Assembly: GCA_022835595.1 (NCBI GenBank)
Contig: BQUP01000001.1
Span: forward strand, 1,116,001-1,180,000
Reading direction: 5' to 3'
DNA from: Cystobasidium ongulense
Taxonomy: Eukaryota > Basidiomycota > Cystobasidiomycetes > Cystobasidiales > Cystobasidiaceae
DNA length: 64,000 nucleotides
Shown: one piece after another, positions 1-64,000 of the stretch
Position numbering within the stretch: position 1 is the first letter of the stretch
Layout of the letters: each line of letters starts with the position of its first letter
The notes under the pieces: generated by a model
Told to the model about the DNA's origin: nothing
Database searches by the model: none
What the model saw: only the letters and a program-made list of their open reading frames with translations
Position numbers and translations under genes: made by a program

Positions 1-54
1 CTGATTTGCTACGGTAAATGTTGGCAGACGCAGGAAGCTGTGAGGCAGATTGCC

Positions 55-1036
55 CTATACTAGCTGGTAGAGAGGTTTCAGAGCGATCTGTATCTCCTGA
101 GGACAGATGTATTGACGATCTTCGTAAGACCATGCTTTGAAATCCGCGAGAGCAGTGTTGACATGTTGTGCGTGTGTGCATATCTAATTGTGACAGCTGA
201 TTATTAAAACATTTCTCACACTCCCTCAAGGGTGATGTACTCACCAAGTGATGCAGAGCACCAATGGGGAGCTCTCGAAGCGTATCCATACTGATGTTTT
301 GAAGCGGAAGCTCGGCTGCCTTCTGAACCACGATTCTAGCTAAATCCTCGTCATTGACGAGCGATGCTCGCGTAAAAACTAAGAGTGCCTCCTTGTCATC
401 CATGTCCGATACAGAAAGGCTGAACAGTGAACAGTAAGCCTGTTGTGTGGAGCCCTGAGACGAAGTACGGAAGTGAACTGACCGAAGGAGGGTCGAGCAA
501 AGTACTCTGAGTGCTGTAATTTGATACTTGTTGGCGGCTTCGAAAACCTCTAGCAGAACTGTAGCCGGTGTTCCTACCCGCATTATGTCTCCAAACAGAG
601 GCATGTTGTAGGCGTAGAGTAATACTACATATACGATCTTCCAGTCTTCTGTCAAGTAAACTCGCGGGAGGGGTTGTTCTTGCTGAGGACCAGCAGTCTC
701 TACCATGTCCTGAAAGAAGGTTGATATAGCGGCGAGTCTGGAGCGATGGACTTTGAAGATGTACTCTCTAATATCTTCGCATTCGGTGGTTTCATCTGCT
801 ATGGGTGGACACTGGATCTCCAGATCTGCGTCACGAGGCTTGAGGGTATCTAAAGCCTGGGCGAAGGTCTGCGTTACTTGGGTGAATGATACTCGACTGC
901 CATGTTGGCACGATTTAGGAGAGAGACTCGTGAGCAATGTATGTGTCGGTACAGAAGCAAGCAAAAGTCATGCTGGAGAAGCTGTGGTGCTGAACAGACA
1001 ATGTTGAACACGCTCGCGCAGGGGGCAGCTTTGGAG
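55..1036 (-). CDS. BTB/POZ domain protein, 5' end uncertain
   Basis: An open frame on the minus strand from about 960 down to 245 encodes a BTB/POZ-like fold, with DADLEIQCPP, then YIFKVHRSRLAAISTFFQDM, then VYLTEDWKIVYVVLLYAYNMP and a helical BACK-like stretch. BTB domains mediate dimerisation and often recruit cullin-3 or transcription partners; this one has no other recognisable domain. A 61-nt intron (184..244, GTGAGT donor, TTAG acceptor) joins a short last exon that ends with a TAG at 55..57. The BTB frame has no suitable ATG before the domain, so a 5' exon is needed. The best guess is an ATG at 1034..1036 (MEERRSEST) joined by an intron ending AACGCAG near 877, but the donor there is weak. 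Fungal BTB proteins of this size are numerous and mostly uncharacterised. The family call is fairly secure; the first exon is not. Confidence 0.7.
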
Positions 1037-1538
1037 TTCGTCGACTCGGACCGCCGTTCCTCCATCTCGTCTTCCTACCTACACGATTCATCATTTACAA
1101 TTGGACCTTATCATGCCATCATGGTGCTGCAGTGCAGTACACGAACTCAGCATGGCCGGCTCTGGCGTGTCTTCAACGAGCTGGCCTCCATCGACTTCAT
1201 TGCTCGTTGCAGGCGCGGAGTGATGGAAGCAGGAGCTATCCCAGCGAGAGATGCAGTACGCCGTTGATATGATTGTGCAGTGGATGGGTGTATCATGGCC
1301 AGTGATTGACAAGAGAAGAGAAGAGAAGAGACGATTGCAATATCGGCTGGCTGGATGTCTTTGATTTCCTAAAGAAAGAAGGCGCGCCGGGGAGAAGAGG
1401 CAGCAAGTTATTAATACACGGGCTATGCAGGAGCACAGTCAGAACATGGACAGTCATATGCGCGTGAAGATGGGAGAACGAAGAAGCTCGACTCGCTCCA
1501 TCCTACTTGCTTCTGCACTGACTTGCATCCACCCAGCC
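1037..1538. other. Divergent intergenic region
   Basis: About 500 nt between the divergently transcribed BTB and Tvp38-like genes. It holds a short perfect (AAGAG)4 run at 1311..1330. Small open frames here overlap on both strands and show no coding character. It presumably carries both promoters; I see no clear TATA box. In-frame ATGs upstream of the chosen Tvp38-like start (1425, 1446, 1458) could extend that protein by up to 38 residues. Confidence 0.5.
1311..1330. repeat. (AAGAG)4 simple repeat
   Basis: Four perfect AAGAG units in the shared upstream region of the BTB and Tvp38-like genes. It is a purine-rich microsatellite with no assigned role. Confidence 0.8.
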
Positions 1539-3385
1539 ATGCCTCCGTCCACCCACTATCCCCCATACGGCCAGTCCATCCACCGCGTCGCTGTGCCCGG
1601 AGAGAGCGAGCAGGAGCGAGCAGCGTATAGGAATGAGTCACAAGAGTACACACAGAACAGCAGCTACCCAGGTATGGCCATGCATCCACTACCGCCTGCT
1701 GCTGCCAACGATCACGCTCGCGAAGCATCAAGCCAGAGCTATGCTTCATATCCAGACTCGGCGTATGCTACAGTAGGCAGTCAGAGCAGAGAGAACAGCA
1801 ACACCAGCACTCCCCAAGCATACAACACCCGCAGTCAACCACCGAGATATGCTTCGCCAGTACAAAATGGAGCCCCTCCCGTCGACCAGCAAGATGCAAA
1901 CTACCCACGTGCGCAGGTGGCAAACGGGCACCCGGCTTCCTATCCTACGTATACCGAACAACAGCAGCAGCAGCATCCAGCCAAACCAGCACCCTCAGGC
2001 GAGGTGGTCGGGAAAGGATGGGCTGGCTTCAGTCTTCAGGATATACGTGATCTGAGTCCGAAAGCGAAGAAGCGCTTGATTTGGTGAGTTCTTACATCTG
2101 CCATTTCACCATGCAAGCAGAGTAGTTATCGAAGCTTACAATTTACTAACATATGCTATACAGGATTGCCATACTTGCCATCATCATCCTCATCATCCTA
2201 ATCCTCTTTGAAGTCTACAAAGACGACTTCGAAAGATGGGTCACTCCACTGCGCGACTGGCTGAGAGAACGAGAAGCCTGGAGTTGGACAATTCCACTTG
2301 CTATTCTGATTATTCTCAGTTGCCCTCCTCTATTTGGAGCAGAAGTCGTCCTGCTGATAGTCGGGGTGAGTACTTTATACACGGCCGATTACGGTGTCTC
2401 AATCAATTCTGACCAAGCACAATCATTGCTTCAAACGTACCTTTAGTTGGCTTTTCCAATCGGAGTGTCAATTGGTATCGCATGCGCAGGTGCTATAATA
2501 GGCGAAGCATTAGTATTGTAAGTTGTTTTTACAATCTTCGAGAAAGTGACCACTCTCTCTTTCTTCCGTTGGCAGATTGCTGATCTACAAAGACAATCTT
2601 GTCGAAATCGCAGCCTCCTTTTCAAATATGCACTCTCAGCGAGAGTACGTCGTAAATGTGAAGAAAAAGTTAGCTGGGCCGCAGTTGCAAGAGTTTCGGA
2701 AGAAGTTGGATTCAAGGGTGTTATGATTATAAGATATAGTATAGTTCCGCCTCGTAAGTCTAAAAGCTGCGATATCAGCCTGTTTCTATGCTAGAATTCA
2801 GCTGAACCGCTTGGAACCCATAATCGTTTCTTGTTTGAAGATTTGGCAAATCCTATCTTTGCGACCACGGGCATGTCTTTCTTGTAAGCCAATGCCATTC
2901 ACGTATGCGATTTAAAGTTCGAAGTCAAGAGGCTGCTTACTAATCAGACTGAACTGGAATGTAATACTGACACTCTTCACCCTACCAGCCTCTACATGGT
3001 CTCAGTCATCCTCTCTCTACCAAAGCAAATCATTTTCGTAGTTCTAGGAGATCCAACCTCCAAAGGCAAGACAGGAGCCAAAATCGGCAAAGTAATAGCC
3101 GTTGCTGTTCTAGTGATCATTACACTTTACGGAACCCGATGGATTCGAAAACGATTACTTATAGCAACAAAGGAAATAGAAGAAGAAAGGAATGCTGATG
3201 TCATTAATAAACAACGTCAACAAGGTTTACCTATTGATTTAAATGCTAATCCTTATCCTCCACCTGAAGATTTGGCAAATATGACCCCTGGAGATAGAAT
3301 GGAATGGGAGCAACAAATGAGATTGGATAGAGAAAGACAGAAAAAGTCTGAACAAACAAATGCATATGTACAAAGCAGCTCGTAG
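1539..3385 (+). CDS. Tvp38/VTT-domain (SNARE-associated Golgi) membrane protein, copy A
   Basis: Predicted 465-residue multi-pass membrane protein of the Tvp38/TMEM64 branch of the DedA/VTT superfamily. Relatives act in Golgi or ER membranes and several VTT proteins are lipid scramblases. Exons: 1539..2083, 2164..2365, 2447..2517, 2614..2753, 2841..2883, 2989..3385; all phases close. The first about 180 residues are hydrophilic, Pro/Gln/Ser-rich and probably cytosolic. Then come a TM helix (IAILAIIILIILILF), a second (IPLAILIILSCPPLFG), the VTT core with GEALVFLLFKYA, and the family signature RYSIVPPHLANPIFATTG followed by LPKQIIFVVLGDP. The C-terminus is a charged helix. The start was set at 1539 (MPPSTHYPP); upstream in-frame ATGs are possible. 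A tandem paralogue with the same exon phases lies directly downstream. The family is secure; the exact function is not. Confidence 0.88.
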
Positions 3386-3648
3386 AGGTACTGCCATGAA
3401 TACGTAAGGCTCCCGGCTAGCTTGGCCACGTGAGCATGCCATCGAAGAAGTGGGCGGTGCAGAATGGTTGGACTGTCACGCGGAATGTCTGTGAAAGATG
3501 TAAACGGTCTAACAAGCTTACTAGGCCATGTCTAAACTGGGTTTTCATCTGAACTATCGCTCAACATGCTTTCCCGTTCTTTCAGCTAGGTGCATGTCTT
3601 CTCCCTACGCATCCTTTGGACAAAAGACACAAGCAGAAGTTTCACAGC

Positions 3649-5519
3649 ATGGCTACTCCACATGCGATGAAGAAGCCAGGCGACAGGAAAAACCTACCTC
3701 CTTTCGCTCATTCGACTAATCGGGACAGTCAAGCGTGGACGACAGCAGGTGCAGCGGTGGGCTTTGTGCAAGAGGTCGACGAGCATGCATCATCTGAGGC
3801 GCACGGTCAAGGCACAGAAGGAGAGTTGCACGCATCGTCCCAACCCAACCCCTCGACGCTTCAGGATCTCGGACAAGGCCACGTATCCGAGGGAGTCATT
3901 CAGAGTAGTGAGAATGTGCAACGGAAGCTTCAGAAACAACGCTCAGTAGTAGCACGAAAGCAGGTCCACTATCCTTCCGATATCCGACCAGTAAAAGTGT
4001 ATTCTCGATCTAGTGTAGAGCATGCATCATCTGAGGCGCACGGTCAAGGCACAGAAGGAGAGTTGCATGCATCGCCCCAACCCAACCCCTCGACGCTTCA
4101 GGATCTCGAACAAGGCCACGTATCCGAGGGAGTCATTCAGAGTAGTGAGAATGTGCAAGGGAACCTTCAGAAACAACGCCCAGTAGTAGCACGAAAGCAG
4201 GTCTGCTATCCATCCGATGTCCGACCAGTAAAAGTGTACCCTCGGTCTAATGTGGAACAAGATCCTGATATTGAACGCCTGAGAAGCGCAGCAGCTATTA
4301 TACATCCAATACTGAATAACCCAATCATTACTAATTCGAACCCGCGCGGACCTAGAAAGCAGAAATGGAAAGCTGTCATCAAGAGAAATCTATGGTGGTG
4401 AGTCGCAATTTAGCTCCTTTAGTCACACAACACAACTTTAAATCTTCTCTGCTAAGGCATTTCCCTCTTCTTTTTTTTGCAAACAGGTTTATTCCACTGA
4501 ACATCATCATATCAATCGGCTTCATACTGTATTTCAAATATCAGGATGATATCGCTAAGGGAACAGATAGTGTTCGTCAATGGTTGGCCGAACGAGCTGT
4601 CTGGTCATGGAGTGTTCCAACAGCTATACTCATCCTCCTAAGCTGTCCTCCATTCTTTCTCATTCCTCTCGCATCAGAGATTGTGCAGTTCTTGGTCGGC
4701 GTGAGCTTTTCCTTACGTTAACAGATCTTTCCAATCTTTCCTCTGCTAAACTAACTAACATCATTTTCTTCCCCTTCCAGCTGACGTATCCACTTTGGAT
4801 CGCAATTGGAGTCGCGGCCTTGAGTACGCTCGTCGGTGACGGTGCTTTATTGTTAGTTGCTCCTCCAATCTTTGCAAAGGCACTTGGCCCTAGTCTTACG
4901 ATTTTTAACCATTCAAGCTTAATTTTCAAGTATGCCGCCTCTGATTGGGTTTGGAAGAGATGCGAGAAACGCTCGAATTGGGCATCTATAGCCCGCGTTT
5001 CACAAGAAGCTGGCATAAGGGGCGTACTTATGATTCGTTTCAGTATTGTCCCACCCAGTTAGTTTCGACTTAACCTTGACTTGCCTTGGGATTATGTCTC
5101 TACTGACTAACATGTAATTGATATGCCATAACTACCAGGTCTAGCAAATCCAATCTTTGCAACCACAGGCATGAGTATCTGGCTGTAAGATCTGTTCCAA
5201 ATAGTACTTGTCCACTACCTTGCTAATGGGGTCTAGACTGATCAGGTACACCGCAACAATCGTCATTTCTCTGCCAAAACAGATCGTTCTCGTCATTCTC
5301 GGCTTTCCATCAACTAAGGACGATAAAGGCGTCATGGCCGCAAAAGGTATCTCGGTAACAGGTTTCATAATAATTACTATTTGGGGAACACTCTGGTTAA
5401 GAGGAAAACTTCGCTTAGCTAAAGACGCAATCCAAGCTGAGAGAAATGAAGAATTATCGGATGAAATTAGAAAGCAAGTAAGGTTAGCAGCTGAGCAGCT
5501 TGAAAAAGATATTCCGTAA
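3649..5519 (+). CDS. Tvp38/VTT-domain membrane protein, copy B (tandem paralogue)
   Basis: Predicted 497-residue paralogue of the gene just upstream. Exons: 3649..4397, 4487..4700, 4781..4851, 4918..5057, 5139..5184, 5246..5519, with the same six-exon layout and intron phases as copy A. This shows a tandem duplication that postdates the intron pattern. The VTT core is clear: WSWSVPTAILILLSCPPFF, GDGALFLIFKYAA, RFSIVPPSLANPIFATTG, SLPKQIVLVILGFP. The N-terminal hydrophilic domain is unlike that of copy A: it contains two near-identical 79-residue repeats (nt 3781..4017 and 4018..4254). The GTTAGT donor at 4852 removes what would otherwise look like a Pro-rich insertion. Likely Golgi or ER membrane, by family. 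The divergent N-terminus suggests different partners from copy A. Confidence 0.88.
3781..4254 (+). repeat. Two tandem 237-nt coding repeats in Tvp38-like copy B
   Basis: Two direct copies, 3781..4017 and 4018..4254, each encoding 79 residues beginning EHASSEAHGQGTEGELHAS and ending in a VKVY(S/P)RS(S/N)V segment. They differ at only a few positions, so the duplication is recent or homogenised. Unit length is a multiple of three and keeps the reading frame. Confidence 0.92.
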
Positions 5520-6164
5520 ATGAACCAAGAGTGTGTTACTTTCATTGAATCAACTTTGTAAAACCAGGTATATTTTAAAATTGCTGTTTTATATTTGAGA
5601 AATACGGCAATTCAACCAGGACGTTGATAAGAGGAAATGACATCTGTTTCCAGCACTAAGTTAAATAAGGAGAGTAATCGAAACATAGTAAAACCCTCCT
5701 TGGTATGAAAAGATATCAGACAAAAGGGCTAGATTTACAAACAATGACGAAAATTCCTGCCGACAGACCACTGTTCGAGAAGTGTCAATTCCGAGCGGCA
5801 AACCCTTGATGGAAGAAATAGCAAGAAGAAATCGATAGCTTTAATTCGAAAAAAGATGCGAAAGATCCAGATATAGACAGAATGTAGTATTAGGGTAGCT
5901 AGACAGAAAGATAGGAAAGTCCAGGTGGCTGTATAGCTAAGTCGCGGATTTTGACGTGTTTTCATCCGTTACGACGGTAGATTAGGTGATTTTTAGAGAA
6001 TGTAAGCCGTGGATGTATGTTGCTATAGACATATTATTGTTCGAATGAAGCGGTCCAGCGATCTCTAACGGTTCGACGTGTGCCATGCCTGACAGGATCC
6101 AAACTGACCAAAGCAGATAAATAGGTGAAGGTGAGGAGAGAAGACAGCGATAAATGACTCGCTA
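5520..6164. other. Convergent intergenic region
   Basis: About 645 nt of AT-rich DNA between the 3' end of Tvp38-like copy B and the 3' end of the minus-strand kinase gene. It should hold both 3' UTRs. No credible gene on either strand. Confidence 0.5.
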
Positions 6165-9100
6165 CTACTGAGGTGGTTGTTGCATCTGGTGATGATGATG
6201 ATACATCTCGGGAGTGAAGGGTAGTTGACCCGAAGAATTATTATATTGCCTACTATTAGCCGATATAGTTGAATTATTCGAATGATTAGAATGTGAAGTA
6301 TGAGGAGCACCATTTTGAGGGTGTGTTGTAGTATCATCGAAAACGAATTCTTTAGGCGGTGGGCGATCGAAAGATTGTATTGGCGGAAGGGAAATATTAT
6401 GCTGTTGATGATTTGGATGTCCTTGACTCAATACTTGGGAAGGACTATGAGGAGGTCTGAAATAGAGAGGTGATTCAGGGTGAGAATGTGACGATCCACT
6501 TGTCGGACTCGTGCTTGAAGAAGCAGCATCCGCAGCAGATAGACCTTTGAATCGTCCAACAAGACCATATTCGAGACTTGACGTCCCGCTTCCACTCGTG
6601 CCAAGGTCGCGTCTACCATATCCACTTGCAGGAGCATGTCCAGATCCGGTCGAGCCAACAGAGAGGTGACTTTGTCCACTAAAGCTAGAAACGGACGGAC
6701 TTCTCCGCAAAGGAGCGAGGAATCCACCTTGACGACCAGGACGAGGTGGACCTGGATCGGAATCCATAGTAGACACAGTCGACATTGTGTTCTGCGATGA
6801 GATACTGAATCGTCTCTCTGATCTTGTTTCATTCGAAGACATCGAATGAACATCATCATCGACGTCTCTTCGGCGTGCTTTATATCTTGCATCAGGCGCA
6901 TACTGCTGTGAGCTCGAATATTGATTGACAGCAAGTCTCGTCCTTTGGAAGCCATCACAGATCATGTCAGATCGTTGTATTGTGACATAGTCAATGAGAA
7001 AGACTTCAAACTTACCTAGGATCCTCAGCTATTTGAGGCAAAGTTTGACCATTCAACATAGCCTGTTGTTTCCTCTGTTCCAACAAAGCTCTTTTCTCTT
7101 TATCCGAAAGAGGTTTACTACTTGACGCAGCAGGTACACTTTGTTGTTGACCATAAGAATGTAAAGGATCAGCAGCTTGAGCAAGAGCATTACGTTTTTG
7201 CATAACAGCTCTAGCTCTTTCTCTAGCTGCTTTAGTAGCTGCTTCTCTCTTCAATTTTTCAGCTTCCTTAGCTAACCTCTCAGCTTCCTTCTTTGCCTTC
7301 TTTGGATCTAATGGCATTGTTGGTTGTTGAGGTTGAGTGGGAGGTTGCTCAGGCGCGTGTAGTGATCGCTCAGATGGTGTGCGTTTCAAGCTTGAACCGC
7401 TATTACTGGTGATTGAGAAGTAAGAAACGCTAGCATTGGAAGGAGCCGTTGGCGCATAGTTTGAAGGATGGATAAGAGGTTGCTGTTGAGGATGATACTG
7501 AGGTTGCTGGTGCGTACTCGCCGCAGAGGACGACGAGTTATTATTACTATTGTTACTACCAAGTAAATTCGACATCCAACTCTTCTTTCCTTTAGTATTA
7601 GATGCTTTGAGACTTTCTTGTGAATCTGATTTTGGTACTCCAGCAGAAGCGACGGCATGCAGCGAAGCGGAAGAAGGATGGTTATTCTGCGATCTCTGCA
7701 GAGCTTCCCTCTCAAAGTCGACACTAACATTATCCGCATCGTTCCTAGCGCGGCGTATTGAAGGATGACGAGCCATAGCACCACCAGGGCCAAGATTCGA
7801 AGGTATTTGTTGATGAGAATGAACAGAAGAAGGATAATTCGAGGGTAGAGCGAAATTTGGACTTGGAGGAGCTTCACCGTATGTGACAGGTAAAGACAGA
7901 ATAGAAGCAGCACGAGTAGGAGCGATACCTTCGAAAATAGATCCATCATAGAAGGTAGAAGCACCACCAGCTGAACCTCTTCTTCCACCCGAACCACCAG
8001 AATGCGCAGAGATACCAGAATACACAGATGGGTTGTACAAGGATCCAGAGTGTGTGGAACTTGGATAACCATTTGCTCCTTGACGTAATTGCTGTTGATA
8101 AGATGAAGCATAATGATGTGAATGTGGAGGAGGTAATTGAGGTGAAGCTTGTTGCTGCGATATATGAGGAGGGGGTAAAGAAGCGCTTCCTTCTCTTGCA
8201 AAGCTATACACCGAACTAGGTGCAGGGGAAGCTCTACCCATTTGATGTAGGTGATGTTGTCCTCCGTTCATAGCGACTGAAGTAGGAGACATCATTGTCT
8301 CATCCGCACCATCCATTGATACATCATTCACGCTTTCAGGGTATCCCACAGCAGGAGAAGGTGCAGAACCACCATGAACGACATGCATTCCACCTAGTCC
8401 GACGCTATCATTCGACGTGATACTGTGCTGTAGCGAAATTTGCCTATCGCGTGATTGCTGCTGAGCATGATATTCGGGGCTTGAAGCGGAAGAAGGTTGA
8501 GGGTATGAGGGTTGAGGTGAAGATTGATATGAAGTAGCCGATCCAGGAGCAGGTTGTGGCATACCAGCTGGATAATGATGACGCTGTTCGAAGCTCTGTC
8601 TGCTGAATTGAGACGCTTGAGTGTGAGAAGTATGTGAAGAGGGTACATTGCGTGGAGAAGGGAAAGAAGCTGAATTCGGAGCTGGTAATCCATATGAATG
8701 AGCTGAAGAAGGAGTAGGTAAAGAGTAAATCTTCTGTTGTTGCTGAGCTTGTAATTGTTGTTGTTGCTGCTGTATCGTCTGAGCCTGTTGTTGTTGCTGT
8801 TGTTGTTGACGTACATGATTAGGAAGAGCAGGAATAACAGTAGGTTCTAATAGAGGAGTAATTTCTCTAAAATAAGAATGATTCAAACATTCTATCGTAG
8901 TTAAGCGTATTTTAGGATCATATCTCATTAAATCAGCCATCATATCAATCAATTGTAAAGGAACTAGATTTTTATCAAATAAGTTATAAAAATTCATAGG
9001 TTGAATTTTTGGAAAACTAAATCCGACTGATTTTGCCATTTTAATTGACCTATCCCAATATCCTCCTCCTTTTATTTTACCACTATGTTCATAATTACCA

Positions 9101-10792
9101 TAATTTGTAGTTGGATCTCCTAGTACTTCACAAATTCTAAAAACTTGATCTACTTCAGATTGTCCTGGAAACAATGGTTTCAAGTTTACCATTTCTGATA
9201 AAATTGTACCTAATGCCCACATATCAACTGGATGTGAATAATCTCTACTTCTTAGAATAACTTCAGGTGCTCTGTACCATCTTGTAGAGACATATTCCGT
9301 ATAAGGTGGTTTACTCAATGTCTCCCTCGCCAGACCAAAATCTGCAATCTTGACAATAGCGACAACATCCTTTTCCGGCGGCCTATCGCGTATTGAAACA
9401 GTCCCCGGTATCGATTGTTGAGTGCTTGAAATTGAAGAAGTAGGTATAGGAGGTATATAAGCAGGATAATCCGCCAAACCAGTCGTAGTGATCAATAGAT
9501 TTTCAGGTTTCATATCACGATGAAAGAAACCAGATTGATGAATATGATGTAAACCAGCTAACATTTGTTTTAATAGACTTGCTACTAATCCTGCTGCTAG
9601 TGGTCTACCTTTGCGGGATTTTGTTAATTGGTAGAGGTTTCCTTCCATGCATTCGAATACAAAGTAGAGTTCTTTACTTGATGGAAGGAGGAAGGCATCG
9701 TAAAGTGGAATGATATTTGGATGTGCCGCTATCGAGCGAAGGGACTAGAAACAATTACACATTCCAGACGTCAGCTGCCTTTTCTCAATGACACATCTGA
9801 TTAGACCTGGGAGTGGGCTCACCTTCAACTCCTTCAGCTTCATACACTCATCCCAACCACCTTCAAAAGCTTTCTTCATCCTCTTTAACGCAACAAGACG
9901 TTTTCCTTTATATTCCGGTCTAGAACTTGGTCCAGGAGGTCCTGTTCCTTTCGGTAATCTGTTCAAGTCCGAAGGGAAAAGGAACAAGGCATCAGGGCCA
10001 AGAGAGAGAGACATGCATCAGATTTACTGCTATACGTCTGTCCTTTTCGCCACACAACATCGAAATGCAAGGGGAAAAAACTCACGCTAAAGGAGAGTGC
10101 CAATCTGCCAACCAGACCGTACCAAAACTTCCATCACCTACTTCTTTAAGTATAGTATATGATCTATTCGCAATGACAGGGTTAAGGGTAGGAGGAGGAG
10201 GACAATTTTCATAAATGACATCTCCCTCTCTAATGAAATTAGCAGCGGTTGATGAGGATGATGTATTCGGTGCTGTACTTGGTGTATCATTGCGAGTAAG
10301 ATTGTTATTGTACGATTGAGAAGAGGAAGATGTTGATGGTGGATATGGTGATGCGTTATTGTATACTTGGCCCCCGCTACTACTGCCATTCGGTTGCTGC
10401 TGCTGATGTGGGTTCGTCCGGGTTAATGGTATAATAGAGGTACCAGCCGAAGAGGAAGTAGTTGCAGTATTCGTCGTACTCGAATAAGAAGATGAGTTTG
10501 ATGGTATAGTATGTGAATAATTAGATGATGACGGATGATGAGCAGATGAGCTCGACGCGACCGAAGCTGATGTAGAAGGGTGATACATCGTCGACGCTCC
10601 ACTGTTCGATGTAGCAGAAGGATGCGATACGGAAGGAGGGTGATATATCATTCCACTCGTTGAAGCATGGATAGAGCTGCTATTGGAAGCAGCTATTGAA
10701 GGGTAATAAGCGTGTGATTGAGGAGTGGAGAGGGGCATACCATTCGGTACGGCAGCTGTAGAATGCATATTTGAAACGGGGGAGGCTGCCAT
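6165..10792 (-). CDS. Crk1/Ime2-like protein kinase (RCK/MAK family)
   Basis: Predicted 1449-residue Ser/Thr kinase. Exons in transcript order: 10086..10792, 9823..9958, 7016..9744, 6168..6942 plus stop at 6165..6167. A Ser/Thr-rich leader of about 210 residues precedes the Gly loop (VGDGSFGTVW) and the catalytic Lys (LVALKRMKKAF). Catalytic HRDMKPENLL lies near 357, DFGLAR near 417, activation loop TEYVSTRWYRAPE near 431, and DMWALGTILSEM follows. The TEY loop and STRWYRAPE match the Ime2/MAK/ICK family. In Ustilago the homologue Crk1 integrates nutrient and MAPK signals in morphogenesis and mating; this role is inferred. About 40 extra residues sit between PENLLI and KIADFG, as in Ime2 relatives. 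The long C-terminal tail is poly-Gln, Ser and Pro rich with a basic coiled coil (KKAKKEAERLAKEAEKLKRE). Large kinase for the family, mainly through its tails. Confidence 0.9.
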
Positions 10793-11381
10793 TTTGTTCT
10801 GATGTGCTAGTGGCTCTTTCCTTCTATCAAAATTAGCCCTTGATGGCGATGCCTATGCTTCTTGCCTCTTTGCTACGATCCGCCGACAGGCTGCTGCCAA
10901 AAAAAGGACAGCTAATGGCCGACGATAATTGTGCCAAGTTTTGAAAGATGTTCGTAATTGAAGACAGATTGATTGTTAAGCTCGCTGCTGCGACTAGGGC
11001 TGTCGTTGTGGTCCCTTGAGTCGACTAGGATTGTTCTCGTCGCTTGACGAGATCGGAGACCGAGACCGAGGCTGCTGTCCACTCTGTGCCTCTCGAGATG
11101 TGCTTTCAGACGATAGATATGCCGAGGATATAGCAGATACCAATCCTAAATTACTGTTTCTTTTTCAGTTGTCTATCTATGTGGATCGTCCGACTCTGTC
11201 AAAGTGAAGAATGATCGGGTCCTCCTCGTGTTTCGTGTGATTGTCCGAGATGCAGTAATGGTCGGCTGTTCGAGCATGGGACAGTGGGGGATTGCGCTGG
11301 GTTGCTCTGCGTGCGTGTGTTCGGAGACGCAGCAGGATGGTTTCTATTCTACTAGGTCGTAATCTTGACTGACTGTCTCTG

Positions 11382-11414
11382 GCTTGCTCGCTCGCTCGCT
11401 TGCTCGCTCGTTCG
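11382..11414. repeat. GCTY tetranucleotide repeat
   Basis: About eight units of GCTC/GCTT in the kinase-elongase intergenic region, imperfect. Confidence 0.75.
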
Positions 11415-11732
11415 GGCTGCGCGAAGAGGGGAGGCAAGGGCCGCGAATGCGATGTGAACGCGTAGCCTGGTTGATGATGTGCGGTAGGTAGTAAATGGTA
11501 TTGAAATGGAGGAGAGAGTGGATTAATCTCCCTCTGTCGGGTATTTGCTATTGCAAGTTACAGTTACTGGTGATTAGCGTCGATGAGACTTGCACTAAGT
11601 AATCCAGGCGAGTAGGTAGGTCTCGAGGGGGGATGTGGGCGATGCGATGGATGAGTGGGGTCTACCTTGACGTAGCAGTGTCCTCTGCGAGCCTGCTATT
11701 GCAGTGTGGTGTGTGCGACTGTATAGCTTCCT

Positions 11733-11755
11733 TGCCTGCCTGCCTGCCTGCCTGC
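11733..11755. repeat. (TGCC)n tetranucleotide repeat
   Basis: Five or more TGCC units in tandem between the kinase and elongase genes. Confidence 0.8.
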
Positions 11756-12682
11756 TGCAGTGTCGATTCGATCTTGGACTGCGGTGGACGATGGAGGTCG
11801 AGGGAGGGAAGGGCGGTGACTGAGTGTACACCCTCTTCTAGTATGAGTCACGAGCACGACCAACCCTGCTTGACCTGGAGGATTGCTGATGGTGGTGAAT
11901 GGCTTGCTGTCTACTCTGCTCTACTCTATCCTGCTCTGCTCTACCGCGGGCCTTGCTGTAGCTCAGCTTCCGGGCTAATAGCTTGAATGCCTGGACGATG
12001 CAGCAGTTTGACAGTGCTAGCCCATGAAGCGACAGAGAGCCATCCAGCTGTTGACCACTGTGGATGTGTTCAACTAACGCCCAGCAGTCGCTCCATACAA
12101 TAGCAGCGAGCGAGCTTGCCGACATGGCCTAAGCAGCTTCTTTTGCGATTGCACTTATACAGGCGGGCCTGGACCACGCCACTGCAAACCGAGCAAGTCG
12201 ACTATTACCACTGTTACCGCATGGGCTGCCATCAAATCACTGTTACGAGCATAGCTGCCACTCTACGCCCATCTCTCCGTGCCATCCAGTAGCAGCAGGT
12301 GTATTCATTCATCCCCATCGCAGAGGGTGATCGGAGCAGTATTATGGCTGGCCAACGGTGCATGACCAACTACAAGCAGAAGGAGCATTGCAATAGTCAG
12401 ATGCTACACTCGTGCATACCGTACACATTGAAACAAGTCATGACTGCATCCTCCCGCTGCATAGTATCACATGGCCCGCCCGATCACTCCTCCCTCAATA
12501 AAACCTCGCTGCGAATAGCGGTGGACTTTTCTGTTGTTCTTTGCCGGCTATGACCTTTAATTTGATTACCATTTGCTGAAAGAGGACAGAGAGGTGGAAG
12601 ATCACAACTCAGCCACGCTCAGCAACAAGCACACACACGCGCATCCGAGGCATACACAGTCCGGTCGTTTGTCGCTTCAACC

Positions 12683-14570
12683 ATGGCCCACCTCATAGAC
12701 AGCTTCAAGCAGATCTTCGAGTCGAAAATACTACAGAACCCGTCGGGGGCGTTTGAATACACAAAGTATGCAAACACAAAGCTCGACTTGCATTCCTACA
12801 TTGCAGATGGGATAAGGTCGCTCCCGGTAAAGTACCAGCCGGGCGAAGGGTGGTACAAGTGGATCCCGGGAAAGAGCCCTCTCTCGACGAGTGAGTAAAG
12901 TCAAGCGACGAGCAGGGACGAGCGCGTGTCTATGCTCCTCGTCTCCTCTCGTTGGTCCCTATCCGTTATAGCATGCTGACCATCCTTGCTCGCCTTGTTC
13001 ACCCAGCCCCCCAAGTCGCATTAGCAGTCGTCCTCTACCTCTCGACCCTGTTCGTAGGGAGGCAGCTCATGAAGGGCAGAAAGCCATACAGTGCGTGGAT
13101 CCTCTTCAATTATCCCTCTACATCTCTCTCTCTCTCTCAGTCTCACTCCTCCTCTCTTCCAATGGCCCTTCAACTCCCACTCATTGCTGATTTTCCCAAT
13201 CGCTCCCTTCTCTCTCTCATCCTCATGGATTTGCGACGCGTTTCGATCATCCTCTGACACTACAGAATTCGCTACCTTGTTCCAAATTCACAATCTACTA
13301 CTGTCAAGCGCGTCTGGTCTATTACTCACCCTGATGCTCATCGAGGTGCGTAGTTCCTTTCAAACCCGGCCTACGCACGCGCTCACACTCGCTCATGCCA
13401 CCAATCTATATGCTTCGACTCACTCTATGTACGACTCTGGTGTATTCGAATAGATCGTACCTATCATCTTCAAAAACGGATTCTTCTACGCCATCTGCGA
13501 TAAGAGGTCTTGGACTCCAAGATTAGAAACTTATTATATCGTAAACTATCTTTTCAAATACTGGGAATTGGCAGATACCTTATTCTTGGTGGTTAAGAAG
13601 AAACCTCTTGGTGAGACTCTTTCTCCCGTATTCTATACGAATGAGGCACCATGACTGATTTATTGATTGCCCGCCTTCCTTTGTTTCCCTCAGCCTTCCT
13701 ACATGTTTATCACCATTCGGCTACTGCTGTTCTCTGCTACACACAGCTACACGGTACGTTAGCGCCTCGCGCCTCTCAGACTATGAACCTCTTTCAAACC
13801 GGATTATCCAAAAGTGAATACCTAGCTGACTTTTCACAATCCATTTCCCGTCACTTTCTCCCATTTTACCTGCCGGATCAACAAAACCACAGGCGGTACA
13901 TCAATCTCATGGACAGTCATCACACTCAATCTACTAGTACATGTTATCATGTACTACTACTACTGGGCTACTGCTGCTGGTTACAAGATCTGGTGGAAGA
14001 GATACGTTACCGTCATGCAAATCTCTCAGTTTATTCTTGATTTGGGATTGGTTTACTTTGGTAGTGAGTCCATCTTTCTCTCCTTTTCTTCCTTGCGTCC
14101 TTTTTGTTCGGAGTAGAAGGACGGCTGGTGCATTGTGTATCGGAACTGACTCGTTTCGCTTTATCGCAGCCATCAATCACTTTGCATACCTACATAACAA
14201 ACCATGCGTAGGAGATTGTGCTGGATCTGAATTTGCAGCTTTACAAGGATGCGCAATTCTATCTTCATACCTCGTATTATTCATTTCATTCTATCGCAAA
14301 ACATACAAAGATGCAAATAAAAAGACTCAAATTGCGAATGGTATCAAGTCTTCTTCTTCTTCCAATGGCAACGCCAACAAGGTTCAAGTCAAACTTAACG
14401 GGAAGCAAATGAATGGAAATGGAAATGGAAGAATTAGATCTGAATCTATTTCAAACGCTGCTATTGCTGCTGATTCTCTCTTTGATGAAACTTGTGGACC
14501 GGCGGGAGTTAATAAACCAGATTCTAGAAATGGAAGTGGTTATAATACTCCTGTTGTTGCAAAGAAATAA
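12683..14570 (+). CDS. ELO-family very-long-chain fatty acid elongase
   Basis: Predicted 386-residue 3-ketoacyl-CoA synthase of the ELO family, an ER membrane enzyme that condenses malonyl-CoA with acyl-CoA in sphingolipid and very-long-chain fatty acid synthesis. Exons: 12683..12890, 13007..13090, 13266..13345, 13454..13610, 13694..13753, 13893..14063, 14170..14570. Family hallmarks appear across exons: KFATLFQIHNLLLS, FKYWELADTLFLVVKKKPL, the catalytic histidine box HVYHHSAT, then a TM-rich block (WTVITLNLLVHVIMYYYYW) and a QISQFILDLG segment. Length is close to yeast Elo2/Elo3. The last donor could be 14061 or 14064; GTGAGT at 14064 is preferred, giving YFGTINHFAY. The C-terminal tail is hydrophilic and ends AKK. 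Seven exons with small introns, one carrying a (TC)n tract near 13120. Confidence 0.93.
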
Positions 14571-16120
14571 ACGAGGGCAGGAAACGACGAGAACGTGAGA
14601 GCCGAGATTGGAATTGAAAGAGCAGGTTTTGTTTATTGGAGATCCCCGTCTTGCGAAATACATGAGAACAGAAGGAAAATGGGATTACCTTTACATATGA
14701 AGGATCCCTCTAATTGGAATTCTATCGCGCTCTCTGCCTTCGTTTCGATCAGGCTCCCTAGTTAATCCCACTCCCGAATTTCCTACTCTGTCCCTTTTCT
14801 CTTCTCCCCGATCCCTTCTTTCTTGGTTTCCAGATAGAAGAACCACCTCAAGTATTTCCAAAACATCCTTTAACTATATTGGACGATTACCCTCCCAAAA
14901 TTGTCTGATATCCATCTAATTAAATACCCTATCAATGCATCCAAGTCAATGGTCAACGCTTCTTCGTACTTCAAACAGGAATTGCATTGCAAAATGTTCA
15001 GCATTCTCCTTTTGTTCGTACCTTTTCCCAAATAACAAGGCTATCAAGGAAGGCTCTCTGTCTCTCTTCTCCCTTTCGAAAACCTTGCCTTGCCTGCTAG
15101 CCAAATCTCTATCTTTCACACACAATTCGAATTATCCCCAAAAATCCCCTGCTTTCGTTTTCTCATTCGCCTGTTCGGGTCCTGACAGAGGAATTGAATG
15201 AATTTGCATTGTGTAGAAAGAAAAAAACGCGGGGGTTGGTCTGAAGTTAGTTCTCATTACATATACCCCTTACTCTCTGTTCTGTAATGAAAGGTTTAAT
15301 CTCTCTCTATCTATGAAAGCGAACCTCCAAATATAGGCCCCATATCACCCTTATTTACCCTAGTTGTGTGAGCTTTTTCTTTGCAATACCCCATTACACA
15401 ACCTACTTTTCCATCATTCCACCTTCCCACTTTCCCCTTTCTTTGCTTTCTCTACCTAAATATGCATTCGTAATCCATTTTCACCACCTCACCGAATAAT
15501 GCATGGCTGCGAGATGTAGTCCTAATTCTTGACCTTGGTTGACATGAAGGGTGCGATGAAGGCCAAAGTTGGATCTGGATCTGGACTCGAGTGTTGCGAT
15601 CCTACAAGAGTCAGATTGCTCATCATCACCCATGCTTGCTTGCTTGCTTGCTTGCTTGCATGTCCTCAATCTCTCGTACTTTCGGTCTTGAATGCATGTC
15701 GTTGATTGCCACAATCACACTTGCCGGCCATATAAGCATAAACCAGAGACGTGAATTTCAAGACACAAAGACCGGACAGAGGCGAGTATTCCTGCTCAGA
15801 GGTCACTCTCGCGGCCTCGACTGGCACTTCTGTCCATCCGTTTGTCAGTTGTGTCACCTTCAAGGTCGATCGCCTCGTTGACGCTGCTGGCTGGCATCCC
15901 ACTGAAGCTCTGCTCTTTGCAACCAGTCCAGCACTTGCATACCCCTCAAGCTTTACTAACGCTCTGTCAGAACTGAACTCGAGTACCCTGGCGCGCCAAT
16001 CCTAGGGCAGACGTCCGCTGGTGACAGTGCGACTGGGTTGGCCTAGAGAGTGACGACGAGACGAGCAAGAGCGGGCAAGGCCAGCGACACACACGCGAGC
16101 GAAGAGAGCAGTAGCGCAAG
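14571..16120. other. Intergenic region upstream of VPS13
   Basis: About 1.55 kb with pyrimidine-rich stretches after the elongase stop and a (TGCT)n run at 15633..15659. Short open frames on both strands (for example about 15480..16005) lack coding signature. It should contain the elongase 3' UTR and the VPS13 promoter and 5' UTR. Confidence 0.45.
15633..15659. repeat. (TGCT)n tetranucleotide repeat
   Basis: Near-perfect 27-nt run of TGCT units about 0.5 kb upstream of the VPS13 start. Confidence 0.85.
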
Positions 16121-19100
16121 ATGTAAGCAGGCTGCAGGCTAGCTTTATTACATCGTCATAGCTGACATGTCACACTTTGCCGCTTCCTCTTGATGCCATT
16201 CATCAACGCTCATCCCGCGTCCCTATTTCTTGTCATGCATGCATCGTTCTCCGCGCATTCCTTCGGCACACCCATTTGCAAATCGTGAATCGACAATGCA
16301 ATATATACAGGCTCGAAAGCGTAGCTGCTGGTCTACTGAACCGCTTCCTCAAGACCTACGTCGATAATCTAAACACATCACAACTCAATATCGGTATTTG
16401 GTCCGGTGATGTACGGTTAAAGAACCTCAAGCTGAAGAAAGAAGCTCTTGACAAGTTTAGATTGCCGGTCGATGTTAAAGAAGGTTACTTGGGTGATTTA
16501 ACTCTTAATATACCTTGGAACAATGTGAGCTTTCGTTTCGTTCCATGCCAGGAAGGGGTTTGCATTGTAGACCCCTCTGAACTCACAACGTCATAATGGT
16601 AACGACCACTGACCTGAAATCTTATTTCCGCTTACTCCTCCACCAGCTCAAAGGGAAACCGGTAAAGGTACTCATTGAAAATGTCTACCTTTTGGCCTCA
16701 CCAGCCGATCCAGACGCTCAATACGATGCAGAAGAAGAAGAGAGACGCGCCTATGCAGCGAAGATGGAAAAGCTAGAATCAGCAGAACTATTGACTACGA
16801 AACCAAGTGCAGGAATGTCAGCTGAAGATGAAGCAAAGAACGAATCATTCATGGCTTCATTGACGAATCGTATCATCGATAATCTGCAATTGACAGTCAA
16901 AAATGTTCATTTACGATATGAAGATGATGTTTCTGTTCCTGGACATCCTTTTTCTATAGGTATAACTCTAGGTGGATTTACAGCTGTTTCAACAGATAAA
17001 TTTTGGCAGCCTACTTTTATTCACAATGCTGGTGAAGGTATTCATAAAATTGCAAATTTAGATTCTCTATCCGTTTATTTCGATTCGGAATCGAAATCTT
17101 TAGCTGGTCATCCTACAGATAGAGCTATTATAGAATTCAATTCTCTCATTGCCAAAGCGGATAAAGATGCTAAGAAAGTTGAACATCAATATATACTGGC
17201 ACCTGTATCTGGAGAAGGTCGTCTCGTCATGAACCATCATGTGAATGCAACAACACCAAAAACAGATGCAGAATTGCTCTTCAAAGAATTGGCGTTTACT
17301 ATCGATGAAGACCAGTACAGAGATGCACTCAGCTTGATCGATCTCATGCATTTCTACACGCGCAAACACCAGTATCGCAAATATAAACCTTCAGCTAAGC
17401 TCATCGAGAATAATCGCTACAAGGCACTGTGGAAATTTGCGCAAGACAGTATACTTCACGAAGTAAAAGATCGTCATAGACGATGGACTTGGGATTACTT
17501 CAAAGAACGTCGTGATGACCGTCGTTTATACGTTTACACCTTCAAACTTAATGCAAGAGGAGAGACTACACCGGATGATAAGACCAAGCTAGAAGAGTTA
17601 GAGAAGAAGCTAAACTATCAAGACATTCGATTCTATAGGTCCATAGCTCGATCTGAATTGCGTAAAGAACGTGCTAATGCACGACAGACGGAACAACAGA
17701 AGAAACTTCAACAAGGATCATCTGGGAAAGGAACGAGTGGGACCGCTAGTAACTCAGGCTGGGTTAGTTGGATATGGGGTAGTAATAAAACGCAAGCTCA
17801 TTCTGAAGACGAACAACCTCAGGATTTACTATCCGATGAACAGCGTAAAGAATTATACGATGCTATTGATTGGGACGAAAAACAAGCCGTCGCAAGTAGT
17901 ATGGACGTACCTAAAGATGCACTCAAATTAAGACTAAAAGCTAAACTTGATACCGGATCTTTTGCATTAAGAAGAGATCCACATGGTAAAAACTTTGATA
18001 TGATTAAAATCACATTTGATAGATTTTCTGCCGATGTTTTACAAAGACCTGAAAATCTAGAAGCTGAAATGTCACTTGGTGGAATGGCTGTTTTCGATGG
18101 TACTCTAGAAAATTCTTTACATAAACAAATTGTTAAAGTTAAAGCTGCTGATGAAAGTAGGGAAGATGGCGGTTATCTAGTCTCTCCAGATGATAGAGGT
18201 GCAGAAGGAGCTCGTGATGCGCATGGCTCTTCTGGAGATCAACTTGATAAGTTAGGAAAGAAATCAGCGGTAACAGAAGGAGAGGAGGATCCCTTCTTTT
18301 ATGTTAAATTCGAACAAAATCCTCTTGATGAACGTGCAGATACTGGTCTTACTGTGAGAATGAGATACATGGAGATCGTTTATCATAAAGGATATGTGGA
18401 AGATATTGTACGATTCTTCAAACCACCTGCTAGTCAACTTGAGAGCGTCAATGCACTCGTTGATGCAGCTAGCAATACTCTTGAAGGTATCCGCAAAGAA
18501 ACTAGAGCAGGACTCGAATTTGCCCTACAGCAGCACAAGACCGTTGATTTGAGAGTAGATATGAACGCGTAAGTTTGACCATCACTGTTCAGAGCGCAGT
18601 CTCAATGGCTCACTTTTGGCACTGTCCATATAGCCCGATTATCATCATTCCTGAAGATGTCACCCAGTCGGATTGTCAGCACATCGTCCTGGATGCAGGT
18701 TATATCTCCGTGAACAGTGAACTCGTCGACAAGGATGCCGTTGCCGAAATTCGTGCAAAAGCGAATCAGCAATACAGCGATGCAGATTTCGAAAAGCTCG
18801 AATCGCTAGTTTATGACAGATATCACATCAAATTACAATCAGCACAGCTTTTGATGGCAAATACATTAGAAGAATGTATGCAAGCTCTGAAATCAGACAG
18901 CAGTCCTCAAATACATATTCTAGATCGAATTAACATAGCTTTCAAAGCTGAAACTTGTATAGTTGCAAAAGCTCCAAACTTGACAAGATTCCGGATTTTG
19001 GGTGATTTACCAGATTTACATATTCATTTCAGCGATCGTAAATATAAGAGATTAATGCGAATGATAGATGTCGTTATTCCAAAATTCGATGATGGAGCTG

Positions 19101-22100
19101 CTGTTGATGCATCTTCAAGCAATGGCAGTGCAACAACCGCCGATGCCAAATCAACACACACAAATGCTACCTATAGACAAGCTCAGCTATATGTCGATAC
19201 CGACGATGCGCTTAGCTTGGGCGAACATACCGATATCGAAAGTGACGATGAAGACGCACGTCCTAAGCGACAGCTTCAAGCTCCATCTACACCCGGGAAA
19301 GACAAAGACGACGGGGAAGACAAGTTCTATGAACCTGGCGAGATCGTCGAAGGAGTAAGCAAACAGTTGTACACTGATACGAGCCTGTCTATAGCTAACT
19401 AACATTGCTGCGTCTCCCAGAATTCCAACTTCCGTCAAAAGTCATTCGAATTCAAGTTCAAGGTCTCCAAATTGCAAGCCTCGATATACAAGGCCGACAC
19501 ATCTCCAGATAAACCAGACAAGCTTTTAGCAGATGCGATCTTGAACACCTTTGACTTCGCCTTCGCATTACGACCTTACGATATGCAAGTTGATATCACA
19601 CTGGGCTCCTTCACCATCGATGACAAGATGGTCGATGAATCAAGTCGCTTCCAACAACTTGTTACTTCTGACTTGGACCACGCTGAAAAGCATGGTACGA
19701 CTGATCTCGTTCGCATTCGCTATGCCCGTGTGCAACCTGACTCGCCGGAATTTATGACCGTGCACGAGGGCAACAATCAAGTCAGTCTCTCTTTTCACAC
19801 ATCGTTGTATCAGAAGAGTCGGAAAGCTGACATGTTCATTGCAGAGTGTCGATGTCGAGCTCTCTACCATTACTCTGGTCGTGACAAGAGCTAGCATTCT
19901 CATGCTGTTCGACTGGATCATGACGACGTTCACAGGAGGAAACGACGCGGATGTGCAAACCAACGGTAGTCCGACTACACCTGATTCGCCTCAGCAACAA
20001 TGGCCGGTCGCAACACAAGATCCGGAAGAGCGGACTGAGAAACTACGAGTCAAGGTCAAGCTTACGGAAGTGAGGCTTGTACTCAACGACGATGGTACCC
20101 GCTTGGCAACGCTTTCTTTACAAGCTGCAGATGTATCCGTCTTGCTGAGAGGACCTTTCATGCGAGTCGCGGCGCAGCTCGGCAATCTTTCTCTGACCGA
20201 CGACTTCCAGTCAGACAATCTTCCAGAGTACAAGCGACTTCTCAGCATACAAGGCGACAATCTAGCAGACTTCTCATACGAGAAATATGATACTTCCGAA
20301 CCGACTTATCCTGGTTACGATAGTCAAGTTTACCTACGAACAGGATCATTCCGCTTAGTGTTCGTTGAGGAACCGGTTCACCGTATTCTGCGATTCTTGA
20401 CCAAGTTCGCCAGGATGAAAGCCGTGTATGACGCTGCGACCACTGCTGCGGCTCAATCCGCAAACGAAATACAACAACAAGCGAATAAGATGCGATACGA
20501 TGTTCTCGCTAAAACACCCATTATCATTCTACCTCGTAATGGGCAATCGAGCGATGCTATCGTTGCCAACTTGGGAGAGATGAGCGTCAAGAACACCTTT
20601 TCTAAGGACAAAGAGCAGTCGCTCACCCATATCGAAGCGGGTCTTCGAAAGATCCGACTCGCATCGCTGGTGGGCTCGGGTGATGCAGCTTCTGAGATTC
20701 AGATGCTTAAGGATGTGGACCTCGGTTTCGATATTACCATGATGGAGAACGCAAATCGGGACGCACAAAGCAGTGACCGGCCAGATACAGAGGTAAGCGG
20801 TGATCATCCCTTGTAGATTGACGTACACTCAATTGATGATAACTCCCTGCAGATTGTCGGCAAGATGTCGGATGTCAAGCTGAATTTGACTGTTCACCAA
20901 TATGCATTCCTCATGGACCTATCCCGGACTGTCCCTCGAGCATTCGCAACTAGCGACGAAGAGGCTGCCGAAGATGAGAACCTGGATGCCCGTGTATCAG
21001 CAGCCGCAAGCCCTGCTCGATCCAACTCTCCCAAAGCTATCGATTTCGACAAAAAGTCAGAAGCGCCTTCCGAAAGCGTCGATCTTTTCCCTGAGCTGGC
21101 CAAGGTAGCTATCGATGAGCAGGGTCACAAGGTCAAGCTCTATAGCAAACTCGAATTCGCGTTCAGCGTCGGTACTGTCTATTTGGAGCTATTTACGAAA
21201 GAAGCTGTTAGCAAGCAGACTCTGAAAGCCCATAGTCTGGCACGTTTTTCACTAAACGAAACAGACGTCAAGTACAAGATGGTCTCAAATGGCTCAGCAG
21301 AGGCTGAAGTGCTTTTACGCTCATTCGTACGTGACGCATGCTTTCATATATATGCTGCATCTGACTGATTATGATACTTATAGACGGTACACGACACGCG
21401 ACCTGAGCACGACACAAAGTTCCGCGAAATTATTCCAGCTTCGAAGGAAAAAGGCTACCAGCTTATGGTTAGCTATACCGTTTCCGGGGGTGCCGACCGC
21501 AGCTCTGTGGCCAATGTCACAGTAGATACTCCCTCTTTGATATTCTCCCTCGATCCGCTGTTCGCTATGCTTGACTTCGCCAGCTACCCGTTCAAGAACG
21601 CCCCATCAGCTCCGCAATCTGATCTAGAGACGATCCAGCAAGTCGACATCGATGGGAATTCCCCAGTCGAGTCAGGGTCTGCTGAACAGGGGAAACTTGC
21701 TTTCCGAGTGAACGTAGTACAAGCTTCCATTAAGCTGCTCGCAGATCCATCGAGACACGACAGTGAAGCCATCGTGCTTGGTATCAAACAAGTACAAATG
21801 GCTCAACAGGGCACTTTCGTTCTTAGCGTGGACCATCTCGGTATCTTCCTTTGCCGTATGGACCGAGAGACCGAAAGCGTCCGTATTTTGGATGATTTCG
21901 ATCTAAACCTCTCTATGGACAACCGATCAGAGGATGGCTCGCAAAGCTCGAGTATCGAATTGGACGTACAACCGCTCGTCCTACGACTCTCAAATCGAGA
22001 TGTGACTTTAGTCAGCTCAATAGTCAGTCGTGCCATCGAATTATCAGGCAATGACAATGATAAGAAGGAGGACACGCCTACCGAAAATGACAGTCGAGCA

Positions 22101-25100
22101 TTAGTGAAACGAAGACCGAGTGAGGTGCAGACAGCAAGCTCCGCTGCAACCAAGTCCAGGAGACGCGCCTCTTCCGCGGCGGTCAAACAGAAGGCTGAAG
22201 TTCTGGTAACCCGAGAATCGGTATGTTTGAGAACTTGAGCGCGAAGGTATGGCCGCTAACACTGATTATCACAGCTTCGAGCCGTCTTCGGTGGCCTACG
22301 ATTGGTCCTCATCAGCGATCTGCATGAGTTACCTGTTGTTGACTTTAAGACACCTCGCTTCGCTGCAAAGGTGGAGGACTGGTCAGCCGACGTGAGTACA
22401 TCTCCCATGCCAACGCATACCGTCAGTTGACGACCTTTGCGTATAGATGCGGGCTGGAGTGACTTTGACGACCGTTCTGAACTACTACAACCTCACTAAT
22501 TCGAGATGGGAAGCACTGATCGACCCTTGGGAGTTTAGCGTTCAGGCGTCACGCAATGCTTCCACGCAAGGGATGTCTGTCACAGTTTCTTCCAAGCGAA
22601 GACTGGAAGTCAATGTTACGCATACATTCATCGAGCTTGCCATGAATACTGCTATTCTCTGGAACCAGAAAGGCGAAGAAGTGCTCAAGACAAGCCGCGG
22701 ATCTAATGCACCGTTCTTGATGCGCAACAGAACTGGCCACCCTATAGTAATATGGGCGGAGTCTGATGATCGCAGCAGTAAGCCAGAGCCATCGCGCATT
22801 GCGGACGGGGAGGACTTACCCTGGAGAATGGATGATTGGCGGGCTATGCGCGAATCAGCAACAACCAACCTTGTCCACAACTCGGTTGGGATATTGCTGG
22901 AGGATACGCCTTGGGAGCGCGTGAAGCGAATATCGGTCGAGCGAGAGGGAGAACAGGTCTATAGGCTGAAGCCACGGCTCGACAAGATCGCTCATAGAAT
23001 TCTCTGCGACATCAAGCTCGTCAACAACGTAAAGATTGTCACCCTAAGATCCACATTCAAGATCGTGAATATGACACTGGTTCCCAGTGAAATGGTGTTA
23101 GTAGACGCCCAAGGCAAGAAAGCATCTGCCGTCTTCAAACTTCGTAAGTGTTTCAATCAGTGCGAAAAGAGTTGCTTCTGTTCTGACGAATCTCTTGCAG
23201 CGCCCGGAGCCGAGTTCTTCGTTCCCATTGAGGCGTCATACCATCAGCGCATCAAGTTCCGTCCAGATCGTAAGCAGTCCAAGCCCTATTGGCCTTCTTA
23301 CAATGCTGAACTCCATTTGTCATTAGCTGGCTTCAATCATGCTTGGTCGAACGATAGTTATCACTGGCAAGACTTCATTAAGCGCCCCGCCAGAACTATC
23401 ACTTGCAAATCTCTCGAAAAGGAAGCCGCATTCCGTTTCCAAGCCTTTGGTGATTTTGACAAGGAAGATGGCCCATTAGCGTAAGTCTTAGGTAATATTC
23501 TCCGAGACTTAGTGATGCTAAGTCTCAAGTACACAGGTCATATCCTCGCCTTACTCTGAGACTGCGAGCACCAGTAGAGATCGAGAACTTGCTGCCATTT
23601 GATATCAGATTCCGCATCTACGATAAGAACAGAGAACACAACTGGTCAAGCTTCCTCAGAAAAGGCGGTACCAGTCCCCTCCACATGGCTGAGCTATCGC
23701 ACCTCCTCCTGCTGAGCGTGGAAATACAAGACTCTCGTGAGCTGCTAGTCTGTTTTAGGTGCGATTTTAGCGCCGAGTGCTGACTTGCACCAACTTCACA
23801 GCTTTTAAACGCAGCGAGTTTGCCATAATCAACACTGACAATCCAGATGACTTGCCAATCGAGCACCACACACCCGTCACTGACAACAGTGATATCAAGA
23901 TGAACCTTCAGCTCTACTATGTGTATGTCAGTACTTTTCAGCCCAGCGACCTTAGCTGACCTGTTCATAGCCGCCATCCTTCTTCCGGTGGCGCCTTCAA
24001 GGTCCAGATCTACAGTCCATACGTTGTTTACAACAAGACTGGCTTGGACTTTGCCCTGAAATCAAAGTCCCCCTTCTCCTCACCAAAAAATGTCGCTGGC
24101 CTCGACATCTTCTCTAAGGAGCATCACAGAGCCGAAGCCACGCCTTTCCTCTTCAATTATGGCACCAGGGACGCGCGCAACCGTGTCCTCCTCCGGCTTG
24201 CAGAGTCAAGCTGGTCAGAGGTAAGTTGGTGATAAGCCGAAAGGGTCCCACCCTCCTTGCTGACACTTTGTGGACAGCCATTGAGTTTCGAAACAATCGG
24301 TACCGATATCGAAGTAGTGATCCCGTCAAAGACTGGTACCGAAGAGATCCACGCTGGTATGAGTGTATCAGAGGGTCTGGGTGAAGTATGTTGGAAGCAA
24401 TTGTCTTTCCGATTTGAGATCAGTCCTGACCCATACATCAACAGTACAAGATCATCAAGGTAGTGACATTTTACCCAAGATTTGTGCTAAGGAACACTTT
24501 GAAAAAACCGATACGCGTAAGACCTAGCGGGGCAACCTATACTTTGACCCTTCAGCCAGACGAAAGACAGGCACTGCATTGGCTTCGCAAGGGAGCGCCT
24601 CCTCAAGTGTCTCTGTCGTATGCTCCATTTGGACAATGGTTGGTCGCGCTGCTTTGATATAGTTAGATCAGCTGCTGACGACTAGAATCTGCCCACCAGG
24701 ACTCCAACTTTCGATCTTCGCGAGGTTGGCGAGACCCACTTGAAGGTGCAAGAAGAAAATGGTGACGAAGGTCTGCTGCGTGCAGATGTGGCTGTCAGCG
24801 GCTCCATAGTCTTCATTACCGTAAATGCTGAAGAGAGAGGCTATCCTATCGTCATTGAAAATTCCAGCGACTTCGATTTTGTCTTGAGTCAAGCTGTAAG
24901 TCCTGAACTCGCGGTACCAGACTTTATTGTACGAGCTGATATCTGCCAGCAGACCCCAGCGGAAGCGAATAGGCGAGCAAACGAGAAGAAGTACAGCCTC
25001 AATGCTCATCAGAATATGCCTTTTGCTTGGGATGATCCGATGCAAGAGGAAAAGCTCTTGCGCTTGACTGCTGGCTCAAACGAGCGAGACATCAAGGTCA

Positions 25101-27554
25101 TGGAAATCGGAACACAGATGCCCTTTAAGTTTGCGGTATGTGTAGCAGTACTCAATGCGTCTCGCCATAATTACTGACTATCCGTGTATTACAGAGCGGA
25201 CGTACCCCAAAGACGGTCTCCATTGATGTACTGGCTAAAGGTCACACTCAGGTCGTACAGATCACAAACTACGATGAGAGTCAAAGTATGTTCAGGCTCA
25301 ATCGGCGAGATACAAGCATGTCGATGGCTCGAACAAACAGTCAGACTTCTTCTAATCAAGACCTCGAATTCGAGGCTAAAGATCAGAAAACGCCTATTAC
25401 TCTTAGTTTGAATCTGTCACTCGAGGGTATTGGCATTTCTGTCATCAATCGGGACATGGTTGAACTGCTCTATGCTACATTCAGAGGAATACGCCTCACA
25501 TACAACGATTCGGCCACAAGCACAAGCGTTCACTTTGTTCTTAAGTGGATACAAATCGACAACCAGCTGTTCGGCGCTCTGTACAAGATCATGCTCTACC
25601 CCTCAGTCATACCGAAAGACGCGAAGGAGCTGGAAGTTCGACCGAATCTGGATGTTGCTGTCACGCTTCTGAAGGACCAAGGTATGTACATCAGCCACAA
25701 GGAGTTACATTGCTCATGTGACTGACTTCTTGTCCAGGTCACGGAGTTATGTACTTCCAGTTTGCAAGTCTACTACTTCAGCGCATGACAATCGAGGTCG
25801 ACGAAGATTTCTTGTTTTCGCTCCTCGATTTCTCCAAGTTCGAAGGAGTTGCAGGGTCCGGCCAAGAAATGTAAGTCAAACCTATTTATCCAATGCACAA
25901 AGCAAACTGACACTCGTCTTAGTGAGAGCCGCCTGACGGAAGAAGGCGACGATTTACCTGAAGCTCCTCAAGCACAGCCTAGTACCGAGGTTTTCTTTGA
26001 ACTTCTTCGTCTCCAACCGGTACAGCTGGACATTTCGTTCATGCGCACCGAGACTATGAATTCCGAATCTGCGTAAGTAGTCAAGAATCAGTTGCAGTGT
26101 GCATTTTGCTCATGCTCTTTCGTATGCAGCCTCTTCTCGGGCAATCGCAATGCTGTGGCGTACCTTCTCAACGCTGTTACGATGACCATCGGCAATGTCA
26201 ACGATTCTCCTATTCGCTTGAATGCCCTGCTTATAGAGAATGTCCGGTTATCATTCGCTGTGCTCTCACAACGGATTATGCTACATTATCAGCAAGAATT
26301 CCTGGGCCAATTGTACCGTGTACTTGGCTCCGCCGACTTCCTGGGCAATCCTATCGGTCTCTTCAGCAATGTCTCATCTGGTGTAGCAGATCTCTTCTAC
26401 GAGCCCACCGACAACGTGGTAGAGTTCCGAGACTTTGGTACAGGTCTAGCAAGAGGAGCAGGAAGCTTCTTAAAGAAGACAGTCTTCGGTGTCACGGATA
26501 GTATGACCAAGGTCACAGGCAGTATCGGTAAAGGTCTGTCTGCTGCAACTCTGGATAAGCAATTCCAGAGTCAACGTCGACAACGTCAAGTCAGGAATAA
26601 GCCAAGACATGCACTTTACGGTGTAGCGGCTGGCGCTGGTTCGCTCGTGACAAGTGTGGCTAGTGGATTCGAAGGACTGGCAGTGAGCAATGATTACTTG
26701 GTGATCGCGAATGATTTGACGCTGAATCTCTTCCCTTGTAGCGCTTGCCTATGGAAGGTGCGGAGTCTAGTGGAGCGGGCGGCTTCTTCAAAGGCTTCGG
26801 AAAAGGTCTTGTCGGGTAAGTCCGCCTCCGTCAATCGCCACGCCACCCGCTGATGAATTCTTTGTATAGCGTTGCCACAAAGCCTGCCGTTGGTCTGTTC
26901 GATTTCGCAAGCAATGTCACGGAAGGTGAGTCAACGTGGCATGCAGCGAATAACCTATTGATTGCTGACATTGACTTTCAGGTATTCGCAATACAACAAC
27001 TGTATTCGACCAGAAAGCAATCGATGCTGTTCGCATGCCACGCTTAATCCCATATGATAAAGTATTGAGAGTGAGTATATAATTGCGGAAGTTTATCAGT
27101 GCCCTCGCTAATCGTCTTGTAACATGCAGCCGTATAACGAACGTGAGGCCCTTGGCCAATTTTGGCTGAAAAACCTAGAGAACTCGCGATATCGAGACGA
27201 GTACTACATTGCACACCTACCCATACCTGGAGAGAAAGAAGAAGATCTCATGGTTATCGTCACAACAAGTGCTATCATTTTGGCGAGAGTGACAAAGCTC
27301 AAAGTCATGTGGCATGTCCCTTTGCGTGATCTGCAAAGCATCACGCTTGAGCCTAACGGTATATCCCTAATCTTGCGCGAGGGCGCCCGAGGACCCTTCT
27401 TGGCGTTACCAGATCAGGAAAGTCGGTTGTGGCTCTTTGGTCATATTGAAAGGTTAGTCGTCGTCTTCCTTTCCACTTGGCTGAGTATGGACTGATGCTG
27501 CTGTTCGCCCACAGAGTGGTCAACTCCCACAACAGTGAACGACGCGTCGAGTAA
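16121..27554 (+). CDS. VPS13: VPS13-family bridge-like lipid transfer protein
   Basis: Predicted 3261-residue chorein-type protein. VPS13 forms a rod with a hydrophobic groove that moves phospholipids between membranes at contact sites. Exons: 16121..16122, 16311..16524, 16647..18568, 18634..19354, 19421..19780, 19845..20792, 20853..21326, 21384..22220, 22275..22391, 22447..23143, 23201..23480, 23537..23736, 23802..23922, 23971..24220, 24278..24385, 24445..24638, 24700..25135, 25195..25681, 25738..25870, 25923..26072, 26130..26682, 26742..26815, 26870..26925, 26982..27070, 27130..27452, 27515..27554; all phases close. The N-terminus [18 protein letters not shown] is classic chorein_N. The middle holds the adaptor-binding repeats; the C-terminus has an ATG2-like helix region ([38 protein letters not shown]) and a PH-like end. 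The ATG is split by a 188-nt intron. Length matches yeast VPS13. Confidence 0.95.
16123..16310 (+). other. VPS13: Intron inside the VPS13 start codon
   Basis: The transcript reads AT, then a GTAAGC donor at 16123, then an ATATACAG acceptor ending at 16310, then GCTCGAAAGC. Splicing joins AT to G and gives ATG CTC GAA AGC, the conserved VPS13 start MLES. No other ATG in frame precedes the chorein motif in exon 2. Without splicing the same position reads ATG TAA. Confidence 0.8.
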
Positions 27555-27672
27555 ATCGAAAGTAGAATATTTGAGCATGTAGTCTAAGCATTTTATAAGT
27601 ACACAGAACTTTGTAGATACCCTGAACTGCAATGATATTATAAGAAGACTCGTCCCTAGTGCATCTCGGATT
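27555..27672. other. Tail-to-tail junction
   Basis: Only 118 nt separate the VPS13 stop from the Nse3-like stop on the other strand. Their 3' UTRs probably overlap as antisense. Confidence 0.6.
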
Positions 27673-29412
27673 TTATTCTTCATCGCGAGCAGGTATGAGG
27701 CCGTCTTCAGATTTGTTCCCAGTTGCTCCCTTTGTTATTTCGGTAAGTAGTGATTTTCCATCTTTATAGTTCGCATTTACACCTCTACCACCGGCGGAAG
27801 CATTGACACTTCGATAAAAGTCCTTGATGAAACTAGCAACTCCATCTTCTCCAAACTCTCTCAGAGCTCTTGCTCCCCATCTCCATTCCGAATTAGGATC
27901 ACCGCCTAAGCCTTCTTCTGCAGCTTGTTTCTGAGTAGCTTGTGTTGATCGTATACGCTGGGTCTGCGTTTCTGCTCCTTGACTGGCACCGGACTTGGCT
28001 TTGGGAGGACCACTTGATAAAATTGTACGTTCCAGATATTGTTGGCGTAAGAGCGCTTGTAAGAAAGTGCTCAAGGTCTGCTTCTCAGGTCGGAGAGCTG
28101 CAGGGTTGAGTGGCAGTCTCGTATCGAATCGCAAATCTAGACGTTTCAGGTGATTTTGCAATTGTTCTGTTGTTGCACATTTCATCAGAATTCAGACGCG
28201 TTAATCTATCAAGCAAGTGGATTGGGATGATAAACTCACCATCCGTCAAGACCCGCTCATTGACCATGATCAATGCGAGAACAACATAAAGAATGCCGAG
28301 AAGAGTTCTTTGTTCCGGACCAGTCTGCCAATCTATGATATGATCCTCTCCCCTCTTCCACTCTTTCAATCCATCATCGGCTTGTGCACCGGTCGCGATA
28401 GCGTCACCTAAAGCACCGCGTAAATCTTCATCGTACCTCTCTTGATCAGTATGAACTAATGATTCATTGCTTATAACAGCTTTTCGTATAATTTCACGCC
28501 CTATTCTCGTTCTCAGACAAAACATTTTGGCAGGTCCTTTCTTTCTTGTTTTCTTTGCTTGGGTGTTCTCCTCTTCACTGGATCCGGAGCCTGAAGCATC
28601 TCCATTCTGTGTATTCTTCTTTTTCTTTTTCTTCTTGTCATCTGCATCACCGCCTGCGAGGTCTTCTGTTTCATTGGGAAAGAGTGGGACCAATTCCATG
28701 CCCCATACCGATTCGAGCATTTCATTTGCTTCGTCGAAGACCTTTGCAAAGTGTCGCGTAGCTCCCAGTAGGACTGTAAAGGATGATATGCCGTGTCAGC
28801 ATGCTCTGACATGGCTTCAACCGAGTCGTTGCTCGAGACATCTACCTTTTTTGTTGATCTCGTCGCGTCGCAGAGGTCGACGACTGACTTCGTTGCAAAT
28901 GGCGAGTCTGACTAGATCTCTGGCGCGTTCTTTGACGTCCTGTGAGCAGAGCGAGCCGTACATCGTCAGCGAAAGCGACAAAGCCTTAGGTCCTGCTGTC
29001 CGCAGTAGAGGCTCACCGTGTCTGAGAAGTGTCCTTTGCCCTTGCCGCTTAGAGTACCAGCAGCAGCACCAGCATCGCTCTCGTCTTCAGCTTCACTCTC
29101 AGAAGCATTGTTTCTGCTTTCGCGCCTGCTCGCCTTTTCTTTTCCCTTGCCTTTATCCTTCTTGCCCTTGCCCTCGCCCTTCTGCCTCTCGAGGATGGAC
29201 GCTTCTGCTCGTTCTAGGTCGTCCATTCCATCCTCTTCCTCTGGTGTCTGCGATTTGACACAGCAGTCAGCATATACGCAGCATATCATAGTGGTACACA
29301 TGCTACGCACTTCTCTCCTCGCTAATCTGGCCTGTTGTTTCCAGCAGTTACAGCGCGTCAGTTGACTGCTGTTTACGCGCAGTTCCACACGACGCCGTGC
29401 CAGACTCACCAT
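27673..29412 (-). CDS. NSE3: Nse3/MAGE-domain subunit of the SMC5/6 complex
   Basis: Predicted 458-residue protein with a MAGE homology domain. Fungi typically carry one MAGE protein, Nse3, which pairs with Nse1 and Nse4 in the SMC5/6 DNA-repair complex in the nucleus. Exons in transcript order: 29410..29412, 29311..29331, 29017..29247, 28846..28939, 28240..28773, 27673..28166. MAGE features: KERARDLVRLAICNE, RRPLRRDEI, VLTDGEQLQNHLKRLDL, and the late WRWGARALREFGEDGVASFI stretch. An acidic, Lys-rich linker follows the WGMELV segment and includes a run of seven lysines. Exon 1 supplies only the ATG. The first two introns (78 and 63 nt) are stop-free multiples of three, so an N-terminus made without splicing them is formally possible; both have a CTGAC branch site. 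The family is well supported; the N-terminal model is less sure. Confidence 0.85.
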
Positions 29413-29699
29413 CGCTGCAGGATGTGCTACAGTCTGTCGTAAGTGGGCTATGATATGCGCCTAGTTACAGAGCAGCGTCTGAGCTGAGGTCCGTCAATGT
29501 TTATCGTGCTGCTGGAATGGCCTGGAGGCAAGCAGAATCCAAGTTGGTCACATGAAGCAAGCAATCCTAAAAATGTGCAATGGGAGAGCACAGCCTGTCA
29601 ACAGCAGACCTCTCTACAGACTTTAACACTGTGCAGAACATTCTTTTGTATTTCAATATCGAAGCAGGGGTGTAACATGGCTATTCCATCTCCACTACT

Positions 29700-30433
29700 T
29701 TACTTTGCTCCGGCAGCCTTTGCTAGGTCTGCGAGTCCTTCCTTGCGCTTGTAGCGAGCGTCCTGAGGAGATATAGATGTGCATCAGTACCGTCACAGAG
29801 AAGAGCATGCTATGGACGAGCGCCTCACCTGAATGACACCGACATCGGCATCGCCAGAGAAGGTGGCGGACCACTCTACGAACGTGGAGTTTTCCAGAGG
29901 GCCAGAAGTGACGGGGTAGACTCTGATGGTCGAGTAGATTGAAGAGTAGGTCAAGGCGGGCTCGGCGGAGACGGCACTGTAGGTGATGTAGTGGTGGATG
30001 GACGAGTGCTCTTCCTGCTTGATGTCGACGGTGCTCTTGTCCTGATGGAGAAATCGCGGTTCAGCAGAGAGAGGCACTCCGTTCTTGCATCCGCACCCAC
30101 CTTGTAAGTGACTCTGTACACGTCAGCCTCGTTGGAGCTGTCCTTGATCTCCTCAACGCTGGATACAAGGCTCCACCATGATGCGAGCTGTGGCGGGTGG
30201 ATATCATGGAGACGGGTCAGAGGCTGCATTCACCAACACAGAGACACGCTCAGCAGCTCACATCCTTGAGCTTGATGAGGTGCCAGACCTTGGCGAGTGG
30301 TGCTGTGAATCACGGTGGATAGCAGGTGGGTCGTGTCAGCTGGACGGCGTCGAGTTCAATAGAGGCACTCGGCTATACCTTGGATGACGGCGCTCTCGAC
30401 GATGGAGGTTGCTGATGGGATACCGGTGCTCAT
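29700..30433 (-). CDS. Small SRPBCC (START/Bet v1-like) protein
   Basis: Predicted 152-residue protein. Exons in transcript order: 30379..30433, 30262..30302, 30101..30187, 29829..30041, 29700..29762; phases close. The pattern SIVESAVIQAPLAKVWHLIK, then LASWWSLVSSVEEI, then the strand series ITYSAVSAEPALTYSSIYST and TFVEWSATFSGDAD, and a C-terminal helix, is that of the SRPBCC superfamily (polyketide cyclase/START-like). These proteins bind lipids or other hydrophobic ligands in a helix-grip cavity. No signal peptide or TM, so probably cytosolic. The ligand cannot be told from sequence. Same strand as CLU1 upstream, separated by about 0.67 kb. Confidence 0.8.
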
Positions 30434-31098
30434 GGTCGATGGTGTTGATTTGCTTGAAATGTGTTGGTGTAATTGATGCAATTGCTGCAGGAAAGAGCTG
30501 GAGGTGTCAAAGTGGAGCAAGATGACGGCAATGGCTGCTGAAAATTGTGCATCCCCAGCCAGCTGCAACAACGGAGCCTGGCATGGCGAGATGGTCCCAG
30601 TCTCATCTCAAAGCAAGTGACATGCATGGCAGCCTGCCGCTGTGCTTCGCCCGTCAGCTATCTCTGGACATGCACCGTCTCCGCCACTCTGGATCTCGCA
30701 TTGCTGCAGGAGCTTCATCGCATCATTCATATACTCGCCTTTCTTTCTTTCTTTCTTTGCAGGCAGCTATCAGTGAGTGGTGGGTGATTGTTTTGTCGTC
30801 TATTTTACATGGGGGATGAGGGGTAGAAAACTCCTCCGTCGATTGCCCTAACCGACTTGAATGAAAAGAATAACGAAGGTAGCTAGTAAACGGACTCGCC
30901 AGAGGCCAGATAGATTGGATATCCTCAGGAGAGGGTTGTTGCCGTGGAGGTACGGGAGGAGAGTGTTTGGAAGTAGAGGGAGGTATAACGACGTGCTTTT
31001 TGCGATGCTTTATTGCTGCGGTATCAATTACTACTGTACTCTTTCTTTTGCAAAAATCGAGGGCGCATTTACGCCCAGAGTTTTGTTCGATTCACCCC
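30434..31098. other. Intergenic region between CLU1 and the SRPBCC gene
   Basis: 665 nt holding the CLU1 3' UTR and the SRPBCC promoter, with a (CTTT)n run at 30739..30758. Small overlapping open frames are not convincing. Confidence 0.45.
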
Positions 31099-34000
31099 TC
31101 ATTTCTTGTTGCCGTTCTTCTTATTCTTGCCAGATTTACTTCCAGTCGTTGTCGTCTTCTTCTGTCCACCTTCAATGAACAAGACGAGGTCGTCAACGTC
31201 GAGATGTCCCTTGGTGCCGGTCGTATCCTTTGCAGCTTTAACAGCTCCATTGCTAGCCTCTACAGCATCTTCAACTGCGATTTGAGCAGATGAACGACCT
31301 CCTCTTCGTGCAAAAGACGAGCTCGGAGATCCTTGTAGTTTATCAATGAGTTCTTTCGCTCTTGCTGGATCAGCTCCGATCCTTTTAGCTAGCTTTTGTA
31401 CCTTTTCCAATTCTCCCTTTGCTTCTTGTTCAATTGCAGTCTTGACTACGCTGAGTAGCTGTGCTGCGTCCCGAGTTTGATCACCCTCTTTACCATGTCG
31501 AAGTTCGAAGATGCGCAATGCTTCCTCAATGTACGATATCGACTCTGACAGTTGACCATCGACGATGTAGCATTGCCCGAGTTGATATGATGCATTGGCG
31601 CTCATCATCGAGTTCGCGCCATACGCTTTCTGTGCGAGTGCCTGTGCCGAGCGGAAGAAGGGTACCGCAGCGAGATGATTCTGCGGTTGGAAGTTCTTGA
31701 CCATTGAAGCTGCGAAGAACTGGAGTAAATCAAACAAAGACTCGGTCAGCAAGACACGCATAAAGTAAATCTCTAGATACGTAAATCCTCACGGCTGCTC
31801 TGGCTTTCTCGGGATGGTTATCGCCATAGATAGCATTGCTAAGCACGACAGTGTGCTGTAGCAACTTGAAAGCCAATTCAACATTTCCAACCGAATGTTC
31901 AAAGAGTGCCAATTCAGAATAATAATGTAAAGTTTCTGACGAATCAATACCGTGTACTCTTTCTGAAATAATGACAGCTTGTCTTGTAAGTTTAACAGCT
32001 TGTTGAAGGTAGATTTCATGTTGATATTTAGCTTGTTCAAGAGCTTCTTCCGATTCAATACCAGTTTCTGCTTTGATCCTTTCGCGGTCTTCATCGCGAA
32101 CCAACGAACGGGTTTGTTCGTATAGTTGAATACGACGGAGGAGGGGAGAAGCCATGCGGTGGTATAGCCCTCCAATTGAGCGGTAGGCTTCGGCCATTTC
32201 TGGGTGAATTGCTCCGAAAATTTGGTCGTACATGTTCAAAGCGTCATTCACGAAGGCTTCTCCTAGTTCAACGTTGCCCCGCATGAAGTACATCTGACCT
32301 CGTTCAAGTAGATCCTCGACCATTGCGCTCTGTAAGTGAGAGTCAAGGTCAGCATCATTCATTAACACGATGAAAGAACTTACTCTGAAAGGAGCCTTCT
32401 TGATAACAGGATGAACGTTCATTATATCTTCAGGGATGAAAGTAGTCTGTCTCTCAGCGGCAGGTGTAGGGGAAGCATTTCTAGCCTGTTTCTTGTTTCC
32501 AGCTGATTTCTTCTGTTCGTCAACGTGTCCATTGGACTGTTGTTGTTGCTTTTCGAAGGTATAGCCCTGCAAGTTCATCTGAATACCAGAAGACATGCAT
32601 AATTCACGTAGTGTTCTAAGCTTTGATACGTTTTCTTCAAATGCATCACTTGACAAGATATAGCGGTAGCGCCTTCGTACTTCTTGAGTGATTTGCTCAC
32701 GGACGGAAGAAGGTGTCAAGCTAGTCCACGATCTCGTCGATCCTGTCGAGTTGACTGCTTTTGCGTCGGCAACAAGTCCGGCACCGAGGAAGCAATTCAA
32801 GAAGTGCGATATGGCTTCTGTAAGCTCAATGGCTGTTGCGTCTTTGATCAATAGTCGGAGAACGTGCTTGGCGCCTCGCATGATCATATCTCCAATCAAG
32901 AAAGACTGAGGTACAAGGTGTAAATCAGTCAAAGGTGAAATGGGCAGAGGTTAGAGTTTGGGACGCACCTTGAACTTGGCCAAGAAACTGATAACCTCTT
33001 GTTCTGCTTCTGGAGTACGCTTAAGCGAGCCACCTAGAGCAGGAGCTTCCTTGCACTGCTCGGCAATATAACCAAGGTAACGAATATTAATACCCTTTCT
33101 ATGCATCATTTGCGATAGTTCCGAGCTATCCAAAGGTAGTGTCTCTTCCGAGATGACTTCAGCCAACAAAGAAGGAATGACGGTACTTCTAAGATATTCC
33201 GAAACATCTCGAACAGCTTTTGTTTCTGCATCTTCTTGATCTTTCTTGGTAATCCAGTGCCCCTGTGGTAGATCTGGACGATCTACAAAAGCATCGGGGT
33301 TAAAAGCAAGCTTGAAATCTGCTACATTGATGACTGTCTGTTCCTTTTCTTTAGGTTTCTCGTCAGTAGACTCGTTTTCCTTCTTCTCTTCCTCATTATC
33401 GACCTTGACGAATTCTTCTGAGGTTGTGCTCTCTGGCTTTTCAATAGATTTATCGCCGTCTTCAATGGCAGCAGTTGTAGCTGAAGGTTCCGTTGACTTT
33501 TCTCGTTCTGTTTTCTCCTTGACTTGCTGTTCGATCCATTCGCGAGTCTTGATGGAGTGGTATATCTGCACAAGCTCAGGTCGTAGCAGAGTAATACGAT
33601 GAGGATAAGCATCTTCTTCCTTCTCCGAGCTAGAGTCTTCTCCGATGATCTTAGTGCTATCTTCTTCCAAGAATTTAACGTCGATGGGCGTAAGTCTGAA
33701 TAGATCAATAGCGTACATGCGGCTATCAGATCCAATAAGACCATGAACATCCGCGGGTGTCCACATTTCTAAATCTCGTCCTTTGCTATCGGTGACAGTA
33801 TGTTTGGCGAGGTGGAAATGTTCCGCAATTTTCTGGGCTAGTGGCTCGAATGACTTGTCGGCGACATATCGCTCATATGGCTTGTCGGTATTCGCAGGTC
33901 CATATACAGCTCGAAGAGCGACTGTCTGAGATGGCTGCTTGTCGGTTGATTCAGTCTTCTCAGCCTTCTCATCTGATTGAGCGGCAGCTTCTTCTGTCTT

Positions 34001-36058
34001 GCTCTCTCCCTCTGTCTCCGTGTCAGAAGCTGGGACATCTTCAAGTGGTGTCTTGTTGAAGATTCCAGGTGGGATAGCTTGAGCGATCCACCTCTCACCG
34101 CAATAATCGATAATAGCAGTAGCGATAGTATGTAAACCGGTAATATCCGCATCTGAAAGGAGTTTGGTAGCCCAAACGTCTTTCGAAGCAGTAACCCGAG
34201 CAGCCTCATCCCCTCCTAGATGCTTGTATGTATCGGCTGAATCTTGAGCGGGGGTGAAAAGGATATTATACGCTAAATAAGAATTTGCTTCATTTGCATC
34301 GATAGCATTAAGAGGAGGGACATCGCCTCTAGCGATGCTTATAACACCTCTAGCAGCAGCAGATTGGAAATCATTATGTAATCGACAAGCGTATCTATCC
34401 CTCATCAACTTGTCATCATTGGTCTCATTTGGTAACTCTCTCATCGAAGTTAATTCCTCATTCCAATCTTTGCTATTTGGTAGATAGTCAGCATTCGTAC
34501 TTCCGGTGAGCAAAAATGCGGTCTGAGATCTTGCTCCGTCTGCTATTGGGCTTGGTTCTGGCACTAACCATGGTGCCGATGGTTGGCAGGTTGTGATGGC
34601 TAGCGAAGCGAAGAAATCGGGTGAGATTGGCGCCACATCTGTAATGAGTGATTGACTCCTTTCTGCGAACTGAGGTGATAAGGCAGATAGTAAACCGAAG
34701 AGGGTGTGATGGGTAATGTGACCTTGAGGATGAGCTTTTGAAGGTTGTGATTTTGGAGAAGGATCGAAATGATGATTGTCGGAATTATTGATATAAAATC
34801 CATTGCGGGTAGCTGAGATATGATAACTCTCGCCTTCGAGAGTAGCGACGTTAAGGTAGAGGTAATGGCCTCGGAGTCGGAGATGCTGGGGTGGTGGATT
34901 CCATACGGACAGTTGAAGGTTTTTGAAAGCAGGTGGTGGTAAAGATGATTGGGGGAGAAGGTTCTTGCGTGTTTTATAGATGGCTAGTGGGTCCTGGTTG
35001 GCATCTAGGAAAGAAGCTGATGGTACGAAAGGCGCGCTTTCCTTCTTTGCTGGAGCCGGTGCTGCTTTTCCTGGATTAGCGGCTTTTCCTTTTGATTTCT
35101 TGGATGCCTTGCCGGACTGTGCACCGTTGGTTTGAGGTTCTGAAGCAATAGAAAGAAAGTCAGCATAAGAGCTCGTGTTAGAGCCAAGTCGAGTATTGAC
35201 TAACCCCCAGTTTGTTCGGCCTCCTGCTGAGCCTCGAAGTCTTCGATAGGTCCACGGATAGCGGGGAACAAGCACAAGCCAGCATCGATGACCATCTGGC
35301 TGGGATCATAAGGCGCCGGCTGGTAGACTCGTTTGGCGTGAAGTGCGGCTGTATAGCTAAGAGAAGCGTCACGCACTCTGAGCACGTGAGCACGAGCTTC
35401 AGAGTCGGAGTACGGGACTGGCGGGGAAGCAGCGCAAGTCAGCCATCAAGACAGGGATGGAAGTGCAGGTGTATTAGACTTACCCTCAACAGCCTTCAGA
35501 GCTCTCCTTAGCTCGTGGCTCTTGTACTCTTCTCCAGCAAAGACAGTACCCAAATCTGCAGTCTCTGGGTAGATTTCCGAATCCTGACTTTCGAGGAATA
35601 GTCTAGGTTCATCTCCCTCGTTTTCGGGAGCTTCTTCTCTCAATATAATTCTCTGATATGAATGTGCACCGATCCAGAAACCCTCTGCGCTATCCGCCAC
35701 GCTCTGCTTGATGTCGCGTAGGACGTCTGCGCTTGTAGCTGGGAGGAAGAGGGGCACGTAATCGTCTAGATTGTCCTTGCTCTTCTTTGAGGCTGCTCCT
35801 GCTGCTTGCGTCGTGAAGCTTGCCCGGGGAACGAGAATTGTCAGATCGAAAGCACCTCCGTCTGCGAACAATTTGAAAGTAAGTGGTTAGGGAAAGTGGG
35901 ATTAGCAAATGGTGAAGCGGTGGATCGCAGAAGTGGGAGCGACGAATGCACTCACGATGGTGATGCTCGCAGTGTCCAGCGTGGTGCTCGTGCTCTTCCT
36001 CGCCATGCTGCTCGTCGTCGCTGTGCTTGCTGCCCAGATCTGCCTGTTCTTCCGCCAT
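31099..36058 (-). CDS. CLU1: CLU1/TIF31-type clustered mitochondria protein
   Basis: Predicted 1514-residue cytosolic protein. CLU binds mRNAs of nuclear-encoded mitochondrial proteins and is needed for normal mitochondrial distribution; yeast Clu1 also copurifies with eIF3. Exons in transcript order: 35956..36058, 35484..35861, 35205..35417, 32969..35139, 32384..32905, 31793..32329, 31099..31719; phases close. Order: a His/Glu-rich start, the CLU N-terminal region (DVLRDIKQSVADSAEGFWIG), a GLCLFPAIRGPIEDFEAQ segment, the central CLU domain in the 2.2-kb exon (SADTYKHLGGDEAARV, DLEMWTPADVHGLIGSDS), an acidic Lys/Glu insert, then the eIF3p135-like region and TPR repeats (MNVHPVIKKAPF, GELGEAFVNDAL-type helices). 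The tail is basic (GKNKKNGNKK). Length is that of the family. High confidence. Confidence 0.94.
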
Positions 36059-36519
36059 GATAGTATTGATTCCAAGTATCGCACCGCTACCTGGCTAACC
36101 AAAGCGAGGCAGGAGTATGCAGTAGGCTAGGGTAGTGCGAACTGGCTGCTTGTAATCCACAGTGAATAGTAGTTGCAAAGCATCGAAAAGCTTCAAGTCC
36201 CACAAATCCACATTGACCAACCAATATTTTACTCGATCACCCTCCAAGGGCCCGACAAGCTCCGGCAAAGCTGATGGGAGGAAAGAAAGTGAAGTTATAA
36301 AGCTTCTCTTTTATCGGTCCTTCGAATGTAATAAGCATATATTATACCGACAAGGCTGACAACGACACAGTCTGTCCCGCAATACATAAATACGACACCC
36401 ATGTACAGCTCATAACCAAGAAATAAAGACCTCCCCGGCTAGGCTAGGCCGGTCGAAAGTACTACTAATACCATAGCACTTGCTACTCCGACTGTACCGT
36501 TTCCTTCATTCAATCATAC
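36059..36519. other. Intergenic region upstream of CLU1
   Basis: 461 nt between the CLU1 start and the end of the Spp1-like gene, both on the minus strand. No feature beyond expected 3' UTR and promoter sequence. Confidence 0.4.
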
Positions 36520-39500
36520 TCAAGCCTCTTGCACTACTAACGCAGGCGTAAGAGGCATCGACTCGGACATTTCAACATCCTCCGCATCCTCCTCTCCTTC
36601 TTCTTCTTCCAGTTTGACAGCAAGATTGTCATCATTCGTCACTTGCTCTGCGAGACCTCTCTTAGAGGACCTTTCAACCTCAAGCTTCTCATTAGCGCGA
36701 CGTAGAAAATCTTGGATGTCTTCGACCCGTCGTCGGATACGGCGCTCGCTCTCAGTGAGCTGTTCGAGTTGTTTTTCCTGTTGAGCGAAGAAGGTTCGTC
36801 AGAAAGGTTGGAGTGTTGATACCGAATGATTCGGCAAGCACTCACGTCTGCAGCTTTCTCGACTGGATGGTAATACGTGTTAGAGAAGCATGAAAAGGAT
36901 CAGCCAAGGGTCTCTCACATCTCCATGCTACATCGTGATGGACTTACCCTGGAAGTCCGCATCTCGCAATTTCTGCCAAGCGGAATGACGGTCGCACTTC
37001 CTTCTAGAGAGTGTGCATATCAATCCTTCTTCATCTTCTTCTTCCGCGCCCTCTTCTTGTGGAATGTGTAGCGGAGGAAGTAGAGTGGCGGCATCGTCTC
37101 CCTCTTCAGCTAGCATCATTATATTCCTACCTTCATCACTATCTAACCATTCCTGCCAATCTTTGTCATCCCAAACTAGTCTAACATCAAATCCACAAGG
37201 TGCATCTGCATTTACCGAGCTTGATCCACTTTTGCTTTTGTTCTTACTTTTACCAGAGCCCCCTCCACTAGGTTTAGTATTATTTGCCATATGTGCTTGA
37301 ACTGTGACTTCCCATCTGCGTATTGCTAATCGTAGATATGATAATCTAGCATTAATCAAAGAAAGTGATAATTCTAAATTTTGTCGTTTAGTAACGTATT
37401 CTGATAGTTGATTCTGTAATTGTTCCAAACGATATTCCTCTTCTACTATCCTATAGTCTAGATCTAAACCTCTTGGAATATCATTATATGGAGCTGCGCT
37501 AGCTTCGGTGATCTCTCCAGTGATGGTGGCATTTTGCATTATGTCTTGACCATCAACAAGATGCCCTAGCTTTGCACTATCGGCACTTCTAACAACAGTC
37601 TCCAATTTCTTGACTTCAGAAACAGCATCCCAAAGTAATCTCAAGTTCTCAGGTTTATCACTATCACTCCCTTGATGGTTGTTCGACGACGACGATGATG
37701 ATGATTGTTCCAACTTCAAGGCTGCTACTTTAATACCACACAAATCGGAACAGTATTTACTTAATTTCAGAGCTGGTTCATTGCATTCTTCTCTTGCGCA
37801 TCTTGATTTTGAAACTGTATGAAGGCCGGAATCTATGCGTAGGTTGGGAAAGGATCAAAGGAAGGGAAGCAAGGTATAAGCTAATGTCGTTCTTTCACTC
37901 TCTGGCAGAGTCACCAAAAGCAGGGACGGGAAGGGATTGAGAGGGTCAAAAAGCGTAGGGCAGGGTAATAAGTAGACGATGATGCCTTGACAGTCCAGCT
38001 ACATTGCACTGCAACTGCAATTTATTTTCCTTGGTACTATCTTACTCATATCCTATTCGCTGTTTGGTACTGTACTGCAGACCGCAGTTATAGAAGAAAC
38101 ACCACTGATAACCCTTACCCAAAAGACGAATGACAACTGATACGGAAAGGAAAGGAGACGATAGGAAGTGAGGGTACATATTGGTTGTGAAGGAGAAATG
38201 GAGGGAATGGATTTGTGTTTGTGTTTTTACAGAGTTATAGACCGACCTTTTTCGCATATTGGACAGATGAACAAATCTATCAACGTGATTGAAGTTTCGT
38301 CGATATTGACACAGTCGACGTGATACCAGTTGTCGCATCTGCAAAGAGTTAGGGAAAGGGCTCGTAAGCTTAAATCCTGTCGATATTGCTTTGCAGCGAA
38401 ACTTGTACTTACCGGTCGCACGCTATCATAAGCCTTTCAGGATCGTAAAGTTGTTGACACTAAAACAAATTCGCAATCAACAAGGCGCTCAGCTTGACAA
38501 TTCGTGCAATAGGTAAGAGAGAAGGGTGGTTAATCACTTACGATACAATATAATCTATCATCCACTTCATCCTCTTCGAAACTCGCCTGAGCTCTCGCCG
38601 CTGCGCCCGCATCAAGAACAGCATCAATAGCAGCAGCAGCATGTTCCAATGCGTTTGTAGGTGAAGCTCTTCCAGTAGAAGAAGTAGAATTTGAAATCGA
38701 TTGTTGTGAAACTACATTTTGTAATGCTTTATTCATTTTCGAATTATTATTATTCCCTCTTTTATTATTCGAAGATGAAGAAGATGATCCTCCTGCTCTA
38801 CTACTCCCACCTACATTGCCTGAATTCGAAGTGGATTTTCCATTCTTTGTGCTAGGTAAAGGAACAGGTATAGAAGTAGGAGGAGAACCAGCATTTGACC
38901 CTCCGTTCATTTTTTGTTGTTTTGCTGCTTTAGCTAATGCAGCTGCTCTTGCACCTTCACTCGCATAAGGTATAAAACCCATCATTCCTTCAGTTGCTGG
39001 TTCTGGCATTGGTGGTAACGCCATTACACCTGGCGCAGTCGCACTCGCAGTGTTATTATTGTAGGGGTTGAAAGCGAGATGGGATGTAGATGGAGAATGT
39101 ATTTTAATATCAGGAGAAGGAGGAAATGCTACATTTGAAGCATTGGTGGTGGCGCTATTAGGTAAAGGCAATTCAGGTGAATCTAACTTCGTTTTCGCAT
39201 TGGGTCTTCTAGGCGCTGCTGCTCGTTTTGATCTGTTTGCTGCAGGTTTAGATTGAGAGTTGAGAGTCGCATTTGAAGCAGAAACAGGAGGAGAAGCCCC
39301 ATCCGCCTGTTGATTACTAGCAGATGAATCACTCCTCTTCAAATTATGTATGCCATTCCCACTAGCATCCTTCTCAGCTTTTTTCCTAACATTTTCCAAT
39401 CTTTTCCTTTCTAATTCAGCTTTTCTTTTAGATTTAGCTTCTTCCAATTCTAATTCCTTTGCAATACGAGATTTTTCTTTTGCTTCCATTGCTGCTATTT

Positions 39501-40239
39501 TAGCTGCTTGTCGACCTGTTATACTTGTTCCTATTGCTAATAATGCATTTGCATTGGCTTGTGCTTCTGATATATTCATAGTCGCGTTATCTCCTCCTGT
39601 GCCTGTTGCTGATGGTATTCCATCCGTCGTCGTCGTCGTTGTGGGATCGTATTGCAGAGGAAAGTCGACGCTGGCAGGTGTGGATGATATATTATCGAGT
39701 AAGAAAGCAACCTCTCTAGAAGGTACGTAAAAGTTGTGTTTCCTAGCTTTTTCGTTGACTGATCCTGGACTACTAGCTAGATCTCTTGATTTACTCCTCT
39801 CATCGTGATGTGGTTGATGTTGCGCTTCTTCTGTTTGCTGCTGCTCTTCTGCGTGTGTAGCATCGGTCGAAGCGAGGTGGTGGTGATCTTGATCTCCTCC
39901 AGCAGCAGCAGCGACAGGTCCATCTTGAGCGTCTGCAACAGCAGCAGCAGGAGAGACGAAGGGAACATGCTCCATACGAGCAGACGAGTCAAGCACGTTT
40001 GCAGCACTCTCTATATCGCCTCCCACAGGGGCAGAAGGGTGAGCAGCACTAAAGCTGATGCTCCCGCTGCGTTGATGGTCGTCGCGGTATTTGTGCTTCT
40101 TCTTCAGAGGGCCATAATCCTCTGTATCGTCGAGATTGTGCGTCTTGGAGCCGTGCATAGTCTGCAGAGCATCGTGCACTGTCTCCTGCTGTTGTTGTTC
40201 GAGCGGTGTGCCCTCCGGCTGTGCGACTGCTGTCTCCAT
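36520..40239 (-). CDS. Spp1/CFP1-like PHD-finger subunit of the Set1 (COMPASS) complex
   Basis: Predicted 992-residue nuclear protein. Exons in transcript order: 38542..40239, 38413..38459, 38247..38338, 36948..37814, 36846..36862, 36520..36777; phases close. The PHD finger is spread over three exons: LYCI, CQQLYDPERLMIACD, then RCDNWYHVDCVNI and FICPICEK, giving the full C4HC3 ligands. It is followed by the CFP1/Spp1 C-terminal motif SRCAREECNEPALKLSKYCS, a coiled coil and an acidic end. Spp1 reads H3K4 methylation for COMPASS and links it to meiotic break sites. The first about 560 residues are low complexity (Ala, Ser, Asn) with a charged coiled coil and a KKKHKYRDD patch, far longer than in yeast Spp1 (353 residues). 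The start was set at ATG 40237..40239; a longer open frame upstream begins without ATG. Confidence 0.88.
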
Positions 40240-42250
40240 CCTGGTGCTTCTGTCGGCGTGGGACGGACTGCGTGGAACTGACTGAGCTGAAGCTAGGCGA
40301 GCATGTGTGAGCGTCACCGTCTAGTATAAAAGGTGCGACCGGTATGGCCTTGCTCCTGACTGCTGTTCTCTTCTCGTCTCTGCTCTGCTCTGTACGCTAT
40401 AGCATTGAAGCAGTCGATTGGCTTCAAAGGTGCAGTGAGAAAAGCAGAAGAACAAGTCGAGATGCAAGGTACAAGCAATGTCAGGCAATGCAGCATAGAA
40501 AGATGTCTTTGCTAGAATAGGATAGGAATGGGTATTGGTTATTCATTACTGCATTGCATTGCGCCTTCCAGCAGTCACGAACCGTCAACGGCACAGGACA
40601 GGGTACAACAAGCATGGAGAATGGAATTGGGAATATGTCCACCAAGGCATTGCGCTGGTATCCACACGAGCATAATCTATACACTCTGACAGGATCCACC
40701 GCACCCAAGCCTCGGACGCGCCTCCTAATGAAAGAAAGGTGCTGCTCTCCGAACACATTTACGACATCGCGGACTCATGGACCTGCCTTGCGGCGATCTA
40801 GGATGCATTGGGCCGTAGCCCAAGCAAGTTCTCGATGTGCTTTTTGAATGCGCCGTTTGATAATCTGAAATTATCATGCGTTGAAGAAGAGGAGACCACG
40901 AGTTGCTGGAATCAGAGGCAAATTTATACTGGTTTGCAGTTCGGTGGCGTAGGATGCTTTGTTGTGCAGGATTCAAGCGTGGGATGTTCTGTAGGATGGG
41001 GTCAGTCTGCAGGCTTGACTGCCGCATCCTGCTCATCTTCTGGTCACTCTGCTGTCTTTCTGTCGTGGATGCGAGTCCGCTGATCTCGATTGGGGCGTCC
41101 AGCAGCACTTGTAGGCTACAGGCCATGCAGGAAATACAGGATATCGTCAGGACAGACATGCACCAATCAGCATGAGTATGAGCCACGTTTGATGTATTTT
41201 CCTCTGTATAATGCACGTGGATCTCTGTTGAATATGTGATGGGCGAATAGAAGGTGATCAGCAGCGATAGCGAGAGCGTTGCAGGGTGCACCACCGTCCT
41301 ACCCGAAGGTGGATGCTGGATATGGAGGGTGGACATGATGGTGGGCATGTGGATCCGACAATTGCTGCCGTCGATCCGAGTGCAGCGTCCTGCGCCACGG
41401 GAGTGCTCGGTGGAAGAGATGTGTACAGTTGGTGGATCAGAATGGCCGTAGTGGTCGTTATCAGATTGCATGCGACAGTGACCAGCCTGGCTGCTATCTT
41501 GCCTCGCCTGCTGTTGCTGTCTGATGGGATGGACAGGCGACATTGCTCCATCGTCGCCCAGTCTGCTCACGCATGCCAGGCTCCTCCCAACCGTCTCACG
41601 TTAAGCTGCAGTCGTGCGAGTGTGTCCATCCTACCGCCTACATCTCTGCGTACATAGCAGGATACGCCAAAAGCACACGCGTAAACAAGCAAGAGCGCGT
41701 CGTAGCTGCTCGTCGTCGGTCGGTCGGACCTGGCTGGCTGGCTGGCCTCGACTCGTTCAAGCGCACGCGACACAGAGGCAAGCAAGGAAGGAAAGAGTAG
41801 CGAGACCAGGTGAGAGTCGTCCCTCCATTATCAAGCTGCACACTGACATGGCACGACTTCGCTGACCTGCTTCATCGCCTGCCTTTGCAGCTCTCGTCGG
41901 ATCCTGCCTCGCAGACGGCGATTCCAGAGAGCCAGTTGATTCCAGCTATCAGAGCTTCAACGTGACAGCTCTTGTCCATCAGCATACACGCACAGGCTGT
42001 ACTTGTGCATTCCTAACTAGAAAGACGATATACACAGCAAGACCCTACCTCTGCTCCTCACAGCAGTTGCACTTCCAGATCTCGAGCAAGCTCCGATTGA
42101 TCATCTGCAAGAAGAGCCCGAACTTCATCTAGCACGCATACGCTCAAGAAGCTATAGAGCAAGTCTCATCGAGTAAACCATCTCCACACCTGCCAATCTC
42201 ACATCTGGGTAGCGCTACTCCCTTGGCAAAACCAGCAAAAGCGAATCACT
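40240..42250. other. Long divergent intergenic region (Spp1-like / Yta7-like)
   Basis: Two kilobases between two divergent chromatin genes. It contains GGCT/CGGT tetranucleotide tracts near 41721..41746 and many overlapping short frames on both strands, including a 281-codon stretch (40725..41570) that looks like chance. It presumably holds both promoters and long 5' UTRs. Confidence 0.45.
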
Positions 42251-45200
42251 ATGGCCCGCTCCACCGGTCGGTCTTCAGGTGGTGGTGGTCGACCATCACG
42301 CAATAAAAGCGAGGGTGTAAACTATAATGAAGAACAATACTTTGCTGCTCAGGCTAACGCATTTCAACATCAACAATCGACTAGTAGTATCTCGCGCTCA
42401 TCTTCCAGACAAGGTGGTGCTGCTTCGAATGCTGCTTATGATCAAGGACATTATCAACAGCCTAGTACTGTCGATCCTCGCTTTCTGCAGCAACAGCAAC
42501 AACAACAACAAATGCAACAACAGGCATATGGTGCACCCAGGCGAACTTCGGATTCATACCCTCAGAAATCTGGTAATGCAAACATCAAAGATGAAGAGGA
42601 GGATGGTGATGGAGATTATGATGAACAAGATGATGATGGTGAATATGGAGCCGCACCTTCCCGCTCTTCCTCAAACAAGGGCAAAGGGAAAGCTGCTCAA
42701 CCACCTACTAAAGGAAAGGGTCAAGCGAAAGGATCGAGTAAGAAGCGATCGTCCAATTCTTACAAGGAGGAGGATGACGAAGAGGATGAATATGTAGAGG
42801 GCGCATACGATGAAGAAGAGGAGGCAAGTGAAGAAGCAGAGGACGATGATGATGTCCCAATCCAACAATTACAACCTCGCAACCCTCCTAGAGCGGCAGC
42901 TGCTTCCGCTCAATACCATCCAAATTTCATACCGTACAATCAAATACAAGCACAACAAGCCGCTGCAGCACCTCCTTCCACTCGACGTTTGAATATAACA
43001 TTTTCAAATGGTCAACGTACTGCAATGCAATCTACGTCTGGACCCTCTCACTTACAAGATGCAGTCTCGGAAGCAGATAGTCAAGTTACAGCTTCTTCAG
43101 AAGCCCCTCACGTTACTAGTAATGGGCATGGGCATACCTATGAACCTAAATATACAGCTCCTGTTGCTGCCGCGACAAGTACAAGACGCAAGGGTAATAG
43201 AATTGTCGATTCTGAGGAAGATGAGGAGGAAGATGCAGAGGGTGAAAGTGAATTGCCAAGTGAAGCTCCTACTGTTACTGCTCATAATGTTTATGCTCCT
43301 AGTAGTCTTAATAATTTACCTGATATACCACACCACCACCAACAACAACCACAAATACTAGTAGAAGAATATAAAACTCATTCAGGTAGACGAACATTAC
43401 GCAGAAAATTGGTAGAATCACCACCTTCATCTGAAGATGATGTTGCTCTAAAAGGTAAAGGCAGATCACAATCTAAATCAGCTAGAAAATATGGAGGTGA
43501 AAATTCAGATGATGGTGAGGGTGACTATCAACAAGATAATGATGATGATGATTTTGCACTTGGAGATGAGAGATCAAAGAGGAATTTACGTAATGCAAGA
43601 TTAACTAAATTAGCTGCTAAAAGAAATGGAGGACGTACTACAAGAGCATCTTCAAAATGGAATGAAGATGATGATGAAGAATATGAAGAACCTGAAAATA
43701 AAAGAGGTAATGGTAATGGAAGAAGATATTCTACTGATTCAAGTGAAGACATACATTTATCAGATCATAGTTCAGATGATGATTTAATAATAGCAGCAAA
43801 ATCTGAATTAAATGGTAGTAAATCTTCTTCAAGAGGTTATGGCTTAAGACGTACTGAAAAAGTAAATTATAATTTACCGGCTTTATTCGGTTTAAATCCA
43901 GATGGTACTGCTAAAGCTGGTCCTTCAAACGATAATAAATCAGCTAAGGATAAAAAGAAAAAGAAATCTGGTTATGGTGGTCCTTCTCAACATTTACCTT
44001 TTAATATGTCGGGTAGACAGTTAGGTTCTTTATTCGGTGAAGCTCCTGCTGATTCTTCTAGTGATGATGATGCTACCGGAACTCCTAGGAGAGGAAGTGG
44101 TACTTTTGGTGGTACTAGTGGTGGTGCCATGTCCGCTGGTGGTGGTGGAACTATGGACTTTGGATACAGTGGGACACCTAATAATTTGGGTAAAGTCTCG
44201 GGTGCAACAAGTGAGTCTCCTCTCTTTTTCCTTTCATCGCCATCAAACACAAGCTAACTTTTTTCCGGTACAAAGATCTGGCGGATATAGATCCATTACT
44301 CCCTTCGACACAACTTTCATTCGATAGCGTAGGAGGATTACAAGGTCATATTCAACAATTGAAAGAAATGGTTGCATTACCGTTATTGTACCCTGAAGTC
44401 TTTCAACGTTTCGGTATTACTCCTCCTAGAGGTGTCCTCTTTCATGGTCCTCCTGGTACAGGTAAAACTTTACTTGCGAGAGCTTTGGCGGCGAGCTGTT
44501 CTACTGAAGGACAGAAGATATGTGAGTGTTTCTACTTGCCTGTCATGACAGCGATTGAAAAGTCATATGACACCCGTATACTAATGACTGCATGTTTGTG
44601 CTCTTCATTAATCAGCCTTCTTCATGCGAAAGGGGGCGGATGTCCTGAGTAAATGGGTCGGAGAAGCTGAAAGACAGCTACGTCTTCTCTTTGAAGAAGC
44701 CAAGAACTCCCAACCTTCCATTATTTTCTTTGATGAAATTGATGGTCTAGCACCAGTTAGAAGTTCAAAACAAGATCAAATCCATGCATCTATAGTTTCA
44801 ACTTTATTAGCATTAATGGATGGTATGGATGGTAGAGGACAAGTTATAGTAATGGGAGCAACAAATAGACCTGATGCTGTTGATCCCGCTTTAAGACGAC
44901 CCGGTAGATTTGATAGAGAATTTTATTTCCCTTTACCTAATCTAGAAGCTAGAAGGAAAATATTGGAAATTAATACAAAGAAATGGGAACCTCCTATACA
45001 AGAGGAATTTTTGGATGAATTAGCTCATATTACAAAAGGATATGGTGGAGCTGATTTACGCGTAGGCTTTTCCTTTCTATTAATTCCGGTGAAACGGCCG
45101 GAATCAGACTGACGAACTCCTTCTCGGGCTTTCCTACAACGCAGGCGTTGTGCACGGAAGCTGCACTCAATGCGATACAGCGCAAATATCCTCAAATTTA

Positions 45201-47613
45201 CAAGACTCCCAATCGCCTAGCTATCAAACCTGAAGAGATCAGCGTGATCGCTCGGGACTTTATGATCTCTGCAAAAAGTAGGCTCCATATACTGTTATGT
45301 TTATACTTCTCCGATGATTCTAATTGGCTGATTGTACAATGCTCCTGCCCTCCGTCCAGCTCTCATTCCTTCCACTGCCAGATCAGCTTCTTCTCTAGCC
45401 CAACCATTACCAGTACATCTCATACCTCTATTAAAACCAAATTTTGAGAAAGCAATTACATCATTATCTAAAATCCTGCCAGAAGTAAGGAAGATTAATG
45501 TTTTAGAAGAAGCAGAATTTGAACCATTTGGGGAAGGAGGTTTTGAACAAGAACAAAAATTACAAACTTTTGAAAATTTGAGAATTTTTAGACCTCGTTT
45601 ATTGATTGCTGGTAGATCTGGAATGGGCCAAAATTTCTTAGGTTCTGCTATTTTACAACATTTAGAAGGATTTCATGTTCAATCTTTAGATTTGGCTACT
45701 CTCGTCGGTGATTCTGCTAGGGTAGGTTCTTCTAGTTGGGGCAGAGTTCCTTTCCTCGCTTTTTTCCATTGTTTTGGGGGCTGTCGGTACTGATTCTGGC
45801 ATTTGCGTTCACATAGACACCCGAAGCTGGCATTGTACAAATATTCACAGAAGCGAAACGACACAAGCCAAGCATTATTTATATACCGGCTTTAGTTAGC
45901 TGGTCAGCTTCAGTCGGCGAATCTGCGAAGAACACAATAAAAAGCTTACTGGACAGTCTAGACCCTTCGGATCCTATCCTGTTACTGGCTGTAGCGGAAG
46001 AATCATTCTCTGAAATCCCGCATGATATCAAAAGCTGGTTCGGCTTCTTGCGCAATAATAGAGTCACACTGGAGCAGCCTGATAACGTAGGCATCTTAAT
46101 GTTTCTAGGTTCAGCATAGATTTGACAAGTGACTGATCCTTTCTCCGTTCTTGTCCTGCAGGAACAACGGAAGGCGTTCTTCGACGAAACGCTCTCATCG
46201 ATCGCACGCAAACCGACAGAGTATCCGGATGCAATGCCGCGCAAGAAACGAGTCCTTGAAGAATTACCAATAGCTGCACCTCTGCCACCTCGCGAACCCA
46301 CTGCGGCCGAATTAGAAGCGCAAGCGCAAAATGACGCTCGGATACGTGAATACTTAAAATTCCGTTTGGGTCCTGTTATTGCCGAGCTTAGGAAGCGTAA
46401 TAAAAAGTTCTGCAAACCTATTGGTGATGGAGAGGAAATTCAAATTATCTCGCCTGTTAATCCTGAACATGCACCGAATGAAATGGAACTTGAAGGTCAG
46501 AAGGCGCATCTACCGAATGGCGAGGTTGAAGCTACAACAAGTGGTCAGAGCGGAGATGCACAGACCCAAGATGGCGAGAATGGCCCTACCGCAAACATCG
46601 CTGGGGATGCAATGGACACAACCGATGGAGCGAGCATGGGTCAACCAGACACAACTCAGCCAATGCTCGCAACGACAAGTACAGAGACTGGTCCTGAGGG
46701 TCAGATGCAAGAACAAGCACAACTTGCTATTCCTATGGCGGCAGATCCATTACGCGACGGCGAGGTCTTCCTTACCTTCCGGTTCCATGATATCAGTCTG
46801 GATAAGGTCCATGAACGGTTATTCGCAGATCGATATCACACACCAGAAATGATGCTAGCTGATATACAGCGAATCGTCGAGAACGCATACCATGAAGGCG
46901 ATCCTGATACACTTAGCAAAGCAGATCAAATGCTTAATTATGCTAGAATTATGTGTGATCAAGCTTGTGATCCTGCTTTCAGGGTAGATTGTCAAAGGAT
47001 GGCACAGCGTGAAAAGGATAGAGCTAAGAAACGGGCTCAGCTTAGGCAGAAATCTAGGGAAGAGGCTGCTGCTGAAGCTGGAAAGAGGGAACTGGCTGCT
47101 GTGGCTCAAATCGAAGAAATGGGGGATGCTACCAATAAAAGACCTAGAGAAGATGGTGAAGATGAACCTTTGGCAAACGATCAGGCAAAGCGAGCTCGCT
47201 TCACGGAAGATGTAGTCATGGCTGATAGTCCAACTCGAGCTGGACCATCAAGTCAATCACTCATGCCTCCCACACCATCTGTGCCTGCAGCCTCTACAAG
47301 CGAGATTGCAACAGCAGTACCAGTACTATCGACAACTGCACCCTTACCTACAAAAGAAGCAACTCCTCCACCAGCAGAACTTCTACCTGATTTCGTATTA
47401 CCACAAGTATCTGTACAAGATCTCGGTCGTTTCCTAGTCAGTCACACGGGCGCTTTAACAGTCGACGAGCTCGAACAGCTTCGAGCTGCATGTTACGACT
47501 GTATATGGCGCGCGAGAAAGAATTGGCACAAGAGCGCTGTCATCGATGAAATACGTGAACTTGCGGAGGAATATATTACTGAACTGGAGGAAAGTAAGAA
47601 GAATGATCTGTAG
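42251..47613 (+). CDS. Yta7/Abo1/ATAD2-type AAA ATPase with bromodomain
   Basis: Predicted 1622-residue nuclear ATPase that remodels or deposits histone H3-H4 on chromatin. Exons: 42251..44210, 44276..44521, 44616..45061, 45145..45277, 45360..45721, 45817..46086, 46162..47613; phases close. The first about 650 residues are acidic and Ser/Gln rich, with the RNLRNARLTKLAAKRNGG basic block seen in the family. AAA1 is complete: Walker A GPPGTGKTLL (about 711), Walker B IIFFDEIDG (about 771), sensor MGATNRPDAVDPALRRPGRF. AAA2 keeps the fold, but its Walker A position reads GRSGMGQNF without the Lys. A divergent bromodomain lies near 1340-1430 (FRFHDISLDKVHERLF, ADIQRIVENAYHEGD, YARIMCDQACDP). A conserved C-terminal helical segment follows (GRFLVSHTGALTVDELEQLR). 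Length matches Yta7 relatives. Confidence 0.93.
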
Positions 47614-48149
47614 ACTGTACGAGAATGGGTTACCTGCGGTATAGTATCATGTATATCAATCATTATTGAGCAACACTGCATCTCTAAGGCATGCCCACCT
47701 CGCTTAGACCTTCGCGTAGAACCCTGCCTGGTTCTGGTTTCCTACTGATCCCCCGTACGCCTTCTGCACGTGACGAACAATGATTTGAGTGCACATTGCA
47801 CGCGCAAGGTTGAAGATGTCTTGTATGTATGGAGGACCTGCAATAATCTGCTGTATATGCTCTTCTCGCTTTGGTGAGGCTTGAGTCAGGTTGTTTCCAG
47901 CATGGCCACATAGGCCACTTGCGAGTCTTGCCAGACGATGCAGCTGAGTCGTCAAAGCAGAGGGCTAATTTGATAAGCAGGCAGAACGTATGCAGGCTCT
48001 CATAGCACATTTATAACCAAGTATTGCTAACGTGTAATTCGCCTTTTCTGATCACTTTGCCCATCCATGTGATTGAGCTGGCTTCGACGGATGCCTCCAG
48101 CTCTTCCGTCCAATCCAATCCAATCCAATCCAATCTCGCACTCAGCACC
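47614..48149. other. Intergenic region upstream of the complex I subunit gene
   Basis: 536 nt between the Yta7-like stop and the NDUFS6-like start, both on the plus strand. Its last 40 nt hold a tandem CCAAT array. Confidence 0.5.
48110..48134 (+). promoter_or_regulatory. Five tandem CCAAT units
   Basis: Five perfect CCAAT pentamers in a row end 15 nt before the ATG of the complex I subunit gene. CCAAT is the core of the HAP/NF-Y (CBC) binding site, and that complex controls respiratory genes in fungi. The position is closer to the ATG than usual, so it may lie in the 5' UTR or be a plain microsatellite. Confidence 0.5.
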
Positions 48150-49248
48150 ATGATCTCGCTGCGAGCCACTCGTCCAGCGGGCGCACTGCTGCGTTCAGCC
48201 GCACCGTCACTCCAGCTGCGGTGTGCTTCAAAGACAGCAAGCTCGAGCAGCACGACCGCCGAAGCAGAAGGCACGCCAGAGCTGCCGCTTGCACGGGTTC
48301 ACTTTAAGAAGAAGGCAGCGTGGACGGGTGGAAGGACAGAGCACGTCCCTACTGCTGAAGAGGTCATGATCTCTGGAGGGCCCAGTGCTGACAGAGTTGC
48401 GTGAGTCTGGTCTTTGCGCCCATGGAGCTGCCTGAAGACGTGCCCCGTCGACTCGAGGCTGGAATTGAGCAATGAGCCGGCGGGACAGCCAGCCAGCCAG
48501 CCAGCCAGCCAACAGATGGAGAGGTGTAGCAATACTGATGAGAGGGACCATCTGCGAACACAGCATGCCACGAACAGCCCACGGCGTTCCCGCCTATCAA
48601 GCCCGCAATTACCCAGAGGTTTGGAGCGAAAGCCAGAATCCAAGGTGAGAGGCGATTTGTATGCTTTATTGGAGGATGGGAACTAGCATCTCACATTCTG
48701 CACCTACCTCTTGCGTTGCATGTAATTTCAAACAGGGAAAACGCTATGCGAGGACCCAGATTCGAGCAGACTTGTCAAGAACTTCAACCAATGCCACTTT
48801 CTGCAATGCAAATGATCTCGGAAGAACCTATCCGTTTGGTTGAGCAGAGAATCGCATCGTGCGATGGTGGTAAGTCTTTTTATAGTCTAGCCTGCCGCAT
48901 CCACCTGTGCTGATTATTTGTCTTTTTGCTCGGTCAATGTGATCTTACTTGTAGGCGGCGGATCCCTTGGACACCCTAGGGTCTTTATCAACCTAGACAA
49001 GCCAGGTCCAAAGGCATGCGGGTGAGTTGGTTGGGCATGCTTTAATCCAACTTGCATGCACACACACTGACTCGTATCCTTCTGCGATTCCTGCTGGTCT
49101 CCGTGTCGTTTATCCTCACCTTCAGATACTGGTAAGTTCGATGGTTTGCAACGAGAACGATTGTCTTAGGTCGAAGCTAATGCATTGCATCTCTTTACGC
49201 TACAGTGGTATCCGCTTTGAACGCGCTGTGCATGAGCATCATCATTAG
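48150..49248 (+). CDS. Mitochondrial complex I zinc-binding subunit (NDUFS6/13-kDa type)
   Basis: Predicted 193-residue precursor of the NDUFS6-type accessory subunit of NADH:ubiquinone oxidoreductase, a matrix-side protein binding one zinc. Exons: 48150..48400, 48564..48644, 48736..48869, 48955..49021, 49126..49131, 49206..49248; phases close. The N-terminus (MISLRATRPAGALLRSAAPS) is Arg/Ser/Ala rich, as for a mitochondrial presequence. Core motifs: ENAMRGPRFEQT, PLSAMQMISEEPIRLVE, then the zinc module with Cys in ASCDGGGGSLG, HPRVFINLDKPGPKACG and YCGIRFE. The CGYCG knuckle exists only if the 6-nt exon ATACTG at 49126..49131 is included. The protein ends in a His-rich tail (VHEHHH). Intron 1 carries a (CAGC)n tract. 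The organism therefore keeps respiratory complex I. Confidence 0.92.
48486..48510 (+). repeat. (CAGC)n repeat in intron 1 of the complex I subunit gene
   Basis: Six consecutive CAGC units within the first intron. Confidence 0.85.
49126..49131 (+). other. 6-nt microexon ATACTG
   Basis: Flanked by CCTTCAG upstream and GTAAGT downstream. Joining GG|ATACTG|T encodes G-Y-C, completing the invariant CGYCG of the NDUFS6 zinc site. Skipping it keeps the frame (6 nt) but deletes Tyr and the zinc-ligand Cys. A CTAAT branch site lies in the following intron. Confidence 0.8.
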
Positions 49249-49753
49249 ACGAGGAGGGCGGTTGTCTAGCAGCTTGTACAATGTCGTAACACCGAGCCGT
49301 CTCGTTCTTTTCAGCCCTTCAAGCCCAACTAACGAGCGTGACTTGGGTATTTCGATGGCTTCTATGCTACTGCTTGCAGAACAGGGGACACCCAGACCCA
49401 AGTTGCCGTTATTTGCCACTATCTGTATCTACGCACACTTACCTGCAGAAGCTCGGATAGGCAGCAAGTGCAAGCTTTCAGCTTTAAGAGTAGTCTGAAA
49501 CGTGCACTGAGGCTTTCTGCCTCTGCTGCCTTTGCATGCCTCGATCAGTCGCCAACTCTCTTTATCGTGTCGCTGAAGTCCAGATTATTGCTTCATTCTG
49601 TCTCGGCATCTCACTTGCTATCACCATACCGCATCAAGACAAGTACAAGACATTTCTAAAGGATCTCCTGTCTTGAACAGCGAAATCTGCTCACGATGTG
49701 GATGTCGCTGCGATGAGCAGTGAGAAGCTGCTGGCACCTCGTTTGTGCCATTC
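49249..49753. other. Intergenic region
   Basis: 505 nt between two plus-strand genes. Nothing recognisable beyond short chance frames. Confidence 0.4.
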
Positions 49754-51193
49754 ATGGCTGGGGCGAGTGTGGATGCAAGACATGGAGGGGGAGCTCGGGA
49801 GCTAGAGCTGGGGCACCAGTCTCTCTGTTCTATCTACATGGAAGATATGGCAGCTGCGAATCCGACGACCATGGCTTCACAGGCGTTCAACAGCCGCTCT
49901 GCCAGTTTACAGCTGGATGGGCGTGAAAAAGAGCATCTGGATGCAGACACGACAGAAGATAAAGAGCTGGGAGACCATCGCCCTTGTGCGATGTCGCAGT
50001 CTGGTTCAACGCTACACAAGCATCAGAAGATGCCGTCACTTCCATCGATGCCTGCTTATGCTTCCACTCCTCCCTCCTCGACGATACATCCAGCAGCCGG
50101 TTCTACTGGCTATAGATGCAGCGTAGCCTCTAGCATTACACCATGCTCTGCCTCCTCCGATGACTTGCTAGACTTGCTGCGTGAATCTCTGGTCGCCAGC
50201 CCTCGGTCCTCCGCGTGGCCTTCTCCAGCTTCCACTACTCGTACAACTACTTCACCCTCGTCCTCGTCCGCATCTTCGTCTGGCCCTCCTTCTCCTCCAC
50301 ACACCTCGCCATCAACAACAAGTAGGCGCAAGTCAACTTCATCAGCGATAGCCGCGCCTTTCACAGCAAGTACACACGCTCTATCTTCCGTAATCTCCAA
50401 GACAAGCAAAGTCGCCACATCCCTCGTCACAGTACATCAAGCTATTTCCCTCTCTTTATGCATTCTAGTCTCACTTATAGCTAGTATTACATTAATGTGT
50501 ATACTAGTAGCTGGATACGGGTTGACCCTAGCTGATGATCTAAAACATAAAATTGGTATACTTGGTCAAAAAGCAGATCAAAGGAGAAGGAAAATATTGC
50601 TTGATTTGGAAGAATGGCTGAGAATTACAAATGAGAATCTGAAGAAGAGACAGACCGCTTTGGAGCAAGGGTCTCCACCACCACCTAGAAAGAGGAGAAG
50701 ATCGTCATATCCTAACACTTCGAGGAGTAGAAAGCCGGATTTGAGAGATAATCAGCAAGGACAACCGAAAGATACGCTCGACACGTTGCGAGTAAGCGAC
50801 TGCTTTATCTCCTTTTTCTCTTACAACTATCTGATCTCTGGACCCGGGTTCCCTGCTTACCCGCTCAAGCTTTACGCATCGATAGCTTATTCTAAACTAC
50901 CCTTTCCAACGCCCCACTTCGACTCGCTTGCGGCTTCAAATACACTCAAACAAGCAAAATCACAGCCACCATCACCGCCGAGATCTCGCTGTTCGTCACC
51001 ACCTCCTGAGCGAGACTCGTCATCACCACCCTGGTCGAACGGATCTCCTTCTTCATCCTCTTCCTCTTCTGCATGGAGCAAGCTTCCACCTCGCCCTCCT
51101 TTATCTGTTCTAATACCATCAATGATACTAGCTCTCGTGCTAGCCCTTGTAGCCCTCTTCAAAAATGGCAGGAAGAAGCCTGCTAAATCATAG
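49754..51193 (+). CDS. Uncharacterised Ser/Pro-rich protein with two membrane segments
   Basis: Not recognised. An open frame starts at ATG 49754 (MAGASVDARHGG). A probable 78-nt intron (50792..50869, GTAAGC donor, TCAAG acceptor) is a multiple of three and would drop 26 residues; without it the frame also stays open. With the intron the product is about 453 residues. The first about 220 residues are Ser/Thr/Pro rich. A strong TM helix follows (ISLSLCILVSLIASITLMCI), then a charged amphipathic or coiled-coil stretch (DQRRRKILLDLEEWLRI), a basic patch (PPPPRKRRRSS), another Ser/Pro-rich region, and a C-terminal TM (MILALVLALVALF) with a basic tail (KNGRKKPAKS). The layout suggests an organelle membrane protein, possibly tail-anchored. 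Coding is likely; function unknown. Confidence 0.65.
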   Translation: MAGASVDARHGGGARELELGHQSLCSIYMEDMAAANPTTMASQAFNSRSASLQLDGREKEHLDADTTEDKELGDHRPCAMSQSGSTLHKHQKMPSLPSMPAYASTPPSSTIHPAAGSTGYRCSVASSITPCSASSDDLLDLLRESLVASPRSSAWPSPASTTRTTTSPSSSSASSSGPPSPPHTSPSTTSRRKSTSSAIAAPFTASTHALSSVISKTSKVATSLVTVHQAISLSLCILVSLIASITLMCILVAGYGLTLADDLKHKIGILGQKADQRRRKILLDLEEWLRITNENLKKRQTALEQGSPPPPRKRRRSSYPNTSRSRKPDLRDNQQGQPKDTLDTLRVSDCFISFFSYNYLISGPGFPAYPLKLYASIAYSKLPFPTPHFDSLAASNTLKQAKSQPPSPPRSRCSSPPPERDSSSPPWSNGSPSSSSSSSAWSKLPPRPPLSVLIPSMILALVLALVALFKNGRKKPAKS

Positions 51194-51643
51194 AAACCTT
51201 CCATCTCTGTGAAACGAATCGATATATTATCGGGATATATAACACCTGCCCGCTCCTTTCGCAAAATTCTCTGTTACAAGATGTTATTTATCATGTATGT
51301 CCTGCGAAGATGACCTTAGTTAGTATGATCCACGAAGAATCAGTATCTCCCGATTTTTGGTAGTCTCTACTCCGTTCGCAAATAAACGAGAATACCGGAA
51401 AGCTTTGTGTTAGAGCCCACTCTGTATCCTAGAAGCAGTGCAATTCCATGATGTTAAATAGTGCTCGACTCTGAACCTTGACAACTGACTTGACTATATG
51501 ACCTCGTCACGATGGTATTCGATAGCTCTTCCTCTCACTCATTCGCTACATACAGGCTGGCCTGATAGTCCTGACACTATTTGTAGATTCTGGTAAGGTC
51601 ATTGTTACTCGAGCACGTTTATATGACCAGACAGGCATGACGT
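51194..51643. other. Convergent intergenic region
   Basis: 450 nt between a plus-strand and a minus-strand stop. Expected 3' UTRs only. Confidence 0.4.
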
Positions 51644-52100
51644 TCATGGGCTGCGTGGTCCAGATCGCACACCTGCCAACGCTGGGCCTACTAAGCGTGC
51701 TAGATAAGCACGTAGTCCGGATCCTGAAGTTGATGTCTTGTCTTTGACCGGAGATGGGAAACGAGCCTTGTAGCCTGCATATGCCGAGCTGAAAAGTATG
51801 CCGCCGAAAGCCCAAAGAGCACCTTGTACGAGTGGCGAGAAGACCTGCAACCCATTCCAAAATGGGCAGAAGTTTGAGTCTCACGTATCGAAGCATGCAT
51901 GGACCGCCAAGGGATAGACTTACCTGATCCCGCACTGTTATATACGCTATTTGTGACCATTGTATCGATACGAGTCTATCAGACGACGCGTGGAGTAGAT
52001 CATCCAGAGGGCTCCCTTTGCGACTTGCTGGATCGTCGACTAGGGCAAGACTTTCTTCTACTCTTCTTCTCTTGTCCTTGCGCATTTTAGAGGGTGTCAT
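51644..52100 (-). CDS. Small uncharacterised membrane protein
   Basis: Not recognised. Two exons in transcript order, 51924..52100 and 51644..51844, joined by a 79-nt intron with GTAAGT donor and TTGCAG acceptor, give a 125-residue protein. The start MTPSKMRKDKRRR is strongly basic. A hydrophilic segment (DDLLHASSDRL) precedes one clear membrane segment around LVQGALWAFGGILFSSAYAG, then a short basic/Ser tail. An alternative ATG at 52148 would add 16 residues. Phase and splice sites fit well, and the hydrophobic segment is created only by the splice. A single-pass or hairpin organelle membrane protein is plausible. Confidence 0.55.
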
Positions 52101-52345
52101 TGTTGTATCGTTGCTGTGGTCGTCCTCTGTGTGTGTTTGGGACTGCATGGGTTGCGAGTGTATGAATGCTATACAGGACCGAGGCCAACGGTCAGCTTGA
52201 GAGGTATAGCGGATGATACAGGGACGCACGCCGTATTGACATCAGATAAGACTGCTCGAACCGCACGTCTGGCACTGGAATCGTGGGTATCCTCCCGTGC
52301 GCTCTTGCGTCTGCATGATCAAGCCTGTCATTTCAACGATTCCCA

Positions 52346-52633
52346 TCAGCCCATGCTCTTCTCTTCTCTGCATCCACAGCAGAGTCCTGCACACCTCTTC
52401 CTGTCCTTCCTGGCATGTCTGTGCCTCCTCAGCCGCGAGATATGCTCAGCGTGGTCATCCGCATCAATGTCCTCCTCTGAACTCGTCAAGTCTGACGAAG
52501 ACGCATATCGAGCAGCACCACCGCTCGAAGTCGACGCGAATGGCGCGCGGACAGAAGTATGAACCGCTGCCCCTGTCGTTGGATCGTCGTCGCGTGATCT
52601 CCACGGGAAATGCGAGGGATCTAGTGTAGTCAT
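52346..52633 (-). CDS. Possible small Cys/Arg-rich protein
   Basis: Not recognised. A 95-codon frame starting MTTLDPSHFPWRSRDDD, with an acidic Ser-rich middle (SSSDLTSSEEDIDADDH), a basic stretch and a Cys cluster (RCAGLCCGCREE). Composition is protein-like rather than random, but it could be one exon of a longer gene or chance. Downstream on the same strand another exon-like stretch reads RFQCQTCGSSSLI before a stop, so a Cys-rich C-terminus made by splicing is conceivable. Confidence 0.3.
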   Translation of the reverse strand: MTTLDPSHFPWRSRDDDPTTGAAVHTSVRAPFASTSSGGAARYASSSDLTSSEEDIDADDHAEHISRLRRHRHARKDRKRCAGLCCGCREEKSMG

Positions 52634-53189
52634 GGCTGATGTGTGTTGCAGTTGCGACGGTCACAAGCTGGATGGCATGGATATTGCCGGGCTTGCAAAC
52701 TGATGTCCGCAGAAATGGAGGTCAGGCAATCCTTGCGCGAGCTGAGCAACACAATGAACTGGGTATGGGGATAAGATGCCTTTCAGATGTTCCAGAACTC
52801 CCAGCGCCTCAAAGGCCACTCTATTGGCTCCACATACGCTCAGAGACCTCTCCTACAAATGTGAATGGAGAAATGCCTAATGCGCCCGTCAATCTTGGAA
52901 GGATCACAAGACCAGGGCAACTATCTCATACGTGTCATTCAAGATGCAAGCGTGTCATGGAAGTCAGCCAGATTGCCTTTCCGGACGACGGCCTTTCTGA
53001 TGAAAAGATGCGCTCGCAAGTCAGGCAGGGCGGTGCAAGGGATGAGCATTATGCACACTTGTTCATCAGTATGGCTCGCTTTCTCTCTCTCTCTCTCTCT
53101 CTCTTTCGCTCTCTGTCTCTCTGTGCTTACCAAATTCGTATTCGAACGATCCAGTGGTGCCTTCAGCTGTGAAAGCAAAACAAAGCACA
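52634..53189. other. Intergenic region with (TC)n tract
   Basis: About 556 nt upstream of the next plus-strand gene. Several short frames overlap but none is convincing. A (TC)n run at 53082..53104 lies about 90 nt before the next ATG, a common position for pyrimidine tracts near fungal transcription starts. Confidence 0.4.
53082..53104 (+). repeat. (TC)n dinucleotide repeat
   Basis: Eleven TC units roughly 90 nt upstream of the ATG at 53190. Confidence 0.8.
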
Positions 53190-54790
53190 ATGACAAGCAA
53201 TCCAAGTAGCTCTCTGAGCAGCCGACTCGGTAAAACCTCCTTGAGGCCTAAAATATTGAGTCCAGTTCGCGGTGCATCTCACCCGTCCCCTCTCCTGCCA
53301 GGCTCGCCTCTCCGTCATCAGGCGCATCCATTTGCTCAACCTCACCTCGCCGCTAGTGTTCCAGCAGGTCATCTACCGAACTACAGTCACAGCGATGTGG
53401 TGGCTACGAGTCCTCGTACCGATTCCGTTCCGACCAGTCCTCCAGCTGCGCCCCACCCTTATCGCCGACCTTCAGGTCCCTATCAGTTCGCTATGACTAT
53501 GCCTAGCCAGCCACTACCAGAACCATTTGGATCGCCAGATCCAGAGACTCCTCCTGCTTACAACCACGCACCCTCCCACTCGTATTATAGCGGTCATCTT
53601 CCGCACAGCCCTGCAAGGACTGGTGGCCTCAGCCCGATCTCTCCGACTTTACCAGGATCCCCAAGGTCTCCATCGTTCCACGGGAATCACGCCTCGAGAA
53701 CTCACAGGTCCTCCGCTCATCCACCACCTATCAACGAACATTCCCATGATGAAGCAGCTCGCCGACATCACGTTACAGGCACTGTCTCCAAATTCTTCCT
53801 GTCATCGTTCGAATACTTACAGCGCCCTCATTATCCAATCCACCCTGCTTTCGCTGACTGGCTCGACCATTGCGGTCCAGAGGTACTAGCACTAATGTGG
53901 CGTGTAGTATCGGGGAACCTTATGCTTCCAGTAGTGGTCATGTACGAGTACAAATCGAAAGCCAACGTAAAAGACTTCCATGTCGGTGCAAGATTGGAAT
54001 ATTTACATCTTTCTTCCGATGGACAGACTTTTTCAAAGGAGTATATGGGTGATATTTGCGTTAGAGAGGAATGGCATCTCATCCACAAGAACAAACCTAT
54101 GCTCATGTTCGCTCAGCCGCTAAACCCGAAATTAATACCCGTCAGAGGACAAATGTTCATGCCTAAAGGCTGTGAGTGCATCTCTTGTTCTGCTACTCTT
54201 CCTTCTCCCGATGACCATCGGTGTATCTAAGCTGACATTACACCTCGCTACTTCCTGTATATGTAGCGGATCAAAGATATCCGACAACCAAGAAGCCAAA
54301 CATTCAGCTTCTCAGTCTTAGTTTTCGAGATGATAAAACCGACAAGACTCGCTGGGAAGTGGCTCGCGATGATGTGATAGAGGTGAGTACTATTAAGGTG
54401 TTCTCATTCTCGCAAAGACATCCGATTGAGGACAGCTCAACTGACTTCGTTCAATCTGCGTGGCCGGCCTTGACTAGATGGCAGAAAAATCAGGTGATGG
54501 CGACAGAATTGGAATCATAACTTCTGAAAACTCTGTCCATGGATGGATGATACAAGGCCCCAAAGTGTGGCATGAAGATGAAAAACACCCTGAACTTTAT
54601 AAGAATGGGTTCTTGACCCACGTAGTCTTGGCTTTGATTGTTATACCGTTGCATAGGCCTACCAATATGACAAGATTGCTAGGGTGAGTATCTGCATTCT
54701 TACGTGCGTGACGTTCTTTGTTGGACGCTGACGATGCGGGTACTGCGTAGATGGATCCATCAGCTGGGACCTTTGGCGGCGGAAGAATGA
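53190..54790 (+). CDS. Uncharacterised protein with a C-terminal globular domain
   Basis: Not recognised. Exons 53190..54171, 54267..54382, 54478..54683, 54751..54790 give 447 residues with closing phases. The first about 195 residues are Pro/Ser/His rich and look disordered (SPISPTLPGSPRSP). From about residue 205 a globular domain begins: VSKFFLSSFEYLQRP, WLDHCGPEVLALMWRVVSGN, VVVMYEYKSKANVKDFHVG, EYMGDICVREEWHLIHKNK. It continues over the introns with QLLSLSFRDDKTDKTRWEVA and ends LHRPTNMTRLLGWIHQLGP. No signal peptide or clear TM helix. The frame closure over three introns makes it a real gene. An upstream non-ATG extension of the frame exists; 53190 is the first ATG. Confidence 0.7.
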
Positions 54791-54941
54791 GGGGCCCCCA
54801 GAAAGCGCTTCACGAAAACCCTCATTTCAGCCCTAAAACCCTGCGACCCGTCACAAGTAACGATGATACCGATAATAGACATAAGAATTTAGAATTGGCT
54901 GCTAGTAAATAAGTCCTTGTAGATCGTTCTTCCCTTGTAGG

Positions 54942-55863
54942 CTACGCTGCCGTCACTTTCTGCTTGAATTGCCACCAGTACGGTGAATCTTTGTCCCTTG
55001 CGCTACCATCGATAGCCAGTGCAGCAGTCGGAGCTTTGCTCGCAATAGGTCCCACCTTCCATTGATGCTGCTCGGCCTCCTCTTGCATGTACAGTGCGTC
55101 GGGCTGGCATATAAGCCTTACCATCAGCTCGTATTCTTTGGAAGCAGCAAAGCAAGCAAGCCTCTCACCCTGTTCAGCATATCTGCTAAGCAGCGCTTTT
55201 CTGGCAAATCCAGATGCCGTCCTTGAGTGCCTTCAGCCTTGTATCCTTGCTCTAGTAGCAACTTCGCTATGTTGTAAACGTATTCCTCCCTTGGCGTCGT
55301 CGGAGGTGAGCTTGAAATAGTAGACACGCCTAGAACTACCTGCGTGCCTTTCTCTTTCAGATCGTCGAGTTCCCGTTGTGCCATTGCTGGTGTTCTTAGA
55401 CCTTGCAGATTTATATGTAGGAACTCATTCAGGAGATTATACCTGATGTAAAAGGTGAGTGACTTTCTTTTATATCCAGTTTCAAGCCAATAGTAGTGAG
55501 ATGGTCTTACATTTCTCCGGAATCGTAATGCAGAACAAATATCGGACTCAGGCCAAGCTTGTGTAACGCCGGTACAGCTTCTCTCGCTGCGTCGCCTGCG
55601 CCCACTATGAACCCCGCGGCAGTATCTGGCTTGAAGGCAGTACCATTGTCTTTATTATTTCCGACTAGTTCCCTCAGTTGTTCGTAGCATCGACTCGGTG
55701 ATGCATCTACTTCTTCAGTCATCCTTACTCGTCTATCTGGCTGGATTGAAGCAGCAAACATGCAAGACACCCTCAAGCGCGTGTAATATTGTCGAAGCAG
55801 CTCCGGAACAAGCAGGCCGGAATGTGGGTCCCCGCAGAGCGCGCCTACGCCACCACTTATGTA
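54942..55863 (-). CDS. Shikimate/quinate dehydrogenase-like protein, 5' part unresolved
   Basis: The minus strand encodes a Rossmann-type domain like the C-terminal NAD(P)-binding half of shikimate dehydrogenase: GFIVGAGDAAREAVPALHKL, then LGLSPIFVLHYDSGE, VVLGVSTISSSPPTTPREE and RCLADMLNR. Such domains occur in shikimate or quinate dehydrogenases and in QutR/QA-1S-type repressors. One clean intron (55445..55494: GTAAGA donor, CATCAG acceptor) restores GEMYNLLNEFLH. A second intron of only about 41 nt near 55125..55165 is needed to reach the C-terminal LMVRLICQPDALY; its borders are uncertain. Upstream of about 55863 I cannot find the substrate-binding N-terminal domain, although coding-like fragments continue to about 56280. 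The gene may be longer, degenerate, or a lone domain. Confidence 0.45.
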
Positions 55864-56558
55864 TTCTGCTGATAACTCTAGGGAAAGACAGCAGGCTCAT
55901 TACAGCAGGTCTCGTGGATTATACATATCTGTGAGCGGACTCAAGATGTACGAAGAAAGATACATTGCTTCGGCCGCGGATGCAATTCGAATAACGCGCT
56001 GCAGACGTTGGGGTCACGCCAGGCGAAACTACTCAGTCCAGTAATCAGTCCGCACATTTACGGACCAACATTCTCTGTTCAAGCCCAGTCCTCCGTTCAT
56101 GGAGTTGCCTTGCGGCTTCTGCTGGGAGATCGTCGCAGAGGCAGGTCAAGATGATCCAATCCTCCAAAATCTGCACAACGCTGTCCTGGCTTTGCGCAGT
56201 GTACGTACCACATCGATAGACCCAATCTGAAGAGTACCATGCAAGTATTTCGATCAATCCCTTACATCTCTTGAGGTCCCCTGGTACCGAAATGCATTTT
56301 CTGTAGATCAGGTGGTCTCGAAAGCTCGGAGGTATTGTGCTGGAAACGCAGGCCGCGATTTCTGAACCTTCGGTAGCTGATTAGCGTGGTTGAAATGTGT
56401 ATGTAGTTGAGAAGCAGCTCTTGACAAGGCCGTGTTTACCAATTCTTATAATCATCATGGCATCGTTGTTACTTTACTCGATCAGCAGCCTTAACGAGAG
56501 CCTGATCTGCTTCGGTGCATTGTTGCCTGCTCATAACCACCACCTTGCCATCATCAGC
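55864..56558. other. Region with unresolved coding-like fragments
   Basis: About 700 nt between the dehydrogenase-like gene and the Tpa1-like start. Minus-strand fragments with protein-like composition (for example RVIRIASAAEAMYLSSYIL near 55930..56005 and DLPAEAARQLHERRTGLE near 56080..56140) might be 5' exons of the dehydrogenase-like gene, but I could not join them with sound splice sites. Confidence 0.3.
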
Positions 56559-58705
56559 ATGAAGAGATCCGCTGAGGAAACAAATGGAAACGGCGTCCAG
56601 TCCAAGCGACGTGCGCTCGACGACGAAGAAGCTCGCACCAATTTCCGAGCGGGACTTTTCGAGACAGTTGCGCATGAGGAGAGCCGGAAGGCGTATGCCA
56701 GCTCTGAGCCGTACGTACTGCTGCTTGGTGATTGTAGCGAGGTGCTCTGACTGACTAGCCTGTTACTTCTGTAATTCGAACAGATACAAGCATGGCGTCC
56801 TGCGAGACTTGATCAACGACCGTAAATTTTGCCATTTCCAGGTCTCAATTATGCAGAAGCAGTCTATCATGTAGAGGCATACTGACTTGATGTCCATCAC
56901 TGTCTACTCATGCAGAGCTCCTCAGAAGCGTCCGCAAGGAAATAAAAGACCACATCTCCTTCACACCCAAAGAGACCGACATTTACAAAATCCAGCAATC
57001 AGGCGACCTGGCCAACCTGGACGGTCTCGATGCCGACTCGCTCTCCAAGCTCCCTTCACTCTTACGCTTCAGAGATGCCATGTACTCCTCTGCCTTCCGC
57101 AAATACATTGCAGGAATCACTGGATCCGGCCCTCTCAGTGGCGTAAAAACCGACATGGCCATCAATGTATACACACCAGGATGCCACTTGCTCTGCCACG
57201 ACGATGTCATCGGCACGAGACGAGTCAGCTATATCCTCTACTTGCTCGACCCAGACCATCCTTGGAAGCCTGAATGGGGTGGTGCTCTTCGACTCTTCCC
57301 AACCGAGCTCTTAAAGAACGACCAAGGAGAAGAAGTCAGAGTGCCTCAACCTGACCCAACAGTGATCATTCCACCAGCTTTCAACCAACTATCTTTCTTC
57401 ACTGTCCAGCCTGGAGAGAGCTTCCATGATGTTGAGGAAGTCTACAAGCGAGGACCGGGAGAAGATGAGAATGACGGAGGGAGAGAGCGCATGGCCATTA
57501 GCGGCTGGTTCCACATCCCACAAGAAGGTGAAGAAGGGTACGAAGAGGGCCTAGAGGAGAAGCTGGCCGAGCGAAGTTCGCTAGCTCAGCTCCAAGGAGG
57601 GAAAGCAGACCAGTTTGACCAGCCTCAACCTGACTGGCATGCTTACCCAGCCGAGGAGAAACCTTCAACAAACGGAAATGCAGACAAGGGCAAATCAAAA
57701 GCTGATGAAGAAGATGACGACGAAGAGCCGGAACTGACAGGGGCCGACCTCAACTTCCTAATTCGCTTTATCAACCCAAGCTATCTCACTCCAGACACGG
57801 TCGAAGAGCTGAACCAGATTTTCGCCAACGAGTCGTCCCTCCAATTATCAGATTTCCTGAATGACAAATTCGCAGAACCTCTCAAGAAACTCATCGAGAC
57901 GGCGGATAAGGAGGACAATCCCTCGATGCCTGGTCCGTCGAAGCGAACTGGAGTTGCTCGTCCACCTCACAAGCATCGCTATCTCTTCCGCAACGTCGAC
58001 TGGGAGAACGCGGACAAGGACACAACAACGGCCAAAGTAAAGAAGCTTCAATCCAAGGAGAGCACTCTCGACCTATGGCACGAGCTTTTAGACGTCTTCT
58101 TTGTCTCGACTGCCTTCAAGAAATGGCTTGGTCTCGTTATGGGCTTGACTATGGAGAAAGCCAACATCGCTGCACGTCGTTTCAGGCGAGGCATGGACTA
58201 CACTCTCGCTACTAGTCTGGAACAGTCGGAACCACAGCTTGAGCTGTGCTTGGGTCTTACACCCAGTAAGGGATGGGGTGGCGACAACAGAGAAGATGAC
58301 GAAGACGAGGATGAGGAGAATGACAAGAAAGAAAAGACTGTGAAGGAGACAGAACAAGCAGACGACGATCTTCCAGGCGGATATGAAATGTATATGGCAC
58401 CGGATGACGATGAAGACGATGCCGCATCAGATCATGGTGTCGAAATCCCGTCCAACAAGGGTACATCAGGTACTGGCGCAGGCAAGCGAAGAGAAAAGGC
58501 AGACCCAGCGGTATATAGAAGTGCAGCGGACGGAGCAGATGACGGCGTTCTCGCAAGTTTCCCAGCAGCTTGGAATACTCTCTCTGTGGTGCTGCGAGAC
58601 AAGGGGGTACTGCGCTTCGTCAAGTACGTCAGCAAGGCGGCGCAAGGAGATAGATGGGATGTCGCTGGAGAGTTTGGAATCACTATTGATGCCGACGAAG
58701 AATGA
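56559..58705 (+). CDS. Tpa1/Ofd1-family prolyl hydroxylase (2-oxoglutarate/Fe(II) dioxygenase)
   Basis: Predicted 659-residue nuclear/cytosolic dioxygenase. Relatives hydroxylate a proline of ribosomal protein uS12 and regulate translation termination; fission yeast Ofd1 also controls Sre1 by oxygen. Exons: 56559..56710, 56784..56821, 56916..58705. The 38-nt exon 2 ends at a GTAAAT donor; a longer reading through it would break the frame. The N-terminal catalytic domain has the iron ligands H and D in LLCHDDVIGTRRVSYILYLL, the GGALRLFP turn, the second His in PGESFHDVEEV and the 2-oxoglutarate Arg in ERMAISGWFH. The C-terminal Ofd1_CTDD-like domain follows (ELTGADLNFLIRFINPSYLT to RFRRGMDYTLAT) with an acidic low-complexity stretch before a final strand-helix unit. 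The basic start MKRSAEETNG with QSKRRALDDE suggests nuclear import. Length fits the family. Confidence 0.93.
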
Positions 58706-58908
58706 TTTCTAATGCATACCTATGATCTCAAACTTGCTATGTTTCAAAAACAACCTGGTGTATCGGCAGAACTTTTGGGTGGCAGAAATAGCTAGCTACA
58801 GTAAATCATGTGACTATGGCAGATGCAACCTATTTTACCAATATACTGGACAGCTTCAACTGGTTACGTCAACTGAGGCTTTGGTTTCAGATGCTCCAGC
58901 TAAAAGGC
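58706..58908. other. Tail-to-tail junction
   Basis: 203 nt between convergent stops of the Tpa1-like and METTL24-like genes. Confidence 0.5.
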
Positions 58909-60448
58909 TCATCCTGAGATGAGCGTATGGTGACCTCTTACGTTCATAAAAGAGTACTGATAATTGTAGTGACAGGTAATCAGTCAAAGTCAAACATGGG
59001 AACTTATGTGCAATATGTTCCTTACCTCGCACAAGTGAGGAGGTCCGTTTCGGTTGTAGTTTGCATAGACAAGGTTAGGCTCAAACATGAAAGGACGCAG
59101 CCCAGCATTCTCGAGTGCGGAGAACCAATTGACAAGCTTCATCGAATTCGGGAATCGATCTTCGTATGCGTGGATCTCGATTAAAAGTTGACCAAACGGC
59201 AACGGCTTATCTTGGTAATTCTTCAAGATATCTTCCATTACCGCGAATTCGAAGGTTTCAATGCTGCAAGCAATAACTCTGGATCAGCATTCGGCTTGCA
59301 ATGTGTAGAGATGGCGTTGTTGCGCCTACTCAATCTTCAATATGTCAATGAATTTATGCCCGTTCAAAGCCATTAGCGTTTCGAGCGTATACATCGGCGG
59401 TTTGCCATCATGATTGTCGCGACCATCGAGACCCCAAGGGTGGAAGTGAGCTCGACTTTTGTGACTGCTGCTGATCTCATCCCCAAACTGCGAGTGCAAA
59501 GCAATGAAGACGAAGTTGTCAATCGTGAGGAACCGCAACAGCACTCTGAATCGAGAAAATAAGACGTACATGTGTGACACTAAAGTCGTAACCCCAAACC
59601 TCTGCAGGAGGAACAGAAGTCGATTTAACCATATCGAATGAGTTGTGGCTCGAGTCCAATTCACTTACCGAAATTAGTTCTCGACAGCATTGCTTCTTCG
59701 AATGACGATTCATAGTTGATGCCTTTTAAATTTCAAACAAGTAGAATATTAGCATTGCTTAAACACATGGATCGGCAGAGCCGACACACGTACCGAAGCT
59801 GTATATGACACCTGTATTCTGTCGTGCCAGTTGCGATACACCGCAAACCCACTTGCCGCCATCTGAATATGTTTCGCCCGTATTAGCCGCTTAGCAACAA
59901 TCGCGTGAATTGTGTGTGCAGCGTACCTCCCTGTGAGTCAGAAGCGGAACATGTCAATACATGTACACAGAATTGCTGGCACGATGGACGGGTATGCTCA
60001 CAGTTGCTCCCAAACGTTCCATTTCGAAGGGACAGTTGAAGGCCGGGTAGAGCTGTGATCGTGATTTTCCAGATGCACGCGACGGGGTTCAGCGGCGTCT
60101 ACAGAAGCATGTAAAGAGGAGGCTCACAAAGTCGTAGACTGTCATAGCAGGCCAAGGGCCATTTGGATTAGATGTAAATGGGAACGACTGAGGGTCGGGA
60201 CCGAATGCATCCGTGAGTTCCTTCCTTCCCGCTCGGCTTCTTTGGAAGATCTCTTCTGATCTCTGTAGTCGTTCACTAAGCGTCAGATCTTTCGCATTTC
60301 CAGCTGTTGCGAATGACGCCTTGCTGATTGATGGGTAGGACTGCTGCCTGTAATAGAGTACCGTGCAGACGAAGAATAGGAAAACGGTGAGAGAGTAGTG
60401 GGCGGGGTGCGCCGATAGCAGCGGCCGCGACGGGTTGTAGAGCGGCAT
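58909..60448 (-). CDS. METTL24-like membrane-anchored methyltransferase (Methyltransf_22 family)
   Basis: Predicted 324-residue protein. Exons in transcript order: 60128..60448, 60002..60052, 59927..59930, 59794..59862, 59669..59722, 59570..59601, 59330..59487, 59026..59263, 58909..58956; all phases close. An N-terminal signal anchor (HYSLTVFLFFVCTVLYYR) suggests a type II Golgi/ER protein. The methyltransferase-like domain shows LYPAFNCPFEMERLGATG, then GDGGKWVCGVSQLARQ, SFGINYESSFEEAML, VWGYDFSVT, HFHPWGLDG, the family signature ILKIDIETFEFAVMEDI, LPFGQLLIEIHAY and the end motif FEPNLVYANYNR followed by YSFMNVRGHHTL. The invariant GDGG is formed only through a 4-nt exon (GGAG). Substrates of this family are unknown. 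Nine exons in 1.5 kb make it the most intron-dense gene here. Confidence 0.88.
59927..59930 (-). other. 4-nt microexon GGAG
   Basis: On the minus strand: CTGACTCACAG, GGAG, GTACGC. It follows a codon-complete exon (GCA ACT) and precedes AT GGC GGC AAG, so GGAG adds Gly and the first base of Asp, forming GDGGKWVC. Skipping it shifts the frame. Both flanking introns carry good branch sites (CTGAC, CTAAT). Confidence 0.75.
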
Positions 60449-61111
60449 GGTCAACCTCTTGAAGTCGTCGGCTGGGATCCGCCGTACAATTCGCAAGTTT
60501 ACGCAGTTTTATTAAGTTATCCGCAGCAAAGCACATACGTATACAGGCAGCCGTGGATGTCCAGAAATTATCGATTGGCGCCTCGAGGTACTCGGCCAGG
60601 TTTCGGGCTTCTTTCTTGGCGGGATTGCCGCACCGGCATATTTAATCACGCGCCCACATGAGGCTCGTATTTGAATATCGGCTCGAGCAGAGACGGTTGA
60701 CACGCCGTTCGTACCGCAGCCAGAACTGCACAGGTCACAATTCCTGCAAGAAGTTTACGTCTTTCCTGGAAGTTCCAGGTCCCAGATGATCATTCAAGCG
60801 GCTTAGTCAGCTATCGAGTCGAAAAGATAGCGATAGGCGAGATCAGTTTGGAGCACAAACGCGTCAACACTGCAATGACTCACAGGCGTCAAGCAGTCGT
60901 AGTGGCATTGCAGGTGATGATGCGAGTATTGAGTAACTAGCTGGACAATGACCACGGCCAAGCGATCTCACAAGTACGAGAGGACCTTTCGTTCAAGTCA
61001 CTAGTAGATTTGCACATGGAGAGTCGTAGTATGCTCTGCCTGATTCGTATGATGCTAAGGTGTGTACAGTGCTCCAGAATTATACCTTGGAACGTTGCGA
61101 TGTAAGCTATT
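60449..61111. other. Intergenic region
   Basis: 663 nt between two minus-strand genes, holding the promoter of the METTL24-like gene and the 3' UTR of the arrestin-like gene. No further feature seen. Confidence 0.4.
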
Positions 61112-62901
61112 CTAAGCGCGCAATATGTCCATCATTGCTTCTCTGAGCTCCTGAGCTGCTCTTTCTTCTGCAGGTTCTGGCAAACCTGTTTGATCTCCTT
61201 GCCTCTCATATGGCGGTGGAGGCAGCGGTGTTTCGTCTTGATGTTCGCTAGTTGTTGCTCGAGGAATTGGCGTGGCAGCCGAAGGAGAAACGCCTGTAGC
61301 TGATGAGTACGGGGGTGCTTCGTCCGCTAACTCGGGGACAATCGATGGCAACGGCGAGACGAGGACACCTTGAACTGGTTGCGGGGCAGCTGAGGCAGGT
61401 AAGACTTCATGGCCGTCTGATTAAATCCGGTCGAAAAAATTCAAGCACAGTCAGTGATGTAGTCTTCATGCAACAAATGAAGTCCTCGAGGCTTACCATT
61501 TGAGCTCGCTTCCTCGATAGGGGGAGGTGGTCGATCCGCATCGATACTAGGCGGTGCTGTTTCCGAACTAGCCCCTTCCGAGAATTGCTCGTAACCGTCG
61601 AACTCGATTTCGTTTTGGAATATGGTCAGCAGGTTTGGATCCAGACCTCGTGAGGTAGTGGCTTGAAGTGCGCTATACTGCGGCGTATACATTCGAGAGA
61701 GGGGAGAGTTGGCTTCTGGTGTCTCAGATACTGTGGAATCTGACTGTTGAGCGGCCGGCGGATAGTCCGGTATAATTGTCACGGGACGATCAAAAAATAT
61801 CACGTCTTCCCTATCACCCTGTTTCCCTCTAAAGCTAGCCGTCATTCGTATCCGAAATGCGATCTCGTTGTATATTGTGGTTTGTGTTATAGACTCGCAA
61901 GAATCAGCATCAACAGGCTGAAGCCAAATGTGCAAGAAAACACTTCTCGAAGATGAGAAGGCTGCTGCTTTGCCTGACCTTGATATGACAGTGCGCAAGC
62001 TTGGACGCTCGAGAAGTTCAGTAATCTCCGGCTCTTCTTCGTCATGATCGCTAATGGACACGCTGCGGACGAGCTCTGCACTTATACTTCGAAGCTTGAG
62101 GCCCTTCTCCTCTACTAGAGACGCATCGGGTGGCGGCACTCGAACGCGCAGCTCAATCGCTTCGGACCGACGGAGGTTGGTTGTTCCATGAGGGAAGAAA
62201 CTTGAAATCTCGGTAGGATGCTGGGAGGTGTATATCTCAGGTTGAGGAGGTGATAAAGATGAGGAATGAGACGGCGATGACGCTCGAGTAAGGTGTATGA
62301 GCGTCTTGACAGAAATGTCTGGCCCGGAGGAGGCGTGCAGGGTGGCTTTAAGCGTGTATTCAATGGCTCCGCTACCGATGTGGCAGCAGTGTGGTAGGTC
62401 TTCGGTCAGCTGGAAGGTAAAGTCGAGATTGCTTGGAGGTCCCATCGTGGATCCGCTTGCCTCGGTGGCAATGCTACTGCTTCCAAAGCCAGCTCGGGTA
62501 GCAGTCTTCCTGTCCCATAGAGTCTTGCACTCCCGAATGAGGTCGAGAGGCTGTCTGAAGTCGTGCTGTTGCTTCTTGCCTCGATGGCCTCTTCGCTGGT
62601 GTCGTGCAGGCGTGTCGTCGCCGTCGTCGTCGTCATCCGCATTGCCTCTGATGCTCTCGACGCCTGCAAACTCGAGTGTGACCTTCTCGACAAGCGAGCG
62701 GTAGGCAGCTGGATCCGATGCAGTGAACTTGATCTGCAAGCTTCCTTGCACAGTGGAAGCCGCATAGCCTAGATAGCCTCGTTGAAAGCTGACCTCGCCT
62801 GGATCTGGCACCAAGTTCAGCAGCGCCTGGGGTGGAGCAGGGCCATCCGAGCCCAGCAGCAGGGTACTCTCGGACGAGTTCTCGTAGGTCGGAGGATCCA
62901 T
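61112..62901 (-). CDS. Alpha-arrestin-like trafficking adaptor with PPxY motifs
   Basis: Predicted 569-residue protein, exons in transcript order 61497..62901 and 61112..61416 joined by an 80-nt intron. The N-terminal two thirds look like an arrestin N plus C fold: SFQRGYLGYAASTVQGSLQI, LTEDLPHCCHIGSGAIEYTL, RSEAIELRVRVPPPDASLVE, then ISAELVRSVSISDHDEEEPE and TTIYNEIAFRIRMTASF. The tail is Pro/Ser rich with two PPxY-type motifs (EAPPYSSA and PPPPYERQG), and PPTY occurs at residue 3 to 6. PPxY motifs bind WW domains of Rsp5/Nedd4 ubiquitin ligases, and alpha-arrestins use them to direct ubiquitination of plasma-membrane transporters. An acidic run (DDDDDGDD) and a basic segment interrupt the N domain. 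Similarity is by pattern only. Confidence 0.75.
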
Positions 62902-63411
62902 CTTGGCTGGCCTTCACCTCATTGCTGGTCTTGGACAGAGGAAGAGAGCGTCGTCGTCGTTGATCCACCGGCCAGCACTTGTAGAGAAACGTGACTTTGA
63001 CGGTCGCAGACGCAAACGCAGTCGAGGAAGCCTCTGTCCCTGTGATGATTACAAAGTACCTCGGATGTCGCTTCATGCCCTCGCTGCTGTCCTGCGAGCC
63101 ATGCTTGACTCTCTGTCCTGCTTGTTGGACGTGATCGAGAAATATTACACCCGAAGAGATACATGCTCTTCAGTCTTTTATCTCTCACCATTGCATACTT
63201 GCGGCATATCCATGGCATGGACAGAATCTCCTCCTCCTCAAGAGACTGCATTCTCAATTGGAAACCCTGATGTACGCGGTCTCCACGAGTAACTAGGTCA
63301 AAGTGATCGTTACACAGGTGGTATGCAGTTTTGCAAGATCTCTACGGGCCAATACTTCTCAAGGTGGAGCACTGAGGCTCATCAAGCATCAGAACCGCCT
63401 GTATATCCGCC
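62902..63411. other. Divergent intergenic region
   Basis: 510 nt between the arrestin-like gene (-) and the partial gene at the right edge (+). Nothing recognisable. Confidence 0.4.
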
Positions 63412-64000
63412 ATGCGTGAACCAGACTCGAAACTCGAGGCCTTGCCTACCTTACCTCTGCCATACTACGATCAGAAGGTTGTCATACAGTTCTACAAGGC
63501 CGCGGCTCTCAAGTGTCGGACTCAGCATAAAGACTGGATACTGCAACCGAAGGTACACATACATTGCTGCAACTGCGCTTTTCATTCCAGCTGATTTAAC
63601 GTTATTCTCCACATGCAGGAAACTGTCGCCAAATATGTGAAAGCACTTGGGTCAGAGGTATGTCTCTGCCAGGTTAACATTCGTCTACATCTCTTAACTG
63701 ATGGTTCTGATTCCATTCGCTCCTGGAACGGTTAGCAACCCGATTGGTGTATAATGCGATACTCCCACGAAACAGAGGGCGAGCTGTACGAAATCTTTCG
63801 GTGAGTCTGAGCCTCTGATCTACGGCTACAAATGTTCGACACTAATGGCGAGTTTAACAATCTTCTTCCGATACTGACTCCCACTCTGAGAAGATGCCGC
63901 ATCATGCTCCCCCTTCAACCTCCTGTCACATTACACGGAGATGCACTACTTGCAAAGCGAGCCGACATGACAGCGGCCTTGCATGCACTGCTATACCTTC
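63412..64000 (+). CDS. Unidentified protein, 5' part only (runs off the window)
   Basis: Not recognised. Exons 63412..63552, 63619..63657, 63736..63800 and 63894..64000 (open at the edge) join with matching phases and consensus borders. The start MREPDSKLEALPTLPLPYYD leads to short hydrophilic helices (YKAAALKCRTQHKDWILQPK, ETVAKYVKALGSE), a QPDWCIMRYSHETEGELYEI segment and CRIMLPLQPPVTLHGDALLA followed by a helix (KRADMTAALHALLYL). The last stretch resembles the strand-then-Ala-rich-helix order of double-stranded-RNA-binding-like folds, but too little is visible to claim it. Confidence 0.6.

Follow-up and report, generated by a model that had tools for sequence, protein, structure and literature searches.

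A putative four-nucleotide coding exon between two short introns of a Methyltransf_22 gene

Introduction

Can four bases stand as a coding exon of their own? This question is raised by a methyltransferase gene on the minus strand of the 64 kb stretch of DNA analysed here (64,000 nucleotides, "the window"). A sequence-only reading had placed the bases GGAG between introns of 71 and 64 nt as a separate exon, and had held that only this exon makes the motif GDGGKWVC. We compared this reading with the other ways in which the interval could be spliced, using reading frame, protein-family fit, splice signals and shuffled sequence.

Results

The methyltransferase gene and its neighbourhood

As shown in Table 1, the gene is predicted to have nine exons. 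Their lengths are 321, 51, 4, 69, 54, 32, 158, 238 and 48 nt, and the joined frame has no stop. All eight introns (75, 71, 64, 71, 67, 82, 66 and 69 nt) run from GT to AG. The spliced product of 324 residues belongs to Methyltransf_22 (Pfam PF13383), which it matches at 83.2 bits against a curated cut-off of 22.4. A weaker second match of the same product is the FkbM domain Methyltransf_21, at 28.6 bits. The sequence-only reading had called the gene METTL24-like; family membership was assessed here at the level of Pfam. Searched against solved structures, the product had no match at E up to 10. The hydrophobic stretch in exon 1, called by eye, is possibly a membrane anchor.

Table 1. Predicted features of the methyltransferase gene, in window coordinates.
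Feature	Coordinates	Strand	Description
Methyltransf_22 gene, nine exons, 324 aa	58909..60448	minus	ATG at 60448, stop ends 58909; PF13383 83.2 bits
Exon 1	60128..60448	minus	321 nt; hydrophobic stretch close to N-terminus
Exon 2	60002..60052	minus	51 nt, LYPAFNCPFEMERLGAT; ends ERLGAT
Intron 2	59931..60001	minus	71 nt, GTGAGC...CACAG; branch candidates TTGAC (A 24 nt from exon) and CTGAC (A 8 nt)
Putative microexon GGAG	59927..59930	minus	4 nt; codon GGA and first base of GAT
Intron 3	59863..59926	minus	64 nt, GTACGC...TTCAG; branch candidates CTAAT (A 21 nt from exon) and TTCAC (A 44 nt)
Exon 4	59794..59862	minus	69 nt; begins AT GGC GGC AAG TGG, completes GDGGKWVCG
Exons 5-9	58909..59722	minus	54, 32, 158, 238 and 48 nt; separating introns 67, 82, 66 and 69 nt

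Nearby genes encode VPS13, CLU, Ofd1-like, protein kinase, AAA and MAGE proteins, and a Pfam match was found in 6 of the 10 stretches scanned. This set of neighbours is compatible with a fungal origin without proving it. The Ofd1-type oxygenase gene (56559..58705, plus strand; Ofd1_CTDD 271.6 bits, 2OG-FeII_Oxy_4 96.4 bits) lies tail to tail with the methyltransferase gene, with about 200 bp between the stops. Its start varies between parser settings. At 61112..62913 (minus), free parses begin a two-exon gene of 654 nt at 61845, and an open frame of 490 codons (61441..62913) extends further upstream. No Pfam match was found for this 490-codon frame.

Scans of viral_contigs and genome_contigs, which are described as viral and prokaryotic contig collections, found no close relative, and so none with either the same or an undivided exon. 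A DNA pattern for GDGGKWVC had 0 matches in viral_contigs. The single match in genome_contigs looks like chance, for by eye the surrounding frames resemble shadow frames of a G+C-rich bacterial contig. The genome carrying it gave no Methyltransf_22 match in a search that was positive in 0 of 14 control genomes, and such an answer is no proof of absence.

GGAG keeps the frame and completes the conserved motif

On sequence evidence, GGAG is an internal exon of a few nucleotides with a GT-AG intron on each side, and both the reading frame and a conserved protein motif require it. The positions proposed for GGAG (59930..59927, minus) and for its introns (60001..59931, 71 nt, and 59926..59863, 64 nt) are exact. 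With GGAG in place the frame is kept and GDGGKWVC is complete, as the sequence-only reading had claimed. The nine-exon join is then open and reaches the Methyltransf_22 score given above. It was also right that skipping shifts the frame. The skipped product ends at 213 residues and, at E up to 1, no longer matches PF13383. If just the G residue encoded by GGAG is deleted, the PF13383 score is 75.5 bits, compared with 83.2 for the intact product. Retention of both introns 2 and 3 leads to stops.

We then enumerated parses between the fixed frames of exon 2 and KWVCG, with introns of at least 30 nt running from GT or GC to AG. Parses that stay in frame and free of stops number ten with one intron and 83 with two. 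Six of the 83 end in GDGG. Five of these, the proposed parse among them, share the GGAG exon and differ in the upstream donor, and the sixth uses a 49-nt exon and a GC donor. The earlier statement that only GGAG makes GDGGKWVC was therefore slightly too strong, since one parse reaches GDGG without the GGAG exon.

Profile scoring covered ten fragments of the 93 parses, namely the GGAG reading and nine rivals. Six of the rivals have one intron; the other three have two introns and likewise use GGAG, but pair it with a different donor or acceptor. The Methyltransf_22 score was 34.1 bits for the GGAG reading and 17.1 to 27.4 bits for the nine rivals. Were a non-GT donor used behind the GGAG that exon 2 itself contains, the result would be ERLGDGG, which scores 27.1 versus 34.1 bits. 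The profile favours G followed by D, as ten substitutions (five per position) drop the score to 29.8-31.7 bits. It also favours the spacing that GGAG provides, with 29.7 bits for one residue fewer and 30.9 for one more. Because the substitution and spacing probes both score lower, GGAG is favoured by residue identity and by spacing alike. These comparisons support the 4-nt exon as the best reading of those compared.

Splice signals of the flanking introns

Introns 2 and 3 fall inside the 64-82 nt range of the gene and are of ordinary size. Predicted introns of the window reach 154 nt, so length alone would permit a single intron of 139 nt. Among 61 self-predicted introns of the window, a self-trained set that favours strong donors, GTGAGC of intron 2 stands at percentile 0.43 and GTACGC of intron 3 at 0.03, which is weak. 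Other weak donors of the same gene are GTAAGG (0.05) and GTAGGC (0.10). The acceptor-plus-branch score is at the top of the predicted set for both introns. In intron 2, TTGAC is an alternative branch site to CTGAC, and CTCAC, at 4 nt from the exon, also fits the branch pattern. Borders and branch sites had been described as good. This does not extend to every signal: the GTACGC donor is weak, and the A of CTGAC is just 8 nt from the exon. Two AGs stand 4 nt apart (CAGGGAG, window 59931 and 59927, minus) directly before GT, an arrangement that may form a zero-length exon or a ratchet site.

Parsing without homology

A small splice parser was run without homology, on the codon usage of the window and on matrices that it had trained from the introns it predicted itself. 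When the start and stop of the gene were fixed, the parser included GGAG at intron costs of -7, -9, -11 and -13 and omitted it at -15 (four of five settings). The exact nine-exon model was returned at -11 only, and other exons were parsed differently at -7, -9 and -13. The methyltransferase gene was missed altogether in free parses of the whole window at -11, -13 and -15. The shortest of 48 internal exons in the parser's genes at -13 has 17 nt, although this parser handles short exons badly. Within that limit, exons of 4-nt size are not common in the window.

In the gene at 37539..36520 (minus), which has no Pfam match in its main frame, all three parser settings predict an internal exon of 17 nt. 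It is possibly a second, predicted microexon of the window. In the MAGE-domain gene at 29412..27673 (minus; 55.8 bits), the parser proposes a 3-nt first exon consisting of ATG only and a second exon of 21 nt. These two exons are proposed at intron costs of -11 and -13 and not at -15.

Small exons in shuffled sequence

The 139-nt interval was subjected to 20,000 dinucleotide shuffles in which its ends stayed fixed and introns had to measure 40 nt or more. Signals were counted as good when YAG, a GTRNG or GTAYG donor and two CTNAY branch motifs were present. An in-frame 4-nt exon encoding GD appeared in 8 of the 20,000 shuffles, and with good signals in 0 of 20,000, which is rarer than a chance product would be. 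When any in-frame, stop-free 4-nt exon was counted, 2,071 shuffles qualified, 28 of them with good signals; raising the length limit to 25 nt brought these numbers to 9,599 and 130. Because 4-nt exons of any content are common in shuffles, the weight rests on coding content and signals, not on a bare AG..GT. On both strands of the window, the string [CT]AG-GGNG-GT[AG]NG has a single occurrence, which is the GGAG site. The same string with any four bases in place of GGNG occurs 18 times.

Discussion

In the cell, we infer, GGAG at 59930..59927 is very probably a real, constitutively included 4-nt coding exon between intron-defined short introns that would be removed sequentially. Introns 2 and 3 would be ordinary short introns of the U2 type, and intron definition would recognise each of them as one unit. 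They would probably be removed consecutively, because two complexes could hardly occupy four bases simultaneously. Once the first intron is out, whichever it is, GGAG would lie inside a longer exon and the second reaction would be an ordinary one. Intron definition had been put forward by the sequence-only reading, and it would be the natural route given how short the gene's eight introns are (64-82 nt). In fission yeast, splice-site pairing is reported to be essentially confined to intron definition (PMC6616335). Intron definition with stepwise removal was proposed by Guo and Liu for the 1-nt exon of Arabidopsis APC11 (PMC4674806). A dedicated mechanism had been suggested as the other route. 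Nothing that we found supports it and dedicated machinery is not called for. The local RNA fold around the exon is no stronger than that of shuffles, 185 of 200 of which fold at least as well (z +1.41), and RNA structure was rejected as a mechanism for GGAG.

The interval could also be read as a single in-frame intron with other borders. A GC-AG intron of 135 nt at 59997..59863, for instance, would give LGATVNGG, and one of 93 nt at 59982..59890 would place a longer peptide ahead of DGG. Ten one-intron parses are indeed in frame and free of stops, and the GC-AG product is both the best rival, at 27.4 bits, and of the same length as the GGAG product. However, the six of the ten products that were scored reach 17.1-27.4 bits against 34.1 bits for the GGAG reading. 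The GT donors that one-intron parses require (GTGCCA, GTTTGG and GTCCCT) score under all 61 predicted introns of the window. The usual context of a GC donor is AG-GCAAGT, and the context here (GA before GCATAC) is far from it. We regard a single intron as very unlikely. It is still harder to believe in a decayed gene, or a sequencing error at the locus, that GGAG rescues by coincidence. The gene does stay open only with an unusually small exon, but the remaining eight exons are open and in frame, the domain scores well, and a suitable GGAG with good signals was never produced by the 20,000 shuffles. Least credible of all is one complex intron of 139 nt, nested in the manner of a stwintron and removed whole. 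Stwintrons are known in fungi (PMC6616335), but removing one whole should leave the frame intact, whereas removal of 60001..59863 as a whole joins ACT to ATGG and shifts it. If the 67-nt intron is retained in addition, the frame reopens and the first half of the domain is lost (33.0 versus 83.2 bits). Introns 2 and 3 also lack mutual similarity, as 299 of 500 shuffles reach their score; on the same count, duplication of one flanking intron from the other was rejected.

Two further readings keep GGAG and make its inclusion variable. GGAG might act as a frame switch, in which inclusion versus skipping sets the amount of enzyme, and skipping occurs by direct joining of 60001 to 59863 or through the second AG of CAGGGAG. 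Without GGAG the frame is indeed shifted and the product is truncated and lacks the domain, and the CAG and GAG acceptors are 4 nt apart, so that use of the second would leave an exon of zero length. There are fungal precedents in a glucose-dependent microexon switch in Trichoderma Xlr2 (PMC11121469) and in rtnA of Aspergillus niger, where a 15-nt exon is skipped (PMC6616335). Yet loss of frame follows from any out-of-frame exon and is therefore no evidence of regulation, and the RNA around the exon has no unusual structure. At three settings, the predicted introns of the window that have a G at acceptor position -3, as in GAG, number 0 of 79, 0 of 61 and 1 of 45. This is weak and partly circular evidence, because the parser's starting matrix disfavours G there. 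The on-off switch that had been suggested for this exon thus found no support, and we consider it unlikely. In a related form, the tandem acceptors (CAG|GGAG|GT) would offer a choice between a 4-nt and a zero-length exon, would act as a recursive-splicing point in the 139-nt interval and would turn the enzyme on or off by frame. This we take to be quite unlikely.

Genes of other organisms are known in which the introns are short and some coding exons very short, and the proposed GGAG exon is one more case of this published class. Predicted exons of the basidiomycete Phlebia radiata go down to two nucleotides, and its mean intron is 72 nt (PMC6540522). The likeness lies in very short coding exons in short-intron genes. 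The genes are different, however, and the Phlebia exon models were built with RNA-Seq evidence, while GGAG is read from frame and protein family. The one example given of the shortest exons is a start-codon exon, and the passages on these exons give no count of internal ones (PMC6540522). P450 genes of Phanerochaete chrysosporium, another basidiomycete, likewise have short coding exons, reported down to 6 bp, in other genes again (PMC1184071). The 1-nt exon of Arabidopsis APC11 resembles GGAG in that its length is not a multiple of three, its inclusion keeps the frame and annotation misses it. In contrast to GGAG, it was proven by cDNA and reporter constructs, and it lies 333 nt into a 422-nt intron interval (PMC4674806). 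Xlr2 of Trichoderma virens is a fungal case in which the presence of a microexon decides the protein made, but its inclusion varies with glucose, whereas GGAG is read here as probably constitutive (PMC11121469). Stwintrons are similar in that short introns are removed in consecutive reactions; they differ in leaving no exon between the two introns, where four coding bases remain at GGAG (PMC6616335).

Plant microexons of 15 nt or less are reported to be mostly unannotated in reference genomes, and in plants exons of this kind often escape gene finders and default read mappers (PMC8831610). GGAG may therefore serve as a test case for annotation. Missing it would break the conserved domain of this methyltransferase gene. 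A 4-nt exon between two short introns would also be a good substrate for studying the order in which intron-defined neighbours are removed.
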